NCBI RefSeq assembly: GCF_000300515.1
Contig: NZ_AMSI01000015.1
Span: 1 to 64,000, forward strand
Direction of reading: 5' to 3'
Length of the DNA stretch: 64,000 nt
Source of the DNA: Nitratireductor indicus C115
Lineage (GTDB): Bacteria > Pseudomonadota > Alphaproteobacteria > Rhizobiales > Rhizobiaceae
Positions 1 through 64,000 of the stretch are shown piece by piece. The position numbers and the translations under genes are program-made. Each line of letters starts with the position of its first letter. Position 1 is the first letter of the stretch. The notes beneath the pieces were generated by a model that was not told where the DNA came from, did no database searches, and saw only the letters and a list, made by a program, of their open reading frames with translations.

Positions 1-240
1 GATCAATTGAGTCTGGAGCCTAGGGCATTTTGCTGCCAGGTGGCATCATCTGGCATCCGCATGAATGTGGAGCAGCAAAAGGGCGCTCTATATCGGCTCA
101 TTGTTTCGCAGATTGCGCGGCCTCGCGCTATCTACTTGATTCTTCTGTGTTCGAGCGATGTCGCTTGCTGTCGTTCGGGCGTGAATGGTCGCGAACGAAG
201 ACATGTTGAAGCTGATTTGAAGCGATATTCGACAGTGTCA
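1..240. other. Non-coding stretch, no gene recognised
   Basis: An open frame on the plus strand here (7-255) has no recognisable domain, an unusual composition rich in Cys and Arg, and no convincing ribosome binding site. I see no gene on either strand. The stretch ends at the first CtrA box. Confidence 0.5.
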
Positions 241-255
241 TTAACCCATTATTAA
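241..255. promoter_or_regulatory. CtrA box upstream of candidate small RNA
   Basis: The sequence is TTAA, seven bases (CCCATTA), TTAA, an exact match to the full CtrA consensus TTAA-N7-TTAA. It lies 25 bases before a hairpin (280-295) that could start a small RNA ending at the terminator at 350-376. CtrA-activated promoters usually carry this box over the -35 region, which would place a start near 275-280. Binding is inferred from sequence alone. Confidence 0.65.
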
Positions 256-274
256 GCTTTACAGGCGTTTACTG

Positions 275-376
275 TGTTCATCCAGTGATCTGGATTCTTA
301 CCGAGTGGCTGGAGCCATTCTGTTTGACGCCTCCCTGTTTAAACTCCTGAGAGCCGCCTCCGCGGCTCTTTTTTTG
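275..376 (+). ncRNA. Candidate CtrA-controlled small RNA with anti-Shine-Dalgarno loop
   Basis: About 100 bases without a reading frame hold three hairpins in a row: ATCCAG/CTGGAT with a TGAT loop (280-295), a short TGGC/GCCA stem near 306-317, and a strong terminator (350-376). The terminator loop is CTCC, and a free GCCTCCC lies at about 329-335; both are complementary to ribosome binding sites. Such CCUCC motifs are known in alphaproteobacterial trans-acting RNAs (AbcR and suhB/cuckoo types). The CtrA box at 241-255 suits a start near 275. The 5' end is inferred, and family membership cannot be settled by eye. Confidence 0.5.
350..376 (+). terminator. Rho-independent terminator
   Basis: AGAGCCGC (350-357), loop CTCC, GCGGCTCT (362-369), followed by an unbroken T run to 375. 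The stem is a perfect 8 bp. No protein-coding gene lies upstream on this strand, so it must end a non-coding transcript or one entering from outside the window. Confidence 0.85.
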
Positions 377-391
377 GTTCTGTTCGCGATG

Positions 392-406
392 TTAACCCTT
401 TGTTAA
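392..406. promoter_or_regulatory. CtrA box upstream of rcdA
   Basis: TTAA, CCCTTTG, TTAA is a second exact TTAA-N7-TTAA site, about 150 bases before rcdA. In Caulobacter rcdA is part of the CtrA circuit, so a CtrA site here is expected for a conserved feedback loop. The site is seen directly; its use is inferred. Confidence 0.65.
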
Positions 407-541
407 GGATGAGCTTGCCACGCGCTCGCCAGAAGAGCATCCTGCCGCCGGGCGGAAATATTGTGACGCCTCGAGAGTTATGGTTGAAAACCGGTTCGGA
501 TTCGGCGACCGGGAAGTGAGTATCAGTGGGGCGTAAGAACA

Positions 542-1075
542 ATGATTGAAGGCAGGGGCGGGCCTGTAACGATGATCAAGCTTGCCGAACATCGCGTTTT
601 CTCCGATTCCTTCAAGCCGCTCTACAATCAGGGCATGGGGCTTGTGGAGGAGGCCGCCGAGTATCTCGATGGCGATGGCCGCGCTGCGGCCAAGCGGCTG
701 TCGCGGCTCGGTGCGAACCTCTATGCAGCGGAATCGATGCGCCTTACCACGCGGCTCATGCAGCTTGCCTCATGGCTTCTCCTGCAGCGCGCCGCCAATG
801 CTGGCGAGATGACGCGCGAACAGGTTGCGGCGGAAAAATCGAAGGTGCGGCTCGATACATCCTCTCCGCAGGAAGAGGCCGACGGCTGGTTCGACCTGCC
901 GGAGGCTTTTCGCGACCTCGTCGTGCGCTCCCTGCGCCTGCAGGACCTCGTGCGACGGATGGACGAGGAAATCTATGGCTCCGAGCGGGGCGAAGAGGCT
1001 GAACTGGATTTCGGCAGTTCCAACCCCGTCTTTGACCAGATCACGCTTCTCAAGACGGCGTTCGGGCACCGCTGA
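542..1075 (+). CDS. rcdA: RcdA-like DUF1465 protein, CtrA degradation adaptor
   Basis: RcdA is an adaptor that helps deliver CtrA to the ClpXP protease during the alphaproteobacterial cell cycle. The 177-residue product contains the family's conserved core, including GMGLVEEAAEYLDG and SMRLTTRLMQLASWLLLQRA, which I recognise from Caulobacter RcdA. It is a small helical, cytoplasmic protein without a signal peptide. An internal ATG at 572 (MIKLAEHRVF) is also a credible start because homology begins there. A CtrA box at 392-406 lies upstream, fitting regulation by the protein it helps destroy. The neighbour is a convergent permease. Identification as DUF1465 is firm; the ClpXP role in this organism is carried over from Caulobacter. 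Confidence 0.88.
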   Translation: MIEGRGGPVTMIKLAEHRVFSDSFKPLYNQGMGLVEEAAEYLDGDGRAAAKRLSRLGANLYAAESMRLTTRLMQLASWLLLQRAANAGEMTREQVAAEKSKVRLDTSSPQEEADGWFDLPEAFRDLVVRSLRLQDLVRRMDEEIYGSERGEEAELDFGSSNPVFDQITLLKTAFGHR

Positions 1076-1116
1076 CGGCTTGCCTGATCCTGCTTCCTGC
1101 CGCTTCCGGCTCGGAA

Positions 1117-1893
1117 TCAGGGTACATTTCCGGTCGTTCGGAACAAAATTCCGAGAAGTATATCCGTGACGGGAAGCGCCAAAAGCGCGGCGGCGGCAAC
1201 CAGCGTCAGCGCCAATCTTCGGTATGCCGCCTCGCTCGCCGCGCCGTAGAGCCGCTCGCCCAGATAGACACTGAGAGCATAGAGCGGTGTCAGGACCAGG
1301 CCCAGTAGCAGGCGCTCCCGGTTGAAGAGGCCCGCGGCCCACAGGTTCGCGGCGGAAAAGATCTCGCTGAACAGAAACAGCGTAAGGAGGTTTGCCCGGA
1401 TGATCCCGGACGGCAGGCTCGAAGCCATCCAGTAGATGACGACGGGCGGGCCGGGCAGGGCCGCAATGCCTGACAGGAGGCCCGACAGGCCACCGATCGC
1501 AAAGGATATGGGCAGGCCCCGCGATCCGCGATATCGCCAACCGCTCCACAGGATCGTGACGCAGATCAGGATGGCGATGCAGATGATCCAGCGCAGGATC
1601 ATCGCGTCGGTGTGCTTCAATATGTAGACACCAAGCGGGACGAGCAGCGCCATGCCCGCAAGTACGGGCAGCACCTCGCGCCAGCGTGCGAGCTTTACCA
1701 CCGGAAGGGTGACGGGAAGAGTGGGAAGCGAGTCGATGACGACCAGCATGGCGACCGCCGTGACGGGATCATACAGCGCGGCGGCCACCGGCGCGATGAT
1801 CAATCCGGAACCGAAGCCCGACAAGCCGCGCACCACGCCCGCAAGTGTTATCGTGAGAGCAAGAAGAGCGAAACTGGTGTCGAGTTCAGGCAG
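1117..1893 (-). CDS. TauE/SafE family membrane transporter, possible CTG start
   Basis: This is a polytopic membrane protein of the TauE/SafE (DUF81) family, which exports sulfite, sulfoacetate or other small organic anions. It has a typical first helix followed by VRGLSGFGSGLIIAP, several further hydrophobic helices, and the second repeat GGLSGLLSGIAALPGPPV. No ATG, GTG or TTG exists in frame at the expected start. The only in-frame ATG (2145) lies inside the divergent ruvC gene and adds an unlikely polar tail. A CTG at 1893 follows a good AGGAG seven bases upstream and gives 258 residues, the family's usual size. Substrate unknown. Confidence 0.75.
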   Translation of the reverse strand: MPELDTSFALLALTITLAGVVRGLSGFGSGLIIAPVAAALYDPVTAVAMLVVIDSLPTLPVTLPVVKLARWREVLPVLAGMALLVPLGVYILKHTDAMILRWIICIAILICVTILWSGWRYRGSRGLPISFAIGGLSGLLSGIAALPGPPVVIYWMASSLPSGIIRANLLTLFLFSEIFSAANLWAAGLFNRERLLLGLVLTPLYALSVYLGERLYGAASEAAYRRLALTLVAAAALLALPVTDILLGILFRTTGNVP

Positions 1894-1986
1894 CCTTCGG
1901 CTCCTCTCATGGCCATTGCTTGAGAGTTGATGGTCCGTTTGCAGTCGCTGTGTGGCAATGGGCCTGTGTGCGGCTATGTTGGTGCC

Positions 1987-2502
1987 ATGAACACGGCGAT
2001 TCGCATCATCGGCATCGATCCCGGCCTGCGCCGCACAGGCTGGGCCATCATCGACGCGCAGGGCAACTCCCTGCGCTTCGTCAATGCAGGAACCGTTCGC
2101 TCGGACGACAAGGCGGATCTCGCTTCCCGTCTCTGCCAGCTCCATGACGGGCTAGCCGATATCGTCCATGGGCATAAGCCGGAAGAAGCGGCGGTGGAGG
2201 CGACCTTCGTGAACAAGGATGCCACCGCCACGCTGAAGCTCGGTCAGGCGCGGGGCATCGCCATGCTAGTGCCGGCGCGCGCCGGGCTGCGGGTTGCCGA
2301 ATACGCGCCCAATGCGGTGAAGAAGGCTGTGATCGGCGTTGGTCACGGCGACAAGAAACAGATTCACATGATGGTGAAGGTGCTGATGCCGAAGGCGAAG
2401 TTCGATACGGATGATGCCGCCGACGCCATAGCCATCGCCATCTGCCATGCCCATCATCGGCAATCGGCTGTCGGCCGTCTCGCACTGGAAAGCTTGAAAT
2501 GA
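1987..2502 (+). CDS. ruvC: Holliday junction resolvase RuvC
   Basis: RuvC is the dimeric endonuclease that cuts Holliday junctions symmetrically in recombinational repair, acting with RuvAB. The 171-residue product begins with [15 protein letters not shown]. It shows the four acidic metal ligands of the RNase H-like fold: Asp11, Glu71 in VEATF, and Asp143 and Asp146 in the DDAADAIA segment. The start at 1987 was chosen over a longer 1927 frame because homology begins there. It is the first gene of ruvC-ruvA-ruvB and overlaps ruvA by 4 bases (ATGA), indicating translational coupling. Confidence 0.97.
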
Positions 2503-3116
2503 TCGGCAAATTGAAGGGGCTCGTCGACGAGATCGGCGAAGATCATTGCATTATCGATGTCGGCGGTGTCGGCTATGTCGCCTACTGCCCGGTGCGCACG
2601 CTCTCCGGGCTGGAAGAGGGGACAGCGACGACGCTCTTCATCGAGACCTATGTGCGCGAGGACATGATCCGCCTCTATGGTTTTCGCTCCGCGCTTGAGC
2701 GTGAATGGTTCCGTCTCTTGCAGAACAATGTCCAGGGGGTGGGCGCCAAGGTGGCGCTCTCGGTGCTTTCCACGCTGTCGGCACCGGAGCTTGCCAATGC
2801 CATCGCGCTCAAGGATGCCGCCACCGTGGCGCGGGCGCCGGGCGTCGGCAAGAAAGTGGCCGAACGCATCGTCACCGAACTGAAGAGCAAGGCGCCGGCC
2901 TATGCGGGCGAGGCGAGCGGCACCATCGGTCTCAAGCAGGAACTGGGCGAGGGGGCTGCGCCAACGCCGGTTGCCGATGCGGTTTCAGCACTTGCCAATC
3001 TTGGCTATTCGCGCGACATCGCGGCCAATGCCGTGGCGGCTGCGCTGAAGTCTGCCGGCGAGGGGGCCGATGCCGGAACGCTGATCCGGCTTGGCCTGAA
3101 GGAACTGGCGCGCTAG
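2499..3116 (+). CDS. ruvA: Holliday junction DNA helicase subunit RuvA
   Basis: RuvA binds four-way junctions as a tetramer and loads the RuvB motor for branch migration. The 205-residue product starts [26 protein letters not shown], the N-terminal OB fold (about 1-65). It continues with the tandem helix-hairpin-helix region ([17 protein letters not shown] and [18 protein letters not shown], about 70-140). It ends in the RuvB-binding domain III after a flexible linker. Length is normal. It overlaps ruvC by 4 bases and is separated from ruvB by 143 bases. Confidence 0.97.
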
Positions 3117-3259
3117 AGCGTCCTTTGGGGTGCATTTTCGGGTGCGCAATGAGGACGACAGGCCGGCCATAAAGTGCTGTAGGGTGTTTCAGCACATCGC
3201 GCTTTCGAGAACGGATCGATGTTTTCGGGCCGGTGTGCCAGCAAGATGGAAGTCTGCGA

Positions 3260-4306
3260 ATGACGGATGCCGAACGGCTCATTTCAGCCGACAAGCGCGG
3301 AGAGGATATCGACGCCACGATGCGTCCGCAGTCGCTCGACGAATTCGTCGGCCAGAAGGCGGCTCGGGCCAATCTCAAAGTGTTCGTGGAGGCGGCGCGC
3401 GGGCGTGGCGAAGCGCTCGACCATGTGTTGTTCGTCGGCCCTCCCGGTCTTGGCAAGACCACGCTGGCGCAGATCATGGCCCGCGAGCTGGGCGTCAATT
3501 TTCGCTCCACTTCCGGGCCGGTGATCGCCAAGGCGGGGGATCTGGCCGCGCTCCTCACCAATCTCGAAGAGCGCGACGTGCTCTTCATCGACGAAATCCA
3601 TCGGCTCAACCCGGCGGTGGAGGAAATCCTCTATCCGGCGATGGAGGATTTCCAGCTGGACCTGATCATCGGCGAGGGGCCGGCTGCGCGTTCGGTCAAG
3701 ATCGATCTTGCCAAGTTCACGCTGGTGGCCGCGACGACGCGGCTTGGCCTTCTCACCACGCCATTGCGCGACCGGTTCGGCATTCCCGTCCGGCTCGATT
3801 TCTATACGGTCGACGAACTGCAATCGATCGTCTCGCGTGGCGCGCGCATCCTGGGCCTGCCGCTTTCGACCGATGGTGCGGAGGAGATCGCGCGGCGCTC
3901 GCGGGGTACCCCGCGCATCGCCGGCCGGCTTCTGCGCCGGGTGCGCGATTTCGCGACGGTGGCGAATGCCAGCGAAGTGACGCGCAAGGTGGCCGACGAT
4001 GCTCTGTCGCGGCTCGAAGTGGATGCGCTCGGCCTCGATCAGCTCGACCGGCGCTACCTCACCATGATCGTCGAGAATTTCGGTGGCGGTCCGGTGGGCA
4101 TCGAAACCATCGCGGCGGCGCTCTCCGAGCCGCGCGATGCCATCGAGGACATCATCGAGCCCTATCTGATTCAGCAGGGGTTCATCCAGCGCACGCCGCG
4201 TGGCCGCGTTCTCGCCGCCCGGGCCTGGCGGCATATGGGGCTGCAACCGCCCAAGGAACTGGCCGCAGCGCAGATCAGCCTTTTCCAGCAGGGAGAGGGC
4301 GAATGA
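3260..4306 (+). CDS. ruvB: Holliday junction branch migration ATPase RuvB
   Basis: RuvB is the hexameric AAA+ motor that pumps DNA through the RuvA-junction complex. The 348-residue product shows Walker [10 protein letters not shown] (60-68), Walker B FIDEIHRL (about 109-116), sensor 1 in AATTRLG, the arginine-finger region LRDRFG, and the winged-helix C-terminus ending [16 protein letters not shown] 3260 starts the homologous sequence; a GTG at 3233 is an upstream alternative. The 143 bases after ruvA hold a GTGCTG/CAGCAC inverted repeat and may carry a separate promoter. The stop overlaps the ybgC start (ATGA). Confidence 0.97.
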
Positions 4307-4761
4307 GCGGAGAGAACCCTTCTGTCGGCCTTGCGGGTGAGCTGACGCCATTCGGGCACAGGCTGATGGCGCGGGTCTATTTCGCCGACACGGATTTCAC
4401 CGGGGTCGTCTATCACGCGCGCTATCTTGAGTTCCTGGAGCGCGGGCGCTCCGATTTTCTGCGCCTTGCGGGCGTTCATCATACGGAGCTCGCCGACGGA
4501 AAGCATGGCGAGACGCTTGCCTGGGTGGTGCGGCGTATGGAGATCGATTTCCGCCAACCGGCGCGCATTGACGATATCGTGACTGTCGAGACGAGGACGG
4601 ATAAAATCTCCGGCGCGCGCATTTTCATGGTGCAACGGCTCCTGCGGGGTGAAGATGTTCTTGTCGAGGCCAAGGTGGAGGCTGCGATCATCGGCGCTTC
4701 CGGCAAGCCGAGGCGATTTCCCAAGGAATGGGTGAAGGCATTCGCGCCGGCGGAGTGCTGA
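4303..4761 (+). CDS. ybgC: Tol-Pal associated acyl-CoA thioesterase YbgC
   Basis: YbgC is a hotdog-fold thioesterase that accompanies the Tol-Pal genes in most proteobacteria. It hydrolyses short-chain acyl-CoAs in vitro and has been linked to phospholipid metabolism. The 152-residue product has the signature [20 protein letters not shown] with the catalytic Asp31, corresponding to Asp18 of the E. coli enzyme. It overlaps ruvB by 4 bases, so it may be co-translated with the ruv genes, and lies 278 bases before tolQ. No unusual residues are seen. Confidence 0.93.
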
Positions 4762-5039
4762 ACCCGCAGCTTCGATAAGCCGGCTTGTTCTTTTCAGCGT
4801 CCTGAAAGGCTTCTGGCGGCCCGGGAATCCTAACGCTTAATTAACCATAACGGTTCATGAAGAAATTCATGAAATCCGTAGCGATTCCGTGCGCCTTCCT
4901 TTCACCAAAATTTACCGGATAAAGGGCGGTGAAGCATCTTGCGGGGACGCCATGGTTCGAATGAAGCCACCGGCACGCAAGTGGGCGCGACCGGAACCGG
5001 AAAGACACGCCGCCCTGATCTTTAAGAGGATGTTGGTCC

Positions 5040-5753
5040 ATGGAAAGTGTAACGCTCGCCGCACCTGGTGGGGAGTTGTCGATCTGGGCGCTGTTCTGGC
5101 AGGCAGGCTGGGTTGTGAAGCTGGTCATGATTGGCCTGCTCGCGGCATCCGTCTGGACCTGGGCGATCATTATCGACAAGCTCATCGCCTATGGGCGCAT
5201 GCGCACCGCTCTCAACCGTTTTGAAAAAACCTTCTGGTCCGGCCAGTCGCTCGAGGAACTCTACCGCAATCTCTCCGAGCGCAAGACCACCGGAATGGGC
5301 TCGATCTTCGTTGCCGCCATGCGGGAGTGGAAAAAGAGTTTCGAGAAGGGTGCGCGCTCGCCGATCGGCTTGCAGACGCGCATCGACAAGGCAATGGACC
5401 TGGCGCTGGTGCGGGAGATGGACCGTCTCGAAAGCCGCCTTGGCTTCCTTGCCTCCATCGGCTCCTCGGCGCCATTCATAGGCCTGTTCGGAACGGTGGT
5501 TGGCATCATGACCTCGTTCCAGGCCATCGCGGGATCGAAGTCGACCAACCTTGCGGTCGTTGCTCCCGGTATCGCTGAAGCGCTCCTTGCAACGGCCATC
5601 GGCCTTCTGGCGGCCATCCCGGCCGTTATCGCCTACAACAAGCTGTCATCCGACGCAGCCAAGCTGGGCGGCAGGATGGAAGGTTTCGCCGACGAGTTTT
5701 CAACCATCCTGTCGCGGCAGATCGACGAAAAGGTCGCCGCCAAGGCGGCCTAG
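5040..5753 (+). CDS. tolQ: Tol-Pal system inner membrane motor protein TolQ
   Basis: TolQ is the MotA/ExbB-family stator protein that, with TolR, uses the proton gradient to energise TolA for outer-membrane constriction at division. The 237-residue product has an N-terminal transmembrane helix (about 20-40), a large cytoplasmic loop, and two C-terminal helices. These include the conserved FIGLFGTVVGIMTSF segment and the AEALLATAIGLLAAIPAVIAYN segment (given here only as a description of the third helix). It opens the tolQRAB-pal run and sits 12 bases before tolR. A TTAACC half site lies upstream (4841-4846), without a full CtrA box. Confidence 0.96.
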   Translation: MESVTLAAPGGELSIWALFWQAGWVVKLVMIGLLAASVWTWAIIIDKLIAYGRMRTALNRFEKTFWSGQSLEELYRNLSERKTTGMGSIFVAAMREWKKSFEKGARSPIGLQTRIDKAMDLALVREMDRLESRLGFLASIGSSAPFIGLFGTVVGIMTSFQAIAGSKSTNLAVVAPGIAEALLATAIGLLAAIPAVIAYNKLSSDAAKLGGRMEGFADEFSTILSRQIDEKVAAKAA

Positions 5754-5765
5754 GAGATCATCGAT

Positions 5766-6224
5766 ATGGGAATGTCGGTTGGAACGGCGGGCGGCAATCG
5801 TGGCGGGCGCAGGCGTGGACGGCGCGGCTCGCGCAGCGGCCTGATTTCCGAGATCAACGTCACGCCTTTCGTGGACGTGATGCTTGTTCTGCTTATCATC
5901 TTCATGGTGGCCGCACCGCTATTGACGGTGGGCGTGCCCATCGATCTGCCTGAAACACAGGCCAAGGCGCTCAATTCCGAGACGCAACCCATCACCGTCT
6001 CGGTGAATGACAAGGGGCAGGTCTATCTTCAGGAAACGGAAGTGCCGCTCAACGAGGTCGTGGCGAAGCTTCAGGCCATCGCCCGTTCGGGCTATGACGA
6101 GCGCATCTATGTGCGCGGCGACCGCGCTGCCGACTACGGCACGGTGATGCAGGTGATGGCGCGGATTTCGGCTGCCGGTTACCGCAATCTCGGCCTGGTG
6201 ACCTTACAGGAACAGGAAAACTGA
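5766..6224 (+). CDS. tolR: Tol-Pal system protein TolR
   Basis: TolR is the ExbD-like partner of TolQ. It has one N-terminal membrane helix and a periplasmic domain that dimerises and contacts TolA and peptidoglycan. The 152-residue product shows a basic Gly/Arg-rich cytoplasmic start, then INVTPFVDVMLVLLIIFMV, where the membrane Asp of FVDVMLVL is the proton-relay residue. A compact periplasmic domain follows. It lies 12 bases after tolQ and 4 bases before tolA, so the three are probably translated from one message. Confidence 0.96.
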   Translation: MGMSVGTAGGNRGGRRRGRRGSRSGLISEINVTPFVDVMLVLLIIFMVAAPLLTVGVPIDLPETQAKALNSETQPITVSVNDKGQVYLQETEVPLNEVVAKLQAIARSGYDERIYVRGDRAADYGTVMQVMARISAAGYRNLGLVTLQEQEN

Positions 6225-6228
6225 CCGA

Positions 6229-7287
6229 ATGAAGACGGGGCTCGTCACATCGGCTACCCTGCATGCGGCGCTGCTCGGTTTCGGGCTCGTCTCGCTGTCG
6301 GCGCCACGCGCCTATGATGTGACGGATGTCGAGGCCTTGCCGGTGGACATCATTCCCATTGAATCCATGACGCAGATTCAGCAGGGCGAGAAGAAAGCGG
6401 AGCTTTCCGAAAAGCCGGCGCCGAAACCCACGCAGCGCCCTGATTCCGTTCCTGATGCCAAGAATTTCGGCGACAACGATGTCGACCTGAAGACGCCGCC
6501 TACCCCCGAAGCGCGGCCGCGCGAGGTGACACAGACATCCGAGCCGCCGCCAGCGCCAAAACCGCAACCCAAGCCTGAGCCGAAGCCGGAACCCAAGCCT
6601 GAACCGCCGAAAGCGGAGAAGACGCCTGTGCCGGCGACGGAAGTGCGCCCGGAACCGCAGCCAAAACAGGATGTGAAGCCCGATCCCGTGGCGGAAACCA
6701 TCGTTGCTGAAAGCGCGGAAGCCGAGAGCGTGAACCTGCCCAACAGTGCGCCGGTGCCGCAGTCGCGCCCGCAGCCGCCGCAGGCAAGCACGGCAAAGGC
6801 GCCGGACCGGAAGGATTCCGAAAAGCCGGCCCAGAAGACGGCGACGAGCCAGTCGTCCGAGAAGTCCGACAAGCTGCTCGATGATGTCGCGGCCCTTCTG
6901 AACAAGGAAAAGGCATCTGGCGGCGGCGCCAAGCGCTCGCAAGAGCGGGCCTCGCTCGGCGGCGAGCGCAATTCGCAAGGTCAGAAGCTCTCGCAGAGCG
7001 AAATGGATGCTTTACGTGGTCAAATCCAGCGCTGTTGGAACGTGCCGGCTGGCGCGATGGATGCTGAGAACCTGAAGGTTTCCGTGCAGGTGAGGCTGGA
7101 TGCGAGCGGTGCCATCGAGGGCAGCCCACGCATCATTGCGGGCGGCAACGGAACGCCGGTGGAGCGGGCTGCGGCTGAATCGGCGCGGCGCGCCATTCTG
7201 CAATGCGCGCCTTACAACCTGCCGCCGGAAAAATATGAAGCATGGGCCGATGTGATCGTCCACTTCGACCCAAGGGATATGTTTTAA
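6229..7287 (+). CDS. tolA: Tol-Pal system protein TolA, TonB-like
   Basis: TolA spans the periplasm, linking the TolQR motor to TolB and Pal. The 352-residue product has one N-terminal membrane helix (about 4-24). A long Pro/Lys/Glu-rich extended region (about 60-210) carries the repeat EPKPEPKPEP. The C-terminal TonB/TolA domain (about 255-352) includes LRGQIQRCWNVPAG and SARRAILQCAPYNLP, whose two cysteines probably form the disulfide seen in TolA C-domains. It starts 4 bases after tolR. The proline-rich linker resembles that of other rhizobial TolA proteins rather than the Ala/Lys helix of E. coli. Confidence 0.93.
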   Translation: MKTGLVTSATLHAALLGFGLVSLSAPRAYDVTDVEALPVDIIPIESMTQIQQGEKKAELSEKPAPKPTQRPDSVPDAKNFGDNDVDLKTPPTPEARPREVTQTSEPPPAPKPQPKPEPKPEPKPEPPKAEKTPVPATEVRPEPQPKQDVKPDPVAETIVAESAEAESVNLPNSAPVPQSRPQPPQASTAKAPDRKDSEKPAQKTATSQSSEKSDKLLDDVAALLNKEKASGGGAKRSQERASLGGERNSQGQKLSQSEMDALRGQIQRCWNVPAGAMDAENLKVSVQVRLDASGAIEGSPRIIAGGNGTPVERAAAESARRAILQCAPYNLPPEKYEAWADVIVHFDPRDMF

Positions 7288-7351
7288 CCAGGGGCACCAT
7301 CGGCCTGCGATGGGCGCTGAAGCCTAACCAGAGTGGGAGAGGCAAGAGCAA

Positions 7352-8665
7352 ATGCAAAGTTTCCTGAAAGCCACCTTCATGATCGCGGCCATGGCCGCAG
7401 GGTTCGCGATGGCCACCCTGCCGGCGCGCGCGCTGGTGGAAATCGACATCAACAAGGGCGTGGTCGAGCCCTTGCCCATCGCCATCACCGAATTCATTTC
7501 GGCCGATGGCAAAGGCGCTGAAATCTCAAGTGTGATCGAAGCCGATCTCAGGCGCTCGGGCCTGTTCGCACCGATCGAGAAGGGTGCCTTCATCGAGAAG
7601 ATCTCCAATCCCGATGCCGCGCCGCGCTTTCAGGACTGGACGGTGATCAACGCGCAGGCGCTGGTGACGGGCAAGGTTTCGGAAACGCCGGACGGTCGCC
7701 TGCGCGCCGAGTATCGCCTCTGGGATACCTATGCGGGGCAGCAGCTCGTGGGCGAGCAGTTCTTCTCCAGCAAGGACAAGTGGCGCCGCATCGCGCATAT
7801 CATCGCCGACAGCATCTATCAGCGCCTGACTGGCGAGGGTGGCTATTTCGATACGCGTATCGTCTATGTCGATGAATCCGGCCCGCGCAACAACCGTGTG
7901 AAACGGCTTGCCATCATGGATCAGGATGGCGCCAACCAGCGTTTCCTTACCGATGGGCGTTCCATCGTTCTGACGCCACGCTTCTCGCCGACGCGCCAGG
8001 AAATCACCTATATGTCCTATGAGAGTGGCCAGCCGCAGGTCTATCTGCTGCAGCTCGAGACTGGACAGCGCGAGCTGGTCGGCAATTTTCCGGGCATGAC
8101 CTTTGCGCCCCGCTTTTCGCCCAATGGACAGAAGGTGATCATGAGTCTTCTGCGCGACGATGGCAATTCCAACATCTTCGCGATGGATCTGCGCAGCCGA
8201 AACACGACGCGCCTGACCACCTCCAACGCCATCGATACCTCGCCGTCCTATTCGCCGGATGGCAGCCAGATCGTGTTCACCTCCGACCGTGGCGGGCGGG
8301 CACAGATTTATGTGATGGGTGCCGACGGCAGCAATCCGCAACGCATCTCCTTCGGTGATGGCACCTATTCGACGCCAGTCTGGTCGCCGCGCGGCGATCT
8401 CGTCGCCTTCACCAAGCAGACGGGCGGGGAATTCCAAATCGGTGTGATGCGCACGGACGGTTCCGGCGAGCGCATCCTTTCCTCTGGCTTCCTTCAGGAA
8501 GGGCCGACATGGGCGCCGAACGGACGTGTGATCATGTTCTTCCGCCAGCCCGCTGGCTCGGGCGGACCGCAGCTCTATTCGATCGATCTGACCGGTCGCA
8601 ACGAGCAGAAGATTCCGACCGCAAACTTCGGATCCGATCCGGCCTGGTCGCCGCTGCTCGAATAG
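7352..8665 (+). CDS. tolB: Tol-Pal system beta-propeller protein TolB
   Basis: TolB is the periplasmic protein that shuttles between Pal and TolA. The 437-residue product has a Sec signal peptide ending near ARA-LVE (about residue 29) and an N-terminal alpha/beta domain (about 30-165). A six-bladed beta-propeller follows (about 170-437), with repeated blade motifs such as [29 protein letters not shown] and [19 protein letters not shown]. Length is normal. It follows tolA by 64 bases and precedes pal by 183 bases, a gap long enough for a separate pal promoter. Confidence 0.96.
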
Positions 8666-8848
8666 CAGCAGCGGTGCCTGCCTTCCGGAACGCCGCGTTT
8701 CCGCCGCATTTTAAGCTAGTTTGCGCGAAATAACTGTTCCGAGAGTGAATGGTAAGGCTTCGTTAACCGCGTTTCTTGAGGGGTCCTTAATGGCAACGTG
8801 GTTACTGATCGTTGAACGAAATTTCTCTAATTTGAAGGAGAGGGGGCC

Positions 8849-9355
8849 ATGCGCTCGATTGCAGCCATAGCCAGAAACCCGGTCAGCATCGCCCTGGTGG
8901 CGGCGCTCGCACTTGCTGGATGTGCGAACCAGAAGACGGTGCCGAATTCGGCTGCCGATCTCGGGCTTGGCGGCGCAGGCGGCCCGCCCGGATCGCAGCA
9001 GGAATTCACGGTCAGCATTGGCGATCGTATTTTCTTCGATACCGATTCCTCCCTTATCCGCGCGGACGCGCAAGGTATCCTGTCGCGCCAGGCTCAGTGG
9101 CTGAACAAGTACACGAGCTACACGATCACAGTCGAAGGCCATGCGGACGAACGCGGCACGCGCGAGTACAACCTTGCGCTCGGCGCACGCCGTGCTGCCG
9201 CTGCCCGCGACTTCCTGGTGGCGCGCGGTGTCGCGGGCAACCGTATCCGCACGATTTCCTACGGCAAGGAGCGCCCGGTGGCGACCTGCGACGACATCTC
9301 CTGCTGGTCGCAGAACCGCCGCGCCGTCACCGTGCTGAACGGCGGCAACAGCTGA
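8849..9355 (+). CDS. pal: Peptidoglycan-associated lipoprotein Pal
   Basis: Pal anchors the outer membrane to peptidoglycan and is the endpoint of the Tol system. The 168-residue product has a lipoprotein signal with lipobox LAGC and the lipidated cysteine near residue 25. An OmpA-like peptidoglycan-binding domain (about 55-165) shows FFDTDSSLIRADAQ, GHADERGTREYNLALGARRA and RIRTISYGKERP. A strong AAGGAG ribosome site lies at about 8836-8841. The gene is followed by a strong terminator, so it ends the operon. Confidence 0.96.
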   Translation: MRSIAAIARNPVSIALVAALALAGCANQKTVPNSAADLGLGGAGGPPGSQQEFTVSIGDRIFFDTDSSLIRADAQGILSRQAQWLNKYTSYTITVEGHADERGTREYNLALGARRAAAARDFLVARGVAGNRIRTISYGKERPVATCDDISCWSQNRRAVTVLNGGNS

Positions 9356-9374
9356 TAGCTGGAATACGGCAATG

Positions 9375-9415
9375 AAAGGCCGCGCTGCCCGGATGGGCGC
9401 GCGGCCTTTTTCTTT
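9375..9415 (+). terminator. Rho-independent terminator after pal
   Basis: AAAGGCCGCGC (9375-9385) pairs with GCGCGGCCTTT (9399-9409). An inner GCCC/GGGC stem and a GGAT loop complete the hairpin, followed by TTCTTTT. It lies 20 bases after the pal stop codon and closes the tol-pal operon. Confidence 0.9.
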
Positions 9416-9510
9416 TCGTGAATTTTCTTGTGGGCACGGCATTCGGTCTGGCGCAATGCTCCATTGCATCGGCGGTTCCGCCTGACCTCACAATGCCGTA
9501 GCGGATCGCC

Positions 9511-10179
9511 TCAGCGGGCGGCGGCGCGGATCGCTTCGATGTTTCTTGTGTAGCTCTCTTCGCTGTTGCCCTTGAAGACGGCGGAACCGGCGACCAGAAC
9601 GTTGGCGCCCGCTGCAACCACCTCGCCTGCCGTTTCGGGGGAAACGCCGCCGTCGATCTCGATGTCGATGGGGCGATCGCCGATCAGGGCCTTCACCCGG
9701 CGGATCTTTTCCACCACGGAAGAAATGAAGGCCTGGCCGCCGAAGCCCGGGTTGACCGTCATCAGGAGCACGAGGTCGACCTCGTCGAGCACGTATTCCA
9801 GAACGCTTTCGGGCGTCGCGGGATTGAGCGAGACGCCTGCCTTCTTGCCGAGATTGCGAATGGTCTGGAGCGACCGATGCAGGTGCGGACCTGCCTCCGC
9901 ATGGACGGTGATGATGTCGCAGCCCGCATCTGCGAACGCGGCAAGATAGGGATCGGCGGGAGCGATCATCAGGTGACAGTCGAACACCTTGTCCGTGCGG
10001 TCGCGAATGGCCTTGATGATCGGGGCGCCAAAGGTGATGTTGGGCACGAAATGGCCGTCCATCACATCGAGATGGATCCAGTCCGCGCCTGCGCGGGCGA
10101 CGGTCTCGACCTCTTCGCCGAGACGCGAGAAATCAGCGGACAGGATGGAGGGGGCGATGAGCGTCGGGCGCACGGTCAT
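9511..10179 (-). CDS. rpe: Ribulose-phosphate 3-epimerase
   Basis: Rpe interconverts ribulose 5-phosphate and xylulose 5-phosphate in the pentose phosphate and Calvin pathways. The 222-residue TIM-barrel protein shows the family's conserved segments: [11 protein letters not shown] at the N-terminus, [19 protein letters not shown] with its metal ligands, [26 protein letters not shown] and [16 protein letters not shown] 10179 was chosen because the homologous start is [11 protein letters not shown]; a longer upstream frame is spurious. It is convergent to pal. About 250 bases of plain intergenic sequence separate it from the next gene. Confidence 0.96.
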
Positions 10180-10429
10180 GGCAAGCTTTCCGGAACGATG
10201 AGACAATAATGAAACTTGGCTTGCCCTAGACCATTTTTTGCTCTTGTGGAACCTCCGGCTGTGCGGCAGGTGCCGCATGGTGCGTTTCGCTGCGCGAAGC
10301 TGGCTTTTGAGCCAGAAGCCGGCGCAGGAACGGGCCACTGCTTGACATCCCCTGTCACATTGCGCCTTCTGCCGGTCTGGCCTACGGGTCGACAGGATTC
10401 ACCCCCGTAATCGAGAAGAGACGCCACCC

Positions 10430-11425
10430 ATGTTGAAGACGCCCTATCTCCTGTTTCTCGGGGACGCTCCCGATCAGCTCGCCGCCAAGGTCGCGCAAGG
10501 CATCAAGGATTGGCGCCCCGAGCATTGCGTTGGCCAGCTGCGTTTGGAAGGCTGCAAGGCAAATCTGGGCCTGAAGGATATGACCGTCGAGGAAGCGCGC
10601 GCTGCCGGCGCCGAGACGCTCGTTGTGGGAGCCGCCAATCGCGGCGGGGTGATCTCTTCCAGCTGGATGGCCACGCTGACGGCGGCGGCCGAGGCCGGGA
10701 TGGACATCGCCTCCGGCCTTCACAACCGGTTGACGGCGCAAAAGCCGTTGGTGGAAGCGGCGGAGAAGGCGGGAACCCAGCTTTTCGATGTGCGCGTACC
10801 GCAGGAGGAATATCCCATTGCCGACGGCAAGAAGCGCGCCGGCAAGCGATGCCTGGCGGTCGGCACGGATTGCTCCGTCGGCAAGATGTACACCGCGCTT
10901 GCCATGGAGCGCGAAATGCGTCAGCGGGGCATGAAGGCGACTTTCCGTGCGACGGGGCAAACGGGTATCCTGATCACGGGTTCGGGCGTGCCGCTCGATG
11001 CGGTGGTTGCCGATTTCATGGCCGGAGCCGTGGAAAAGCTGACGCCCGACAACGATGCCGATCACTGGGATCTGATCGAGGGACAAGGCAGCCTGTTTCA
11101 TCCATCCTTTTCAGGTGTGACAATGGCCCTGATCCACGGCGGCCAGCCGGACTCTCTGGTGCTTTGCCATGAGCCCACGCGCACGCATATGCGCGGCCTG
11201 CCGCATTACGGCCTGCCTTCGCTGGAGGCCTTGCGCGACCTCGCGCTCGTCACAGCACAGATCGTCAATCCTGATGTCACCGTGACCGGCATCTCGGTCA
11301 ATACGGCCGCACTTTCGGCTGAGGAGGCAAAAGCCTGCCTCGAAGAGATCGAAAGCCGGATGGGGCTCCCCACGATAGATCCCTTCCGCGATGGCGCGGG
11401 CCGCCTGGTCGACGCGCTTTCCTGA
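10430..11425 (+). CDS. dgcN: DgcN-type DUF1611 protein, D-glutamate N-acetyltransferase family
   Basis: DUF1611 proteins include DgcN, which acetylates D-glutamate before a DgcA epimerase-type enzyme acts on it in D-glutamate catabolism. The 331-residue product has an N-terminal Rossmann-like domain (about 1-130) and a P-loop-type domain beginning at CLAVGTDCSVGKMYT (P-loop 145-153). It continues with TGQTGILITGSGVPLDAVVADF and EGQGSLFHPSFSGVT, all family hallmarks. The usual partner dgcA does not follow; the next gene is a membrane alpha/beta hydrolase, and no racemase/epimerase of that type occurs nearby. Family assignment is strong; the exact reaction here is inferred. Confidence 0.82.
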   Translation: MLKTPYLLFLGDAPDQLAAKVAQGIKDWRPEHCVGQLRLEGCKANLGLKDMTVEEARAAGAETLVVGAANRGGVISSSWMATLTAAAEAGMDIASGLHNRLTAQKPLVEAAEKAGTQLFDVRVPQEEYPIADGKKRAGKRCLAVGTDCSVGKMYTALAMEREMRQRGMKATFRATGQTGILITGSGVPLDAVVADFMAGAVEKLTPDNDADHWDLIEGQGSLFHPSFSGVTMALIHGGQPDSLVLCHEPTRTHMRGLPHYGLPSLEALRDLALVTAQIVNPDVTVTGISVNTAALSAEEAKACLEEIESRMGLPTIDPFRDGAGRLVDALS

Positions 11426-11517
11426 GGGGCGGGCTGGCCGTTCGGACTTGCCACGGAGCCTGAGAGGCTTCACTCTCGGCTCCGATTGCGAGGGTCCTTC
11501 CAGCACTGGGGATTGCA

Positions 11518-13170
11518 ATGGTCGAGCTTGCGGTGGAACCGAAGACACGTATCTGGCACAGTTTTTCAGTTATCGGACTGTGCCTCGGTACGTTGCTCTT
11601 CGCTGCATCGTTGACGCCCTCGCTGCTGCCACGGGCCTATTCCGTCCAGGGCGTTCTTTCCGGAGTGTCGCTGGCGCTGGGTTATGGGCTCGGCGCTTTC
11701 CTCGTCTGGCTGTGGCGCTATCTGGAGCTGCCCGAGCCGCGCCGGTCGCCGCGTTATTACGGAAAATGGGCCATGGCGGCGCTGTGCGTCGGTGTGGCTT
11801 TGTTCTTTCTCTGGAAGGCGGCGGACTGGCAAAATTCCATCCGCGCCCTGATGGAGCTTCCGCCGGTCGACACGGCACATCCGACCAAGGTCGGCCTTAT
11901 CGCGCTTATTCTTTTCCTCCTTCTCGTCGGTTTGGGGCGTGGGCTGAGGCGGGTCTATTTCTTCGTTTCGGCCAGACTTAAGCGTTTCGTGCCGCGCCGG
12001 GTGGCCTATGTGATCGGCTTCGTGGTGGTCGGATTGCTCGTGGCTTCGCTCGTTGATCGGATTCTGCTGCGCTATGCCTTGCGCGTTGCGGATTCTGCCT
12101 ATGCCGAACTGGATGCGCTGTTCGAGGACGGCATCGAGCAACCCGCCGATCCGCTCAAAACGGGTGGGCCGGGGTCGCTGATCGATTGGGAGAGCGTTGG
12201 CCGCACGGGTCGCAGCTTCATCGTCGAAGGGCCGCGCCAAAAGGACATTGCTGATTTCACCGGCAGGCCGGCACTGGAACCCATGCGGGTTTATGTGGGG
12301 CTGCGCTCTGCCGAAACGGCCGATGAGCGGGCGATCCTCGCGCTCGACGAACTCAAACGCATTGACGCCTTCAATCGCTCGGTGCTGGTGGTGGTTGCGC
12401 CAACCGGCACCGGCTGGGTCGACCCGGAAGGTGCTGACACACTGGAATATCTGCACAATGGCGACACCGTGATGGTGGCGCAGCAATATTCCTATCTGAC
12501 GAGCTGGCTCTCTCTCTTGATCGAGCCCAACTATGGGGCCGAGGCCGCCCATGCCCTTTTCAGCAAGGTTTATGGATATTGGAAGACCTTGCCGAAGGAC
12601 GCCCGGCCCGAACTCTATCTCTATGGTCTCAGCCTTGGAGCGCTGAGCTCGGAACAATCGGCTGAGCTGTTCGATATTCTGGGCGATCCCTATCAGGGTG
12701 CCCTTTGGGCAGGCCCACCCTTCAACAGCCGCATGTGGCGGTCGATCACTGCTGACCGCAATCCCGGATCTCCGGCGTGGCTGCCGCGTTATCGCGATGG
12801 TTCCGTCGTGCGTTTCACCGCGCAGAAGAATGCGCTCGACATTCCCGGTGCCTCATGGGGGCCGCTGCGCATCGTCTATCTGCAATATGCAAGCGATCCC
12901 GTTGTCTTCTTCGACCCGCTGGCGTGGTACCGGAGACCAGCCTGGCTGGTTGGAGAGCGAGGACCTGACGTTTCTGCGGAATTGCGGTGGTATCCGCTGG
13001 TCACCTTCCTCCAGCTCACGCTGGATATGGCGCTCGCCACCACCGCTCCGCTCGGCTATGGCCATCTCTATGCACCAGAGCATTATATCGATGCCTGGAT
13101 GGCCGTGACCGCACCGAAAGGGTGGCCGCCAGAAGAGATCGAGCGGCTGAAGCAGAAGCTGGCGAAATAG
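11518..13170 (+). CDS. Membrane-anchored alpha/beta hydrolase (Abhydrolase_9 family)
   Basis: The 550-residue protein has an N-terminal membrane domain with about four helices (about 15-190), including LTPSLLPRAYSVQGVLSG, typical of the Abhydrolase_9 N-domain. A C-terminal alpha/beta-hydrolase-like domain (about 230-545) carries LYLYGLSLGALSSE, in which the Ser of GLSLG sits at the nucleophile-elbow position, and later FDPLAWYRRPAWL and YGHLYAPEHYIDAW. Members of this family are widespread in actinobacteria and rhizobia, with no established substrate. It stands alone, 92 bases after the DgcN gene on the same strand. It is probably an inner-membrane enzyme facing one side of the membrane. Confidence 0.8.
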   Translation: MVELAVEPKTRIWHSFSVIGLCLGTLLFAASLTPSLLPRAYSVQGVLSGVSLALGYGLGAFLVWLWRYLELPEPRRSPRYYGKWAMAALCVGVALFFLWKAADWQNSIRALMELPPVDTAHPTKVGLIALILFLLLVGLGRGLRRVYFFVSARLKRFVPRRVAYVIGFVVVGLLVASLVDRILLRYALRVADSAYAELDALFEDGIEQPADPLKTGGPGSLIDWESVGRTGRSFIVEGPRQKDIADFTGRPALEPMRVYVGLRSAETADERAILALDELKRIDAFNRSVLVVVAPTGTGWVDPEGADTLEYLHNGDTVMVAQQYSYLTSWLSLLIEPNYGAEAAHALFSKVYGYWKTLPKDARPELYLYGLSLGALSSEQSAELFDILGDPYQGALWAGPPFNSRMWRSITADRNPGSPAWLPRYRDGSVVRFTAQKNALDIPGASWGPLRIVYLQYASDPVVFFDPLAWYRRPAWLVGERGPDVSAELRWYPLVTFLQLTLDMALATTAPLGYGHLYAPEHYIDAWMAVTAPKGWPPEEIERLKQKLAK

Positions 13171-13273
13171 AGGGTGATCCCTCCAGTTATGGCTGGCACT
13201 TTTCAAGCTCAGTGAAGTTGCAGGAGATGCCGGCAATTTTCAGCCGACCTCCGTGCGCCTCTTCATCTCGCGA

Positions 13274-13525
13274 TCAACCCATGCGGGGGATTGATCTCGC
13301 CAGTGATATGCATCGTATGCGCCTCATCGTGGCGGAACCGGCCGGATGGCCCATCGCGATTGCGACTTGATACGTTTGCAACTGAGCGCCTGCTTGCGAG
13401 TTTGCGGAAATCCGCACGATGCCTTTTTGCGAGAGCAAACTGCACAAATAGAGGCTCGCATGGGCCGGAAAGGAAGTTGCTACAATCGTAAGTGCAGCGG
13501 AAAATAGAACCGGAAGCTTCTTCAT
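13274..13525 (-). CDS. Small exported protein, unknown
   Basis: An 83-residue product begins MKKLPVLFSAALTIVATSFPAHA, a textbook Sec signal peptide with likely cleavage after AHA near residue 23. A clear AAGGAG lies eight bases before the ATG. The mature part has one Cys in LYLCSLL and an odd basic C-terminus (RRIRCISLARS), which may mean the original reading frame is lost part-way. I do not recognise a family. It sits in an AT-rich, gene-poor pocket beside another small exported protein, without operon partners. Confidence 0.45.
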   Translation of the reverse strand: MKKLPVLFSAALTIVATSFPAHASLYLCSLLSQKGIVRISANSQAGAQLQTYQVAIAMGHPAGSATMRRIRCISLARSIPRMG

Positions 13526-13762
13526 ATCGAAAACTCCTTCGATGATATCGAGCGTTACGCCCGGATATCGGCAAGGCGTACATGACGCTCTTCAGCCTCT
13601 GCAAAGCCGGCAGGAGATTTTTCAAAATATAACAAGAGTCGACGACCGACTCTCAGAGTGCATATGTTGACTGATAAAGTATACATATAGCTGAGAAGAT
13701 TTGCAAGATGTGCCGGGAAGGGGCGGGCATGATTATGCCAAGTGGGCGGGAAACCGCTTCAG

Positions 13763-14137
13763 TCATGGAAACCTTCCACGTTGTCCCACGGCGATCCGTT
13801 CCGGGCGCGTCGGAACCTGTTTAGGTTGTGAGGCGGTTCTGTCCGTGGTTTGAACAGGGCCCCGAACAGGTTCGTTCTGCGGCGCATGTTGCGAATAAAC
13901 GTTCGTGAGGCGGCACGAGATGCTTTTCAACGTCTTGCCACCGGCGGGGGCGCCGCGGGCAACGAGCCTGCCGTAGATGATGCCATAGACGCTCCAGGGA
14001 TCGTCTGCCGTTATCTGCATGGAACCGAAGTCAGGCATCAATGACGATTTGCATTTGAATTCCATTGCCGAAGCCAGGTTCTGACAGGAGAGCATTGCTG
14101 CAAAGACCGTGATGAAGAAGATGGATTGATTGTTCAT
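13763..14137 (-). CDS. Small exported protein, unknown
   Basis: A 124-residue product starts MNNQSIFFITVFAAMLSC and has a probable signal peptide cleaved after ASA near residue 25. The mature part, MEFKCKSSLMPDFG onward, has two cysteines that could pair and a Pro/Gln/Arg-rich tail. A longer frame from 14200 is possible, but 14137 puts the signal peptide at the N-terminus. No family is recognised. Between this gene and the previous one lies an AT-rich 240-base stretch that could hold its terminator. Confidence 0.45.
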   Translation of the reverse strand: MNNQSIFFITVFAAMLSCQNLASAMEFKCKSSLMPDFGSMQITADDPWSVYGIIYGRLVARGAPAGGKTLKSISCRLTNVYSQHAPQNEPVRGPVQTTDRTASQPKQVPTRPERIAVGQRGRFP

Positions 14138-14454
14138 GGGAGTTCCAATTTTGTGGAGCACCCTGCTTAGGCCCGCCCCCATGAAAAGATGCTGTATCAA
14201 GATTTTAATGCATAACTGATCGGGAATACGGAGCAGTATGCCGTGATCCTCTTGATCCTGGGTGACAACGTGGCAACTTGGGCCTTGCTTGCGGCAACCG
14301 GTTTCTTTCGTGAAAATTTGCCGGTCGGGGCGTAGCCCGTTCAGAAATCAGTTGCACCGCCCGCGCCCTCCGGGTATGTCAGCGGCGAATGTTTCGCAGG
14401 GGTCCCATTGAGGTGCCGTGGCGAAGCAGGCGCTTCGGGTTTCCCGAGCGATGG

Positions 14455-14530
14455 GCCGCTTTAGCTCAGTTGGTAGAGCATCGCATTCGTAATGCGGAGG
14501 TCGTCAGTTCGAGTCTGACAAGCGGCACCA
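14455..14530 (+). tRNA. tRNA-Thr (anticodon CGT), CCA encoded
   Basis: The acceptor arms GCCGCTT (14455-14461) and AAGCGGC (14520-14526) pair perfectly, followed by A and an encoded CCA. The D arm is GCTC/GAGC with AGTTGGTA. The anticodon stem TCGCA/TGCGG encloses loop TTCGTAA with anticodon CGT at 14488-14490, reading the ACG threonine codon. The T arm contains the GTTCGAGTC motif. All standard elements are intact. Confidence 0.95.
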
Positions 14531-14534
14531 CTCC

Positions 14535-14732
14535 ACCTCTCCCGTCCAGTTCTCCGATGATCTCAAGGATCATGCATTTTTCCGTCTTTTGGCCGACGAC
14601 GGCCTTGCGAACGCGATGCCAAGCATCGGCGATAGAGCGCGATGGCTGGTCGAAATCAACGGAACGCTCTCCCGCATGAATGACGATCAGCTCAGCCGGG
14701 CCGCGAAGATGCTGAAGGCATTCGTCGGGTAA
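14535..14732 (+). pseudogene. Coding remnant directly behind tRNA-Thr
   Basis: Starting a few bases after the tRNA 3' end, one frame reads protein-like sequence to a TAA at 14730-14732, including FFRLLADDGLANAMPSIGD and LSRAAKMLKAFVG. Its GC-rich third positions and amphipathic pattern look like the C-terminal end of a real protein. There is no start codon or ribosome site before an internal ATG at 14616. I do not recognise the family. It may be the tail of a gene cut off by insertion or deletion at the tRNA, or a 38-codon micro-ORF from 14616. Confidence 0.35.
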
Positions 14733-14853
14733 ATCGGTCGTTGCAACGTGTTCGGTTGAAGGACGTTTTCGAAAGCCTGAGTTCTTTTCAGTGGAAGAGC
14801 GATTTCCGGCGTGCTGAAAACGTGCCAACGATCAACGCGAAGGGGGTGAGACG

Positions 14854-15354
14854 ATGAACAAGGGACCCGTGGTTTCGCTGGGGGAACTCGATTTCGCCGA
14901 ACAGCGCCATGGCCAGCATTTCGCCGCACGTTTTGCTGCCATCGCCGCTCCCCGTGGCGCCGAGAGGCTGGGTGCAAGGCTGGTGGAAGTGCCCGCCGGC
15001 AAGAAGGCATGGCCTTATCACTGTCACCATGCCAATGACGAGCTGTTCGTCATTCTTGCCGGGCAAGGCACATTGCGCTTCGGCGGCGCGCTGTATCCGG
15101 TCAAGGCGGGCGATGTGGTGGTATGCCCTGCAGGCGGGCCGGAAACCGCGCACCAGCTTCAGGCTGATGAAGAATATCCGCTCCGCTATATCGCTGTCAG
15201 CACCATGAATGAACCGGATGTCATGGAATATCCCGATTCCGGCAAGATCGCAGCCTTTGCCGGGGCAGCGCCAGGTGGAGACAAGAACAGGCGGAGGGTG
15301 GCCTTGACGGTGCGGGCGCAAAGCGCCGTGGATTATTGGGATGGTGAAGACTGA
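14854..15354 (+). CDS. Cupin-domain protein
   Basis: The 166-residue product has a single cupin barrel. Motif 1 appears as PYHCHHANDELFVILAGQG (two His and a Glu as likely metal ligands, about residues 55-70). Motif 2 is around GDVVVCPAGGPETAHQL (about 90-105). Similar proteins bind a metal and act as small isomerases, dioxygenases or sugar-binding sensors; nothing here decides which. Its last codons overlap the start of the following DsbA-fold isomerase gene by 14 bases, so the two are probably co-translated. Confidence 0.8.
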   Translation: MNKGPVVSLGELDFAEQRHGQHFAARFAAIAAPRGAERLGARLVEVPAGKKAWPYHCHHANDELFVILAGQGTLRFGGALYPVKAGDVVVCPAGGPETAHQLQADEEYPLRYIAVSTMNEPDVMEYPDSGKIAAFAGAAPGGDKNRRRVALTVRAQSAVDYWDGED

Positions 15355-15964
15355 AGCTTCCAGTGGGAGTGTTATAGAGTTCTGGTTCGACTTCTCGTCG
15401 GGCTATGCCTATTTCGCGGCGCTGGAAATCGAGGCGCTTGCCGAAAGGGTGGGGCGGTCGCTGGTCTGGCGCCCCTTTCTTCTCGGCACTGCTTTTCAGG
15501 TTACAGGCGCGCGGGGGCTGTCCTCCACTCCGATCAAGAGCGACTATGCGCGTCGTGATTGGGCGCGGATGGCGCGGCGCAAGGGTGTTCCCTTCCTGCT
15601 GCCGGCAAATCACCCGGTCATCTGTCTGGCGGCTGTGCGGGTATTCTACTGGATCGACCAACAGGACACACAAAAGGCTTCTGTTTTCGCGCGGCGGGTG
15701 TTCGAGCTCTATTATCGGGGCTTGCTCAATACCGCCGATCTCGATGCGGTTACGGTTCTGGCTGCAGAACAGGGTTTTGAGCTGCAGGACGTGAAGCGAG
15801 GAGCAGCCGGCGAGCATATCAAGCAGCTGGCGCGAATGACGGCGGAGGCTGGTGTAGCGCGTGGCGTGTTCGGTTCTCCATTTTTCTTCGTAGACGGCGA
15901 GCCTTTCTGGGGATCAGACCGGCTGGACATGCTGGAGAACTGGATCGTGACGGGCGGCTGGTAG
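15341..15964 (+). CDS. DsbA-fold 2-hydroxychromene-2-carboxylate isomerase-like protein
   Basis: The 207-residue product matches the GST-kappa/HCCA isomerase family, which isomerises 2-hydroxychromene-2-carboxylate in naphthalene degradation using glutathione. It begins with IEFWFDFSSGYAYFAALEIEA, where the Ser after DFSS is the conserved glutathione-proximal residue. It carries WRPFLLGTAF and ends with GVFGSPFFFVDGEPFWGSDRLDMLE, a cis-Pro segment of the thioredoxin fold. It overlaps the cupin gene by 14 bases. No other aromatic pathway gene is adjacent, so the substrate is uncertain. Confidence 0.85.
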   Translation: MVKTEASSGSVIEFWFDFSSGYAYFAALEIEALAERVGRSLVWRPFLLGTAFQVTGARGLSSTPIKSDYARRDWARMARRKGVPFLLPANHPVICLAAVRVFYWIDQQDTQKASVFARRVFELYYRGLLNTADLDAVTVLAAEQGFELQDVKRGAAGEHIKQLARMTAEAGVARGVFGSPFFFVDGEPFWGSDRLDMLENWIVTGGW

Positions 15965-16094
15965 CGCTCGTATATCGTTATTTATCGAGCTGCAATTTGA
16001 GCGGGATCAATGGAACCATCTCGCCTTTGTGGTGTTGTTGCGATGGGATTTTGATAAAATCCCATCTGTTCAACGCTAAGAAGGCGAGTGCTTA

Positions 16095-16913
16095 TTGGGT
16101 CAGGAAATCAAGCGCAACAGTGATGCAGAAGGTCGCTCCGCCGTATCCTCCGCTTTGTCCAGAGGATTGAATCTGCTCGTTGCCTTTATCGACGCGCCTG
16201 TCTGGCTCAGCAATTCCGATCTCGTTGAGAAAACAAGCTTTCCGGCGCCCACGGTTGCGCGGTTGACCCGCTCGCTGGCCGATATGGGACTTCTGCACTA
16301 TTCCACGAAACGCCGCCGTTATCGTCTGGCCGCAGGGGTCATGCAACTCGGCGGCAGTGCGGAAGGCGGGGTTGGCCTGATCGAGAGTGTCCGCCCGCTG
16401 ATCCAGCAATTTGCAGACCAGCATCTGGTGCATGTTTCACTGGCAGCACTGGATGGCGCGGGCGCGCGTATCGTTGAGGTGTTTCACAGTTCGTCGACGC
16501 TGGTGACGCTTCGGCTCGAGTCGGGTTATGTGTTGCCTCTTGCGGGCACAGCCACCGGGCACGCGCTTCTTTCCTGCCTGCCAATCGAGCGGCGGGAGCC
16601 GCTGATTGGCGAACTGGCGTTGCGCCATCCCCATGCATGGCCAGCCCTTCGCAAGGCGATGATGGCGGCGTTCGAGGAAGTCAAACGGAACGGCTATACC
16701 CGTTCCATGGGCAGTTGGTATACCGATATCAATGCGGTGGCAGCACCCCTCCATTGCCCGCATCACGACGCCATCATGTCGATTGCCTGCAGTGGACCGG
16801 CTCAGCATCTGCCGCCTGAGCGGCTGGAGGAGGTGGGCCATGCGCTTGTGCCTTTGGCGGAAGCCCTGTGCTCGCGCGCGGCGGAGGAATTGCACACCTA
16901 TGCGGGGCACTGA
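16095..16913 (+). CDS. IclR family transcriptional regulator
   Basis: The 272-residue protein has an N-terminal winged helix-turn-helix (about 20-80; LSRGLNLLVAFIDAPVWLSNSDLVEK onward, in short the LSRGLNLLVAF start, and APTVARLTRSLADMGLL recognition helix). A C-terminal IclR effector domain (about 95-270) contains LPLAGTATGHALLSCLP. The likely start is TTG 16095, preceded by AAGGCGAG. Its target is unclear: the gene upstream is the isomerase on the same strand, and downstream lies a convergent IclR gene. Confidence 0.88.
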   Translation: MGQEIKRNSDAEGRSAVSSALSRGLNLLVAFIDAPVWLSNSDLVEKTSFPAPTVARLTRSLADMGLLHYSTKRRRYRLAAGVMQLGGSAEGGVGLIESVRPLIQQFADQHLVHVSLAALDGAGARIVEVFHSSSTLVTLRLESGYVLPLAGTATGHALLSCLPIERREPLIGELALRHPHAWPALRKAMMAAFEEVKRNGYTRSMGSWYTDINAVAAPLHCPHHDAIMSIACSGPAQHLPPERLEEVGHALVPLAEALCSRAAEELHTYAGH

Positions 16914-17004
16914 TTATGCGGGGCACTGGCAATGGCGCCTGCCGCTCTCATCCCCTTTTGTCCTTGTGCAGATGCGGGATGACCAATCCTGAGCGCAAGA
17001 CGCT

Positions 17005-17811
17005 CTATTCGTCCAGATAGCGGATGCCTGCGGCGGCCGCCTTCTGTTCGATCAGGCTCGCGGCTGCCAACAGGCTTCTGGCGATGTTGTCGGTGCGCAG
17101 CGGCGATTGCGCCCTCGGTGGAAGTGCAACTTCCAGCGCCAGCGTGGCATCGACAAGATGAATGGGGGTTGCCAAAAGAAGGCAGCCGCTCTCCAGATGC
17201 TCGAACCTGTGACAGCCGAAACTCCGGTCGAAGGAGCGAGGTGGCCGTTCGGCCAGAAGGGCTGTGTCGCCGGTGGAGGGAATATGGTGGGCAGCCTGGC
17301 CAGGCGCGATCTGGTCGGACAGGGATGGAGCCGTCTCGTTCCCGCTTAATCGAAGCGAAGCGAGAAGCGCCTGCCCCGCGGCGGAGCGGTCCATCGTTGT
17401 CGTCGAGCCCGCACGCGCGTGGCCCGTTCCTGGCGTTTGTCCCCTGCAAACCATGAGGCAGATGGCATTGTCTCCATGCGGAGCAGCAAGCGCCACGGCT
17501 ATGTCATGGGCGCCGGCGAGCGATTGCATGATGGGGTGCGCCACACCGACGATGGGCGTGTGTGCAAAAAACGCTTGTGCCAGCGCTGTCGCCGTACGGC
17601 CGCATTGATAGCGTTCAGCGAAGCGGGCAGGTTCAACAAATCCCTGCATTTCGAGGGTTTTGACCAGCCTTGCGGTCATGTTCTCGCGCAAGTCAGCGCG
17701 TTGCGCCATTTCCTTGATTGTCAGAGGCCCTTCGTTGCAGAGAATTTGCACCAGCGCCAGGCCGTTCTGTAATGCGACGGTGTTGCCGCCGGCTTCAGTC
17801 TTCGTCAGCAA
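17005..17811 (-). CDS. IclR family transcriptional regulator
   Basis: The 268-residue protein has the IclR layout. A winged HTH domain (about 12-75) includes ALVQILCNEGPLTIKEMAQR and MTARLVKTLEMQGFVE. The ligand domain (about 90-260) includes MDRSAAGQALLASLRL. It lies directly downstream of a DctPQM TRAP operon on the same strand (145 bases after dctM), suggesting it may regulate that operon or be co-expressed with it. A second IclR gene at 21038 lies on the other side of the same transporter. Confidence 0.85.
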   Translation of the reverse strand: MLTKTEAGGNTVALQNGLALVQILCNEGPLTIKEMAQRADLRENMTARLVKTLEMQGFVEPARFAERYQCGRTATALAQAFFAHTPIVGVAHPIMQSLAGAHDIAVALAAPHGDNAICLMVCRGQTPGTGHARAGSTTTMDRSAAGQALLASLRLSGNETAPSLSDQIAPGQAAHHIPSTGDTALLAERPPRSFDRSFGCHRFEHLESGCLLLATPIHLVDATLALEVALPPRAQSPLRTDNIARSLLAAASLIEQKAAAAGIRYLDE

Positions 17812-17956
17812 TTTCGGGGCCGCCCCTCTCCCTCAAATCCGTGCCTGAGCCCTTACACGGAAACCCGATGGACAATTTTTATGCTGGGTTGGGCGATTGC
17901 GCAACAGGCGCAGATCGATATAGCCGGGGTGCTCACAATGCGCCCCGGCCATGATT

Positions 17957-19279
17957 TTACCCCAGAAAATCGACCAGGAAGGACGACATTTCCGGGATGG
18001 CTGCGACAATGGCCAACCCGATGACCGCAGTTATCAGGAAGGGAATGGCGCCCTGAGCGACGCGCTCAAGGGGCAGGCGGGTCACATTGGCGGCCACATA
18101 AAGGTTGATGCCGACAGGTGGTGTGAACAGGCCGATGGCGAGGTTGATCATCACCAGAATGCCAAACCAGACGGGATCCCAGCCAAGCTCGCGCGAGACC
18201 GGCAGGAAGATCGGCAGGCAGATGAACATGATGGTGATCGCGTCCATGAACATGCCGGCAATCAGGAGGATCACCATGATAACAAGCAGGATCACCCACT
18301 GGTTGTCGCTGATCCCCAGCAAGACCGACGAGTAATGGCCGATCAGATCGTCGACGGTGACGACCCAGCCGAAAAGGCTGGCATAGGCAACCACCAGCAT
18401 GACCACGGCAGAGGAGGCGGCGGCGTCGGTGAGCGAATCGTAGAGCCCCCTCAGCGTCAATGTTCGGTAGATGAGGCCGCCGACGAAAAGGGCGTAGACG
18501 GTGGCGACCAGAGCAGCTTCCGTGGGTGTGAAGGCGCCTGAATAAATGCCGCCCAAAATCACGACGGGGGTCATCAGGCCCCAGAAGGAATCGAGGAACG
18601 AGCGCCACAGGCGCCGGCCATAGGGCAGGTCTGCATAGGGTGTAGGCATCAGCCGGTTGAGATTGGGCGAACCTTCCGCGACCTTCGTCTTCTTTGCGAA
18701 GGGTAGGGTGAGGAGCATCAGAATGCCCATGAACAGGCCCGGTATGATGGCCGCGATAAAGAGATGCGAGATCGAGGTTTCAGCGATGACGCCGTAGATG
18801 ACCAGGCCGATCGATGGCGGGATAACGATGGAGAGAGCGGCGCCCGTGCACACAAGGCCAGCGGCGAAAGAGCGGTTGTAGCCGTCTTCTTCCATGCCCT
18901 TGACGATGAGCGGGCCGATGGCCGCGACCGAAGCCGGGCCGGAACCGCTGACGGCGCCCCAGAACAGGCAGACGACGGTGCCCACCACGCCCATGCCGCC
19001 TGGCAATGTGCCGATGAGGACGCGGAAGAAGCGGATCATGCGCTCGGCGATCCCGAGCGATCCCATCAGCGCGCCTGCCAGGATGAAGAAGGGGATGGCC
19101 AGCAGCGAGAACTTCGCAATGCCGGTGGCGACGAGGTCGCCCACGAGGTCGAGGCCGAAACCGAGCGTCCACATGGCATAAAGTGCCGACAGGCCAAGCG
19201 CGAAGGCGACCGGAAGGCGCAACACCAGAAGAATGAAAAAGAGGATGAGCATCTGCGTGCCCGCGCCGAGATCAAACAT
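17957..19279 (-). CDS. dctM: TRAP transporter large permease DctM
   Basis: This is the 12-helix membrane subunit of a DctPQM tripartite importer, which takes up carboxylates or related acids with sodium. The 440-residue product shows the DctM hallmarks LRLPVAFALGLSALYAM, FILAGALMGSLGIAERM, GSGPASVAAIGPLIVKGME and FTPPVGINLYVAANVT. The start at 19279 (MFDLGAGTQM) overlaps dctQ by 8 bases. The operon order is dctP-dctQ-dctM on the minus strand. The substrate is not readable from the permease. Confidence 0.94.
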   Translation of the reverse strand: MFDLGAGTQMLILFFILLVLRLPVAFALGLSALYAMWTLGFGLDLVGDLVATGIAKFSLLAIPFFILAGALMGSLGIAERMIRFFRVLIGTLPGGMGVVGTVVCLFWGAVSGSGPASVAAIGPLIVKGMEEDGYNRSFAAGLVCTGAALSIVIPPSIGLVIYGVIAETSISHLFIAAIIPGLFMGILMLLTLPFAKKTKVAEGSPNLNRLMPTPYADLPYGRRLWRSFLDSFWGLMTPVVILGGIYSGAFTPTEAALVATVYALFVGGLIYRTLTLRGLYDSLTDAAASSAVVMLVVAYASLFGWVVTVDDLIGHYSSVLLGISDNQWVILLVIMVILLIAGMFMDAITIMFICLPIFLPVSRELGWDPVWFGILVMINLAIGLFTPPVGINLYVAANVTRLPLERVAQGAIPFLITAVIGLAIVAAIPEMSSFLVDFLG

Positions 19280-19757
19280 GGCGGGGCTCCTCATCGGAAA
19301 GCGTCTTCCAGGTATCGAGTATGTGCTGGACGTAGCGGATCAGGATCAGGGCAAAACCGAAGGGCATGCCGACGCTGTAGTACCAGGCAGGAATCTGCAG
19401 AGCATAGGATCGGATGCCGCTCGACATTTGATTGGACACCAGAACCCAGCTGAACCATGCGGAAAGGGCCAGGAGCAAGACCGACAGGATGCCCGCCAGG
19501 ACAAGAACCAGCTTGCGCAGAGGCTTCGGCAACAGCTCGAAGAACAGGGTGACCGCCAGATGGTCACCATTGCGCGCTGCAATCGCGGCGCCGAGAATGG
19601 TGAGCAGCAGGAAGCCGTTGGTGAGAAGTTCCTCGGACGAGGCGAGGGAGTAGCTGGTGGTGTAGCGGACCACGACATTGACGAAGCCGAGCGCCGTCAT
19701 GGCCAGGAAAATGACCGCGCAGGCGATCTTCTCTGCGTCGCGCAGGATGAAGGACAT
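19272..19757 (-). CDS. dctQ: TRAP transporter small permease DctQ
   Basis: The four-helix small membrane subunit of the same TRAP importer. The 161-residue product has four hydrophobic segments and the family's FVNVVVRYTTSYSLASSEEL stretch near residues 25-44. GGAGAAA precedes the ATG. The C-terminus overlaps the dctM start, which signals translational coupling. A hairpin at 19786-19808 separates it from dctP. Confidence 0.92.
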   Translation of the reverse strand: MSFILRDAEKIACAVIFLAMTALGFVNVVVRYTTSYSLASSEELLTNGFLLLTILGAAIAARNGDHLAVTLFFELLPKPLRKLVLVLAGILSVLLLALSAWFSWVLVSNQMSSGIRSYALQIPAWYYSVGMPFGFALILIRYVQHILDTWKTLSDEEPRHV

Positions 19758-19785
19758 CGCTTTTCTCCAGAAGCCCGATGGAGAA

Positions 19786-19808
19786 GGACCGGCCTTTTGG
19801 GCCGGTCC
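19786..19808 (-). terminator. Intra-operon hairpin between dctP and dctQ
   Basis: GGACCGGCC (19786-19794), loop TTTTG, GGCCGGTCC (19800-19808): a perfect 9-bp stem beginning 26 bases after the dctP stop codon. There is no clear T run, so it more likely protects or attenuates the operon message than ends it. That would favour high levels of the binding protein. Confidence 0.65.
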
Positions 19809-19833
19809 CGGTTCGGTTTGGATTACGCTGCGG

Positions 19834-20838
19834 TCAGTTCGCGCCCGCTACGGTATCCTGGAAGCTCTTTACCAGCTCGTCGCCGACCTTGGCAGCCCAG
19901 GTGTCGAAGGCGGGCTTGGTGGCATCACGGAAGGCTTTCAGCTCTTCTGCGGTGGGCTCGTAGACTTCCATGCCCTTTTCGCGCAGGAAGGCGATGCCTT
20001 CCTCAGTGCTCTTGCGGGTGATTTCCTTCTGGTAAATCATGGCTTCGGTTGCAGCCTTCTGGACCTTTTCCTTCGTCGCATCGTCGAAGGAGTCCCAGCG
20101 CTTCTTGCTGACGCCGATGAAGATCGGATCGTAGGAATAGTGCCAGGTAGTCAGGTATTTCTGCACTTCATAGACGCGCTGGGGAATGATGACGGCGCCG
20201 ATGGGGTTTTCCTGGCCGTCGACCACGCCCTGCTGTAGCGCGGTGAAGGTCTCGGTCCACTGCATCTGCTGCGGATTGGCGCCAAGCGCATTCATGACGT
20301 CGATATACATTGGACCTGCAACGCGCATCTTGAGGCCCTTCATGTCTTCGGGAGACTTGATGGTGCGCACATTGTTCGTGACTTCACGGAAGCCGTTCTC
20401 GCCCCAGGCCAGAACCACGATATCGCGGCTGGCCATGATCTCGGTCATTTTCTTGCCGGGCTCGCCACCGGTCGTGGCATCGACCTGCTCATAATTGGAA
20501 TAGAGATAAGGCAGCGAGAAGACGGCCATCTCCGGAACCAGCGGGGTGACGTTGATCGCCGAGGTGATGACAAAGTCCAACGCGCCGCGACTGACCATCT
20601 CGGCCTGCTTCATCTGGTCGCCGCCGGAAAGCGTGGCGTTCGGGAAGACGCGAATCGTGAGGTCGCCATTGGTGGCAGCGCTCAGAAGCTCGTTGAACTT
20701 TTCAGCGCCCTTGTGCCAGGTGGTGGCATCGCCGGTATTGTGCGAAAGGCGCAGCGTCTCTGCGTTGGCCGAGCCGAACATGGCGAAGCATGCGACAGCC
20801 GATGACAGGGCAATCGCGCCCAGCTTTGAAAATTTCAT
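19834..20838 (-). CDS. dctP: TRAP transporter solute-binding protein DctP
   Basis: The periplasmic binding protein of the TRAP importer. The 334-residue product has a Sec signal peptide ending SANA (about residue 26) and then TLRLSHNTGDATTWHKGAEKF. The conserved MRVAGPMYIDVMNALGANP segment holds the Arg that normally salt-bridges the substrate carboxylate. Its promoter region (20839-21037) is shared with the divergent IclR gene and holds three TCCA/TGGA inverted repeats, likely operators. An organic acid substrate is inferred from the family. Confidence 0.93.
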   Translation of the reverse strand: MKFSKLGAIALSSAVACFAMFGSANAETLRLSHNTGDATTWHKGAEKFNELLSAATNGDLTIRVFPNATLSGGDQMKQAEMVSRGALDFVITSAINVTPLVPEMAVFSLPYLYSNYEQVDATTGGEPGKKMTEIMASRDIVVLAWGENGFREVTNNVRTIKSPEDMKGLKMRVAGPMYIDVMNALGANPQQMQWTETFTALQQGVVDGQENPIGAVIIPQRVYEVQKYLTTWHYSYDPIFIGVSKKRWDSFDDATKEKVQKAATEAMIYQKEITRKSTEEGIAFLREKGMEVYEPTAEELKAFRDATKPAFDTWAAKVGDELVKSFQDTVAGAN

Positions 20839-20904
20839 GATTTCTCCTCCGTCGATATTGCCGTTGCCGGCGTGTGGACCGCATGACCTCCATCACGCTC
20901 TAGG

Positions 20905-20917
20905 TCCACATAATGGA
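20905..20917. promoter_or_regulatory. Candidate IclR operator 1
   Basis: TCCACATAATGGA, an imperfect inverted repeat with TCCA/TGGA ends and 13-base length. It is the same architecture as the site at 21022-21034 and lies 67 bases before dctP. The divergent IclR regulator is the natural candidate to bind it. Confidence 0.5.
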
Positions 20918-20922
20918 TCAAT

Positions 20923-20938
20923 TTCCACGTCTGTGGAA
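20923..20938. promoter_or_regulatory. Inverted repeat in dctP/IclR intergenic region
   Basis: TTCCAC, GTCT, GTGGAA: a perfect 6-bp inverted repeat that again has TCCA/TGGA ends, 5 bases from operator 1. It may be a second half of a composite site for the IclR protein. Confidence 0.4.
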
Positions 20939-21021
20939 GGGGCAATTTACATTCTGATCCAGTTACTGCAAGATAATTCGTGAGACTTGATATTGTAGGC
21001 GCAGATCGAATAGAATTATGT

Positions 21022-21034
21022 TCCATATTATGGA
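21022..21034. promoter_or_regulatory. Candidate IclR operator 2
   Basis: TCCATA, T, TATGGA: a perfect 6-bp inverted repeat ending four bases before the first possible start codon of the IclR gene. Its position would allow direct repression of the regulator's own gene. It closely resembles operator 1 at 20905-20917. Confidence 0.55.
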
Positions 21035-21037
21035 CCC

Positions 21038-21877
21038 GTGGAGAGCATGCAGGTGACAGCGTTGAACGGTGCGCAAAGCGTCGATCGCGCCCTGGCGCTT
21101 CTATCGACGGTCGGCAGGCATGCCGACCGTGGCGCCTCCCTGTCGTCGCTTGTTGAGGAAAGCGGCCTCAACAAACCGACCGTGCGCCGGCTGCTTCTGG
21201 CGTTGATCCGGGGCGGCCTGGTGGAACAGGATGAGGAAAGCCGCCTCTATTATCTTGGCGAAGAGGCCTATGTTCTGGGCACACTGGCTTCGCAGCGCTT
21301 CAATCTTCTGGAGATTTGCAGGGCAGGTCTTAGCCGCCTTTCCGAGCGCACGCAGGACACAAGCTTCCTGTCGGTGCGCCGGGACATGCTGTCGCTTTGC
21401 CTCTATCGCGAGGAAGGTACCTACCCGATCCGCACCCATGCGCTGCAAATGGGCTTCGAGCATCCGCTCGGCATCGGTGCAGGATCGCTCGCCATGCTGG
21501 CTGCCCTCCCCGATGCCGAGATCGAGGAAGCGCTGGCCGTCAACGAGACCGTGCTTCTGGAGCGTTATCCCAGCCTTCCGCCGGAACGGGTTCGCGCTGA
21601 CGTCGCTCTGACACGGCAGCGAGGGTATTCGTTGAACCCCGGTCTGATCGTAGCCAATTCCTGGGGGGTTGGCGTTGCGTTTCATTTTCCCGATGGCCGA
21701 CTCGCCGGTGCGCTGAGCATCGCAGCCATCGATACCCGTATGCAGGAGACCCGGCAGGTAGAATTAGCCGGCTATCTCAAGCAGGAAGTCGCACGCATTG
21801 AGGAGAAACTCGCGGCAATGTTTTCCGCCCGCAAGAGCGTTTTGGAGAAGCCGCAGATGAGGAGGCAGAGCAGATGA
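21038..21877 (+). CDS. IclR family regulator of adjacent TRAP and acyl-CoA genes
   Basis: The 279-residue protein has a winged HTH (about 8-70; VDRALALLSTVGRHADRGAS and NKPTVRRLLLALIRGGLVE). An IclR effector domain (about 85-260) includes GFEHPLGIGAGSLAMLAALP. Starts at GTG 21038, ATG 21047 or GTG 21053 are all possible; the last has the best spacing to GGAG. It is divergent from dctP, with TCCA/TGGA operators between. Its stop overlaps the thiolase start (ATGA), which ties the regulator directly to the catabolic genes it probably controls. Confidence 0.9.
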   Translation: MESMQVTALNGAQSVDRALALLSTVGRHADRGASLSSLVEESGLNKPTVRRLLLALIRGGLVEQDEESRLYYLGEEAYVLGTLASQRFNLLEICRAGLSRLSERTQDTSFLSVRRDMLSLCLYREEGTYPIRTHALQMGFEHPLGIGAGSLAMLAALPDAEIEEALAVNETVLLERYPSLPPERVRADVALTRQRGYSLNPGLIVANSWGVGVAFHFPDGRLAGALSIAAIDTRMQETRQVELAGYLKQEVARIEEKLAAMFSARKSVLEKPQMRRQSR

Positions 21878-23043
21878 CGAAAGCACAGATCGTAGGTTGG
21901 GCGCATTCGCCCTTCGGGAAATCCGAACTGGAAGACACCGAGCAGCTCATGGCTTCCGTCGCCACCCCGGCGATGGAGCATGCGGGCATCGACATGAACG
22001 ACCTCGACGGCATTTTCGTCGGCGTCATGAACAATGGTTTCTCGAAGCAGGATTTTCAGGGCGCGCTCGTCGCCATGGGCAATGAGAAGCTGGCCCATGT
22101 GCCGGCGACCCGGCTCGAAAATGCCTGCGCGACCGGCTCGGCCGCGCTCTACAGCGCTATGGACTTCATCGAATCGGGCCGTGGCCGCATCGCCCTTGTG
22201 GTGGGTGCGGAAAAGATGACCGCGATGCCGACTTCCGAAGTGGGTGACATTCTTCTTGGAGCGAGCTACCGCAAGGAAGAAGCGAATGTGGAAGGCGGTT
22301 TTGCCGGCCTTTTCGGGCGTATCGCGCAGGCCTATTTCCAGCGTTATGGCGACCATTCCGAAGAACTCGCCATGATCGCTGCCAAGAACCATGCCAATGG
22401 CGCGCTCAATCCCTATGCCCATATGCGCAAGGATTTCGGCTTCGATTTCTGCAACACGGTTTCGGAGAAGAACCCTTATGTCGCCGGCCCGCTGCGGCGT
22501 ACGGACTGTTCGCTGATTTCCGACGGGGCGGCGGCGATCGTGCTTGCCGACGAGGAAACGGCGGCTTCATTGCAGCGCGCCATCGGCTTCCGTGGGCGTC
22601 GCCATGTCAACGATATTCTGGCTCTCAGCCGCCGCGACGTGCTTGCCTTCGAAGGCGCGCGCCGTGCCTGGGCAGGGGCGCTTTCCGATGCGGAGCTTGG
22701 CATTAACGATCTCTCCTTTGTTGAGACGCATGACTGCTTCACCATCGCCGAGATGATCGAATACGAGGCGATGGGCCTGGCCAAGCCGGGCGAAGGGCAT
22801 CGCGTCATCCGCGAAGGCATCACCGCGAAGGGGGGCAAGCTGCCGGTCAACCCGTCGGGCGGCCTGAAGTCGAAGGGGCATCCCATTGGCGCGACGGGCG
22901 TTTCCATGCATGTCATGGCAGCGATGCAGCTTGCCGGCGAGGCGGGTGATATCCAGGTGCCGAATGCAGAGCTTGCCGGCGTCTTCAACATGGGTGGCGC
23001 TGCCGTTGCCAACTACGTCTCCATCATGGAGCGCGTGAAATGA
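21874..23043 (+). CDS. Thiolase family acetyl-CoA acetyltransferase (SCP2 type)
   Basis: Thiolases cleave 3-ketoacyl-CoA to acetyl-CoA and a shortened acyl-CoA. The 389-residue product has the active-site Cys85 in ENACATGSAAL, the HDCF segment in VETHDCFTIAEM that replaces the NEAF motif of classical thiolases, and the C-terminal GGLKSKGHPIGATG. This pattern is typical of SCP2-type or uncharacterised thiolases. The gene overlaps the IclR gene and the acyl-CoA ligase gene by 4 bases each, so the three form one translationally coupled unit for breakdown of an imported acid. Confidence 0.9.
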   Translation: MTKAQIVGWAHSPFGKSELEDTEQLMASVATPAMEHAGIDMNDLDGIFVGVMNNGFSKQDFQGALVAMGNEKLAHVPATRLENACATGSAALYSAMDFIESGRGRIALVVGAEKMTAMPTSEVGDILLGASYRKEEANVEGGFAGLFGRIAQAYFQRYGDHSEELAMIAAKNHANGALNPYAHMRKDFGFDFCNTVSEKNPYVAGPLRRTDCSLISDGAAAIVLADEETAASLQRAIGFRGRRHVNDILALSRRDVLAFEGARRAWAGALSDAELGINDLSFVETHDCFTIAEMIEYEAMGLAKPGEGHRVIREGITAKGGKLPVNPSGGLKSKGHPIGATGVSMHVMAAMQLAGEAGDIQVPNAELAGVFNMGGAAVANYVSIMERVK

Positions 23044-24671
23044 CGAATGCCGCTCCCAAAGGGGGTGTCGCGCCCTGTTCGACGCGCGTGATGAATCTGG
23101 CCAATTTCCTGTCCCAGGCGGCACGCCGCCATGCGGATGAGCCCGGTTTCGTCTGGGGCGATCAGGTCTGGAGCTGGTCGGAAATGGAGGCGCGCGTCGA
23201 GGCCATGGCCCATGCGCTTGTCGCCGATTTCGGGGTCACCAAGGGCGACAGGGTGCTGGTGCAGTCTTCGAACTGCAACCAGATGTTTGAGTCCATGTTC
23301 GCCTGTTTCCGGGTGGGGGCCGTCTGGGTTCCCACCAATTACCGCCAGTCGCCGGATGAGGTCGCATATCTCGGCCAGGCGAGTGGAGCGCGTGTGATGA
23401 TCTGCGGCGCGGCGTTTCCCGAACACGCTCGCGTGTGCAAGGAAACCTCGCCGGAGCTGGAACATCTGATCTCCATCGGTTCGGCCGACTTTGCTGAGGA
23501 TTACGACGCGGTGGTCGCGCGTCATATCGGCCGGAAGTTGCCGAGCGTTGCGGTGGATCGGGACGATCCCTGCTGGTTCTTCTTCACTTCGGGCACGACG
23601 GGCCGCCCCAAGGCCGCGGTGCTGACCCATGGCCAGCTTGCCTTTGTCATAACCAACCATCTCTGCGACCTGATGCCGGGAACGGGGCCGGACGATGCCT
23701 CCGTCGTCGTGGCGCCCCTCTCACACGGGGCGGGCGTTCATCAGCTCACCCAGGTGGCGCACGCAGTCAAGACCATCCTGCCGCCATCCGACAAGCTGGA
23801 TGTGTCGCTCGTCTGGTCGCTGGTGGAGAAGTGGAAGGTAACGAATATCTTCACTGTCCCGACCATTCTGAAAATGCTGGTCGAGGACCCATCCGTCGAC
23901 CGGTTCGATCATTCGACGCTGCGCTATGTGATCTATGCCGGTGCGCCCATGTACCGGGCGGATCAGAAGCGGGCGCTGGCCACACTGGGTGCGGTTCTCG
24001 TACAATATTTCGGCCTCGGCGAGGTGACGGGCAACATCACCGTTCTGCCGCCGGCTGCGCATTCGGCCGAGGATGGCGAGCATGCGCGCATCGGTACCTG
24101 CGGTTTCGAACGCACGGGCATGCAGGTGCAGATTCAGGACGAGGTGGGTAACGAAGTCGCGCTGGGCGAGCCGGGCGAGATCTGTGTCATCGGCCCCGCC
24201 GTCTTTGCCGGTTACTACAACAATCCCGAAGCCAATGCGAAGTCCTTCCGCGACGGCTGGTTCCGCACCGGCGATCTTGGGCGGATGGACGAGCAGGGCT
24301 TTGTCTACATCACCGGTCGTTCGTCGGATATGTATATCTCGGGTGGCTCCAACATCTATCCTCGCGAGATCGAGGAAAAGATATTGATGCACCCCGATAT
24401 CAGCGAGACGGCGGTCCTTGGCGTGCCCGATCCGGTCTGGGGTGAGGTCGGCGTTGCCGTGTGCATCGCGCGGCCGGGGGTGGATGTGGCAGGCATCGAC
24501 CTGCGTTCCTGGCTCGACGGCAAGATGGCCCGCTACAAACTGCCCAAGCTGTTTCTCTTCTGGGATTCCATGCCGAAGTCGGCCTACGGCAAGATCACCA
24601 AGAAGATGATCCGCGAGGAGCTGGAAAAACGCGGCGAGATGCCGGTCTTCGACACGGCCAAGGCGGGCTGA
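23040..24671 (+). CDS. AMP-forming acyl-CoA synthetase
   Basis: This ligase activates a carboxylic acid to its CoA thioester through an acyl-adenylate. The 543-residue product shows the AMP-binding P-loop motif FFTSGTTGRPKAAVLTHGQ (about 180-198), YFGLGEVTGN, the hinge and FRTGDLGRMDEQGFVYITGR. The C-terminal PKSAYGKITKKMIRE contains the catalytic lysine. It is coupled to the thiolase upstream by an ATGA overlap and followed 21 bases later by an SDR. With the neighbouring TRAP importer this suggests uptake, activation and thiolytic cleavage of one acid. Confidence 0.93.
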   Translation: MTNAAPKGGVAPCSTRVMNLANFLSQAARRHADEPGFVWGDQVWSWSEMEARVEAMAHALVADFGVTKGDRVLVQSSNCNQMFESMFACFRVGAVWVPTNYRQSPDEVAYLGQASGARVMICGAAFPEHARVCKETSPELEHLISIGSADFAEDYDAVVARHIGRKLPSVAVDRDDPCWFFFTSGTTGRPKAAVLTHGQLAFVITNHLCDLMPGTGPDDASVVVAPLSHGAGVHQLTQVAHAVKTILPPSDKLDVSLVWSLVEKWKVTNIFTVPTILKMLVEDPSVDRFDHSTLRYVIYAGAPMYRADQKRALATLGAVLVQYFGLGEVTGNITVLPPAAHSAEDGEHARIGTCGFERTGMQVQIQDEVGNEVALGEPGEICVIGPAVFAGYYNNPEANAKSFRDGWFRTGDLGRMDEQGFVYITGRSSDMYISGGSNIYPREIEEKILMHPDISETAVLGVPDPVWGEVGVAVCIARPGVDVAGIDLRSWLDGKMARYKLPKLFLFWDSMPKSAYGKITKKMIREELEKRGEMPVFDTAKAG

Positions 24672-24692
24672 GGCACGATGGGAGGAGAGGAT

Positions 24693-25433
24693 ATGAAGAG
24701 CGTCGCCATAACGGGCGGCGCGTCCGGGATCGGCCTTGCGTCCGCAAAGCTGCTTCTGGCGCGCGGTTTTGCTCCCTGGCTTCTTGACCTGAAGCCGCAG
24801 ATGCTGGCGGATGCCTGCATCGAACTTGGACTTCCCACGGAGCGCGGCATTGTGTGCAATGTGGCTGACGAGGCGTCGGTTGCCGAAGCTATCGGCAAGG
24901 TGGCTCAGGCGGGGCAGTTCGTGGGCGTCGTCAATTCTGCCGGTATCGCTGTGGACCGGCCGGCGGTGGAAACGAGCGTCGAGGATTTCCGACGCATTCT
25001 GGACGTCAACCTGACCGGTTCGTTCATCGTGTCGCGGGCGGCTGCCCGCATCTGGCTCGAGCGCGGCGTGGCGGGTTCCATCGTCAATATAAGCTCGATC
25101 TCGGGCATGCGCGGCAACAAGGGGCGCAGCGCCTATGGCGCCTCCAAAGGTGGCGTCAACACGATGACCATGGTGATGGCGAACGAACTTGGCCCGAACG
25201 GTATTCGTGTTAATGCCATCGCACCCGGTCCGATCGATACGCCGCTTGCGCGTGCGGTGCACACGGAAGATGTGCGCGCCCAATGGCAAAAGCGTGTGCC
25301 GTTGCGCCGCTACGGCACGACGGAGGAAATCGCGGGCGCCGTCGCTTTCCTGATGTCGGAGGATGGCGGTTATGTGAACGGCCAGGTGATCGCCGTCGAT
25401 GGCGGCTTCATTACGGCGGGGCTTTCGGCATGA
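24693..25433 (+). CDS. Short-chain dehydrogenase/reductase
   Basis: The 246-residue NAD(P)-dependent oxidoreductase has a Rossmann fold with TGGASGIG (7-14), NSAG (about 81-84), and the catalytic Ser137 region, Tyr148 and Lys152 (YGASK). It ends with GGYVNGQVIAVDGGF. ATG 24693 follows a strong GGAGGAGAGG, better than the upstream ATG at 24678. It probably oxidises a 3-hydroxyacyl intermediate in the same pathway as the thiolase and ligase. Its stop overlaps the following PPC/DUF296 gene (ATGA). Confidence 0.93.
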   Translation: MKSVAITGGASGIGLASAKLLLARGFAPWLLDLKPQMLADACIELGLPTERGIVCNVADEASVAEAIGKVAQAGQFVGVVNSAGIAVDRPAVETSVEDFRRILDVNLTGSFIVSRAAARIWLERGVAGSIVNISSISGMRGNKGRSAYGASKGGVNTMTMVMANELGPNGIRVNAIAPGPIDTPLARAVHTEDVRAQWQKRVPLRRYGTTEEIAGAVAFLMSEDGGYVNGQVIAVDGGFITAGLSA

Positions 25434-26284
25434 GTGGCCGCAGCATCAAGCATCCAGGTCCGATAGCGCATGAGCGCCATGCCGCCGTGGCCTGCCAGGC
25501 GCAATCGCTGACGATCACGCTCGAGCCGGGCAAGACCTTCAATGCGAGTGTGGCCGATGCGCTCTCCGCGCATGGTTTTCAGGCGGGCTATGTCCTGCTT
25601 GAGGACGTGCCGATGAAGCGCATGGACTACGTCATCCCCGCGGGTAGCCCCGGCGAGAGCCACGCCGCCTGGTACAGCGAGACCTATGTATGCCCTTCTG
25701 GCGGCACGATCCGGCGTGCGGGCCTTCATCTTGGACGCCGTGACGGCGAGGCGTTTTTGCACTGTCATGGGCTTTGGGAAGTTCCGGGGGAAGGGTTGCG
25801 CATGGGGCATCTTCTGCCCTTCGATGCGGAGGTGGGCAAGGCCACACAGGTGCGCGCCTATGGCATTTCCGGTGCTCTTCTCGATGTGGCTGATGATGCG
25901 GAGACGAATTTCCGGCTTTTTTCTCCCCGCGCCGCGCCCATTGCGAACCCGGCACGCCCGCGTCGTGCAGTGCTTGCCACCGTGCAGCCCAATGGTGACA
26001 TCTGCGAAGCGATCGAGGCGATCTGCGCCGAACATGGTTTCGATGAGGCTGAGGTTCTGGGAATAGGCAGTCTTGTCGGGGCCGATTTTGCGGGAGGAGG
26101 ACATGTTTCCTCCTATGCTACCGAGGTCCTGATCCGTGACGGGCGGGTGAGCCGCACGGCGGAAGGGCTGCGCGCACGGCTCGATGTCGCAATGGTCGGG
26201 ATGGACGGCGCGATTGCCGAAGGCGTCCTTGTACACGGGGCGAACCCCATATGCGTCACGTTCGAGCTTCTGATCCTCGGATGA
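25430..26284 (+). CDS. Two-domain PPC/DUF296 protein
   Basis: The 284-residue protein contains two PPC (DUF296, 'plants and prokaryotes conserved') domains: about 25-150 and 178-284. Domain 1 carries His111-Cys-His113 and a Gly-His at 126-127, possible metal ligands. Domain 2 lacks them and ends with HGANPICVTFELLI. The gene is translationally coupled to the SDR upstream. It is convergent with two separate single-domain PPC genes whose order and motifs match its two halves, as if the same pair exists once fused and once split. Function unknown; the metabolic context argues for an enzyme or ligand-binding role rather than DNA binding. Confidence 0.8.
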   Translation: MSGRSIKHPGPIAHERHAAVACQAQSLTITLEPGKTFNASVADALSAHGFQAGYVLLEDVPMKRMDYVIPAGSPGESHAAWYSETYVCPSGGTIRRAGLHLGRRDGEAFLHCHGLWEVPGEGLRMGHLLPFDAEVGKATQVRAYGISGALLDVADDAETNFRLFSPRAAPIANPARPRRAVLATVQPNGDICEAIEAICAEHGFDEAEVLGIGSLVGADFAGGGHVSSYATEVLIRDGRVSRTAEGLRARLDVAMVGMDGAIAEGVLVHGANPICVTFELLILG

Positions 26285-26298
26285 GCGACGGCGGAGGA

Positions 26299-26712
26299 TC
26301 AGGCTGCCGTTGCCGTATCCATCTGCGCCGGCAGCCACTCCTCCAGCGTTACTTCGAAGGTCATGCAGATCGGGTTTGCGCCCGCCACGAAGGGGCCGCC
26401 ATAGACTTTGCCTTCCGTGTCGGCCACGACACCGCTGAGGCTGGCGCGAAGCGAGCCATCGGGCTGGGCGCGAACTTCGCCTGCGAGGCTGACGATCTCC
26501 ACTGCCGGTCCCTGTACCTGCCGCACGCCGCCCCCTGCCGTTTCGAGGCAGGCATCGACCAGGCTGCCAAGCGCGCCGCGCACGAAGGCGTTGCGGAAGC
26601 CTTCGGCAAGGCACAGCTTCTCGACCGCGTGAACGAGGTCCTCGTTCGGTGCGATGCGCGCATAGGCGACGCGGCCCATGGAGCCGCTTTCAACGATGGT
26701 CCGGTCAGTCAT
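26299..26712 (-). CDS. Single PPC/DUF296-domain protein, matches C-half of fused paralogue
   Basis: A 137-residue product consisting of one PPC/DUF296 domain. Its sequence from GRVAYARIAPNEDLVHAVE to AGANPICMTFEVTLEEWL parallels the second domain of the 25430 gene, including the ANPICxTFE ending. It lacks the His-Cys-His motif. ATG 26712 was chosen because the domain starts soon after; a longer frame to 26763 runs into the upstream gene. It overlaps the upstream PPC gene by 8 bases, so the two are an operon. Function unknown. Confidence 0.78.
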   Translation of the reverse strand: MTDRTIVESGSMGRVAYARIAPNEDLVHAVEKLCLAEGFRNAFVRGALGSLVDACLETAGGGVRQVQGPAVEIVSLAGEVRAQPDGSLRASLSGVVADTEGKVYGGPFVAGANPICMTFEVTLEEWLPAQMDTATAA

Positions 26713-27259
26713 CGGCCTGTTCTTTCCTGGGCTGGAGGAGGGGAATATTGGTCTCGGGATCATATGCCTGCTGCAGGTTGAACCCTTCGAGAGAAGTAAC
26801 GAGGGCGGAGATCGGCTGCGGTCCGATCACGCAATCCTCCGTGAGGATGTGTCCGCCGCGAAGCTCTCCGGCGGCGGTGCGGAGGGTGGCGTGGCAATGA
26901 ACGAGCGGCTCCCCTTTCAGGCTGCGCCCGAGCGTGGCATTGCCGAACACCATGTAGGCCGTGCCCGCATCGATGGGCGCCGTATAGGCGATCACGGCCT
27001 GACCCGAAGGGTCGGGCGGCGCGACGCAATAGGAAAGCACATCGAAAGCGCCGCCGAGAATTGTCAGGGAGGCGTTGCGGATGCCGATCCCGGCCAATGG
27101 CTTGACGATCGCTTCATAGAGCGTGCAGCCGGGAGCGAGAGAAAGGCGCACATGCCGGGCCGTAGGCGCGCCGAGGCTGTTGATCCGGACCGGATTGAAC
27201 CGGCCGGGATGGATCAGAAGGCGCGGGCGCGCCCGGTTCGGCGTTTCGGCTTGGCGCAA
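26705..27259 (-). CDS. Single PPC/DUF296-domain protein, matches N-half of fused paralogue
   Basis: A 184-residue product with one PPC domain (about 35-165). It has His121-Cys-His123 followed by GGH (135-137) and the LVHCHA/GGHILTEDCVIG pattern, which parallels FLHCHG/MGHLLPFDAEVG in domain 1 of the fused gene at 25430. The start is probably TTG 27259, which follows GGGAGGA by five bases; an in-frame ATG exists at 27310 without a good ribosome site. It is the first gene of a two-gene PPC operon, divergent from the Lrp-type regulator. Confidence 0.75.
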   Translation of the reverse strand: MRQAETPNRARPRLLIHPGRFNPVRINSLGAPTARHVRLSLAPGCTLYEAIVKPLAGIGIRNASLTILGGAFDVLSYCVAPPDPSGQAVIAYTAPIDAGTAYMVFGNATLGRSLKGEPLVHCHATLRTAAGELRGGHILTEDCVIGPQPISALVTSLEGFNLQQAYDPETNIPLLQPRKEQADD

Positions 27260-27467
27260 GGCGTTCCTCCCGTAACCTGCTGCAACCTTTTGCAAAGTGT
27301 ACTCCTGCACGCGCCGAAGGTGCTTTTGAAGGAGAGGCCGGGGAGGTCGGTTTCAGGCAAGATTTTTTGCCGCCAAAGTCGGCGACGGAAGAAATTTCTG
27401 TTTGGGAATTCGGGGGCGAACCGCGCGGTACGCCCCATGCAAAACGGTGTTCGTGGAGGCGAAACGG

Positions 27468-27938
27468 ATGAGAACGCTTGATCGGATCGACCGCAAGATC
27501 CTCAAGGAGCTCCTGGCCGATGGCCGCATCAGCAATGCAGAGCTCGCCGAGCGGGTGGGGCTGTCGCAAAGCCCCTGCTGGCAGCGCGTCAAGCGGCTTG
27601 AGGATGAGGGTTTCATTCGCGGCTATGCCGCACAGATCGACCAGTCGATGCTTGGTTTCACGGAGACCGTTATCATAGAAGTGATGCTCGACCGGCATGA
27701 CGACGACACGCTCGAAGCCTTTGGGGCTGCCATGACGTCCTTTCCCGAGGTGATCGAGGCTTTCCTCACCACGGGCGAATATGATTATCTGGTCAAGGTC
27801 GCGGTGAAGGGCACGGCAGGCTATGAGGAGTTCTTGCGCAAGAAGCTCTACCAGGTGGCCGGCGTGCGCCACACGCGCTCCTGCTTTGCGCTCAAATGCC
27901 TGAAGAGCGGCGGCTCCATTCTCGATGAAGCCGACTGA
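27468..27938 (+). CDS. Lrp/AsnC family transcriptional regulator
   Basis: The 156-residue product has an N-terminal HTH (LDRIDRKILKELLADGRISN, then AELAERVGLSQSPCWQRVKRL, about 1-60) and a C-terminal RAM ligand-binding domain (about 70-150; VIIEVMLDRHDDDTLEAF, GEYDYLVKVAVKGTAGYEEFL). ATG 27468 follows GGAGG and fits the family start. The promoter region is shared with the divergent PPC operon, and the gene is convergent with the second TRAP operon. Lrp proteins usually sense amino acids, so either neighbour may be its target. Confidence 0.93.
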   Translation: MRTLDRIDRKILKELLADGRISNAELAERVGLSQSPCWQRVKRLEDEGFIRGYAAQIDQSMLGFTETVIIEVMLDRHDDDTLEAFGAAMTSFPEVIEAFLTTGEYDYLVKVAVKGTAGYEEFLRKKLYQVAGVRHTRSCFALKCLKSGGSILDEAD

Positions 27939-27962
27939 AGCCGGATAAGCTTACCGCTTCGA

Positions 27963-29246
27963 TCAATAACCGCCCATCTTGGGCAGCCAGGTGGACAGCG
28001 CCGGGATGAAGGTGATGGCGAGCAACACCAGGAAATGCGCCACAAGAAAGGGCGGCATTTCCCGGATGATGTCGCTGACCCTTATCTTCACCGCCGATGA
28101 CACCACGAACAGCAAGGCACCCACCGGTGGCGTCAGTAGCCCGATGGTCAGGTTGACGATGACCACGATGGCGAAATGGATCGGGTCAATACCGAGCGAA
28201 TGGGCGATGGGGCTCAGGATCGGCACGAGGATCATCACGCCGGGCAGCGGATCCATGAACAGGCCGAAGACAAGCAGGAGCACATTGATCGCGAGCAGGA
28301 ACAGGACCGGGCTGAGATCCCATGAGACGATGGTCGCGGCTATGGCCTGGGGAATGCCCTCGATGATGATGATCCAGGCGAAGGCGCGCGCGGCGGCGAG
28401 GATCAGAAGGATGGCTGCCGTCACGAGCGCTGAGCGGAACACGATCTCGGGGAGGTCGCGCAGACGCAGCGACCGATAGAGGAAAAGGCCGCACAAAAGC
28501 GCGTAGAACACCGCGACGACCGAGGCTTCGGTGGGCGTGAACATGCCGCTGCGAATGCCGCCGATGATGAGCACGATGAGGAAAATGGCGGGCAGGGCCT
28601 TGAATGTCGTGCGCACCATCTCGTCGAAAGGCGGGCGCGGGGACTGGCTTCTGAAACCGCGCGTGCGGCACACATACCAGTTGGTGGCGGCCATGGCCGA
28701 GGAAATGAGGATGCCGGGGATGAGGCCCGCCATGAACAGGGCGATGACCGAAACCCGATTATCCTGCATCGCATAGAGGATCATGATGATCGATGGCGGG
28801 ATGATGGGACCGACCACCGAGGCGGAAGCCGTGAGCGCGCTCGCATAGGATTTGTCGTAGCCGTCCTTCTCCATCATGCGGATCATCATCGCACCAGGGC
28901 CGGCGGCATCGGCAAGCGCGGAGCCCGAAATACCGGCGAACATGGTGGAGGACACCACATTGGCATAGCCGAGGCCGCCGCGAAAATGACCGACGAACTG
29001 CGATGCGAAACGCAGCAGAATTTGCGTCATGGCGCCGCTGGTCATCAGCTCCGCCGCCAGGATGAAGAAAGGCACGGCCATGAGCGGGAAACTGTCGAGG
29101 CCGGAGAACATCTCCTTGACGACGACGATCTCCGGATAGTTGCTGCCGAGCCCGATTGCAGCCCAGGCAGCAAGCGCCAGAGCGAAGGCGACCGGCATGC
29201 CGATCAGGAGGAGCAGGAAGAAGGAGCCGAAGAGGATGAGCGCCAC
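27963..29246 (-). CDS. dctM: TRAP transporter large permease DctM
   Basis: The large membrane subunit of a second DctPQM importer. The 427-residue protein has the usual 12 hydrophobic helices, beginning LILFGSFFLLLLIGMPVAF. It carries PFFILAAELMTSGAMTQIL, AGISGSALADAAGPGAMMI and LLTPPVGALLFVVSSA. It begins 6 bases after the dctQ stop codon on the minus strand. It is distinct in sequence from the first DctM at 17957, so the two operons likely carry different substrates. Confidence 0.94.
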   Translation of the reverse strand: MALILFGSFFLLLLIGMPVAFALALAAWAAIGLGSNYPEIVVVKEMFSGLDSFPLMAVPFFILAAELMTSGAMTQILLRFASQFVGHFRGGLGYANVVSSTMFAGISGSALADAAGPGAMMIRMMEKDGYDKSYASALTASASVVGPIIPPSIIMILYAMQDNRVSVIALFMAGLIPGILISSAMAATNWYVCRTRGFRSQSPRPPFDEMVRTTFKALPAIFLIVLIIGGIRSGMFTPTEASVVAVFYALLCGLFLYRSLRLRDLPEIVFRSALVTAAILLILAAARAFAWIIIIEGIPQAIAATIVSWDLSPVLFLLAINVLLLVFGLFMDPLPGVMILVPILSPIAHSLGIDPIHFAIVVIVNLTIGLLTPPVGALLFVVSSAVKIRVSDIIREMPPFLVAHFLVLLAITFIPALSTWLPKMGGY

Positions 29247-29252
29247 GGTCGT

Positions 29253-29798
29253 CTAGTCCCTGTTTGCCGCAAGCCCGGGCGTGGGTTCGCCATGGCCGGA
29301 GATGGACGCTGTGTCGGTTTCCACTTCCGCGAAACGGTTTTCCAGCACGAAGCTTTTTGCGATGAGGAGAAGGTGCACGATCAAAAGCGTGAAGCCGATC
29401 GGCATGGCGGCGTAGATATAGCTGAAGGAGATGCGGGTGGCCGGCGTCACCTGAAAGCGGGCGCGCGCCATGTAGTCCTTACCCATCCAGATCATGATGG
29501 CGCAAAAGACAAGCAGCAGAAGCAGGATGACGATGCGCAAGGCGCGTTGTGCAGCCTGCGGCAGCATCTCCTGAAAATTGGCGATGGCCACATGCCCGCC
29601 CATGCGTAGTGCCATTCCGGCACCCAGGAACGTCATCCAGACCATGAGATAACGCGCGACTTCCTCGGCCCAGGTTATGGAGAAATTGGTCGTATAGCGC
29701 AGCGAGACATTGGCGAACACGATCACCGCCATGGCGGAAAGCAGGACCACCAGAGCCCATTTGTTCGCGGCCAGAAAATAGTGCTCAAGCCTGTTCAC
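29253..29798 (-). CDS. dctQ: TRAP transporter small permease DctQ
   Basis: The 181-residue small permease has four membrane helices, the FANVSLRYTTNFSITWAEEV segment common to DctQ proteins, and an extended polar C-terminal tail of about 30 residues. GTG 29798 is preferred because GGGAGGGA lies five bases upstream; an ATG at 29828 is too far out. It lies between dctP and dctM. About 190 bases containing a hairpin and a repeat relic separate it from dctP. Confidence 0.9.
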   Translation of the reverse strand: MNRLEHYFLAANKWALVVLLSAMAVIVFANVSLRYTTNFSITWAEEVARYLMVWMTFLGAGMALRMGGHVAIANFQEMLPQAAQRALRIVILLLLLVFCAIMIWMGKDYMARARFQVTPATRISFSYIYAAMPIGFTLLIVHLLLIAKSFVLENRFAEVETDTASISGHGEPTPGLAANRD

Positions 29799-29878
29799 TG
29801 TTCCCTCCCCAAAGGGTTGCCCCGGCAATCGCAGGGGAATGTCCCCGTCCTGGCATCAGGGTAATCTCCCAGCCCTGT

Positions 29879-29928
29879 TTAAAGCATGATCGTGGAAAGT
29901 GGGAACCGGATTCGGGAAATTCGATCCG
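29879..29928. repeat. Relic of rhizobial GCATGATC palindromic repeat
   Basis: The stretch AAAGCATGATCGTGGAAAGT followed by GGGAACCGG and TTCGGGAAA resembles the left two-thirds of a dispersed element common in Mesorhizobium, Brucella and relatives. That element normally ends with a matching GATCATGC arm, and the right arm is degenerate here. It supports the taxonomic assignment. Only memory of the element supports the call. Confidence 0.4.
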
Positions 29929-29943
29929 CAAAAGGAAAGGACC

Positions 29944-29970
29944 ATGGCAGCGCCCTGAGGGTGCCGCCAT
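29944..29970 (-). terminator. Intra-operon hairpin between dctP and dctQ
   Basis: ATGGC-a-GC-g-CCC, TGA loop, GGG-t-GC-c-GCCAT: a long stem with two internal mismatches, beginning 21 bases after the dctP stop codon. On the minus strand it is followed by a T-rich TCCTTTCCTTTT. It probably acts as a partial terminator or mRNA-stability element, giving more DctP than DctQM. Confidence 0.65.
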
Positions 29971-29990
29971 AGTCCTTCTTCGTCAGGCCG

Positions 29991-30992
29991 CTACTCGGTG
30001 GCGATGATCTTGTCGATCGTCGCCTTGTCGTACTGGCCGTAGTATTTCTCATAGGCCGGGGCGAGCGCCTTCTGGAACGCCGCCTTCTGTTCGGCGGTCA
30101 TTTCGCTCACATTCATGCCCTCCTTCTTGAGCTGTTCAACGCCGGAAGTTTCGACATTGTCCACATAGGCACGCATAGCCGCCACGGCTTCCGTCGCAGC
30201 GTCCTTGAATATCGTCTGATCCTCAGGCGACATGCCCTCCCAGAGCTGCTTGGAGACGAGCAGCATGGCCGGCGAATAGACGTGGCCGGACAGGGTCAGA
30301 TATTTCTGAACTTCGGAAAGCTTGGCAGAGGTGATGACGGAGAGCGGGTTCTCCTGCCCGTCGATCGTGCCTTGCTGAAGGGCGCTGATGACCTCAGGCC
30401 AGGCCATGGGCGTGGGGGCCGCGCCCAGCGTTTCGAATGCCGTGATGTGGATGGGATTTTCCATCGTGCGCAGCTTGAGGCCTGCCACGTCTTCCGGCTT
30501 GTCGATCTCGTTGCGGTTGTTCGTGATGTGGCGGAAGCCCTGCTCGCCCCAGGCAAGAGCGACGAGGCCTACATCGTCAAACTTGGCGAGGATGCTCTGG
30601 CCGACTTCGCCGTCCAGCACCTTGCGGGCATGGGTGAGATCGCGGAACAGGAAGGGGATGTCGAAGATGCCGGTTTCCGGCACGAAGTTGCTCAGCGTTC
30701 CGGAGGAAACGATGGTCGCCTCAATGGTGCCGAGCTGGAGCCCTTCGATAACTTCGCGCTCGCCGCCGAGGCCGGACGAGGGGAAGTGACGGAACTTGTA
30801 GCGGCCGTCGCTTTTGGCCTCGACGACCTCCTGCCATTTGTCGGCGGCAACACCGTAGTGCGAGGTCGGCGCGAGCGCATAGCCGATCTTGATTTCCTGC
30901 TGAGCGTTGGCTGCGCCTGCCCAGCCGAATGCGCCCAATGCAACCGCCAATGCGGCGGCGGGGGCGAAATTCCGTAATGCCAGTGCTTTCAT
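29991..30992 (-). CDS. dctP: TRAP transporter solute-binding protein DctP
   Basis: The periplasmic binding protein of the second DctPQM importer. The 333-residue product has a signal peptide ending ANA (about 30) and then QEIKIGYALAPTSHYGVAADKW. The conserved LKLRTMENPIHITAFETLGA segment includes the substrate-carboxylate Arg. An ENPLSV motif is shared with other DctP proteins. It leads the operon dctP-dctQ-dctM. The 181 bases upstream, before the ilvD-type gene on the same strand, hold the promoter and no obvious terminator. Confidence 0.93.
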   Translation of the reverse strand: MKALALRNFAPAAALAVALGAFGWAGAANAQQEIKIGYALAPTSHYGVAADKWQEVVEAKSDGRYKFRHFPSSGLGGEREVIEGLQLGTIEATIVSSGTLSNFVPETGIFDIPFLFRDLTHARKVLDGEVGQSILAKFDDVGLVALAWGEQGFRHITNNRNEIDKPEDVAGLKLRTMENPIHITAFETLGAAPTPMAWPEVISALQQGTIDGQENPLSVITSAKLSEVQKYLTLSGHVYSPAMLLVSKQLWEGMSPEDQTIFKDAATEAVAAMRAYVDNVETSGVEQLKKEGMNVSEMTAEQKAAFQKALAPAYEKYYGQYDKATIDKIIATE

Positions 30993-31173
30993 GAAACCCT
31001 CCCTGATTTCGCAAAATTCATATGTACACTAACGCACCGAAACGGAAACCGGAATCGGTTTTCCAAGTGTCCGATGCGCAGATCCATCACCCTGCGACGT
31101 ACGCTGTGCGCCCGCAGGTTGCAGGCGGGTTGCGTGAGGCCGCAGTGTTTCCTTAGCGTTTGGACCAGCCGCG

Positions 31174-32847
31174 TCATCCAGTCAATGCGCCATCGCTTGC
31201 AGGACCAGCAAGTCTGGCGAACTTGGCCAACACACCTCGCGTGTAGCGTGGTTCGGGCTTTTTCCACTCCGTGCGGCGGCGGGCGATTTCCTCCTCGGGA
31301 ACCTCCAGCTGCAGAAGTTGCCTGTCGGCGTCGATGGTGATGCTGTCGCCTTCCTCGACCAGCGCGATGGTGCCGCCCTCATAGGCTTCCGGCGTGATGT
31401 GACCGACAAGAAGCCCCCAGGATCCGCCGGAGAAACGGCCATCGGTGATGAGGCCGACCTTATCGCCGAGCCCTCGGCCGATGATGGCGGAGGTGGGGGC
31501 GAGCATTTCCGGCATGCCGGGGCCGCCCTTGGGGCCGAGATAACGCAGCACCAGAACGTCGCCCGGGCGTATGCGGTCCGACAGGATGGCGTCCATCGCC
31601 GATTGTTCGTCGTCGAAGACGCGCGCCGGGCCGGTGATGCTCGTCGATTTGAGGCCGGTGATCTTGGCCACGGCTCCCTGCTCTGCGAGGTTGCCTCTGA
31701 GGATGGCAAGATGCCCTTGTGCGTAGAGCGGTGAGCCGATTGGGCGGATGACGTCCTGGTCCGCCGGCGGAGTGTCGGGGATTTCGGCGAGTTCCTCCGC
31801 GAGCGTTCGGCCGGTGATGGTCAGGCAGTCGCCGTGCAGGAGCCCGGCCTGCAGGAGCACTTTCAGAACCTGCGGGATGCCGCCTGCCCGGTGCAGGTCG
31901 ACAGCCATGTATTTGCCGGTCGGCTTCATGTCGCACAGGACAGGCACCTTGCGGCGAATCCGCTCGAAATCGTCGAGCGTCCACTCCACGTCGGCGGCCT
32001 GGCAGATGGCGAGATAGTGAAGCACGGCATTGGTGGAGCCGCCGGTGGCCATGACGAGCGCAATGGCGTTCTCGACGCTGCGGCGATTTATGATATCGCG
32101 CGGCTTGAGGCCCTTGCGCACTGCCTCAACGAGAACCCGCGCGGAGCGTTCGGTGGAAAGCCGCTTTTCTTCCGAGACATTGGCCATGGTAGAGGAGCCC
32201 AGAAGCGCCATGCCCAAAGCCTCGAAGGACGAGCTCATCGTGTTGGCGGTGAACATGCCGCCGCAAGCGCCGGTGCCGGGAACCGCATTGCGCTCCACGG
32301 CCTTGAATTCATCCTCGCTCATATGGCCGGCCTTGAGTGCGCCCACAGCCTCGAAGGCGGAGACAAGGGACAGGTCGCGCCCGTTCAGGTGACCCGGCAT
32401 GACCGTGCCGCCATAGACATAGATGGCGGGGACATTGGCGCGGGCGATGCCGATCATTCCGCCGGGCTTGTTCTTGTCGCAACCGCCGATGACGAGGACC
32501 CCATCCATCCATTGCCCCTGAACGACGGTCTCGATGCAGTCGGCGATGACCTCACGGGAAACGAGGGAGTATTTCATGCCCTCCGTTCCCATGGACATGC
32601 CGTCGGAGATGGTAGGGACGCCGAAAATCTGCGGATTGCCGCCTGCCTTGCGCACGGCTGAAACGGCCGCGTCGGCAAGCGGCTGCAGGCCCGCATTGCA
32701 GGGAGTGATGGTCGAATGGCCGTTGGCGATGCCGATCATCGGCTTGGAGAAATCCTCCTCCTTGTAGCCGAGGGCATAGAACATGGCCCGGTTGGCGGCG
32801 CGCTCGACGCCCTGCGTTATCACCTTCGATCGCTCATTCGCTGACAT
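31174..32847 (-). CDS. ilvD: IlvD-type dihydroxy-acid dehydratase
   Basis: Members of the IlvD/Edd family dehydrate dihydroxy acids: 2,3-dihydroxy-isovalerate in branched-chain amino acid synthesis, or sugar acids in catabolic paralogues. The 557-residue protein has the three iron-sulfur cysteines at 50 (ITPCNAG), 123 (GGCDKNKPG) and 195 ([12 protein letters not shown]). It also carries the [11 protein letters not shown] and [10 protein letters not shown] motifs of true IlvD-type enzymes. A divergent LysR gene with an AT-rich 138-base spacer suggests inducible control, and the neighbouring TRAP operon suggests a catabolic paralogue is possible. The biosynthetic role is therefore not certain. 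Confidence 0.88.
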
Positions 32848-32985
32848 GCTATTCTCACTCTTCTGGCGCGCTTTCCCGCGGCTCTGCTGCTACAGGCGGC
32901 TTGAGTGGAAAGCCTAGAAGCGATTGAGTGATATGAGAAATATATATATTGTATTGTATTGATCTGTCTGACGAATGAGGGTTCC

Positions 32986-33897
32986 ATGGAAATCCGGCAG
33001 GTGCGCCATTTCGTCGTGCTGGCGGAAGAGTTGCATTTCGGGCGGGCGGCGGAACGGCTTGGCATGACCCAGCCGCCGCTCAGCCAGAGTATCCAGCTTC
33101 TGGAAGCGGCACTCGGCCTCAAGCTTTTCGAGCGCACGCGGCGCAGCGTTTCCCTGACCCCGGTGGCGCGGGAGTGGCTGCCGCATGCAAGACGGGTTCT
33201 CGAAGAGGCGACGCAACTGCCTGAAACCGCGCGGCGTTTGTCGCGGGGCGAGGTGGGCACGGTGCGCCTCGCCTTTGTGAGTTTCGTGAGCTACAGCTTT
33301 CTGCCGGCGCTGGTCCGGCGGTTCAAGGAGCGGTTTCCGGAGGTGGAGCTGACGCTGAGCGAGGCGACCAGCGACATACAGATTTCGGAGATGGCGGATG
33401 AAGCGCTGGATGCGGGCATCGTCATCGCACCGCCCGGCGGCAGTCTGCCATCCTCTCTGGATTACCTTCCCATCGGACGCGAGCCGCTGGTGGTGGCGGT
33501 GCCGGAGGAGTGGGTGATTTCGGGTAAGGTCAAGCCGACAGGTGGCAATCTTGCCTTCGAGGCATTGCGCGAACTGCCGGTGATCCTGTTTCCGCGCCGC
33601 GGCGCGCCGGCCTTGCATGACCTCGTCACGCGTTTTTATGCGGCGCATGGCGCCGAGCCCGTGCGCGGGCAGCGTGCGGTGCAGATGCAGACCATCATCA
33701 ATCTGGTGTCGGGCGGGCTCGGTATCGCCTTCGTGCCGGCGACGATGCGCGCTCTGGCGCGGCCGGGTGTCGCCTATTTTCGCCTTGCTGGGCGGCAACC
33801 TGAAATCGAAGTGGGGCTCGCCTTCCGCGAACCGGGCGGAAGCGCGGCTCTTGGCCATCTGGTGGCGCTGGCGCGCGAGATGTTCGTGGGGCGCTGA
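32986..33897 (+). CDS. LysR family transcriptional regulator
   Basis: The 303-residue protein has an N-terminal HTH (about 1-60; MEIRQVRHFVVLAEELHFG, AAERLGMTQPPLSQSIQLLE) and a LysR substrate-binding domain (about 90-300). It is divergent from the ilvD-type gene. The 138-base spacer holds an AT-rich run (about 32938-32960, ATATATATATTGTATTG) that could contain a LysR box. The start at 32986 fits the family. A 12-bp hairpin overlaps its stop codon. Confidence 0.92.
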   Translation: MEIRQVRHFVVLAEELHFGRAAERLGMTQPPLSQSIQLLEAALGLKLFERTRRSVSLTPVAREWLPHARRVLEEATQLPETARRLSRGEVGTVRLAFVSFVSYSFLPALVRRFKERFPEVELTLSEATSDIQISEMADEALDAGIVIAPPGGSLPSSLDYLPIGREPLVVAVPEEWVISGKVKPTGGNLAFEALRELPVILFPRRGAPALHDLVTRFYAAHGAEPVRGQRAVQMQTIINLVSGGLGIAFVPATMRALARPGVAYFRLAGRQPEIEVGLAFREPGGSAALGHLVALAREMFVGR

Positions 33898-33928
33898 ACC
33901 CCGCTCCCTGTCGGTGGCGGGGTTCAGC
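33893..33928. terminator. Hairpin between convergent LysR and proV genes
   Basis: GCTGAACCCCGC (33893-33904), a 12-base loop, GCGGGGTTCAGC (33917-33928): a perfect 12-bp stem. It overlaps the LysR stop codon and lies just before the proV stop on the other strand. There is no T run, so it may be a bidirectional 3'-end processing signal rather than a classical terminator. Confidence 0.6.
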
Positions 33929-33934
33929 AGAAGA

Positions 33935-34978
33935 TCAGGATGCGGGTGCGGCGTGGCGGGCAAGCGCCCGGATCACCTGCTTGGCGGTGAGCCGACCCAC
34001 CTGATTGCCTTCGGCATCGACGACGCCGACCCAGGCGTTTTCCGCGAAGAGCGGCAGAACGTCCTCGCAGCGCGCGTCCATGGGAACGGCCTGGTCGCAG
34101 GGCTCGTGATCGCCCTTTTCCATGATGGAGTGAACCTTGATGGCGCGGGCCTTGTTCACGGCCTGCACGAATTCCTCCACATGCTCGTTGGCCGGCGAGA
34201 GCACGATTTCCTCGGGCCGCCCGATCTGCTGCAGCGCGCCGTCCTTCAGGACGGCGATACGGTCGCCCACCTTCAGTGCCTCGTCGAAATCGTGGGTAAT
34301 GAAGAGGATCGTCTTGCCGAGGGACTTCTGAAGCTCGATCAACTGGTCTTGCATGCCCGTGCGGATCAACGGATCGAGTGCTGAGAAGGCCTCGTCCATC
34401 AGCAGGATTTCCGTATCGAGGGCCAATGCGCGGGCTAGGCCCACACGCTGCTGCTGGCCGCCGGAAAGCTGGCGGGGCCGGCTTTTTTCGTAGCCCGAGA
34501 GACCCACGGTCTCGATCCATTTCTGGGCTGTCTTCAGACGTTCTTCGCGGTCGACACCGCGCACTTCCAGTCCGTAGGCGACATTGTCGATCACCGAGCG
34601 GTGCGGAAGCAGGCCGAATTTCTGGAACACCATGGCAACGCGTGTGCGGCGATATTCCCGCAACTCGCGCATGTTCATCTTCAAGACATCCGTTCCGCCG
34701 ACGATGATCTCGCCCGAGGTCGGGTCGATCAGGCGGTTGACGTGGCGGATGAGCGTCGACTTTCCTGAGCCGGAAAGCCCCATGACGACAAAAATCTCGC
34801 CGGGCATGACGTCCAGCGATACGTCATCGAGACCGACGACATGGCCGGTCTCGGCGAGAACCTCGCTTTTCGACTTGCCAGAACGCAGGAGAGCAAGTGC
34901 TTCCTGCTCGTTGTTGCCGAAAATCTTGGTCACCGCGCGCATGGAGATGGCGGGCGTCTTTTCATTGTTTTCCGTCAT
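33935..34978 (-). CDS. proV: Glycine betaine/proline ABC transporter ATPase ProV
   Basis: The ATPase of a ProU/OpuA-type importer for glycine betaine and proline betaine, used for osmoprotection or as carbon and nitrogen source. The 347-residue product shows Walker A GLSGSGKST (67-75), signature LSGGQQQR (171-178), Walker B ILLMDEAF (191-198) and a C-terminal CBS-like regulatory part (WVGVVDAEGNQVGRL). The long insertion before Walker A is typical of ProV. Its ATG overlaps the proW stop by one base (TGATG). It is the last gene of proX-proW-proV. Confidence 0.95.
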   Translation of the reverse strand: MTENNEKTPAISMRAVTKIFGNNEQEALALLRSGKSKSEVLAETGHVVGLDDVSLDVMPGEIFVVMGLSGSGKSTLIRHVNRLIDPTSGEIIVGGTDVLKMNMRELREYRRTRVAMVFQKFGLLPHRSVIDNVAYGLEVRGVDREERLKTAQKWIETVGLSGYEKSRPRQLSGGQQQRVGLARALALDTEILLMDEAFSALDPLIRTGMQDQLIELQKSLGKTILFITHDFDEALKVGDRIAVLKDGALQQIGRPEEIVLSPANEHVEEFVQAVNKARAIKVHSIMEKGDHEPCDQAVPMDARCEDVLPLFAENAWVGVVDAEGNQVGRLTAKQVIRALARHAAPAS

Positions 34979-35847
34979 CAGCGTTGCTCCGCCAGTCCAA
35001 TCCGTTCCTGAAGCCTGCGGCCGAAGGCCTGCGTCACCCGGTCGAAGACGATCGCAAGCGCCACGATGCCGAGGCCGGCGAAGAGGCCACGGCTCACCTC
35101 GAGACGGCCGATGCCCTGGAGGACCTGATAGCCAAGGCCGCCAGCACCGATCATCGAAGCGATGACGACCATGGCGAGCGCCATCATCGTCGTCTGGTTG
35201 ATGCCGGCCAGAATGGTGGGCAGGGCGAGCGGTATCTGGATGCCGAACAGGCGCTGACTGGTGCTGGCGCCGAAAGCGCGGCTTGCCTCCATTACCGCAG
35301 GATCGACCGTGCGCAGGCCGAGATCGGTGAGGCGCACCAGCGGCGGGGCGGCATAGACAATGGTGGCGATCAACGCCGGTATCTTGCCCGGCCCGAAAAT
35401 CATGACCGTCGGTATGAGATAGACGAAGCTTGGCAATGTCTGCATCAGGTCGAGGATCGGGGTCATCGCCTGGCGAACCCAGGCGGAGCGCGACATCCAG
35501 ACGCCGACCGGAATGGCGAAGATGATGGCCGTAAGCGTGGCTGATATCATCAACGCCATGGTGCTCATGGCGTCGCCCCAGAGCCCCATCACGCCGAGGA
35601 AGAGCATGGAGACCAGCACCACCAGGGGCAGCTGCCAGCGGCGGGTCGCCAGCCATGCAATGCCCGTCAGGATGGCGATCATCAGCCACCAGGGGGTGGC
35701 GACCAGAAGCCCCTCGATCCATTTCAGGAGCAGGAGCAGAGGATGGGCGGCGGCCTCGAAGCGGTCGCCCCAATTGCGGACGACCCAGTTGAGACCGTCG
35801 TCCACGGCCCGGCGCAGCGGGCGTGTGTCGATCAATTCAGGAAACAA
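34978..35847 (-). CDS. proW: Glycine betaine/proline ABC transporter permease ProW
   Basis: The membrane subunit of the ProU-type importer. The 289-residue product has about six to seven hydrophobic helices and the EAA-like loop segment SRAFGASTSQRLFGIQIPLA (about 190-209), where the ATPase docks. ATMVV-type ends and the MMALAMVVIASMIGAGGLG motif are typical for this family. It overlaps proV by one base and is separated from proX by about 250 bases with a strong hairpin. Confidence 0.95.
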   Translation of the reverse strand: MFPELIDTRPLRRAVDDGLNWVVRNWGDRFEAAAHPLLLLLKWIEGLLVATPWWLMIAILTGIAWLATRRWQLPLVVLVSMLFLGVMGLWGDAMSTMALMISATLTAIIFAIPVGVWMSRSAWVRQAMTPILDLMQTLPSFVYLIPTVMIFGPGKIPALIATIVYAAPPLVRLTDLGLRTVDPAVMEASRAFGASTSQRLFGIQIPLALPTILAGINQTTMMALAMVVIASMIGAGGLGYQVLQGIGRLEVSRGLFAGLGIVALAIVFDRVTQAFGRRLQERIGLAEQR

Positions 35848-36030
35848 TTCGATTTTCTCCCGCTGGAGCGCCTTGTGTCCGCCATGTGTTCATGGTCAGG
35901 CGCTGCACCCCGTCATCTTGATTTGCGCATTCCTGCGGAGCCGAAAGGCTCGGTCCGGGTGTGGACCGTTCCGGCGTTCGGGCCCGTAGGCCGGCGCATT
36001 CCCTGTTAAATTCGTGGGGCAGAACCCATA

Positions 36031-36063
36031 CGACGCAGCCGGGGCGTTCCCCCGGCTGCGTCG
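36031..36063 (-). terminator. Strong intra-operon hairpin between proX and proW
   Basis: CGACGCAGCCGGGG (36031-36044), loop CGTTC, CCCCGGCTGCGTCG (36050-36063): a perfect 14-bp stem starting 31 bases after the proX stop codon. On the plus strand it is followed by CTTTTCTT, on the minus strand by no T run. It is probably an mRNA 3'-protection or attenuation element for the binding-protein message. Confidence 0.75.
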
Positions 36064-36093
36064 CTTTTCTTATCGGGACTGCCTTCATGGCCG

Positions 36094-37128
36094 TCAGTTG
36101 AGGCTTGCGTCCACCTTGGCCGCAACTTCCTCCGGCACCCACTGATGCCAGACGTCCTTCTTGGTCTTCAGAAAGTTTTCGGCGGTGGCGGCCGCATCGG
36201 CCTTGTTCTCCTCGCCGTAGACCAGCAATTCACTGATCTGAGCGTTGGTCAGGCCGACCTTGCTGAAATATTCGGCGACGTTCGGTGCATCTTCCTTGAC
36301 CCAGCTTGCCGCACCCACGACGGCGGGCGAAGAGGGATAGGCGGTGACGGCGGCCGGCTCGTCGCAATCCGTGTCGGTGTTGCAGGCATAGACGTCGGGC
36401 TTTACCTCACCGAGGTCGAGCTGGACGGCGTCATATTTGCCGAGAATGGCGGTCGGGCCCCAGTAATAGAACAGGATCGGCTCCTCGCGGGTGAAGGCGC
36501 GGGCGATGGAGGCATCGAGCGCACCGCCAGAACCAGGCGAGAAGAGGTTCCATTTGTCTTTCATCTCGTAGGCTTCATAAAGCGCCGAGGTGGAGAGCTC
36601 GCAGGCCCAGCCGGGCGGACAGGAATAAAGCCGGCCCTTGGACGGGTCCTCCGGATCGGGGAAGAGGTCCGGGCGGGCGATCACGTCTTCGGCCTTCACC
36701 AGTTCCGGATTGGCTTCCTGCACATAGCGGGGGATGAACCAGCCTTCGACCGTGCCGTCGGTGATTGCGTCGGCAAGCTCAACAAGCTTGCCTTCCTCTA
36801 TACCCTTCTCCCACTGCTGCTCGATTGCCGAGGTCCAAAGCTCGGGCGCGATGGCCGGCGTCCCGCGCGACAGCATCGACGAGGACGTCGGCACCGTGTC
36901 GCCGGTGACCACCTCGACATTGCAGCCGTAACCCGTCTCCAGAATCTTCGCGTGAATGCGTGCGAGCGCGGCCGCGGAAGGCCACGTCATCTCGGCGATA
37001 TCAATCGTGCGGTCGGTGCCGCAGGCGGACGCGTCCTGAGCCTGTGCAAGGCCCGCACCGCCAAGAAGAGCAGCGGAAAAAACGGCAACACGTGTCGCGG
37101 CGGCAATGCCACCGGAACCATAAAGCAT
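36094..37128 (-). CDS. proX: Glycine betaine ABC transporter substrate-binding protein ProX
   Basis: The periplasmic betaine-binding protein of the ProU-type importer. The 344-residue product has a signal peptide ending AQA (about 30), then CGTDRTIDIAEMTWPSAAAL. Aromatic residues at PELWTSAIEQQW, GWFIPRYV and FYYWGPTAIL could form the Trp/Tyr box that holds the trimethylammonium group. Several cysteines (CNVEVV, CPPGWAC, CNTDTDC) suggest disulfides. It is the first gene of proXWV and has a 360-base AT-rich region upstream. Confidence 0.92.
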   Translation of the reverse strand: MLYGSGGIAAATRVAVFSAALLGGAGLAQAQDASACGTDRTIDIAEMTWPSAAALARIHAKILETGYGCNVEVVTGDTVPTSSSMLSRGTPAIAPELWTSAIEQQWEKGIEEGKLVELADAITDGTVEGWFIPRYVQEANPELVKAEDVIARPDLFPDPEDPSKGRLYSCPPGWACELSTSALYEAYEMKDKWNLFSPGSGGALDASIARAFTREEPILFYYWGPTAILGKYDAVQLDLGEVKPDVYACNTDTDCDEPAAVTAYPSSPAVVGAASWVKEDAPNVAEYFSKVGLTNAQISELLVYGEENKADAAATAENFLKTKKDVWHQWVPEEVAAKVDASLN

Positions 37129-37491
37129 ACTTCATTCTCCTGATAAGTTCACCTGAGTTGAGAACCTAGCGGTCTGCCTTTTTCGTGTCAAATTTCATTG
37201 AGAATTTTTCAACGCAGGATGAAATTATATTGTCGTATGCTCAAATTTCGGCTTTGTCATCAAAGCAATATATCGTGTGCGTATATTTTATATTTTCTTC
37301 CTGGCTCCAAGTCTCACCAGGTATCTTTGAAGTAAAGGTGGGCTTTACTCTTGCATTTCGGATGCGGCCTGCATCGCTACTGTGTGGTGTGCGATGCCGG
37401 ATTGGCTCTCCATAACCTACGCTTATTCGCTGGGGTTATTGCGAATTGGACTTTGCGTATCGCGCGTGGCTGATGGTGCCGGCAATCGAGA
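37129..37491. other. AT-rich intergenic promoter region
   Basis: This stretch separates divergent proX and the allantoinase-like gene. It is much more AT-rich than its surroundings (for example around 37205-37300, with TATATTTTATATTTTC). It probably holds promoters in both directions. A 76-codon frame from GTG 37185 looks unlike a protein family and is not called. No clear palindrome, RNA or terminator is seen. Confidence 0.5.
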
Positions 37492-38430
37492 ATGGAATGG
37501 CGGCACCTGCTCATGATCACACCGGAACGGGATTTCATCGGATATGGCGAGAACTGGCCGGATCCGAAATGGCCGAATGGAGCACGGCTCGCGCTGCAAT
37601 TCGTTATGAACTACGAGGAAGGCGCCGAATATGGGGCTTATGACGGGTTCAAGCGCAATGAGATCGGCCTTGCCGATACGCCTGGCGGGCGGGTGCCGGG
37701 TGGCCAGCGCGACATGGCTTTCGAGAGCATGTACGAATTCGGCAGCCGGGTCGGCGTATGGCGGATATTTCGGCTGTTTGCGGAACGCAAATTGCCGCTG
37801 ACGGTGTTCGCCTGCGCGGTCGCGCTGGAGCGCAACCGGCATGTGGTTTCAGCAATGCAGCGGCATGGCTTCGACCTGTGTTGCCATGGCTTGCGGTGGG
37901 AGGAGCACTTCACGCTTTCAAGGGAGGAGGAGAAGCAGCATATTGCGGAGGCGGTTGCGTTGATCGAGCGGCTCACTGGCCAACGTCCGCTTGGCTGGTA
38001 CTGCCGTTATGGGGCGAGCGAGCATACGCGGGCTCTACTCGCGGAAGAGGGCGGTTTCGTCTATGACAGCGACAGCTACAGCGATGAGCTTCCCTATTGG
38101 ACAAGGGTTGGCGGCAAGGATCATCTGGTCGTCCCCTATAGCCTCGATACCAACGACACGAAGCTTGCACCGGGCGGGGGCATTTCCAGCGGGGAAGCCT
38201 TCTTCCAGCACCTCAAGGAGAATTTCGATTTTCTCCGCGCCGAGGGCGCTCATAGGCCGCGCATGATGTCGGTGGGGTTGCATGCCCGCATTGTCGGGCG
38301 GCCCGGGAAAGCCCTGGGCCTTGCCCGTTTCCTGGACTATGTGAGCCAGCATGAGGATGTCTGGATAGCCTCGCGGCTCGATATCGCCAGACATTGGCAG
38401 CGGCATCATCCGGCTCCCGCAGCGGGCTGA
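37492..38430 (+). CDS. puuE: PuuE-like allantoinase, polysaccharide deacetylase superfamily
   Basis: PuuE enzymes are metal-independent allantoinases of the polysaccharide deacetylase fold, opening allantoin to allantoate. The 312-residue product has their typical pattern: RDFIGYGENWPDPKWP, LQFVMNYEEGAEYGA, FESMYEFGSRVGVWRI, HGLRWEEHF, ERLTGQRPLGWYCRYG, DSDSYSDELPYW, VPYSLDTNDTKLAPG and MMSVGLHARIVGRPGKA. The start may instead be ATG 37513 (MITPERDF). It is followed 26 bases later by an AllA-like gene, supporting a ureide role. WYCRYG in place of the WYTGR usually seen may mark a different ring substrate. Confidence 0.82.
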   Translation: MEWRHLLMITPERDFIGYGENWPDPKWPNGARLALQFVMNYEEGAEYGAYDGFKRNEIGLADTPGGRVPGGQRDMAFESMYEFGSRVGVWRIFRLFAERKLPLTVFACAVALERNRHVVSAMQRHGFDLCCHGLRWEEHFTLSREEEKQHIAEAVALIERLTGQRPLGWYCRYGASEHTRALLAEEGGFVYDSDSYSDELPYWTRVGGKDHLVVPYSLDTNDTKLAPGGGISSGEAFFQHLKENFDFLRAEGAHRPRMMSVGLHARIVGRPGKALGLARFLDYVSQHEDVWIASRLDIARHWQRHHPAPAAG

Positions 38431-38456
38431 CCCCTCTTCAAATCGGGATTTCTTTC

Positions 38457-38969
38457 ATGGACGCCATCGCCACGGGCCTTGAGGCCGTGCCCCTGACACC
38501 GGAGGCCTTCGAGCCGTTCGGTATTGCCTTTCCCCTGGATTGTCCGGGATCGAGCGCGCCGCTTGTCTCCTATGAGCGGGCGCATCCGGGGCTTGATCTT
38601 CCCCGGTTGACGACAACCCGACTCGAACCTTCCAGCCTGCCCGTGCGGATCGGGCGCATGGAGTATCATCCATACTCCTCTCAGACCTTCATTCCGCTTT
38701 CCTGCTCGCGCTATCTCATCGCGGTTGCGCCGCGCGCCGTCGACGGCGCGCCCGACCTGCGGCAGGTTCGCTGTTTTCATGGCACTGCGCGTTGCGGAGT
38801 TCATTACGCGGCAGGCGTCTGGCATGCCTCTATGGTGGCGCTTGAGGAACCGGCGCGGTTCGCGGTTCAGATGTGGCGGGGCGAGGCGGTTGAAAATGAC
38901 GTCTTTCTCGACCTCGCCGAAGCGATCACCTGCAACGGATTGCGAGGCGAACCAGGTGACCCCACCTGA
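38457..38969 (+). CDS. allA: Ureidoglycolate lyase (AllA family)
   Basis: AllA splits ureidoglycolate into glyoxylate and urea, the last step of allantoin breakdown. The 170-residue cupin-like protein shows PLTPEAFEPFGIAFPL, MEYHPYSSQTFIPL and GVHYAAGVWHASMVALEEPA, the last matching the family's active-site strand with its conserved His. ATG 38457 lies 26 bases after the allantoinase-like gene, probably in one operon. Length is close to the E. coli enzyme. It is convergent with the LysR gene. Confidence 0.83.
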   Translation: MDAIATGLEAVPLTPEAFEPFGIAFPLDCPGSSAPLVSYERAHPGLDLPRLTTTRLEPSSLPVRIGRMEYHPYSSQTFIPLSCSRYLIAVAPRAVDGAPDLRQVRCFHGTARCGVHYAAGVWHASMVALEEPARFAVQMWRGEAVENDVFLDLAEAITCNGLRGEPGDPT

Positions 38970-38981
38970 CCGCAAAATGCG

Positions 38982-39878
38982 CTAGTCGGCGCCGGGGTCT
39001 TCCACGATCACATCGCGCAGAATGCGCGAATAATTCTGGGCGATGCGGCTTAGCGGTGTCTCGCGTGAATAGACCATGTAGGCGACCACGGGAACGGCGG
39101 GCTTGAACGGACGCTTTTCCAGATGGGCGAATTCGGTGGCGCGGGCGATGTACTCGTCCACCAGGGCGACGCCTATGCCCATGCCGGCCATGCTGCAGGC
39201 CGTGTAGCCATAGCGGGTCTCGACCGACCAGTCATATTCCTCCTGCGAAGTCTTGAAGGCGCGCGCGATCTTGAGCCCCAGCGGGGTGCCACGCTCCATG
39301 GAGATGATGCGGTGCCCGCGCAGGGTTCGAGGTGTGATGACCTCCTCCCGCGCAAGAGGATGGCTCTTTGTCAGGACAGCGACGAACTTGCCCTCGTGGA
39401 TTGCTTCGGTATGAATGGACGGGTGTTCCTCGAAGGAGAGCGCAATACCGATCTCAGCCTGTCGTGTCTGGATCTTCTCGATCAGATTCTCCATGCGGCG
39501 GATGTCGAGCGTGATGCGCACATTTGGCCAGCGGTCGAGGAAGCGCTTCAGCGAGTGGCCCACGATGGAAGAGGCCATGCTGGGCGTTGCCACGATGCGC
39601 AATGAGCCTGCGCTGGAATCGCGCAGATCGGAAATGCGCTGCTCGACCCCCTTGAGCATTGAAAAGACGGGTTCGAGATCCTGATAGATGCGCTCGGCTT
39701 CTGCCGTCGGCACGAGGCGCCCGCCGCGACGGGCGAAGAGTTCTATGCCGATCTGGTCTTCCATGTGCCGCACCAGATTGCTTACATTCGGCTGGGATAC
39801 GCCAAGTTCATGGGCGGCGGCAGCGGTCGTGCCGTTGCGCACCACAGCGTGGAAGGCTTCGAGCTGCCTGAGTTTCAT
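38982..39878 (-). CDS. LysR family transcriptional regulator
   Basis: The 298-residue regulator has an N-terminal HTH (MKLRQLEAFHAVVRNGTTAA, AHELGVSQPNVSNLVRHME, about 1-60) and a LysR effector domain (about 92-290). It is divergent from the carbamoylase gene at 40013, with 134 AT-rich bases between. A palindrome ATAAT-N5-ATTAT at 39922-39936 could be its operator, and the same ATTATTGAT core recurs at 42537 before the TAXI transporter. It is a likely regulator of the hydantoin/ureide cluster. Confidence 0.92.
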   Translation of the reverse strand: MKLRQLEAFHAVVRNGTTAAAAHELGVSQPNVSNLVRHMEDQIGIELFARRGGRLVPTAEAERIYQDLEPVFSMLKGVEQRISDLRDSSAGSLRIVATPSMASSIVGHSLKRFLDRWPNVRITLDIRRMENLIEKIQTRQAEIGIALSFEEHPSIHTEAIHEGKFVAVLTKSHPLAREEVITPRTLRGHRIISMERGTPLGLKIARAFKTSQEEYDWSVETRYGYTACSMAGMGIGVALVDEYIARATEFAHLEKRPFKPAVPVVAYMVYSRETPLSRIAQNYSRILRDVIVEDPGAD

Positions 39879-39921
39879 GTCGTTGCTCCTCCATCTAGTC
39901 GAATCCGAGATCGATCAGTCT

Positions 39922-39936
39922 ATAATGTGTTATTAT
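39922..39936. promoter_or_regulatory. Candidate LysR operator
   Basis: ATAAT, GTGTT, ATTAT: an interrupted palindrome of LysR type (T-N11-A) 44 bases before the LysR start codon and 77 before the carbamoylase start. The right half extends to ATTATTGATCGC (39932-39943), of which 11 of 12 bases recur at 42537-42548. Confidence 0.45.
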
Positions 39937-40012
39937 TGATCGCCGTCCTTATTTCATACGACATAATAGGATGTGCTGGCTAGAGTTCCCGAAATCGTTT
40001 CGGGAGGATTAC

Positions 40013-40936
40013 ATGACGCGGCGCATAAGGATCGGCGGTGCCCAGATGGGGGCAATATCGAGATCCGACAGCAAGAAGGAAATCGTCGACCGCCTGATTG
40101 CGCTGCTTCGGCAAGCCAGTGAAAAGGGCTGCGAACTGGTCGTCTTCCCCGAACTGGCGCTCAGCACCTTCTTCCCGCGCTGGTATGCCGAGCGCGACGG
40201 TATGGACGGCTATTTCGAAGACGGAATGCCCAATGCCGCTACGCTGCCCCTTTTCGAGGAAGCGCGCCGGCTGGGCATCGGCTTCAGCCTTGGCTATGCG
40301 GAGCTTGTCCAGGAAGATGGGCGGGTTCGGCGTTTCAACACCACCGTGCTCGTGGAGCGCAATGGCGAAATCGTCGGCAAATACCGGAAGATTCACCTGC
40401 CGGGCCATGCCGAATATGAGCCTGAGCGCAGTCACCAGCATCTGGAAAAACGCTATTTCGAGGTGGGCAATACGGGCTTTCAGGTTTGGGATGCCTTTGG
40501 CGGTCGTGTGGGCATGGCGATCTGCAATGACCGGCGCTGGGTCGAGACCTATCGCGTGATGGGGCTTCAGGATGTGGAGTTGATCCTGATTGGCTACAAC
40601 ACGCCGGTGGCCGATTCCCTTTCAGGGGAAAGCGAGACGCTGCGCATGTTCCACAATCACCTTACGATGCAGGCGGGGGCTTATCAGAACTCGACCTGGG
40701 TGGTGGGGGTTGCGAAGGCAGGCGTCGAAGACGGGCATCGCCTGATGGGAGGCAGTGTCATCGTCGCGCCGACGGGCGAAATTGTAGCGCAGGCGATGAC
40801 GGAAGGGGACGAACTCATCGTTGCCGATTGCGATCTCGATCGCTGCCGCTACTACAAATCCCACATCTTCAATTTCGCGGCGCATCGCCGTCCCGAATTC
40901 TATCAGCGGATAACTTCACAGACCGGTGTGGAGTGA
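40013..40936 (+). CDS. N-carbamoyl-D-amino acid amidohydrolase-like (nitrilase superfamily)
   Basis: D-carbamoylases hydrolyse N-carbamoyl-D-amino acids, from D-hydantoin opening, to D-amino acid, CO2 and ammonia. The 307-residue product has the Glu-Lys-Cys triad at Glu47 (VVFPELAL), Lys126 (GKYRKIHLPGH) and Cys171 (MAICNDRRWVE), almost at the positions known for Agrobacterium D-carbamoylase (47, 127, 172). ICNDRRW, FFPRWYAE and the C-terminal FNFAAHRRPEFY are also specific to that group. GGGAGGA precedes ATG 40013. It lies divergent from LysR and before the amidohydrolase. Confidence 0.87.
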   Translation: MTRRIRIGGAQMGAISRSDSKKEIVDRLIALLRQASEKGCELVVFPELALSTFFPRWYAERDGMDGYFEDGMPNAATLPLFEEARRLGIGFSLGYAELVQEDGRVRRFNTTVLVERNGEIVGKYRKIHLPGHAEYEPERSHQHLEKRYFEVGNTGFQVWDAFGGRVGMAICNDRRWVETYRVMGLQDVELILIGYNTPVADSLSGESETLRMFHNHLTMQAGAYQNSTWVVGVAKAGVEDGHRLMGGSVIVAPTGEIVAQAMTEGDELIVADCDLDRCRYYKSHIFNFAAHRRPEFYQRITSQTGVE

Positions 40937-40985
40937 TATTTAGCCGGGTCAAGAGTTGGCCGCATGGGCTGCATTGAGGGTCGAA

Positions 40986-42479
40986 ATGGTTGAAAGAATT
41001 TGTATCCGCGGCGGGCGCGTCCTCGATCTCGATGGTGAAGCCGCACCCCATCTGGATGTGTTGATCGAGGATGGGGCGGTTCTTGAGCTTCTTGCGCCGG
41101 AGGCCGCAGAGGGAATATCAGCCCGGGTCATCGATGCTTCCGACTGTCTGTTGATGCCGGGCATGGTCAATGCGCATACGCATGGCCATGGCAGTCTCGG
41201 CAGGGGCATGGGCGACCGGTGGTCTCTCGATCTTCTCCTGAATGCCGGACCATGGATTTCCGGGATGCGGACGCTGGAGCATAAATACATTGCCGCAGCA
41301 CTCAACGCGGCCGAGATGATCCTCAAGGGATGTACGGCGGCATACGACCTTTATTTCGAGTTTCCGGCGCCGACCCCGGAAGGCATGGACGCGGTTGCAC
41401 GCGCCTATCGCGATGTGGGTGTGCGCACCGTCATTGCGCCAATGCTTGCCGATCTCAGCCTCTATGAGGCGATTCCCGGTTTGATGGACAGCCTGCCGGA
41501 GCCCCTGAAAAGGGAAGCGGCCAAATTCCACCTCAACCCGTTCGAGGAGACGGCGAAGGCATGTGAGCGGTTTCTCGCCTCATGGTCGCATCCGCTCGAT
41601 GAGGCGAAGCCTGCGCTTGCCCCAACCATCCCTCTGCATTGCAGCGACCCTTTCCTGGAACGCTGCCGCGACCTTGCCCGGGCGCATGGAATAGGCCTGC
41701 ACACGCATCTGGCCGAATCCAAGACGCAGGCCGTTTCAGCCCTCAAGCGCTACGGCAAGACCCTGACGGCACATATGGACGATCTCGGGCTTCTCGGCCC
41801 GAACTTCACGGCAGCCCACGGCATCTGGCTGGACGATGACGATATCGCCCTGATGGCCGAACGCGGATGCTCGGTCGCGCACAATCCGGGCAGCAATTTG
41901 CGGCTCGGGACCGGTGTTGCCCCGGTGCGGAAATTGCTCGATGCGGGCGTTTGCGTGGGGGTCGGGTCCGACGGCACAAACTCTTCCGACAATCAGAACA
42001 TGTTCGAGGCTCTGCGCCTTGCCGCCAATGTCTCGCGTCTCTGCGACCTGGATGTCAATCGTTGGGTCTCCGCCCGCGAGGCGCTGGAAATGGCCACGCT
42101 CAACGGGGCGCGTATGCTCGACCTGCCGGCCAGGATCGGCGAACTCGCACCGGGGGCGCGCGCGGATATCGTTTTCCTCGACCTCAACAACGTCAATCTG
42201 GTGCCATTCAACAACCCGTTGAACCTGCTTGTCTATTCGGAAGATGCCAGCTCGGTGAAGAGCGTGATGGTCAATGGGAGGCTGGTGCTCGAGGATCGCC
42301 GGTTCACCAGTTTCGATTACGCAGGACTGCGCAAGAAGGCGCAAGAAGCAGCCGGCTGGCTGCGCGAGCGCACGGAAGAAAACCGCAAGACGGCGATGAG
42401 GCTCGAGGGCTTCGTTGCACGGCACTGCCTGTGTCTTTGCAGGGAAAACTACCCGGTCAAACGCCTCGTCTGTGATTAA
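40986..42479 (+). CDS. ATZ/TRZ-type metal-dependent amidohydrolase/deaminase
   Basis: The 497-residue enzyme belongs to the amidohydrolase group that contains S-adenosylhomocysteine deaminase, guanine deaminase and AtzB/TrzN-type triazine hydrolases. Metal ligands appear as VNAHTHGHG (His64, His66), HLAESKTQ, HGIWLDDDD and GSDGTNSSDNQNMFEAL. A C-terminal composite-barrel ending is followed by a Cys-rich tail CLCLCREN. It follows the D-carbamoylase by 49 bases, probably in the same operon. Removal of an exocyclic amino or amide group from a nitrogen ring fits the context; the substrate is unknown. Confidence 0.85.
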   Translation: MVERICIRGGRVLDLDGEAAPHLDVLIEDGAVLELLAPEAAEGISARVIDASDCLLMPGMVNAHTHGHGSLGRGMGDRWSLDLLLNAGPWISGMRTLEHKYIAAALNAAEMILKGCTAAYDLYFEFPAPTPEGMDAVARAYRDVGVRTVIAPMLADLSLYEAIPGLMDSLPEPLKREAAKFHLNPFEETAKACERFLASWSHPLDEAKPALAPTIPLHCSDPFLERCRDLARAHGIGLHTHLAESKTQAVSALKRYGKTLTAHMDDLGLLGPNFTAAHGIWLDDDDIALMAERGCSVAHNPGSNLRLGTGVAPVRKLLDAGVCVGVGSDGTNSSDNQNMFEALRLAANVSRLCDLDVNRWVSAREALEMATLNGARMLDLPARIGELAPGARADIVFLDLNNVNLVPFNNPLNLLVYSEDASSVKSVMVNGRLVLEDRRFTSFDYAGLRKKAQEAAGWLRERTEENRKTAMRLEGFVARHCLCLCRENYPVKRLVCD

Positions 42480-42536
42480 AACAAAGGCAGATATAATAGC
42501 TTTCAGTTATAGAATATCGTATCAATTTTATTAGAC

Positions 42537-42548
42537 ATTATTGATTGC
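42537..42548. promoter_or_regulatory. Copy of candidate LysR-linked motif
   Basis: ATTATTGATTGC matches ATTATTGATCGC at 39932-39943 in 11 of 12 bases. It sits in a 206-base AT-rich promoter stretch before the TAXI transporter gene, inside a TCAAT...ATTGA inverted repeat. It suggests that the LysR at 38982 also controls the transporter operon. Confidence 0.4.
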
Positions 42549-42685
42549 GGATTGCGATACTGAAGGCAGAGGTGAACACGACTTGGACCTCTTAGGGTCG
42601 GGCGCCAGCCATCGAAGAAATGACTCCGCTCCTCTCTATGGCACAAGAGGCATCAGCCAGGATGCTGCAAACAATGGAGGACGAA

Positions 42686-43675
42686 ATGTCTCATATTAGC
42701 TGGAAATCAAAAGCCGCAGCGGTCCTGGCGGGGCTGTGCGTCGCGGTCGGTACGGTTGCTCCCGCAGCTTCCGCGGACCGTATTTTCTTCGGTATCGCCA
42801 CGGGGTCGACGGGCGGCGTCTACTATCCCCTCGGGGGGATGATCGCCCAGGTGATCTCCAACAGTGCCGAGGTAAACGGTGCGCGTGTGATCGCCACGGC
42901 GGAAACGGGCAATGCCTCGGTCGCCAATGCGCGCCTGCTGCAGAACGGTTCCATCGAAGCAGGCATGATGGGCGCGGACATTGCCGATCAGGCTTATCGC
43001 GGAGCGGCCCAGTTCGCCGATGGCGCGGTGACCAATCTCCGCGCCATTGGAGCGTTGTTTCCCGAAACCGTTCAGGTGGTGGTGCGTGCGGATTCCGGCA
43101 TCAAGAGCTTTCAGGATTTGAAGGGCAAAAGGGTTTCCTCCGGCCCTGCGGGCTCGGGCATGTATCAGCTCTTCGGTGACGTGCTCGGGGTGTTCGGCAT
43201 GAAGCGCGAAGATGTCAGCGAGGACTTTTCGAGCTTCAGTCAGGCGGTCGACAAGCTGCGTGACGGCAATATCGATGCCTTCTTCGCGATTGGCGGCCTG
43301 CCGACGGTCTCGATCCAGGATCTGGCGAGTAGCCACGACATCCGTCTTCTCGCGCTCACCGATGAGGATATCGCCAAGGTGCGTGAATCCCAGCCCTATT
43401 ATGCGGCAACCGTCGTTCCGGCGGGCACCTATGAAGGACAAGGCGAGGACATCAAGACGCTCGCGCTGCGCGCGCTTCTCGTTACCCATGACGGTGTCGA
43501 GGACGATGTGATCTACGAGGTTGCCAAGGCGATCTACGAGAACAACGACACGCTCTCGAAGGTTCATGTCCAGGGTAAGAACGTGAAGCTCGAGACGGCG
43601 CTCGAATCCGTTTCCATCCCCGTGCACCCCGGCGCGAAGCGCTATTATGAGGAAAAGGGGATCAAGGCCGAGTGA
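42686..43675 (+). CDS. TAXI family TRAP solute-binding protein
   Basis: TAXI proteins (TRAP-associated extracytoplasmic immunogenic) bind substrates for fused TRAP permeases. The 329-residue product has a signal peptide ending ASA (about 30), then the family signature FFGIATGSTGGVYYPLGGM. It continues with ETGNASVANARLLQNG and GKRVSSGPAGSGMYQLF. ATG 42686 is preceded by GGAGG at the right distance; a longer frame from 42620 is unlikely. The stop overlaps the DUF1850 gene. The context implies import of a hydantoin, ureide or N-carbamoyl amino acid. Confidence 0.92.
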   Translation: MSHISWKSKAAAVLAGLCVAVGTVAPAASADRIFFGIATGSTGGVYYPLGGMIAQVISNSAEVNGARVIATAETGNASVANARLLQNGSIEAGMMGADIADQAYRGAAQFADGAVTNLRAIGALFPETVQVVVRADSGIKSFQDLKGKRVSSGPAGSGMYQLFGDVLGVFGMKREDVSEDFSSFSQAVDKLRDGNIDAFFAIGGLPTVSIQDLASSHDIRLLALTDEDIAKVRESQPYYAATVVPAGTYEGQGEDIKTLALRALLVTHDGVEDDVIYEVAKAIYENNDTLSKVHVQGKNVKLETALESVSIPVHPGAKRYYEEKGIKAE

Positions 43676-44190
43676 TTTCGCCCGGTCTTCCTTGCCGCGG
43701 CGCGCTCCTGTGTGCCGCGGTCCTTTTCAACTCCCCGGTTTTTCTCGCTCTTGCGGGTGACGGGGGGCAGGCGGAAGGCTGCGCGTGGGAACTGCGCCTT
43801 ATGGAGCCGCGCACGCAACGCGAGCTTCTGGATGTGCCGCTTTCGCCAGGCGACCCGACCTTCAGTCTCTCCTACACGCATTCGGTCTTCCACACCGAGG
43901 TGGTGAGCGAATACCAGGTCAGGGAAAGCGGGATCGTGCAGGTGCGGGAGACCTTCACCGACCCCGGATATGGAATGGAGAGCTCGCCCGACGACGTGAA
44001 GGGGCGGCTCGAGCAGATCGACGGCCACTTGCGGATGGAGCTGGAAAGGCCGATCCCCAATCTGGTCGTGCGGGTGCAACGCGCTCAGAACAATCGCATC
44101 ACGGGTCTTGAAAGCATGGATCTCAGCCAGCTTCTTGGCGATGGGCCCATCGCAATTCGACCGACAAGGATATGCTCGCCTGAGGGGTGA
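43672..44190 (+). CDS. DUF1850 protein of TAXI-TRAP system
   Basis: DUF1850 genes recur between TAXI and fused TRAP permease genes and are presumed to assist the transporter. The 172-residue product starts with GTG 43672, overlapping the TAXI gene by 4 bases. It has a signal peptide or single membrane helix (about 5-28) and the conserved LSYTHSVFHTEVVSEYQV segment (about 65-82). No enzymatic motif is visible. It is likely periplasmic. Confidence 0.85.
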   Translation: MISPGLPCRGALLCAAVLFNSPVFLALAGDGGQAEGCAWELRLMEPRTQRELLDVPLSPGDPTFSLSYTHSVFHTEVVSEYQVRESGIVQVRETFTDPGYGMESSPDDVKGRLEQIDGHLRMELERPIPNLVVRVQRAQNNRITGLESMDLSQLLGDGPIAIRPTRICSPEG

Positions 44191-44232
44191 GTTGGGCTTT
44201 GCCCGTAAACACAGCTAGGAGGCCTTTGAGCC

Positions 44233-46485
44233 ATGAGCCGCGCAGGCTTGACGACCGCGAACGACCCGTCCCTCCAGGACGATGTCACGCATCTTCAGGA
44301 GATCGTGGATCCTGAAACCAATTTCAGGGCCGTGGCGGGTTTCACCGCCAAGCTGGTGACGGTTCTCGCCTTCGGGCTGTCGGCCTATCACTTTTATACG
44401 GCCGGCTTCGGCGTTCTTACCGAGGTGATCCATCGGTCCGTCCATCTGGCCATCTCGATGGCGCTGATCTTCCTGCTCTTCAGCAGGGCGGACAGCCAGT
44501 GGTCGGTTCGGTCCACCATTTCGACGGCCTTCTTCTCCGCCTGTTACCTGTGGATCAGCTGGAAGGCCTGGTCGGCGCTTGGCCTTGCTGCCTCCTCACC
44601 GGATACGATCTTCTTCTGGGGGGCGGTCGCGGTCATCGTTTTCCTGTCACTGCCCAATGTCAGGGGTAATCGCGCTGCCGCGGCAGCGGACAAGGGCATC
44701 GGCATCACCTATTATCTGATGATGCTGCTCGCGGCGAGCTTCTCGGTCTATCTGATCGTCTTCTTCAAGGAGATATTCATTGCCCGCGTCGGCCAGCCGA
44801 TTGCACGGGATTATCTGATGGGCGCACTCGCCATGATCCTCGTGGCCGAGGCAACCCGCCGGACAATCGGCGCGGCGCTGCCGGCAATCGGCATGTTCTG
44901 CCTCTTCTATGCCGTGGCCGGACCCGAGCTGCCGGCGGAGATCGCGCATCGCGGCTTCAGCATGCCGCGCATCATCAACCATCTTTATCTGGGCACCGAG
45001 GGCATCTACGGCGTTGCCACAGGCGTGGTGGCAACGTTCGTGTTCCACTTCATCCTGTTTGGTGTCGTGGCGCAGCTTTCGGGGCTTGGACAGCTTTTCA
45101 TCGGTCTTTCCACGGCAATTGCCGGTCGTTTTTCGGGCGGTCCGGCCAAGGTTTCAGTCGTTGCTTCCTCGATGTTCGGCATGATTTCAGGCTCGACGGT
45201 CGCAAACACCGTGACCACGGGGTCGCTGACCATTCCGCTGATGAAGAAGGCAGGTTTCCGCGCGCCTTTTGCCGGGGCGGTCGAGGCTTCGGCCAGTGCG
45301 GGCGGGCAGATCACGCCGCCCATCATGGGCGCTGCGGCCTTCGTGATGGCGGAATCGCTGGGCATTCCCTATGTCGAGCTGATCCTGATCGCCATCCTGC
45401 CGGCGGCATTTCATTATCTGTCGGTGCTTCTGTCGGTGCATTTCGAGGCCAAGCGGCTCGGCCTCGGTGCACTGCCGGACGAGGAGATACCGAGCGCGCT
45501 CGCGGTCGCCAGACAATACTGGCATCTCGCGCTTCCGCCGATCGTGATGGTGACGTTGCTTCTGATGCGCTTCACGCCGTTCATTGCAGCCTTCTGGGGC
45601 ATCATCCTCGTGGTTCTCGTGTCGTATGTCCCGCTTGCCGCGCGCTATGCGGGCATGCCGGGGCTGGTCAAAGGCGAGGGTGGGCATGTGCTGACGCCGC
45701 GGCGTATCGTCGAGGCGTTCGAGGAGGGCGCGCGCTTCACGCTCGTGATCACGGCGACTTGCGCCTGCGTGGGCTTCATCCTGGGAACGGTCACGCTTAC
45801 CGGTATCGGCTTCAAGCTTTCGGCTGCGGTTCTTTCGGCCGCGCATGCGGGTGCCGACATGATCGCCTTCCTCGATCCATTCGACCTGATCGACAGCCGG
45901 GGTGCTATCCTCTTCTGCGCACTGGTCCTCACCGCTGTTGCCTGCATTCTCATGGGCTGCGGAATTCCCACCGTGCCGCTCTACATCATCCTTTCGGCCA
46001 TCGTGGCCCCGGCGCTTTATGAGTTCGGCGTGCCGCTGCTCGCCACGCATTTCGCGGTGTTCTATTTCGGGCTTCTGTCGGACTTGACGCCGCCCTTTGC
46101 GCTTGCGGCATTCGCCGGGGCAGCGCTTGCCCAGGCGGACCCCATGCGAACGGCGTTCATCAGCTTCCGGCTTTCCATCGCCAAGCTTCTGGTGCCCTTC
46201 ATGTTCGTCTACAGCCCGGCGCTGCTCCTCATCGATTTCGATCCGGTGACCTTCGCCTTCGCTTTGGGTAGCGGCATCCTGTCGATCCTTTCGCTGGCCA
46301 TCGGCTTTACCGGATTTGCCTTCAGGCCGCTCGGTGCGGTGCAGCGTGTCGTGCTTCTCTTATGCGGTTTGTGCCTTGTCTTCGATCAGGTGCAGACGAT
46401 CATCGTCGCGGGGCTGGTCAGCCTTGCCATCATCGTCAACAACCTTCTGGTTGCCAGACGGGAAGCGAGAGGGGCCGCCGCATGA
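44233..46485 (+). CDS. TRAP transporter fused permease (4TM/12TM)
   Basis: In TAXI-type TRAP systems the small and large permeases are one polypeptide. The 750-residue product has an N-terminal small-permease-like part (helices within about 35-240) and a DctM-like part (about 245-750). The latter carries FSGGPAKVSVVASSMFGMIS, AGGQITPPIMGAAAFVM, CILMGCGIPTVPLYII and LLSDLTPPFALAAFAGAAL. AGGAGG lies upstream of ATG 44233. Its stop overlaps the racemase start (ATGA), so uptake and the first catalytic steps are coupled. Confidence 0.93.
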   Translation: MSRAGLTTANDPSLQDDVTHLQEIVDPETNFRAVAGFTAKLVTVLAFGLSAYHFYTAGFGVLTEVIHRSVHLAISMALIFLLFSRADSQWSVRSTISTAFFSACYLWISWKAWSALGLAASSPDTIFFWGAVAVIVFLSLPNVRGNRAAAAADKGIGITYYLMMLLAASFSVYLIVFFKEIFIARVGQPIARDYLMGALAMILVAEATRRTIGAALPAIGMFCLFYAVAGPELPAEIAHRGFSMPRIINHLYLGTEGIYGVATGVVATFVFHFILFGVVAQLSGLGQLFIGLSTAIAGRFSGGPAKVSVVASSMFGMISGSTVANTVTTGSLTIPLMKKAGFRAPFAGAVEASASAGGQITPPIMGAAAFVMAESLGIPYVELILIAILPAAFHYLSVLLSVHFEAKRLGLGALPDEEIPSALAVARQYWHLALPPIVMVTLLLMRFTPFIAAFWGIILVVLVSYVPLAARYAGMPGLVKGEGGHVLTPRRIVEAFEEGARFTLVITATCACVGFILGTVTLTGIGFKLSAAVLSAAHAGADMIAFLDPFDLIDSRGAILFCALVLTAVACILMGCGIPTVPLYIILSAIVAPALYEFGVPLLATHFAVFYFGLLSDLTPPFALAAFAGAALAQADPMRTAFISFRLSIAKLLVPFMFVYSPALLLIDFDPVTFAFALGSGILSILSLAIGFTGFAFRPLGAVQRVVLLLCGLCLVFDQVQTIIVAGLVSLAIIVNNLLVARREARGAAA

Positions 46486-47165
46486 ACAGTCAATCTCGTG
46501 GCAGGGTGCTGATCATCAACCCGAATTCGAACGAGGCTGTTACCGCGGCCATGGGCGTGGCGATTTCGTGCCTGAGCTGCACAACAGGTGTTGAAATGGA
46601 AACGCGCTCGCTGGCCGGGGCCCCGTTCGGAATCGAGAGCGAGGCCGACGCCGCACGGGTCGCTCCGATGCTTGCCGAACTGGTAGGCGAAGAAGAAGCC
46701 GGTTACGACGCGTTCGTGATCGGGTGTTTTCTCGATCCGGGGCTTGCGGCCTGCAGGCACATGACGAAAAAGCCGGTCTTCGGAATTGGCGAGTGTTCTA
46801 TCTATGCAGCGCTCAGCCTTGCCGATCAGTTTGGCGTGCTGGCCCTTTCACGTGCGTCGGTCGGCCGGCACAAGCCGATCTTCAGGCGCCTTGGCGTCTG
46901 GGACCGGCTGGCCGGCGAACTGCCGCTTTCGATCAGCGTTGCCGAGGCGGTGAGCGAGGAAAGCGTCTATCCGCGTCTTCTCGATGCTGCGCTTTGCCTG
47001 CGCGACTCGCATGGCGCAGGTGCCGTCGTCCTGGGATGCGCGGGCATGGCGAGGCATCGCCAACGCCTTCAGGACGATACGGGGATAAGCATCATCGATC
47101 CTGTTCAGGCGGGGGCGATGCGCGCTCTGGGCGCGGTACTGACAAATCAAGCCGCTTCCGCGTAG
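46482..47165 (+). CDS. Hydantoin racemase (Asp/Glu racemase superfamily)
   Basis: Hydantoin racemases interconvert D- and L-5-substituted hydantoins using two cysteines. The 227-residue protein begins VLIINPNSNEAVTAAM, typical of the group. It shows Cys82 in VIGCFLDPGL and Cys186 in VLGCAGMA as the two catalytic residues, as well as FGIGECSIYAA. ATG 46482 overlaps the permease stop. It is followed 28 bases later by the cyclic amidohydrolase, so racemisation, ring opening and decarbamoylation are adjacent. An allantoin racemase is an alternative, given the ureide genes nearby. Confidence 0.87.
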   Translation: MNSQSRGRVLIINPNSNEAVTAAMGVAISCLSCTTGVEMETRSLAGAPFGIESEADAARVAPMLAELVGEEEAGYDAFVIGCFLDPGLAACRHMTKKPVFGIGECSIYAALSLADQFGVLALSRASVGRHKPIFRRLGVWDRLAGELPLSISVAEAVSEESVYPRLLDAALCLRDSHGAGAVVLGCAGMARHRQRLQDDTGISIIDPVQAGAMRALGAVLTNQAASA

Positions 47166-47193
47166 GGGCGGTGGCAAGCAAAAGGATTCCGAC

Positions 47194-48543
47194 ATGTTCG
47201 ATCTGGTGGTGCGCGGCGACCTGGTGACGGCCAGCGCGGTTTTGCCGGGGCATTATCTCAGCATTCTTGATGGCAAGGTGGTGGGGATCACGGCGCAGGA
47301 CCCGGGCGCGGCGCGCGAACGCATCGATGCCCAGGGGGCCTATGTGTTTCCCGGCGCGGTGGACGCGCAGGTTCATTCCCGCTCGCAAAAGGGGAGCGAG
47401 GGGCTTGCCGCGTGCACGCGCGCTGCGGCGGCGGGCGGCGTCACCACCATCGTCGAGATGCCCTATGACGAGGGGTTGCTGGTATGCAGCGCGGATGCGG
47501 TTCGCTCCAAGGCAGCGGATGCCGAGCGCGAAGCGCATGTCGATGTGGCGCTTTACGGCACGGTGCATCCGCAGGACGGCACGAGCCTCATAGCCGAGCA
47601 GATCGAGGCCGGGGTCTGTGGCTTCAAATTCTCGACCTTCGGGACGGATCCGGTGCGTTTCCCGCGGATTCCGCCCTGGCTGATGCGGGACGCCTTCGCA
47701 GCAATCGCTCCGTCCGGGCTTGCGGCAGGCGTGCACAACGAGAACCACGAGAGCGTCATGCACGATCTCGAATGCGTGAAGGAAGCCGGTCTCACCGATT
47801 ACACGGCCCACGGAAAAAGCCACACGGATTTCGCCGAGGCGCTGGCCATGGCAGAGATCTACGAAATCGGCGCCTATACCGGCTGCCGGGCACATGTGGT
47901 GCATTGCTCCATCGGGCGGGGCATCGATATCTGCGAGAGCTATCGGCGGCAGGGTTTCGATACGAGCGTGGAGGTCTGCATCCATTATCTTGTGTTCAGC
48001 GAGGACGAGGATGTTGCGCGGCTTGGCGGCAAGGCCAAGATCAACCCGCCGATCCGTCCGTCGCAGGAGCGTGAGGCGCTCTGGCGTCATCTGGCGGCGG
48101 GCAATATCGATCTCGTCTCGACCGACCATGTCGCCTGGTCGCTCGACCGCAAGAACGACCCGAACATGCTGAAAAACGCGTCCGGCGGTCCGAGCATCGA
48201 GGTCATGGTGCCGGTGCTCATCAAGAAGTGCCTTGAGCGTGGTGTCGACCTGTCCATGGCGGCGCGGCTTCTTGCTGCCAACCCGGCACGGCATTTCCGG
48301 CTTTTGCCGCGCAAGGGAGCGTTGACGGCGGGCGCCGAAGCGGATTTCTCCATTATCGATCCGAGCGAGGCGCGCTGGAGTGTGGAAGGCAGCCAAACCA
48401 TTTCCGACTGGAGCCTTTATGATGGTATGTCGCTGCCTCAGGTGAAGGCGACCTATGTCCGGGGCCAGCAGGTCTGGGACGGCAAGAGCGTCGTCGTTGC
48501 CGAAGGGTTCGGCGGTTTCGTGAAGCCATTCGGACGCGCTTGA
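47194..48543 (+). CDS. Cyclic amidohydrolase (hydantoinase/allantoinase type)
   Basis: This enzyme of the dihydropyrimidinase/hydantoinase/allantoinase group would open a cyclic ureide to an N-carbamoyl product. The 449-residue protein has a TIM barrel with Lys145 in CGFKFST as the likely carbamylated metal ligand, AHVVHCS and STDHVAWSLDRK as further ligand segments, and NPARHFRLLPRKG near the end. The expected Asp-x-His-x-His motif reads VDAQVH, with Gln59 in place of the first His and His61 kept. This may mean a mono-metal site. It lies between the racemase and the L-carbamoylase. Confidence 0.85.
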   Translation: MFDLVVRGDLVTASAVLPGHYLSILDGKVVGITAQDPGAARERIDAQGAYVFPGAVDAQVHSRSQKGSEGLAACTRAAAAGGVTTIVEMPYDEGLLVCSADAVRSKAADAEREAHVDVALYGTVHPQDGTSLIAEQIEAGVCGFKFSTFGTDPVRFPRIPPWLMRDAFAAIAPSGLAAGVHNENHESVMHDLECVKEAGLTDYTAHGKSHTDFAEALAMAEIYEIGAYTGCRAHVVHCSIGRGIDICESYRRQGFDTSVEVCIHYLVFSEDEDVARLGGKAKINPPIRPSQEREALWRHLAAGNIDLVSTDHVAWSLDRKNDPNMLKNASGGPSIEVMVPVLIKKCLERGVDLSMAARLLAANPARHFRLLPRKGALTAGAEADFSIIDPSEARWSVEGSQTISDWSLYDGMSLPQVKATYVRGQQVWDGKSVVVAEGFGGFVKPFGRA

Positions 48544-48553
48544 GGAGGATAGG

Positions 48554-49831
48554 GTGACCACGGAAATGAAAGACGGGAGCCTGCGGCTTTCGATCAATGC
48601 AGACCGCTTGTGGGAGCGCGTCGAGGCGCTGGCAGAAATCACGGACCCGGAGCGGCCATGGAGCCGTGTCGCATTCAGCGAACTGCACAAGCAGGGCCGC
48701 GTCTGGCTGACGCGTGAGATGGAGGCGGCCGGTCTTGCGGTCAGCGTAGATGCGGGGGCCAATGTGATCGGCCGCTTGCCGGGGCTCGAAGACGCACGGG
48801 CACCCATTGTTGCCGGCTCGCATACGGATACGGTTCCGCGTGGCGGTCGCTTCGACGGCATTGCCGGTGTGCTGGTGGCGCTCGAGGCGGCGCAGACCAT
48901 CGCCGAGAACGGCCTGAAACTGCGCCATCCTCTCGAGGTCATCGACTTCCTGGCGGAAGAACCGAACCAGTATGGGCTTTCCTGTATCGGCAGCCGGGCC
49001 ATGGCGGGTGTGCTGACAAAAGCCCAGCTTGCCTATGTGGCTCCCGATGGGACGACGACAGCAGAGGGCATCGCCGCCATGGGCGGCGATCCTTCCAGGC
49101 TCACCGGTCCTCTTCGAGACAAGGGCGATGTCGCAGGCTTCTTCGAACTGCATATCGAGCAGGGCGTCGTGCTGGAGGATGACGGGCTCGATATCGGTGT
49201 CGTCACCGACATTGTGGGCATCACGCGATACCAGATCGATGTTATCGGCGAGGCAGCTCATGCAGGCACAACGCCGATGGGGCGGCGCAAGGATGCCCTC
49301 GTCGCGGCGGCAATGATGGTGCAGGAAGCCGAAACGCGGGCTCAGGAGCAGGATACGAATGGCGCTTACCTGGTCGCGACGATCGGCAAGCTCGAAGTCA
49401 TTCCGAACGGATCCAATGTCGTGCCTGGTCGTGTGGTATTTTCCATCGAGGTACGCTCCAACCGAAATGCGGAAGTGGAACGTTTCTTCGAAGGCTATCT
49501 CGCCCGCGCACGGGAAATCTGCGTGCAACGTGGTCTCGAATTCGAAGCGCAGCGCGTAAGCGACGGCATGGCGGTCGCCTGCGACGAAGCAATTCAGGCG
49601 GCCTTTGCCGCGGGGGCCGAGCAGGCGGGTGCGAGCCATATCGCCATGTCCAGCGGCGCCGGCCATGATGCCGCCTATATGGCGCGCATCGGGCCTTCTG
49701 GCATGATTTTCATCCCCTGCCTGAAAGGACGTAGCCACTGCCCTGAAGAATGGGCGGACAAGGAAGCTCTGGCAAAGGGCGCGCAAGTTCTCCTGGATGC
49801 GATCTGCATCTATGACGAGCAGGCAAACTGA
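48554..49831 (+). CDS. Zinc-dependent N-carbamoyl-L-amino acid/allantoate amidohydrolase (M20)
   Basis: Enzymes of this M20/M28-type group hydrolyse N-carbamoyl-L-amino acids or allantoate. The 425-residue protein shows the metal ligands His90 (GSHTDTVPRGG), Asp101 (RFDGIAGV), Glu136 (DFLAEEPNQY) and His200 (ELHIEQG). A dimerisation domain contains GEAAHAGTTPMGRRKDA, and the C-terminus SSGAGHDAAYMA holds the last His. GTG 48554 starts it, 10 bases after the hydantoinase. Together with the D-carbamoylase at 40013, the cluster can process both enantiomers. Confidence 0.9.
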   Translation: MTTEMKDGSLRLSINADRLWERVEALAEITDPERPWSRVAFSELHKQGRVWLTREMEAAGLAVSVDAGANVIGRLPGLEDARAPIVAGSHTDTVPRGGRFDGIAGVLVALEAAQTIAENGLKLRHPLEVIDFLAEEPNQYGLSCIGSRAMAGVLTKAQLAYVAPDGTTTAEGIAAMGGDPSRLTGPLRDKGDVAGFFELHIEQGVVLEDDGLDIGVVTDIVGITRYQIDVIGEAAHAGTTPMGRRKDALVAAAMMVQEAETRAQEQDTNGAYLVATIGKLEVIPNGSNVVPGRVVFSIEVRSNRNAEVERFFEGYLARAREICVQRGLEFEAQRVSDGMAVACDEAIQAAFAAGAEQAGASHIAMSSGAGHDAAYMARIGPSGMIFIPCLKGRSHCPEEWADKEALAKGAQVLLDAICIYDEQAN

Positions 49832-49843
49832 GGCTGGGTTTCG

Positions 49844-50296
49844 TCAGCCGCTGCTTATGCGCTGATTGAGCCGTGAGAAGAATTCGGCTGCGAGTTTCTT
49901 CGAGGTGGATTGAATGAGACGGCTGCCGAGTTGGGCGATCTTGCCGCCCACCTCGGCCCGTGCGGTGTAGGCAAGGAGCGTCGTTTCCGGCCCCGCTTCG
50001 GTAAGCGAGACGTCAGCGCCGCCCTTGGCGAAGCCGGCGATGCCGCCTTTCCCTTCTCCGGAAATCGTGTAGCCGCGCGGCGGGTCGATGTTGGACAAAG
50101 CCACCGCGCCGTTGAACCGCGCCTTGATCGGGCCGATTTTCAAGGACACGACGGCCGAAAGCGTATCATCGTCCCCGCGCTCCAGCGTCTCGCAGCCGGG
50201 GATGCAGGCCTTGAGCGTTTCCGGGTCGTTGAGGGCGGCCCATACTTCTTCGATGGGAGCAGCGACGCGCTCCTCTCCGGACATGTCGACGGCCAT
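49844..50296 (-). CDS. CoxG-like SRPBCC protein
   Basis: CoxG (carbon monoxide dehydrogenase subunit G) proteins are START-fold membrane-recruiting factors of molybdenum CO dehydrogenase clusters. The 150-residue product shows the family pattern EERVAAPIEEVWAALNDPETL, LKACIPGCETLE, KIGPIKARFNGAV and a C-terminal helix QLGSRLIQSTSKKLAAEFF. No coxL, coxM or coxS gene occurs in the window, so a role outside CO oxidation is likely. It is the last gene of the minus-strand acyl-CoA ligase operon, 45 bases after the thioesterase. Confidence 0.87.
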   Translation of the reverse strand: MAVDMSGEERVAAPIEEVWAALNDPETLKACIPGCETLERGDDDTLSAVVSLKIGPIKARFNGAVALSNIDPPRGYTISGEGKGGIAGFAKGGADVSLTEAGPETTLLAYTARAEVGGKIAQLGSRLIQSTSKKLAAEFFSRLNQRISSG

Positions 50297-50341
50297 GGGG
50301 AGGAATTCCGATCTTGTCTCTGGCGATGAGGGAAAACGCGG

Positions 50342-50785
50342 TCAGGATTTCTTGCCTGCTTCCGACGTCTGCGTGGTCAGAAAGCTGCCGCGTCCGCTGG
50401 CAAGCAGGCGCCCCTGCTCATCCAGCACTTCGGCTTCGCTTGTTCCGACAGTGCGGCCGAACTTGACGACCCGGCCCCGCACGATCAGGTCTCCGCCGAT
50501 GGCGATGCGGTGGTAATCCACCCGCAGATCGATGGTGAGAACCGGCCCTCCCATCTTGTTGATCATGGCGAGATTGGCGGCAAAATCGATGAGCGCCGCG
50601 TGGATGCCGCCCTGGGTTTGCCCTACCTTCGGATTGGCAACCCATTCGGGGCGCCAGGTCGCTTTTGCCTCGATCGTATCGGGACCTACCGACTGAACCT
50701 TGAGACCGAGCCAGGACAGGAACGCGCTCCGGTCAACGATAGCCTGCACGTCCGCGGCCGTCTTGTTATGGGTTTCGGCGCTCAT
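50342..50785 (-). CDS. PaaI-type hotdog thioesterase
   Basis: A 147-residue hotdog-fold protein resembling PaaI/YdiI acyl-CoA thioesterases. The segment TQGGIHAALIDFAANLAM contains the Asp of the active-site helix, followed by LTIDLRVDYHR and KFGRTVGTSEAEV. Such enzymes release acids from CoA thioesters and rescue stalled CoA pools. Its start overlaps the stop of the upstream ligase gene by 4 bases (ATGA), so ligase and thioesterase are made together. Confidence 0.88.
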   Translation of the reverse strand: MSAETHNKTAADVQAIVDRSAFLSWLGLKVQSVGPDTIEAKATWRPEWVANPKVGQTQGGIHAALIDFAANLAMINKMGGPVLTIDLRVDYHRIAIGGDLIVRGRVVKFGRTVGTSEAEVLDEQGRLLASGRGSFLTTQTSEAGKKS

Positions 50786-52314
50786 GCGCTTTCCTTTCTG
50801 GCGTCTTCTTCTTTCTGGATCCGTCGCGCTTCTGCTTCCAGAAAGCGGCGGTCGACCTTGCCGACGGTCGTCATGGGCAGGGCATTGATGAACATGACCC
50901 GGCGCGGGTGCTGGTAGGGCGGTGCATTGCGAAGCACATGCGCTTTCACATCCTCTTCCGTCATTCCGGAGCCAGCCCGCATGACCACAAAGGCGTAGGG
51001 CACCGTATGCTTGATCTCATGGGGAGCGGGAACGACGGCTGCCTGCTCGATGTCTTCATGACGCTCAAGCACCAGTTCGACCTCGGCCGGGTAGATGTTG
51101 TGTCCGCTTGAGGTGAACATGTCGTCCGATCGTCCCACGAAAAAGTACCAGCCATGTTCATCGCGGCGCAGGATGTCTCCCGTATTGAACCAGCCATCCT
51201 CATCAAAGCGCCTTGCCATTTCCTGGGGGTTATTGAGGTAGCCGCTCATCATGCCCGGACCGCGCACGTGCAGGACCCCGAAATTCTCATCCTCGCCACC
51301 GACGAGCCTGAACTCGTTGCCCTTGACCGGATAACCGACCGAATGACGGGGGCGCGGCAGATTTTCCGGATGCCGTCCGAACAGGGCCGCGCTCGTTTCG
51401 GTAATGCCGAAAATGAGGTTGATCTGAGCATTGGGAAACAGTTCCGCCACGGAGTCGATCAACTGGTCGGAGGCCGGCGCGCCGCCCATGGTGGCAAGGC
51501 GAACGAAGGAGTAATCGTTGCCGGCAAGCAATTCGCGTTGCTGGAGGATCATCGCGAAAATGGTCGGCACGCCCGAAACGACCGTCGCCTTGTAGCGGTT
51601 GATCGCGTCGACATAGATACGGGCGTCGAACTTGCGCAGCAGAACGACTGTCGAGCCGCCATAGAGAACGCATTTGATCGAGTTCATCGCGTGCTTGTGG
51701 TAGAGCGGCGCGGCGACGATCATCGTGTCGTCGGGGCAGAAGAAGCGTTCCTGCGAAATGGTGCGTGCAACCCAGCTATGGGCCCGATGCGAGAGCAAGG
51801 CGCCCTTCGGACGGCCCGTGGAGCCGGACGTATAGGCCACGAAAGCGGTCGAATCGTATTCCGGCTGGAAATATTCAACGGCACCAAAATCCTTGAAGGC
51901 AGACAACCCGTCTTCGCCGTCGGCATCGACGATCACCGCGAGGGTTCCCTGTGGCAGATTTTGCTGTAGTGCCGCCTCGCAGAAAACCATCTTCAGGCCG
52001 GTGTCCTGCACGATCCAGGCGATTGTGTCAGCCGGTTGAAGGATGCCCATCATCACCGGTACGACCCCGACGCGCATCGCACCGAAGAAAACCTCAAGGA
52101 ATTCGAGCCGGTTGGAGCAATAGACGCCGACCCTGTCACCTGCCGAAAGGCCACGGTTCAGAAGGCCGCGTGCGACGGCATCGCAATTTGCATTGTAGGT
52201 GGGATAATCGATCTCGCGGGGGTGCTCGGGATCGTAGAGATCGATGACGGCGAGGTGGCCCTTGTCGCGGAACTGGGTGCCGATGCAGCCAAGGTTGGAG
52301 ATCAGGTTGCTCAT
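50782..52314 (-). CDS. AMP-forming acyl-CoA ligase
   Basis: The 510-residue protein activates a carboxylic acid to its CoA ester. It shows the P-loop-like VAYTSGSTGRPKGALLSHRA (about 153-172), FGITETSAALFGRHPE, WFNTGDILRRDEHGWYFFVG, and the C-terminal MTTVGKVDRRFLE with the catalytic Lys. ATG 52314 overlaps the stop of the dehydrogenase gene, and its own stop overlaps the thioesterase gene. The substrate is not evident; it is clearly different from the ligase at 23040. Confidence 0.92.
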   Translation of the reverse strand: MSNLISNLGCIGTQFRDKGHLAVIDLYDPEHPREIDYPTYNANCDAVARGLLNRGLSAGDRVGVYCSNRLEFLEVFFGAMRVGVVPVMMGILQPADTIAWIVQDTGLKMVFCEAALQQNLPQGTLAVIVDADGEDGLSAFKDFGAVEYFQPEYDSTAFVAYTSGSTGRPKGALLSHRAHSWVARTISQERFFCPDDTMIVAAPLYHKHAMNSIKCVLYGGSTVVLLRKFDARIYVDAINRYKATVVSGVPTIFAMILQQRELLAGNDYSFVRLATMGGAPASDQLIDSVAELFPNAQINLIFGITETSAALFGRHPENLPRPRHSVGYPVKGNEFRLVGGEDENFGVLHVRGPGMMSGYLNNPQEMARRFDEDGWFNTGDILRRDEHGWYFFVGRSDDMFTSSGHNIYPAEVELVLERHEDIEQAAVVPAPHEIKHTVPYAFVVMRAGSGMTEEDVKAHVLRNAPPYQHPRRVMFINALPMTTVGKVDRRFLEAEARRIQKEEDARKESA

Positions 52315-53312
52315 GGTGTCACGATGACCTTGCCGAAGATGTTGCGGCTTGCCAGAAGTTCGACACCTTCTGCGGCCCGCTCGAGCGGCAGGCGGACCTC
52401 CACCACCGGCTTCAGGCGCCCGGAGGAGACGAAGTCGAGGCACGCCACTATATCTTCGGGAACGTAGGCGCGGCTTCCGATGATCTCTGTTTCCCGATGC
52501 CAGAGAAAACGAACGTCGATTTCGCACAGATGGCCGGCAGTCGAGCCACAGGTGAGGATGCGGCCTCCGGTCGCCATGCTGCGCTGCGTCTGTATCCAGG
52601 TGTCGCCGCCTGTGAAATTGATCGCGACGTCCACGCCCTTCTTGCCGCTTGCCGTCCATACGGCTTTGGAGAATTCAGGGGTTTCCACGTAGTTGATGAT
52701 GTGGTCGGCACCCAGTTCGAGAAGCTTGCGGCCTTTTTCCTCGCTCGACGTGCAGGCAAAGACCTCGCAGCCCGCCATCTTGGCAAACTGCAGGCAAGAC
52801 ACACCGACACCGCCGCTGGCTCCGAGAATGAGCACCTTCTCACCGGCCTTGATGTGGCCGCGGGTGAACAGCATGCGATGCGAGGTTCCGTAGGCTATCG
52901 GGAGTGCGGCGGCATCCTCGAAGCTCACATTGTCGGGAATTTCTATCAGCTGACGCTGGTCCGCGGCGATGAATTCGCACAGACCACCATTGCCGTTTTC
53001 GCCGAGCACGCCACCTGTTGGAAATCGGGGAAAGAGCACGACCCGCTTGCCGAGCCAGTCTGAAGACACGCCGGCGCCCACCTTGCGCACGATGCCGGCA
53101 ATGTCGCCACCGGGAATGCGGGGCATGGTCGTGGGCATGTCCGGCATTCCGTGAAGAACGAACACATCCATATAGTTCAGCCCGCAGGCCTTGATCTCGA
53201 CCAGCGCCTGACCTTCCGCAGCTTCGGGAACCGGCCATTCCTCGACCTTCAGTTGCTCGATGCCGCCATGCGCTCTCAAGGCCACCACTTTCATGGCTGT
53301 GTCATTCCCCAT
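52311..53312 (-). CDS. Zinc-type alcohol dehydrogenase/quinone oxidoreductase-like protein
   Basis: The 333-residue protein belongs to the medium-chain reductase superfamily. An N-terminal GroES-like domain has CGLNYMDVFVLHGM and RIPGGDIAGIVRKVG. A Rossmann domain contains VLILGASGGVGVSCLQFAK (about 165-183). The catalytic-zinc Cys of true alcohol dehydrogenases is present at CGLN, but the structural zinc cysteines are missing, so a quinone oxidoreductase or 2-enoyl reductase is more likely. It is first in the operon with ligase, thioesterase and CoxG. ATG 53312 or 53294 could be the start. Confidence 0.88.
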   Translation of the reverse strand: MGNDTAMKVVALRAHGGIEQLKVEEWPVPEAAEGQALVEIKACGLNYMDVFVLHGMPDMPTTMPRIPGGDIAGIVRKVGAGVSSDWLGKRVVLFPRFPTGGVLGENGNGGLCEFIAADQRQLIEIPDNVSFEDAAALPIAYGTSHRMLFTRGHIKAGEKVLILGASGGVGVSCLQFAKMAGCEVFACTSSEEKGRKLLELGADHIINYVETPEFSKAVWTASGKKGVDVAINFTGGDTWIQTQRSMATGGRILTCGSTAGHLCEIDVRFLWHRETEIIGSRAYVPEDIVACLDFVSSGRLKPVVEVRLPLERAAEGVELLASRNIFGKVIVTP

Positions 53313-53701
53313 GTGGACTGCTCCATTGTCTTTTCATGTGAGGATAGGGCGCGGGCTTCTGCCAAACAAATGATTAGAAATACGAGATTAATCGTAAAAA
53401 TCGATAAATGAGTTCTTCGGCGGGCGTTACGTCGGCCGATAAAAGAATTGCGTTTCGGGCTGATCGGATGCGCATCGTACCCATTGCTATATCGCGCATT
53501 GATGCGAAACCGCTGCCGAATGCCGGCAAAACTTCGGAAACCCGATTTATCGGAAAAACAAAACAATTCGCAAAAATTAATAATTTGCGCGCCGAGGGGC
53601 GGCGAGGCTAGCGTTTTCACCATCGGGTAGACGACCGAATGGCGAAGGCCTGACGGTTTTCAACCACCCGGACAGTGTCGAATTCACCTCGGGGAAAGAC
53701 A
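53313..53701. other. AT-rich divergent promoter region with palindromes
   Basis: This stretch separates the minus-strand dehydrogenase operon from the plus-strand ThDP operon. It is AT-rich relative to its surroundings. It holds two interrupted palindromes: TACGA-N6-TCGTA (53381-53396) and GCAAA-N9-TTTGC (53570-53588). These may be operators for a regulator encoded elsewhere, since no regulator gene adjoins. No ORF here looks real. Confidence 0.45.
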
Positions 53702-54232
53702 GTGGGCGCAAATCAGAAAGCCGAACAAGAAGGGTGGGCCGACATCGTCGTTCGCATTCTTAAGCGGAACGATATCGATCTCATCACATATGTGCCGGAC
53801 AATGTCCTGCGACCATTGATCGACGCCGTCACGGACGACCCTTATTTCACCGTCATTTCGCCTGCGCGGGAAGAGGAAGCCGTCGCCATTGTCGCCGGCG
53901 CCTATATGGGGGGGCGCAAGGGTGTGACCCTGATGCAAACCAGCGGGTTTGCAACCATTCCCAATGCGCTTGCCTCGCTCGCTTGTCCGTTCCAGCTTCC
54001 CATCGTGATGTTCATTTCAGAGCGCGGCGTCATCGGCGAATTCCAGCAGGGACAAGCAATGGTCTGCCGCACCATGCGGCCTGTTCTGCAGAGCCTCGGC
54101 ATCGAGCATTTCGCCATTCAGGACAAGAGCCAGGTCGAGTTCGTCGTCGAAGGCATGATCAAGCAGGCTTTTGCCACGCAGGCGCCCGCCGCGATCATTC
54201 TGTCGCCCCTTCTGACCAAGCGGCCGCATTGA
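53702..54232 (+). CDS. ThDP-dependent decarboxylase subunit alpha, sulfopyruvate decarboxylase type
   Basis: Two-gene thiamine-diphosphate decarboxylases such as sulfopyruvate decarboxylase (ComDE) and phosphonopyruvate decarboxylase split the enzyme between a PYR and a PP subunit. This 176-residue product is the PYR half. A cluster ISPAREEEAVAIVAGAYMGG (Glu57-59) contains the Glu that activates the ThDP aminopyrimidine. TYVPDNVLRPLIDAV and QTSGFATIPNALASL are also typical. GTG 53702 follows GGGGAAAG; GTG 53675 is possible. The beta subunit gene follows 14 bases later. Confidence 0.82.
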   Translation: MGANQKAEQEGWADIVVRILKRNDIDLITYVPDNVLRPLIDAVTDDPYFTVISPAREEEAVAIVAGAYMGGRKGVTLMQTSGFATIPNALASLACPFQLPIVMFISERGVIGEFQQGQAMVCRTMRPVLQSLGIEHFAIQDKSQVEFVVEGMIKQAFATQAPAAIILSPLLTKRPH

Positions 54233-54246
54233 TGAGGGGATTGAAC

Positions 54247-54852
54247 ATGTCCGTCAGCGAAACGCAGAAAAGCCGCTCCACCGCCAAGGTCATGAACCGC
54301 AGCGCCCTTACACGGCGACTGGTGGCGAAGCTCAAGAATGATGAAGCGGTTATCGGAGGCATCGGGAACAGCAATTTCGACCTTTGGGCCAGCGGCCAGC
54401 GCCCCCAGAATTTCTACATGCTGGGCAGCATGGGGCTGGCAAGCTCCATCGCGCTTGGAGTGGCCGTTGCCCAACCCAAGCGTCAGGTGTTCGCCCTGGA
54501 TGGTGACGGTTCCATCCTCATGCAGCTCGGTTCGTTCGGCACTGTTGCGACGGTAGCGCCCGACAATCTGTGCATCGTTATCTGGGACAACAGCCTCTAT
54601 CAGATCACCGGGTCGCAAAAGACGCTCACTTCCACCGGCGTCGATCTTGTCGGCGTGGCCCAGGGCGCAGGGCTCATGCAGTCCGACTGGGCCCAGGATG
54701 AGGAGCATTTCGACGCTCTTGTCGAGAAGGCCCTCCATATGGATGGGCCAAGGCTCATCGGCGTTCGGATCGACGGAGAAAAACCCGCGGGAACCACAGA
54801 GCGCGACCCCGTGAAGATCCGATTGAATTTCATGAACGGCCTTGGAGCCTGA
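54247..54852 (+). CDS. ThDP-dependent decarboxylase subunit beta, sulfopyruvate decarboxylase type
   Basis: The PP (ThDP-binding) subunit partner of the preceding gene. The 201-residue product has the ThDP/Mg motif as FALDGDGSILMQLG (GDGS at 86-89) and a downstream Asn115 in IVIWDNSLYQITG. MLGSMGLASSIALGVAVAQP is also typical. ATG 54247 is preceded by GAGGGG. The pair would decarboxylate a 2-oxo acid with a sulfonate, phosphonate or similar tail, giving an aldehyde. That fits the aldehyde dehydrogenase next door; the exact substrate is unknown. Confidence 0.82.
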   Translation: MSVSETQKSRSTAKVMNRSALTRRLVAKLKNDEAVIGGIGNSNFDLWASGQRPQNFYMLGSMGLASSIALGVAVAQPKRQVFALDGDGSILMQLGSFGTVATVAPDNLCIVIWDNSLYQITGSQKTLTSTGVDLVGVAQGAGLMQSDWAQDEEHFDALVEKALHMDGPRLIGVRIDGEKPAGTTERDPVKIRLNFMNGLGA

Positions 54853-54886
54853 GCTGATGAGAGCGGCAGGAAAACAGGAAACCGGC

Positions 54887-56299
54887 ATGTCCAGACTTCT
54901 GATCGGCGGTTCCTGGGTCGATGGCGAAAGCGTTGACGAACTGACCGAGAAATATCGCGGAACGACCTACGGCCAGATGCAGGTGGCTTCACCGGAACAG
55001 GTCGATGCGGCTGTTGCCGGTGCGCTTGAAGGCATCTCGGCGTCGAAGCTCACGCCCTATAAGCGCTACAAGATACTGCTTGCCACGGCGCGTCTCGTCG
55101 AGGAGCGCAGGGAACATCTCATCTCTCTCCTTCGCGACGAGGCGGGTTTCACGCGGGCCGACGGTGAGAACGAGGTCAGTCGCTGTATCCAGACGCTCGA
55201 ACTCTCCGCCGACGAAGCGCGGCGGCTGAACGGGGATCTGGTTCTGATGCTCTCGGCTGCCAATGCAAGTGACAGGATGGGTTTCACCATCCACGCGCCG
55301 CGCGGGGTGATCTGTGCGATAACGCCGTTCAATTCGCCGCTCAACACGCTGGCCCACAAGGTTGCACCCGCGCTTGCAGGTGGGAATGCCGTGCTGATCA
55401 AGCCGTCGAGCTATACACCGCTTTGCGCGGTTGAGCTTTGCAAGGCGCTCCTGGATGCGGGCCTGCCCTCGGGGCTTCTGGCACTTGTTCATGGGCCTGG
55501 GGGCAGGATCGGCAGACAACTGCTCGCGGACCAGCGCATCGCTTATTACGCGTTCACGGGCAGCACGCAGGTGGGGCGTGAAATCCAGCAGGCTGCGGGC
55601 CTGCGTGGCACGCAACTGGAACTTGGCAGCATTGCCAGCACCATCGTGTGCGACGACGCCGATTTTACACGGGCCATTCCGAAGATTCTCAACGCGGGCT
55701 TTCGGAAGGCGGGGCAGGTGTGCACCTCGGTGCAGCGGCTTCTGGTTCAAAGAAACATCCTCGACGATTTCGTGCCGCTTCTGATTGCGGCTGTCGAAGC
55801 GCTGAAAGTGGGCGACCCATCCGATCCTGAAACGATCATCGGACCGATGATCAGCCAAGCTCATGCGGAGCGCGCGCAAAACTGGGTGGAGGAAGCCGTC
55901 GCCGGAGGTGCGCGAATTCTCACCGGCGGGAAGCGTGAAGGCTCCATCGTGCAGCCGACGGTACTCACCGATGTTCAGGAGAGCATGAAGGTCTATTGCG
56001 AGGAGATATTCGCACCCGTCCTCAGCGTCATTCCATTCGATACGGACGATGAGGCGGTAGAGCGGGCAAACGCCAGCCCCTACGGTCTCGCTGCCGGGCT
56101 CTTCACTTCGAACCTGCACAGGGCGCTGCGCATGTCGCAGGCCATGCGCTTCGGGGGTGTTCATGTGAACGAGGCATCGAGCGCACGGGTCGACGCCATG
56201 CCCTTCGGCGGGGTCAAGGACAGCGGTTTTGGCCGGGAGGGGCCGGCCTACGCAATCCGCGAGATGACGGAAGAGCGTCTCATAACGATCTCCTACTGA
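54887..56299 (+). CDS. NAD(P)-dependent aldehyde dehydrogenase
   Basis: The 470-residue enzyme would oxidise an aldehyde to an acid. It shows the catalytic Glu245 (LELGSIAS), Cys279 (GQVCTSVQRLLV), the ITPFNSPLN and GSTQVGREIQ cofactor segments, and the C-terminal VNEASSARVDAMPFGGVKDSG. ATG 54887 fits the family start; longer frames from 54842 and 54857 exist. It sits directly behind the two-subunit decarboxylase, which would supply its substrate. The neighbouring TauE/SafE permease makes sulfoacetaldehyde dehydrogenase a tempting but unproven reading. Confidence 0.92.
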   Translation: MSRLLIGGSWVDGESVDELTEKYRGTTYGQMQVASPEQVDAAVAGALEGISASKLTPYKRYKILLATARLVEERREHLISLLRDEAGFTRADGENEVSRCIQTLELSADEARRLNGDLVLMLSAANASDRMGFTIHAPRGVICAITPFNSPLNTLAHKVAPALAGGNAVLIKPSSYTPLCAVELCKALLDAGLPSGLLALVHGPGGRIGRQLLADQRIAYYAFTGSTQVGREIQQAAGLRGTQLELGSIASTIVCDDADFTRAIPKILNAGFRKAGQVCTSVQRLLVQRNILDDFVPLLIAAVEALKVGDPSDPETIIGPMISQAHAERAQNWVEEAVAGGARILTGGKREGSIVQPTVLTDVQESMKVYCEEIFAPVLSVIPFDTDDEAVERANASPYGLAAGLFTSNLHRALRMSQAMRFGGVHVNEASSARVDAMPFGGVKDSGFGREGPAYAIREMTEERLITISY

Positions 56300-56335
56300 A
56301 ATTCGCAAAAGAAGAAAAACACAGGTCATCGACGA

Positions 56336-58450
56336 ATGAACGAAGCAATGGACAACGAAGGCAAGCTGCGCGTCGCAATCGACATCGGCGGTACCTTCAC
56401 CGATGGCGTGGCGACCATGGAACCGGCAGGCCGCATCTGGGTCGCCAAATCTCCAACCACCCCCGCCGATCCGGGGCAGGCGGTCTCCACTGTTCTTGAA
56501 GACCTGTTGCAGCAGGTTGACGGTTCGCTCGGCAAGGGCACGGCTCAGCTTGAGGAGGTCGTGCATGGCACGACGCTGATCACCAACACGCTGATCGAGC
56601 GCAAGGGTGCCAAGACGGCGCTCGTCACCACCAAGGGCATGAAAGACGTGCTCGATATCGGTCGCGAGTGGCGCTACGACATCTACGATCTCGATATCGA
56701 ATTGCCCCGCCCGCTTATCGATGGGGAACGCCGCGTCGAAGTGGATGCGCGCGTGGATGCCCAGGGCGATGAGCTGGAGCCGCTGAAGGAAGAAGAGCTC
56801 GACGTGCTTATCGAGGCTCTGGCGAAGCTCGACGCGGATTCGATTGCCGTTTCGCTCCTACATTCCTACACCAATACGGATCACGAAAAGCGCATTGAGG
56901 AGCGGTTGAAAGACGCTCTGCCTGGAAAGGCAGTGTCGCTGTCTTCTGATCTGGCACGCGAAATCAAGGAGTTCGAACGCACCTCCACCGTTGCGGCGAA
57001 TGCCTATGTAAAGCCCATCGTCGCTGAATATCTCGATGAGCTGGATAACCGCATCGCGCGAACGAAGCCCGGCACGCCCCTTCGCGTGATGGTGTCGAGC
57101 GGCGGCTTCTGTTCGGCCAAGACGGGAGCAGCTTCCCCGATCCTTCTTCTGGAATCCGGACCGGCGGCGGGTGTGCTATCAGCGATGAATACCGCCCGCC
57201 AGATCGGCGTCGATCATGTGCTGGCCTTCGACATGGGCGGAACCACGGCCAAAGCCTGCGTGGCGGTGGGCGGCGAACCTCCTGTGACGCACAGTTTCGA
57301 GTGCGCGCGTGTAGAACGTTTCAAGCGGGGCTCGGGTCTGCCGATCCTCATTCCGAGCATCGAGCTTATCGAAATCGGTGCAGGCGGAGGTTCCATCGCG
57401 CATTGCAATCGTCTCGGCCTCCTGAATGTAGGCCCGGAATCGTCCGGCTCCGTGCCGGGACCGGCCTGCTATGGACGAGGCGGTACGGATGTCACCGTCA
57501 CGGACGCGGATCTTCTGCTGGGTTACCTCAGCAAGGAAAATTTCCTCGGCGGCACCATGAGGCTCGATCTGGAAGCTTCAAAGAAGGCGGTTGCGGACCT
57601 CGCTTCCGAACTCGGGGTGGAACCCATCGATGCCACCTGGGGCATCTGCAATGTAGTCAATGAGAATATGGCGAGCGCCGCACGCATCCACATTGCGGAG
57701 AACGGACACGACCCCCGCGATTTCACGATGATCGCGACCGGCGGAGCTGGTCCTGTCCATGCGGTAGAGGTGGCGCGCAAGCTGCGCATTCCACGGGTGC
57801 TGATACCCATTGCAGCCGGGGCGGGCTCGTGCCTCGGCATGCTCGCCGCACCGCCGCGCATCGACCGCGCATGGTCCAGCCCACAGCGCCTGGCAGATGT
57901 GGACTGGAAGCAGGTGACAGACAATCTGGAGGCCCTTCGCAAGGACGCGGAAGGCGAGCTTCTGGCTGCGGGGGCTGACGACATCGAATGGAGCGTCGGC
58001 GCTGAAATGCGCTATGAGGGACAAGGAGCCGAGATATCGGTCAGCGTTCCATTCGCCGCCATTCACGGTAAGCCGGGGGCAACCCTGCTTGGTGCTTTCG
58101 AAGCCGAATATGAGAAGCTTTATGGCCGGCTTGTGCCCAACGCCGTGGCCCAGGTCATCACCTGGAGGCTGGTTGGACGTTCGCCCAGCAAGGCTCACAA
58201 TTTCGAATGGGGCGAAGACCGTGCCGGGTCGGAGCCGAAGCCTGCCGCCCATCGTCCCATCTTCCTGCCGCTGCGCAAGGACTACGAGGAAGTCGCAGTC
58301 TACGATCGTTATTCCGTCGCGGCGGGAACGACGTTGCAGGGGCCTCTCATTCTCGAGGAGAAGGAATCCACAATCGTCGTGGCGGTCTCTGCTGATGTGA
58401 CCATTCTCGAGGATCTAACCGTTTCCGTCACGATCAAGGAATTCGAATAA
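56336..58450 (+). CDS. hyuA: Hydantoinase/oxoprolinase family subunit A (HyuA)
   Basis: HyuA-type proteins, with HyuB, make ATP-dependent cyclic amidohydrolases (N-methylhydantoinase, 5-oxoprolinase) and carboxylases of ketones. The 704-residue product has the actin-like ATPase start LRVAIDIGGTFTDGVATM (about 9-26), HGTTLITNTLIERKGAKTAL, LAFDMGGTTAKACVAVGG and GAGGGSIAH, all characteristic. ATG 56336 or 56348 could start it. It follows the aldehyde dehydrogenase by 36 bases and hyuB follows by one base. The substrate is unknown; a hydantoin-like or lactam ring is probable. Confidence 0.92.
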   Translation: MNEAMDNEGKLRVAIDIGGTFTDGVATMEPAGRIWVAKSPTTPADPGQAVSTVLEDLLQQVDGSLGKGTAQLEEVVHGTTLITNTLIERKGAKTALVTTKGMKDVLDIGREWRYDIYDLDIELPRPLIDGERRVEVDARVDAQGDELEPLKEEELDVLIEALAKLDADSIAVSLLHSYTNTDHEKRIEERLKDALPGKAVSLSSDLAREIKEFERTSTVAANAYVKPIVAEYLDELDNRIARTKPGTPLRVMVSSGGFCSAKTGAASPILLLESGPAAGVLSAMNTARQIGVDHVLAFDMGGTTAKACVAVGGEPPVTHSFECARVERFKRGSGLPILIPSIELIEIGAGGGSIAHCNRLGLLNVGPESSGSVPGPACYGRGGTDVTVTDADLLLGYLSKENFLGGTMRLDLEASKKAVADLASELGVEPIDATWGICNVVNENMASAARIHIAENGHDPRDFTMIATGGAGPVHAVEVARKLRIPRVLIPIAAGAGSCLGMLAAPPRIDRAWSSPQRLADVDWKQVTDNLEALRKDAEGELLAAGADDIEWSVGAEMRYEGQGAEISVSVPFAAIHGKPGATLLGAFEAEYEKLYGRLVPNAVAQVITWRLVGRSPSKAHNFEWGEDRAGSEPKPAAHRPIFLPLRKDYEEVAVYDRYSVAAGTTLQGPLILEEKESTIVVAVSADVTILEDLTVSVTIKEFE

Positions 58451-58451
58451 G

Positions 58452-60050
58452 ATGAACAATGTCGAGCGTTTCAATACGGCGGCGAATGAAGAACGTTCCG
58501 CTTCGGAAGCGAAATTCAACCCGATCGACCTCGAAATCCTCTGGAAGCGGCTGATCAGTATTGTCGACGAGGCGTCGGCAGCCTTTGTGCGAACCTGTTT
58601 CTCGACACTCGTCCGCGACGGCAATGATTTCGCTATCGTGCTGACGGACACCAAGGGGCGTTCGCTTGCCCAGTCCACGATGAGCCTTCCGGGTTTTATC
58701 GGCTGCCTTCCGGCGACGGTGCGACATTTCCTCGATCTCTATCCCGCCGAAACCATCAGGCCGGGCGACGTGTTTATCACGAACGATCCCTGGAAGGGCT
58801 CAGGACACGTGCATGATATCACGACGGTGACGCCGCTGTTCCACAAGGGAAAACTCGTAGGCTTTGCAGCGGTCGTTTCACACCTTCCCGATATAGGGGG
58901 ACGGCTGCGCAGCAATTCAAGCCGCGAGATTTATGAGGAAGGCCTGCAGATCCCCATGATGAAGCTCCTGGATGCGGGTGAACCGAACCAGGTGCTGATC
59001 GATATCATTTCGCAGAACATCCGTGTTCCCGAGCAGGGGCTTGGCGATATCTGGGCACAGGTCGCCGGTTGCCGCACCATGGGGGAGCGCCTGCATGGTC
59101 TTCTCGAAACGGTGAGCCTTGACGATCTGGGGGCGGAGGTGCGCCGGCGCTCGGAAAACGCGATGCGTGACGCGATCCGGAAAATTCCCGACGGTGTCTA
59201 CAAATCCCAGGTGCAGCATGACGGGTTCGAAGAGCCGGTCATCATCAATTGTTCTCTGACGGTGAAGGGCGATGAGATCGATATCGATTTTGCCGGCACA
59301 AGCCCACAATTGCCCTATGCGCTCAATGTGGTTCCGATCTACACTTTCGCTTACACCGTCTATGGCCTGAAGGCGCTGCTTTGTCCGGATATCCCGAACA
59401 ATGAGGGAAGTTTCATTCCGATCTCGACACATGCGCCTGTGGGATCGCTTCTCAATCCATCCTATCCGGCGGCCTCGGGAGGCCGCAGCGCAATCGGCCA
59501 CCTCCTTCCGCATGCAGTCTTCCAGGCACTGGCGGATGTGCTCCCGGCACGGGTGTGGGCGGCGGGCTCTCCGAACTCCTCCCTCACCATGTCTGGGGAA
59601 TACCGTTCGAAGCGTTTTGCCGTGGTCAATTTTCTCAATGCAGGACAGGGTGCGAATTCCAGACGTCCGGGATTCTCGGCAACAAGTTTCCCGGCTAATC
59701 TTGGTAACACACCTGTGGAAATGATGGAGACGCTTGCGCCGATCCGCGTTCTGCGCCGCGAGCTGCGTCGCGGCAGCGGCGGTTGCGGCCTGCATGAGGG
59801 TGGTTCTGGGATCAGCTTCGAGTTCGAGATCATGCCGGACGCGTCCGACGTCATGACCTCGTTTCTTATGACGCAATGCAAGTCGCCAACGAAGGGGCTT
59901 GCGGGAGGCGGCGCCGGCAAACCGGGCCAGCTTCTGCTCAACGGTGACCGCATCGATCCGACGATGCCGCGTGTGCTCAAAGCCGGCGATCGTGTGCTGA
60001 TGGAGACCGCTGGCGGCGGTGGGTACGGCGCGTCGGACAAGGCTGCCTGA
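58452..60050 (+). CDS. hyuB: Hydantoinase/oxoprolinase family subunit B (HyuB)
   Basis: The 532-residue partner of HyuA. It shows the family's hallmarks: NPIDLEILWKRLISIVDEAS, FVRTCFSTLVRDGNDFAIVL, FITNDPWKGSGHVHDITTV, HLPDIGGR, and the C-terminal RPGFSATSFPANLGNTPVE and GGSGISFEFE. The last region ends with MTQCKSPTKGLAGGGAGKPG. Length is normal for a HyuB-type subunit. It starts one base after hyuA. Together they would hydrolyse or carboxylate a cyclic amide substrate in the ThDP-linked pathway. Confidence 0.92.
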   Translation: MNNVERFNTAANEERSASEAKFNPIDLEILWKRLISIVDEASAAFVRTCFSTLVRDGNDFAIVLTDTKGRSLAQSTMSLPGFIGCLPATVRHFLDLYPAETIRPGDVFITNDPWKGSGHVHDITTVTPLFHKGKLVGFAAVVSHLPDIGGRLRSNSSREIYEEGLQIPMMKLLDAGEPNQVLIDIISQNIRVPEQGLGDIWAQVAGCRTMGERLHGLLETVSLDDLGAEVRRRSENAMRDAIRKIPDGVYKSQVQHDGFEEPVIINCSLTVKGDEIDIDFAGTSPQLPYALNVVPIYTFAYTVYGLKALLCPDIPNNEGSFIPISTHAPVGSLLNPSYPAASGGRSAIGHLLPHAVFQALADVLPARVWAAGSPNSSLTMSGEYRSKRFAVVNFLNAGQGANSRRPGFSATSFPANLGNTPVEMMETLAPIRVLRRELRRGSGGCGLHEGGSGISFEFEIMPDASDVMTSFLMTQCKSPTKGLAGGGAGKPGQLLLNGDRIDPTMPRVLKAGDRVLMETAGGGGYGASDKAA

Positions 60051-60066
60051 ATGGAAGGAAAACCGT

Positions 60067-60426
60067 ATGAACGACAATAGCGATATCAAGCACCTGGACC
60101 AGAACAACCGGCGCAGCCGCGCGGTCGTTCACAACGGGCTGGTCTATACGGCGGGTCAGGTGCCGGACGATATGTCGCTCGATATCGAGGGGCAGGCGCG
60201 CCAGGTTTTTGCGAAGATCGACCAACTTCTGCATGAGGCGGGGACCGACAAGTCCCGCGCCTTGACCGCGCAAGTCTGGCTGAGTTCGCGGGATGATCTG
60301 GGTGCGTTCAACGCAGTCTGGGACAGCTGGGTCGTGCCCGATCATACGCCCACCCGCATTTGCGGACGGGTGGATATGAACAATCCCGCCTGCAGGGTGG
60401 AGATACAGGTCACCGCGGCAATCTGA
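60067..60426 (+). CDS. RidA family protein (reactive intermediate deaminase)
   Basis: RidA (YjgF/YER057c/UK114) proteins hydrolyse enamine/imine intermediates to 2-oxo acids. The 119-residue product shows RAVVHNGLVYTAGQVPDD, VFAKIDQLLHEAGTDKSR and the C-terminal GRVDMNNPACRVEIQVTAA with the conserved catalytic Arg of CRVEI. ATG 60067 follows an AAGGAAAA site. Placed between HyuAB and the ABC importer, it may convert an imine from ring opening to the 2-oxo acid that the ThDP enzyme decarboxylates. Confidence 0.88.
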   Translation: MNDNSDIKHLDQNNRRSRAVVHNGLVYTAGQVPDDMSLDIEGQARQVFAKIDQLLHEAGTDKSRALTAQVWLSSRDDLGAFNAVWDSWVVPDHTPTRICGRVDMNNPACRVEIQVTAAI

Positions 60427-60529
60427 TTGCCGCGTCAAAGCCATTCGATTCCGGGGAGGCTCGGCAACAAAAACAAGAAAATGCGCACATCTGGATTAGC
60501 AAGAAGAAGCCAAACAAAAGGGGAATGCT

Positions 60530-61567
60530 ATGACTATGAATCGCAGGAAACTGCTGGGCTACGGCGCCCAGCTTTCAGCGCTTTTGGCGCTTGGAGTTCC
60601 CGGCAGGGCAGCGGCGGAGACCCGCTCGGTGCCGTTCTCGCTCGACTTCCGCATCTATGGCGGCAACAGTCCCTTCTTCCTGGGCAATGCGGCCGGCATC
60701 TATGAAAATGCCGGTTTCACCGCGGCACTTGAAGGTGCCTCCGGTTCTGCCGATTGCGTGCGCCGGCTGGCAACCGGTACGCATGATTTCGGGTTTGCGG
60801 ACATCATGACGCTGATCGAGTTCTCAGCGGCGAACCCTGATGGCGCTCCCAGGCTCATCATGCCGATCCTCGACCACTCGCCCGCGAGCATCATGACGAT
60901 CGGCGGCGACAAGATCACCAGCCTCGAACAGTTGAAAGGCAAGAAGATCGGGGTCGCCGCCAACTCGGCGGCCACCAAGATCATGCCGGGCATTCTCAAG
61001 CTCAACAACATCGCCCCGGACGAGATCGAGTTCACGGCGGTGGATGTGCGCATTCGCGACACGATGCTTCTCAAGGGCGAAGTCGATGGCGTCGTGGGCT
61101 ACGACTACACATCGGTTTTCAATTTCGTGGGAAACGGTGTGAAGCGCGAGGATATCAATATCCTCTATTTCTCAGATTTCGGTTTCGATTTCCCGGCAAA
61201 TGCGCTCATCGCAAGCCAGAAGATGATCGATCAGGAACCGGAGCTCTGCAAGGCGGTGGCGCTTGGCGCGGCGCGTGCCTGGGGGGCAGCCTACAAGGAT
61301 CCGGGTGCAGCGGTCGATGCCGCAGTCGCGCGCGAGCCGCTTTTGGTGCGTGACGTCGAATTGCAGCGTCTTCAGTTTATTCTCGATACCCATATCTCCA
61401 CTGAATCGGTGAAGGAACACGGTATCGGCTATCTTGAGCCTGAGCGTATTTCGAAAGGGCTCGCACTGATGGCGGAAGGATTCGGTCTCTCCACTCAGCC
61501 TAAGCTGGAAGACTTCTACGCGGATGGTTTCCTGCCGGACGCGCAGGACCTGAAGATCCTTGGCTGA
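60530..61567 (+). CDS. ABC transporter substrate-binding protein (NMT1/SsuA type)
   Basis: The 345-residue periplasmic protein belongs to the NMT1/THI5-like binding proteins used for sulfonates, nitrate, pyrimidines and similar solutes. The N-terminus MTMNRRKLLGYGAQ is Arg-Arg-containing and may be a Tat-type signal, cleaved after AAA near residue 28. Then come YGGNSPFFLGNAAGIYE and GLADIMTLIEF-type segments (FGFADIMTLIEF). A hairpin lies 18 bases after its stop. It leads the importer genes at 61769 and 62567. Confidence 0.9.
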   Translation: MTMNRRKLLGYGAQLSALLALGVPGRAAAETRSVPFSLDFRIYGGNSPFFLGNAAGIYENAGFTAALEGASGSADCVRRLATGTHDFGFADIMTLIEFSAANPDGAPRLIMPILDHSPASIMTIGGDKITSLEQLKGKKIGVAANSAATKIMPGILKLNNIAPDEIEFTAVDVRIRDTMLLKGEVDGVVGYDYTSVFNFVGNGVKREDINILYFSDFGFDFPANALIASQKMIDQEPELCKAVALGAARAWGAAYKDPGAAVDAAVAREPLLVRDVELQRLQFILDTHISTESVKEHGIGYLEPERISKGLALMAEGFGLSTQPKLEDFYADGFLPDAQDLKILG

Positions 61568-61584
61568 CGCCCTCTGTCCCTTGT

Positions 61585-61614
61585 ACGAACACCGGCTCAT
61601 CAGGGTCGGTGTTC
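61585..61614 (+). terminator. Hairpin after substrate-binding protein gene
   Basis: CGAACACCG (61585-61593), a 12-base loop, CGGTGTTCG (61606-61614): a perfect 9-bp stem 18 bases after the binding-protein stop codon. There is no T run, and the ATPase gene follows 155 bases later. It is like the hairpins after the other three binding-protein genes in this window. Confidence 0.6.
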
Positions 61615-61768
61615 GGCCATAGCCATGCCAAGATCCTCCAAGGACGTAGCTGAACAATATTCACGCTGAGCGGTATTGCGGGCATGATCCGCGAAAAGAG
61701 CCAATTCAGGCAATCACGCCGTATCCAGCTTTTGCTGCGCCACCGACGCAGCAGACGGAGCCAGATCA

Positions 61769-62566
61769 ATGAGCGATTTCGTGACACTGGAAAGTGTTGA
61801 TTTACAATATGGCGGCAAGGGAGGGGTCTTGGCGCTGAGCGGAACGGATATGTCCATCCGCAAGGGGGAGTTCGCTGCGGTTGTCGGCCCCTCGGGGTGT
61901 GGCAAGTCCTCCCTCATGAAACTGGTGACCGGCCTGACGCCTTCGACCGCGGGGCAGATCAAGGTCGACGGTCAGACCGTTTCGGGGCCGCTCAAATGCG
62001 TCGGGATGGCGTTTCAGAACCCGACGCTTCTGCCTTGGCGCAAGCTCCTGTCGAATGTGATGTTGCCGCTTGAGATCGTGCAACCGCATCGTGGCAGGCT
62101 GATGCGTCACAGGCAGGAATATGTCGAGAAGGCGCGGGGGCTCTTGAAGATGGTCGACCTCCAGGGGTTCGAGGAACGCCATCCCTGGGAGCTGTCTGGC
62201 GGCATGCAGCAGCGCGCAAATCTCTGCCGAGCGCTGATCCACAATCCGGATCTACTGATGCTGGATGAACCGTTCGGTGCGCTGGACGCCTTTACCCGCG
62301 AAGAACTGTGGGGTGTTCTCCAGGATATCTGGATGGAGAAGAGGTTCACGACGATCCTCGTCACCCATGATCTGCGAGAAGCGGCTTATCTGGCCGATGT
62401 CATCTATGTGATGAGCGCCCGGCCGGGGCGGGTCATTGCGACCCATCGTGTCGACTTGCCGCGCCCGCGCACGCTGGAGACCACGTTCGAACCGCGCTTC
62501 ATTGAAATCGTGCATACCATCAGAAATGAGATCGCTCAGATCCGAGAGGAAAGCAGGGCTGCCTAG
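61769..62566 (+). CDS. ABC transporter ATPase (SsuB/TauB type)
   Basis: The 265-residue ATPase has Walker A GPSGCGKSS (40-48), a Q-loop at AFQNPTLLPW, signature LSGGMQQR (142-149), Walker B LLMLDEPFG (162-170) and an H-loop in ILVTHDLREAAYLAD. These match nitrate/sulfonate/taurine-type importers. Its stop codon is immediately followed by the permease start. It belongs to the importer led by the binding protein at 60530. Confidence 0.93.
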   Translation: MSDFVTLESVDLQYGGKGGVLALSGTDMSIRKGEFAAVVGPSGCGKSSLMKLVTGLTPSTAGQIKVDGQTVSGPLKCVGMAFQNPTLLPWRKLLSNVMLPLEIVQPHRGRLMRHRQEYVEKARGLLKMVDLQGFEERHPWELSGGMQQRANLCRALIHNPDLLMLDEPFGALDAFTREELWGVLQDIWMEKRFTTILVTHDLREAAYLADVIYVMSARPGRVIATHRVDLPRPRTLETTFEPRFIEIVHTIRNEIAQIREESRAA

Positions 62567-63337
62567 ATGTACAGTTCAAACCGCCGTTCCCTGCACCTCC
62601 TCATGCCATGGCTGGTTCTGGCCGTCCTTCTGACGGTCTGGCAGCTCTCGGTGGTGGTGTTCGAAATTCCATCCTTCATCCTCCCGTCTCCCGTCGCGAT
62701 CTACCATGCCTTCCAGGAATATCGCCCGATCATCCTGCATCACGCCTCCCTGACGATGATGAACACCATGATCGGTTTCGGGTTCGGTGTTATCGTGGGC
62801 GTATTGCTCGGCATTTTCATCGGCACGATACCCATGGTTTATTCGGGGCTATATCCGGTGCTCATCGGTTTCAATTCAATCCCGAAGGTCGCCCTGGTCC
62901 CGATCATCGTGCTTTGGCTCGGCATCGGCCAACCCACGGCCATAGCCACGGCCTTCATTCTCTGCTTCTTTCCGATTGCCGTGAATGTGGCCACGGGGCT
63001 TGCCACGGTTGAGCCTGAAGTGGAGGATGTGCTGCGCTCCTTGGGGGCCAGCAAGATCGACCTGATCAGGAAGATCGGCCTGCCCCGCGCCATGCCCTTC
63101 TTCTTCGCCTCGCTGAAAATTTCCATTACGCTTGCTTTCGTTGGAACAGTTATCGCCGAGACCATCGCGTCGAATGACGGCATCGGTTATCTGATGATGC
63201 AGGCATCGTCGCAGTTTCGTGTGCCGTTGATGTTTGCGGGCGTCGCCGTCATCGCTGCACTCGGTATTCTCACCTATGTGATCTTCGCTTTCATCGAGAA
63301 GAGAATGACCGGCTGGGCCATTCGCGGAAAGAAGTAG
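62567..63337 (+). CDS. ABC transporter permease (SsuC/TauC type)
   Basis: The 256-residue membrane protein has about six hydrophobic helices and the conserved docking loop at VLRSLGASKIDLIRKIGLPR (about 160-179). FNSIPKVALVPIIVLWLGIG is typical of sulfonate/nitrate/taurine permeases. It starts directly after the ATPase stop codon (TAGATG). The importer probably brings in the compound that HyuAB opens. Confidence 0.93.
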   Translation: MYSSNRRSLHLLMPWLVLAVLLTVWQLSVVVFEIPSFILPSPVAIYHAFQEYRPIILHHASLTMMNTMIGFGFGVIVGVLLGIFIGTIPMVYSGLYPVLIGFNSIPKVALVPIIVLWLGIGQPTAIATAFILCFFPIAVNVATGLATVEPEVEDVLRSLGASKIDLIRKIGLPRAMPFFFASLKISITLAFVGTVIAETIASNDGIGYLMMQASSQFRVPLMFAGVAVIAALGILTYVIFAFIEKRMTGWAIRGKK

Positions 63338-63359
63338 GGCGCGGCCGAAAGGGGCTTTC

Positions 63360-64000
63360 ATGAATCTGGTTTCAATCGCGATCGCCTTCTGTGCGATCGC
63401 GGTGGGGTCTCTGGTCAAGGGCATCACCGGGCTGGGGCTGCCGGTGGTGGCCGTTCCGGTTCTGAGCTATTTTCTCAACCTTCCCCATGCGGTGGGGGTG
63501 CTCATCATTCCCATTCTGGTGACGAACGCGTTGCAGGCCTATCAGACCAGGCACGCAGTGCGGAACGTGCCTTTCCTGTGGCCGATGCTGTTGCTTGGTG
63601 TGCCGGGTCTGGCGGGCGGCACCTGGGTGCTGACGGTGGTGGCGGCCGAAAAACTCAATCTCGGTCTCGGGTTGATGCTCTTCTTCTATATCGGATTGCG
63701 GGTGTTCAGCCCTCAATTCTCCATCAAGCCCAAGCCGGCACTGCGGCTGTCGCCTTTCGTCGGGCTGGCTGCCGGCTTTGTCCAGGGAGCAGCGGGATTA
63801 TGCGCTGCCGTTTTCGTACCCTTCGTCCACGCGATGAAGCTCGAGCGCGAGGCCATGTTGTTCACCGTGTCGATGGTCTTCCTGGTGTTTGCCATGGTGC
63901 AGGCCGTCTCCCTCACGGTTGCCGGGCTTTTTCAGCCCGTCTATTTCGTCGAGGGGCTTCTTGCGCTCATACCGGTCGCACTTTTCATGCCGCTTGGAAG
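63360..64000 (+). CDS. TauE/SafE family permease, partial
   Basis: The reading frame begins at ATG 63360 and runs off the window end after about 213 codons without a stop. It codes for a polytopic membrane protein starting MNLVSIAIAFCAIAVGSLVK, then GITGLGLPVVAVPVLSYFL and later GLAAGFVQGAAGLCAAVFV, the two repeats of the TauE/SafE (DUF81) family. It lies 22 bases after the ABC permease on the same strand. This family includes exporters of sulfite, sulfoacetate and other small acids, which fits removal of an end product of the preceding genes. Confidence 0.88.
   Translation, partial: MNLVSIAIAFCAIAVGSLVKGITGLGLPVVAVPVLSYFLNLPHAVGVLIIPILVTNALQAYQTRHAVRNVPFLWPMLLLGVPGLAGGTWVLTVVAAEKLNLGLGLMLFFYIGLRVFSPQFSIKPKPALRLSPFVGLAAGFVQGAAGLCAAVFVPFVHAMKLEREAMLFTVSMVFLVFAMVQAVSLTVAGLFQPVYFVEGLLALIPVALFMPLG

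Follow-up and report, generated by a model that had tools for sequence, protein, structure and literature searches.

What does the exact CtrA box near the beginning of a contig of Nitratireductor indicus C115 control: the gene rcdA, which encodes an adaptor for CtrA degradation, or a small RNA (sRNA) lying between the two? The question is raised by a stretch of 64,000 nt (contig NZ_AMSI01000015.1, positions 1 to 64,000 of the forward strand; hereafter the window), the start of which is a contig end. A preliminary description had recognised here a trans-acting riboregulator set by CtrA beside rcdA, and had regarded a CtrA-driven RNA at this place as new. The trans-type sRNA, its anti-Shine-Dalgarno (anti-SD) element and its CtrA-box promoter are retained as readings of the sequence, but the RNA itself belongs to a catalogued family. 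The best explanation of the whole, and one that we consider likely, is a CtrA-activated sRNA of family RF02356 whose core represses mRNAs bearing Shine-Dalgarno (SD) sequences. A CtrA gene is present in the host genome (84% identity with the query). Published work is cited below by PMC identifier.

The CtrA box and the RNA that follows it

The TTAA-N7-TTAA box claimed by the preliminary description was found as an exact match, and a second exact box, absent from that account, lies downstream of the RNA (Table 1). These two are the only ones in the window, against an expectation of 0.01. The pattern TTAAC-N6-TTAA occurs at 13 places in the 4.99-Mb genome, both window boxes included, and is scarcely commoner than its reverse (genome rows 8+8 = 16 and 8+7 = 15, respectively); the argument for the box therefore lies in the pairing at the locus and in conservation, not in the genome count. 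Relative to the predicted RNA start, the full TTAA-N7-TTAA falls in the -35 region, the placement by which membership of the CtrA regulon is judged.

Table 1 Features of the sRNA and rcdA locus in the window
Feature	Position	Strand	Basis or remark
CtrA box TTAACCCATTATTAA	241-255	+	Within the -35 region of the predicted sRNA promoter; roughly -39 to -25, counting from a start at 280
-10-like element TTTACT	268-273	+	TTATnAnT conserved at box +25 to +32 in 194 loci
sRNA gene, predicted transcript, RF02356 (BjrC1505) family	280-375	+	Rfam match, fold, model R1
Hairpin 1 (AUCCAG/CUGGAU)	280-295	+	Fold; covariation, double changes in 4 of 6 pairs
Hairpin 2	303-320	+	Fold; covariation, double changes in 4 of 6 pairs
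Near-invariant core UUUGACGCCUCCCUGUU	323-339	+	Alignment A1, 61 sequences
Intrinsic terminator, 9-bp stem, loop CTCC, T run	349-375	+	Terminator prediction; covariation
Second exact CtrA box	392-406	+	rcdA promoter region; exact match
rcdA, adaptor for CtrA degradation	542-1075	+	ATG at 572 is a possible true start

Folding of 280-375 gives three hairpins and leaves CCUCCC unpaired, at -35.1 kcal/mol (z -4.15; none of 200 shuffles equals it), and this fold and the terminator predicted at 349-370 agree with the three hairpins, perfect CTCC-loop terminator and free CCUCCC described earlier. In alignment A1, the CCUCCC (330-335) is either open or closed into a loop by a weak mini-hairpin (GACG/UGUU), whose four pairs are left open by the single-sequence fold and have no covariation support because they hardly vary. 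An alignment of 61 transcripts without promoter contains double changes in 13 of 24 pairs, against an average of 4.8 for 500 shuffles, none of which attains 13, and this alignment and its covariation bear out the view that hairpins and core bases are kept in relatives. Anti-SD activity had been ascribed to loops in the plural. One exposed element stands, and the terminator loop is rejected as a second, CTCC being found there in 6 of 120 parsable transcripts (201 looked at). Likewise, 69 of 201 transcripts have no open reading frame (ORF) of at least 15 codons over the core, which disposes of a conserved encoded peptide.

The promoter logo described below and the 100-nt size of SmelC671 place the 5' end of the RNA most likely near 280, at hairpin 1. 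A non-coding hairpin RNA does follow the box, as had been perceived, with its start shifted from 260 to near 280; the bases directly after the box are promoter and not RNA.

Family membership, distribution and known relatives

The window RNA matches the full model of RF02356 (BjrC1505, a name reportedly given by Madhugiri in 2012) at 232-375 with 67.9 bits, the Rfam cut-off being 50, and it is the only such match in the host genome. Model positions ~9-23 are the CtrA box, and RF02356 apparently treats promoter DNA as RNA; loci found with it consequently favour boxed copies. A box-free model, R1, built from 61 transcripts without promoter, scores 78.2 bits at 278-375, the window sequence being itself among the 61 members.

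At E ≤0.001, RF02356 was detected in 52 of 61 relatives (44 above cut-off) and, under stricter filters, in 40 of 385 genomes across the class (17 above cut-off), while R1 matched 48 of these 385, some of its matches being mmgR-type RNAs. No RF02356 match was found in 14 control genomes, Caulobacter vibrioides included, and members from Sinorhizobium and Shinella score 27-32 bits with this model, below the cut-off. A blastn search of 256-380 against PLSDB returned no match for plasmid copies; as PLSDB contains Sinorhizobium copies which the search missed, it is too insensitive to count. In a survey of Rhizobiales, an sRNA of the RF02356 family ranked among the most conserved models (PMC3927594).

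The counterpart in Sinorhizobium meliloti is almost certainly Sm84/SmelC671 (SMc06875), on the basis of locus, strand, motif and size, and it shares with Rhizobium etli ReC71 and the window RNA the same sequence, structure, terminator and core, CUCCCUGU. With an above-cut-off family match, the same place before rcdA in strain Ak57 and no difference in the RNA, the window RNA cannot be regarded as new. Sm84/SmelC671 has been detected by Northern blotting and sequencing in strains 1021/2011 as a discrete RNA of ~80-100 nt (PMC2573895, PMC2873474), SmelC671 being sized at ~100 nt (PMC2873474). The DUF1465/rcdA locus of strain Ak57 (CP090106.1) contains a divergent copy of 27 bits, with both boxes exact and the motif CUCCCUGU, between two forward genes and with rcdA downstream. 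The distance from 6S RNA to this copy is 13.0 kb, compared with 14.3 kb in strain 1021 (PMC2873474), and mmgR, tried as another anchor for the position of Sm84 in Ak57, did not turn up in the stretches searched. With the 5' end set 100 nt upstream of the T run, the S. meliloti RNA would begin at the first hairpin and its box would lie between about -38 and -24. CP090106.1 (loci L158 and L155) is titled plasmid pSymB, yet ruvAB, tol, ftsH and 6S RNA are aboard, so that it looks like a chromosome and the title wrong.

Several other alphaproteobacterial RNAs resemble the window RNA in part. The sister family RF00519 (suhB/mmgR) shares the 3' half, GUUU...CCUCCCU...ACUU followed by a GC-rich terminator; membership was rejected, as the match at 307-383 reaches 28 bits, under the 41-bit cut-off. 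Rfam also contains an AbcR model, and a cmscan of 150-560 at E ≤1 listed RF02356 and the sub-threshold RF00519 match only. CcnA of Caulobacter is likewise a cell-cycle non-coding RNA, presumed to be activated by CtrA, with an exposed C-rich loop, but it is encoded at the replication origin and its loop is CCCC (PMC8959179), a motif absent from 280-375 of the window. EcpR1 (SmelC291), a rhizobial cell-cycle sRNA, differs in its loop motif UCCGCCGCAUCU, its location downstream of divK-pleD and its stringent-response regulon (PMC4414408); UCCGCCGCAUCU does not occur in 280-375 and no such family emerged from cmscan, so identity with EcpR1 is discarded. GspR (SmelC775) is an sRNA of the CtrA network in Sinorhizobium and is set aside on its published distribution, which is limited to that genus; its predicted pairing with ctrA runs through SL1 (PMC5928217), whereas pairing of the window RNA with ctrA found no support (see below).

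Conservation of the box and nature of the promoter

A box was counted when at least 7 of the 8 half-site bases were present at a spacing of 7. Such a box lies ~25 nt 5' of hairpin 1 in 82 of 85 non-redundant loci, 45 times exactly, one weak-box locus (L165, 5/8) having been left out beforehand. In the same 85 loci, a spacing of 6 gave 31 boxes at ≥7/8 with 1 exact and a spacing of 8 gave 16 with none exact; spacings 4-11 other than 7 ranged from 10 to 31 and from 0 to 3, respectively. The median distance from box to T run is 119 (quartiles 115-122). The logo of 194 loci, preselected for a box at ≥7/8, reads TTWAC-N6-TTAAG, then the -10-like TTATnAnT at +25 to +32, with the sequence upstream unconserved. 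The loci are relatives and thus non-independent, some even coming from the same species (e.g. L029, of the genus of the window, which is identical from box to core with L106, Nitratireductor soli). Excluded from the transcript set of 202 were L178, L213 and L218 (no anchor), L057, L111 and L212 (no T run) and L165.

Among the matches listed for a 19-nt core pattern alone, 115 loci had enough sequence for the count, and 112 of these carried a box at ≥7/8 no more than 130 nt away; with 30 earlier loci added, the figure is 142 of 145, 5 of 150 loci having been dropped because one flank was too short. The boxes counted for L070 and L110 stand ~45 nt farther upstream than the others. In the sister family RF00519, by comparison, the box reached ≥7/8 in 7 of 26 loci and was exact in none (Fisher p 7e-13), 4 of 30 loci having been dropped for want of a parsable motif. 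Among 16 weak loci found only by R1, the box was present at ≥7/8 in three (L252, L262 and L263); five mmgR-type loci scored 4/8, two others 5/8, and L249, L251 and L253, with rcdA downstream, 6/8. The remaining R1 matches L255, L256 and L257 come from three genomes of a single genus, are almost identical to one another and lack the box (3/8); with their core GUGAAGCCUCCCUGUCAGACUUCAGCC, they are another group of anti-SD RNAs.

This conservation bears on the explanation that survives best beside our own, namely a real anti-SD sRNA in which the box is bound by CtrA but is not the activating element, either because the promoter is an ordinary sigma-70 one or because CtrA merely represses. CtrA sites are indeed capable of repression. 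Moreover, Valverde and colleagues (2008) assigned a sigma-70 promoter to Sm84 and saw the RNA under six stress conditions (PMC2573895). However, a simple consensus scan of 150-620 found no sigma-70-type site, and the box occupies the -35 position, is conserved more strongly than the rest of the promoter and is followed ~11 nt 3' by the -10-like element, as seen in box-selected loci; many RF00519 promoters instead display a TTGAC hexamer at -35. An ordinary or repressed promoter is therefore judged unlikely.

Relationship with rcdA

The gene downstream matches the NCBIfam equivalog ProtaseAdptRcdA with 204.8 bits (cut-off 170), and 3ctw, which is RcdA, is the only solved relative of its product among the matches listed (E 8.8e-27); the RNA was thus rightly described as adjoining the gene for CtrA degradation. 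Same-strand rcdA follows 138 of 150 core-bearing loci, and since 7 of the 12 exceptions have ≤306 nt of sequence downstream, 138 of the 143 with more than 306 nt, all among the matches listed. This association favours a reading of the supposed sRNA as the leader of rcdA, in which the boxed promoter would read into the gene, the terminator would attenuate and the short RNA would be a by-product. The agrobacterial rcdA orthologues fit this reading as well: each of the three lineages has multiple transcription start sites for the gene, and possible CtrA sites lie upstream of it (PMC10469942).

The RNA nevertheless occurs where the gene was not detected. In 60 further loci, which came from the box-containing RF02356 model, rcdA was detected by tblastn in 39 and not found in 21, although divergent copies may have been missed in distant orders. 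Of those 21, 20 keep the box, or 19 of 20 (1.5 kb downstream) without L200, whose contig ends 165 nt past the RNA; in these 19 boxed RNA and core stand with no rcdA detected nearby, as opposed to what a leader would entail, and the second copies in three genomes argue the same way. The latter genomes have two boxed copies each (G053, L160 and L178; G059, L003 and L167; G061, L192 and L208), with rcdA undetected near any of them except L003. Furthermore, the core is conserved far beyond the needs of a leader, the transcript appears to offer no antiterminator pairing, rcdA of Rhizobiaceae often has a second box of its own, and Sm84 is a discrete RNA. A mere leader is accordingly quite improbable.

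An exact second box between RNA and rcdA occurs in 37 of 165 loci among the matches listed (0.2% in shuffles); 25 of the 37 belong to the family of the window, L206 lies outside the order, and the others come from the core-pattern matches listed. On these counts, the site shared across families is that of the sRNA, and the CtrA site here seems to be the RNA's in the first place. A CtrA ChIP site upstream of rcdA is described for S. meliloti in terms that do not single out one of the two boxes, and rcdA mRNA was unchanged upon CtrA depletion (PMC4433202). A CtrA-driven sRNA at this place could account for a binding site upstream of a gene whose mRNA does not respond.

Targets and mode of action

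In the mechanism that we favour, the sRNA would be ~96 nt long, beginning at hairpin 1 near 280, and the CtrA box would replace the -35 element of its promoter; from this placement we infer CtrA binding and its sign, phosphorylated CtrA most likely switching the RNA on. The transcript would stop at the intrinsic terminator and expose CCUCCC inside the near-invariant core of 17 nt; this core most likely base-pairs with SD sequences in several mRNAs and keeps these from being translated. Because CCUCCC complements the SD sequence, translational repression is the natural reading, and MmgR and AbcR are anti-SD RNAs of alphaproteobacteria which act as translational repressors. The RNA is thus probably a trans-acting anti-SD RNA activated by CtrA, and would add post-transcriptional repression to the CtrA regulon.

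The preliminary description had named the leaders of ctrA, gcrA and rcdA for target prediction, and a variant of the mechanism would have the RNA pair with these leaders and feed back on CtrA, as proposed for Caulobacter CcnA, whose loop A the exposed C-rich element resembles (PMC8959179). AGGGG SD sites are common among ctrA start regions. In spite of this, pairing of the core with ctrA leaders gave a mean z of +0.22 (26 of 28 loci) and with gcrA leaders of -0.20 (23 of 30 loci), the 2 and 7 missing loci having been dropped for an unrecognised start; neither exceeds shuffles, and both genes were abandoned as targets. The rcdA leaders lean slightly towards pairing, with a mean z of -0.50 on 82 loci and of -0.32 (s.e. 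0.15) against shuffled leaders on 63 non-redundant loci, stretches inside rcdA serving as control (+0.31). With shuffled cores as the reference, the lean is reduced to -0.20 (s.e. 0.14); the best sites are spread over the interval between -280 and +20, and rcdA is not counted as a target. On these grounds, feedback through the three leaders is very unlikely.

A screen for AACAGGGAGG-ATG in 41 Hyphomicrobiales genomes found 54 sites, 44 of them with an ORF of 60 aa or more. By Pfam tallies and sequences, solute-binding proteins account for 15 of these 44 ORFs with a perfect SD complement, compared with 6 of 30 ORFs (39 sites) for the one-base control AAGAGGGAGG (p 0.29). Neither leader pairing for ctrA, gcrA and rcdA nor the SD screen of 41 genomes established a target. 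In the window, a gene resembling a TRAP-type solute-binding protein (30990-31005, reverse strand) has the SD sequence CAGGGAGG, which perfectly complements CCUCCCUG of the sRNA.

That the invariant core binds a protein (Hfq or a cold-shock protein) or the 30S 3' end, the RNA being a sponge, is highly improbable: the invariance of the whole core does exceed the needs of anti-SD pairing, but sister anti-SD RNAs act by base pairing, as does MmgR.

Conclusions

In the literature searched, the original BjrC1505 description lying outside it, CtrA control of an RF02356 RNA is not reported, and within that compass the earlier claim that a CtrA-driven RNA at this place is unreported holds. Neither a CtrA box nor rcdA, a function or a target is mentioned for SmelC671 and ReC71 in the available parts of these sources. 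The RNA is already known; its CtrA box as a family-wide promoter feature appears to be unreported.

The near-universal CtrA box in the promoter assigns this RNA family to the cell-cycle regulon. CtrA sites that have been attributed to rcdA may in fact act on the RNA. Caution is needed with RF02356, which includes promoter DNA and under-scores members from Sinorhizobium and Shinella. We put forward only tentatively, as somewhat less probable than its opposite, the view that a CtrA-activated anti-SD sRNA belongs to the ancestral cell-cycle control of alphaproteobacteria and predates, in this group, the control of rcdA by CtrA. The CtrA site next to rcdA in Hyphomicrobiales would then be primarily that of the sRNA, and the binding upstream of an unresponsive rcdA in S. 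meliloti would be explained. The family is catalogued with neither regulator nor function assigned in the literature searched and, if driven by CtrA, would represent an overlooked arm of cell-cycle control. CtrA, known as a transcription factor, would thereby gain a standing arm of translational repression.
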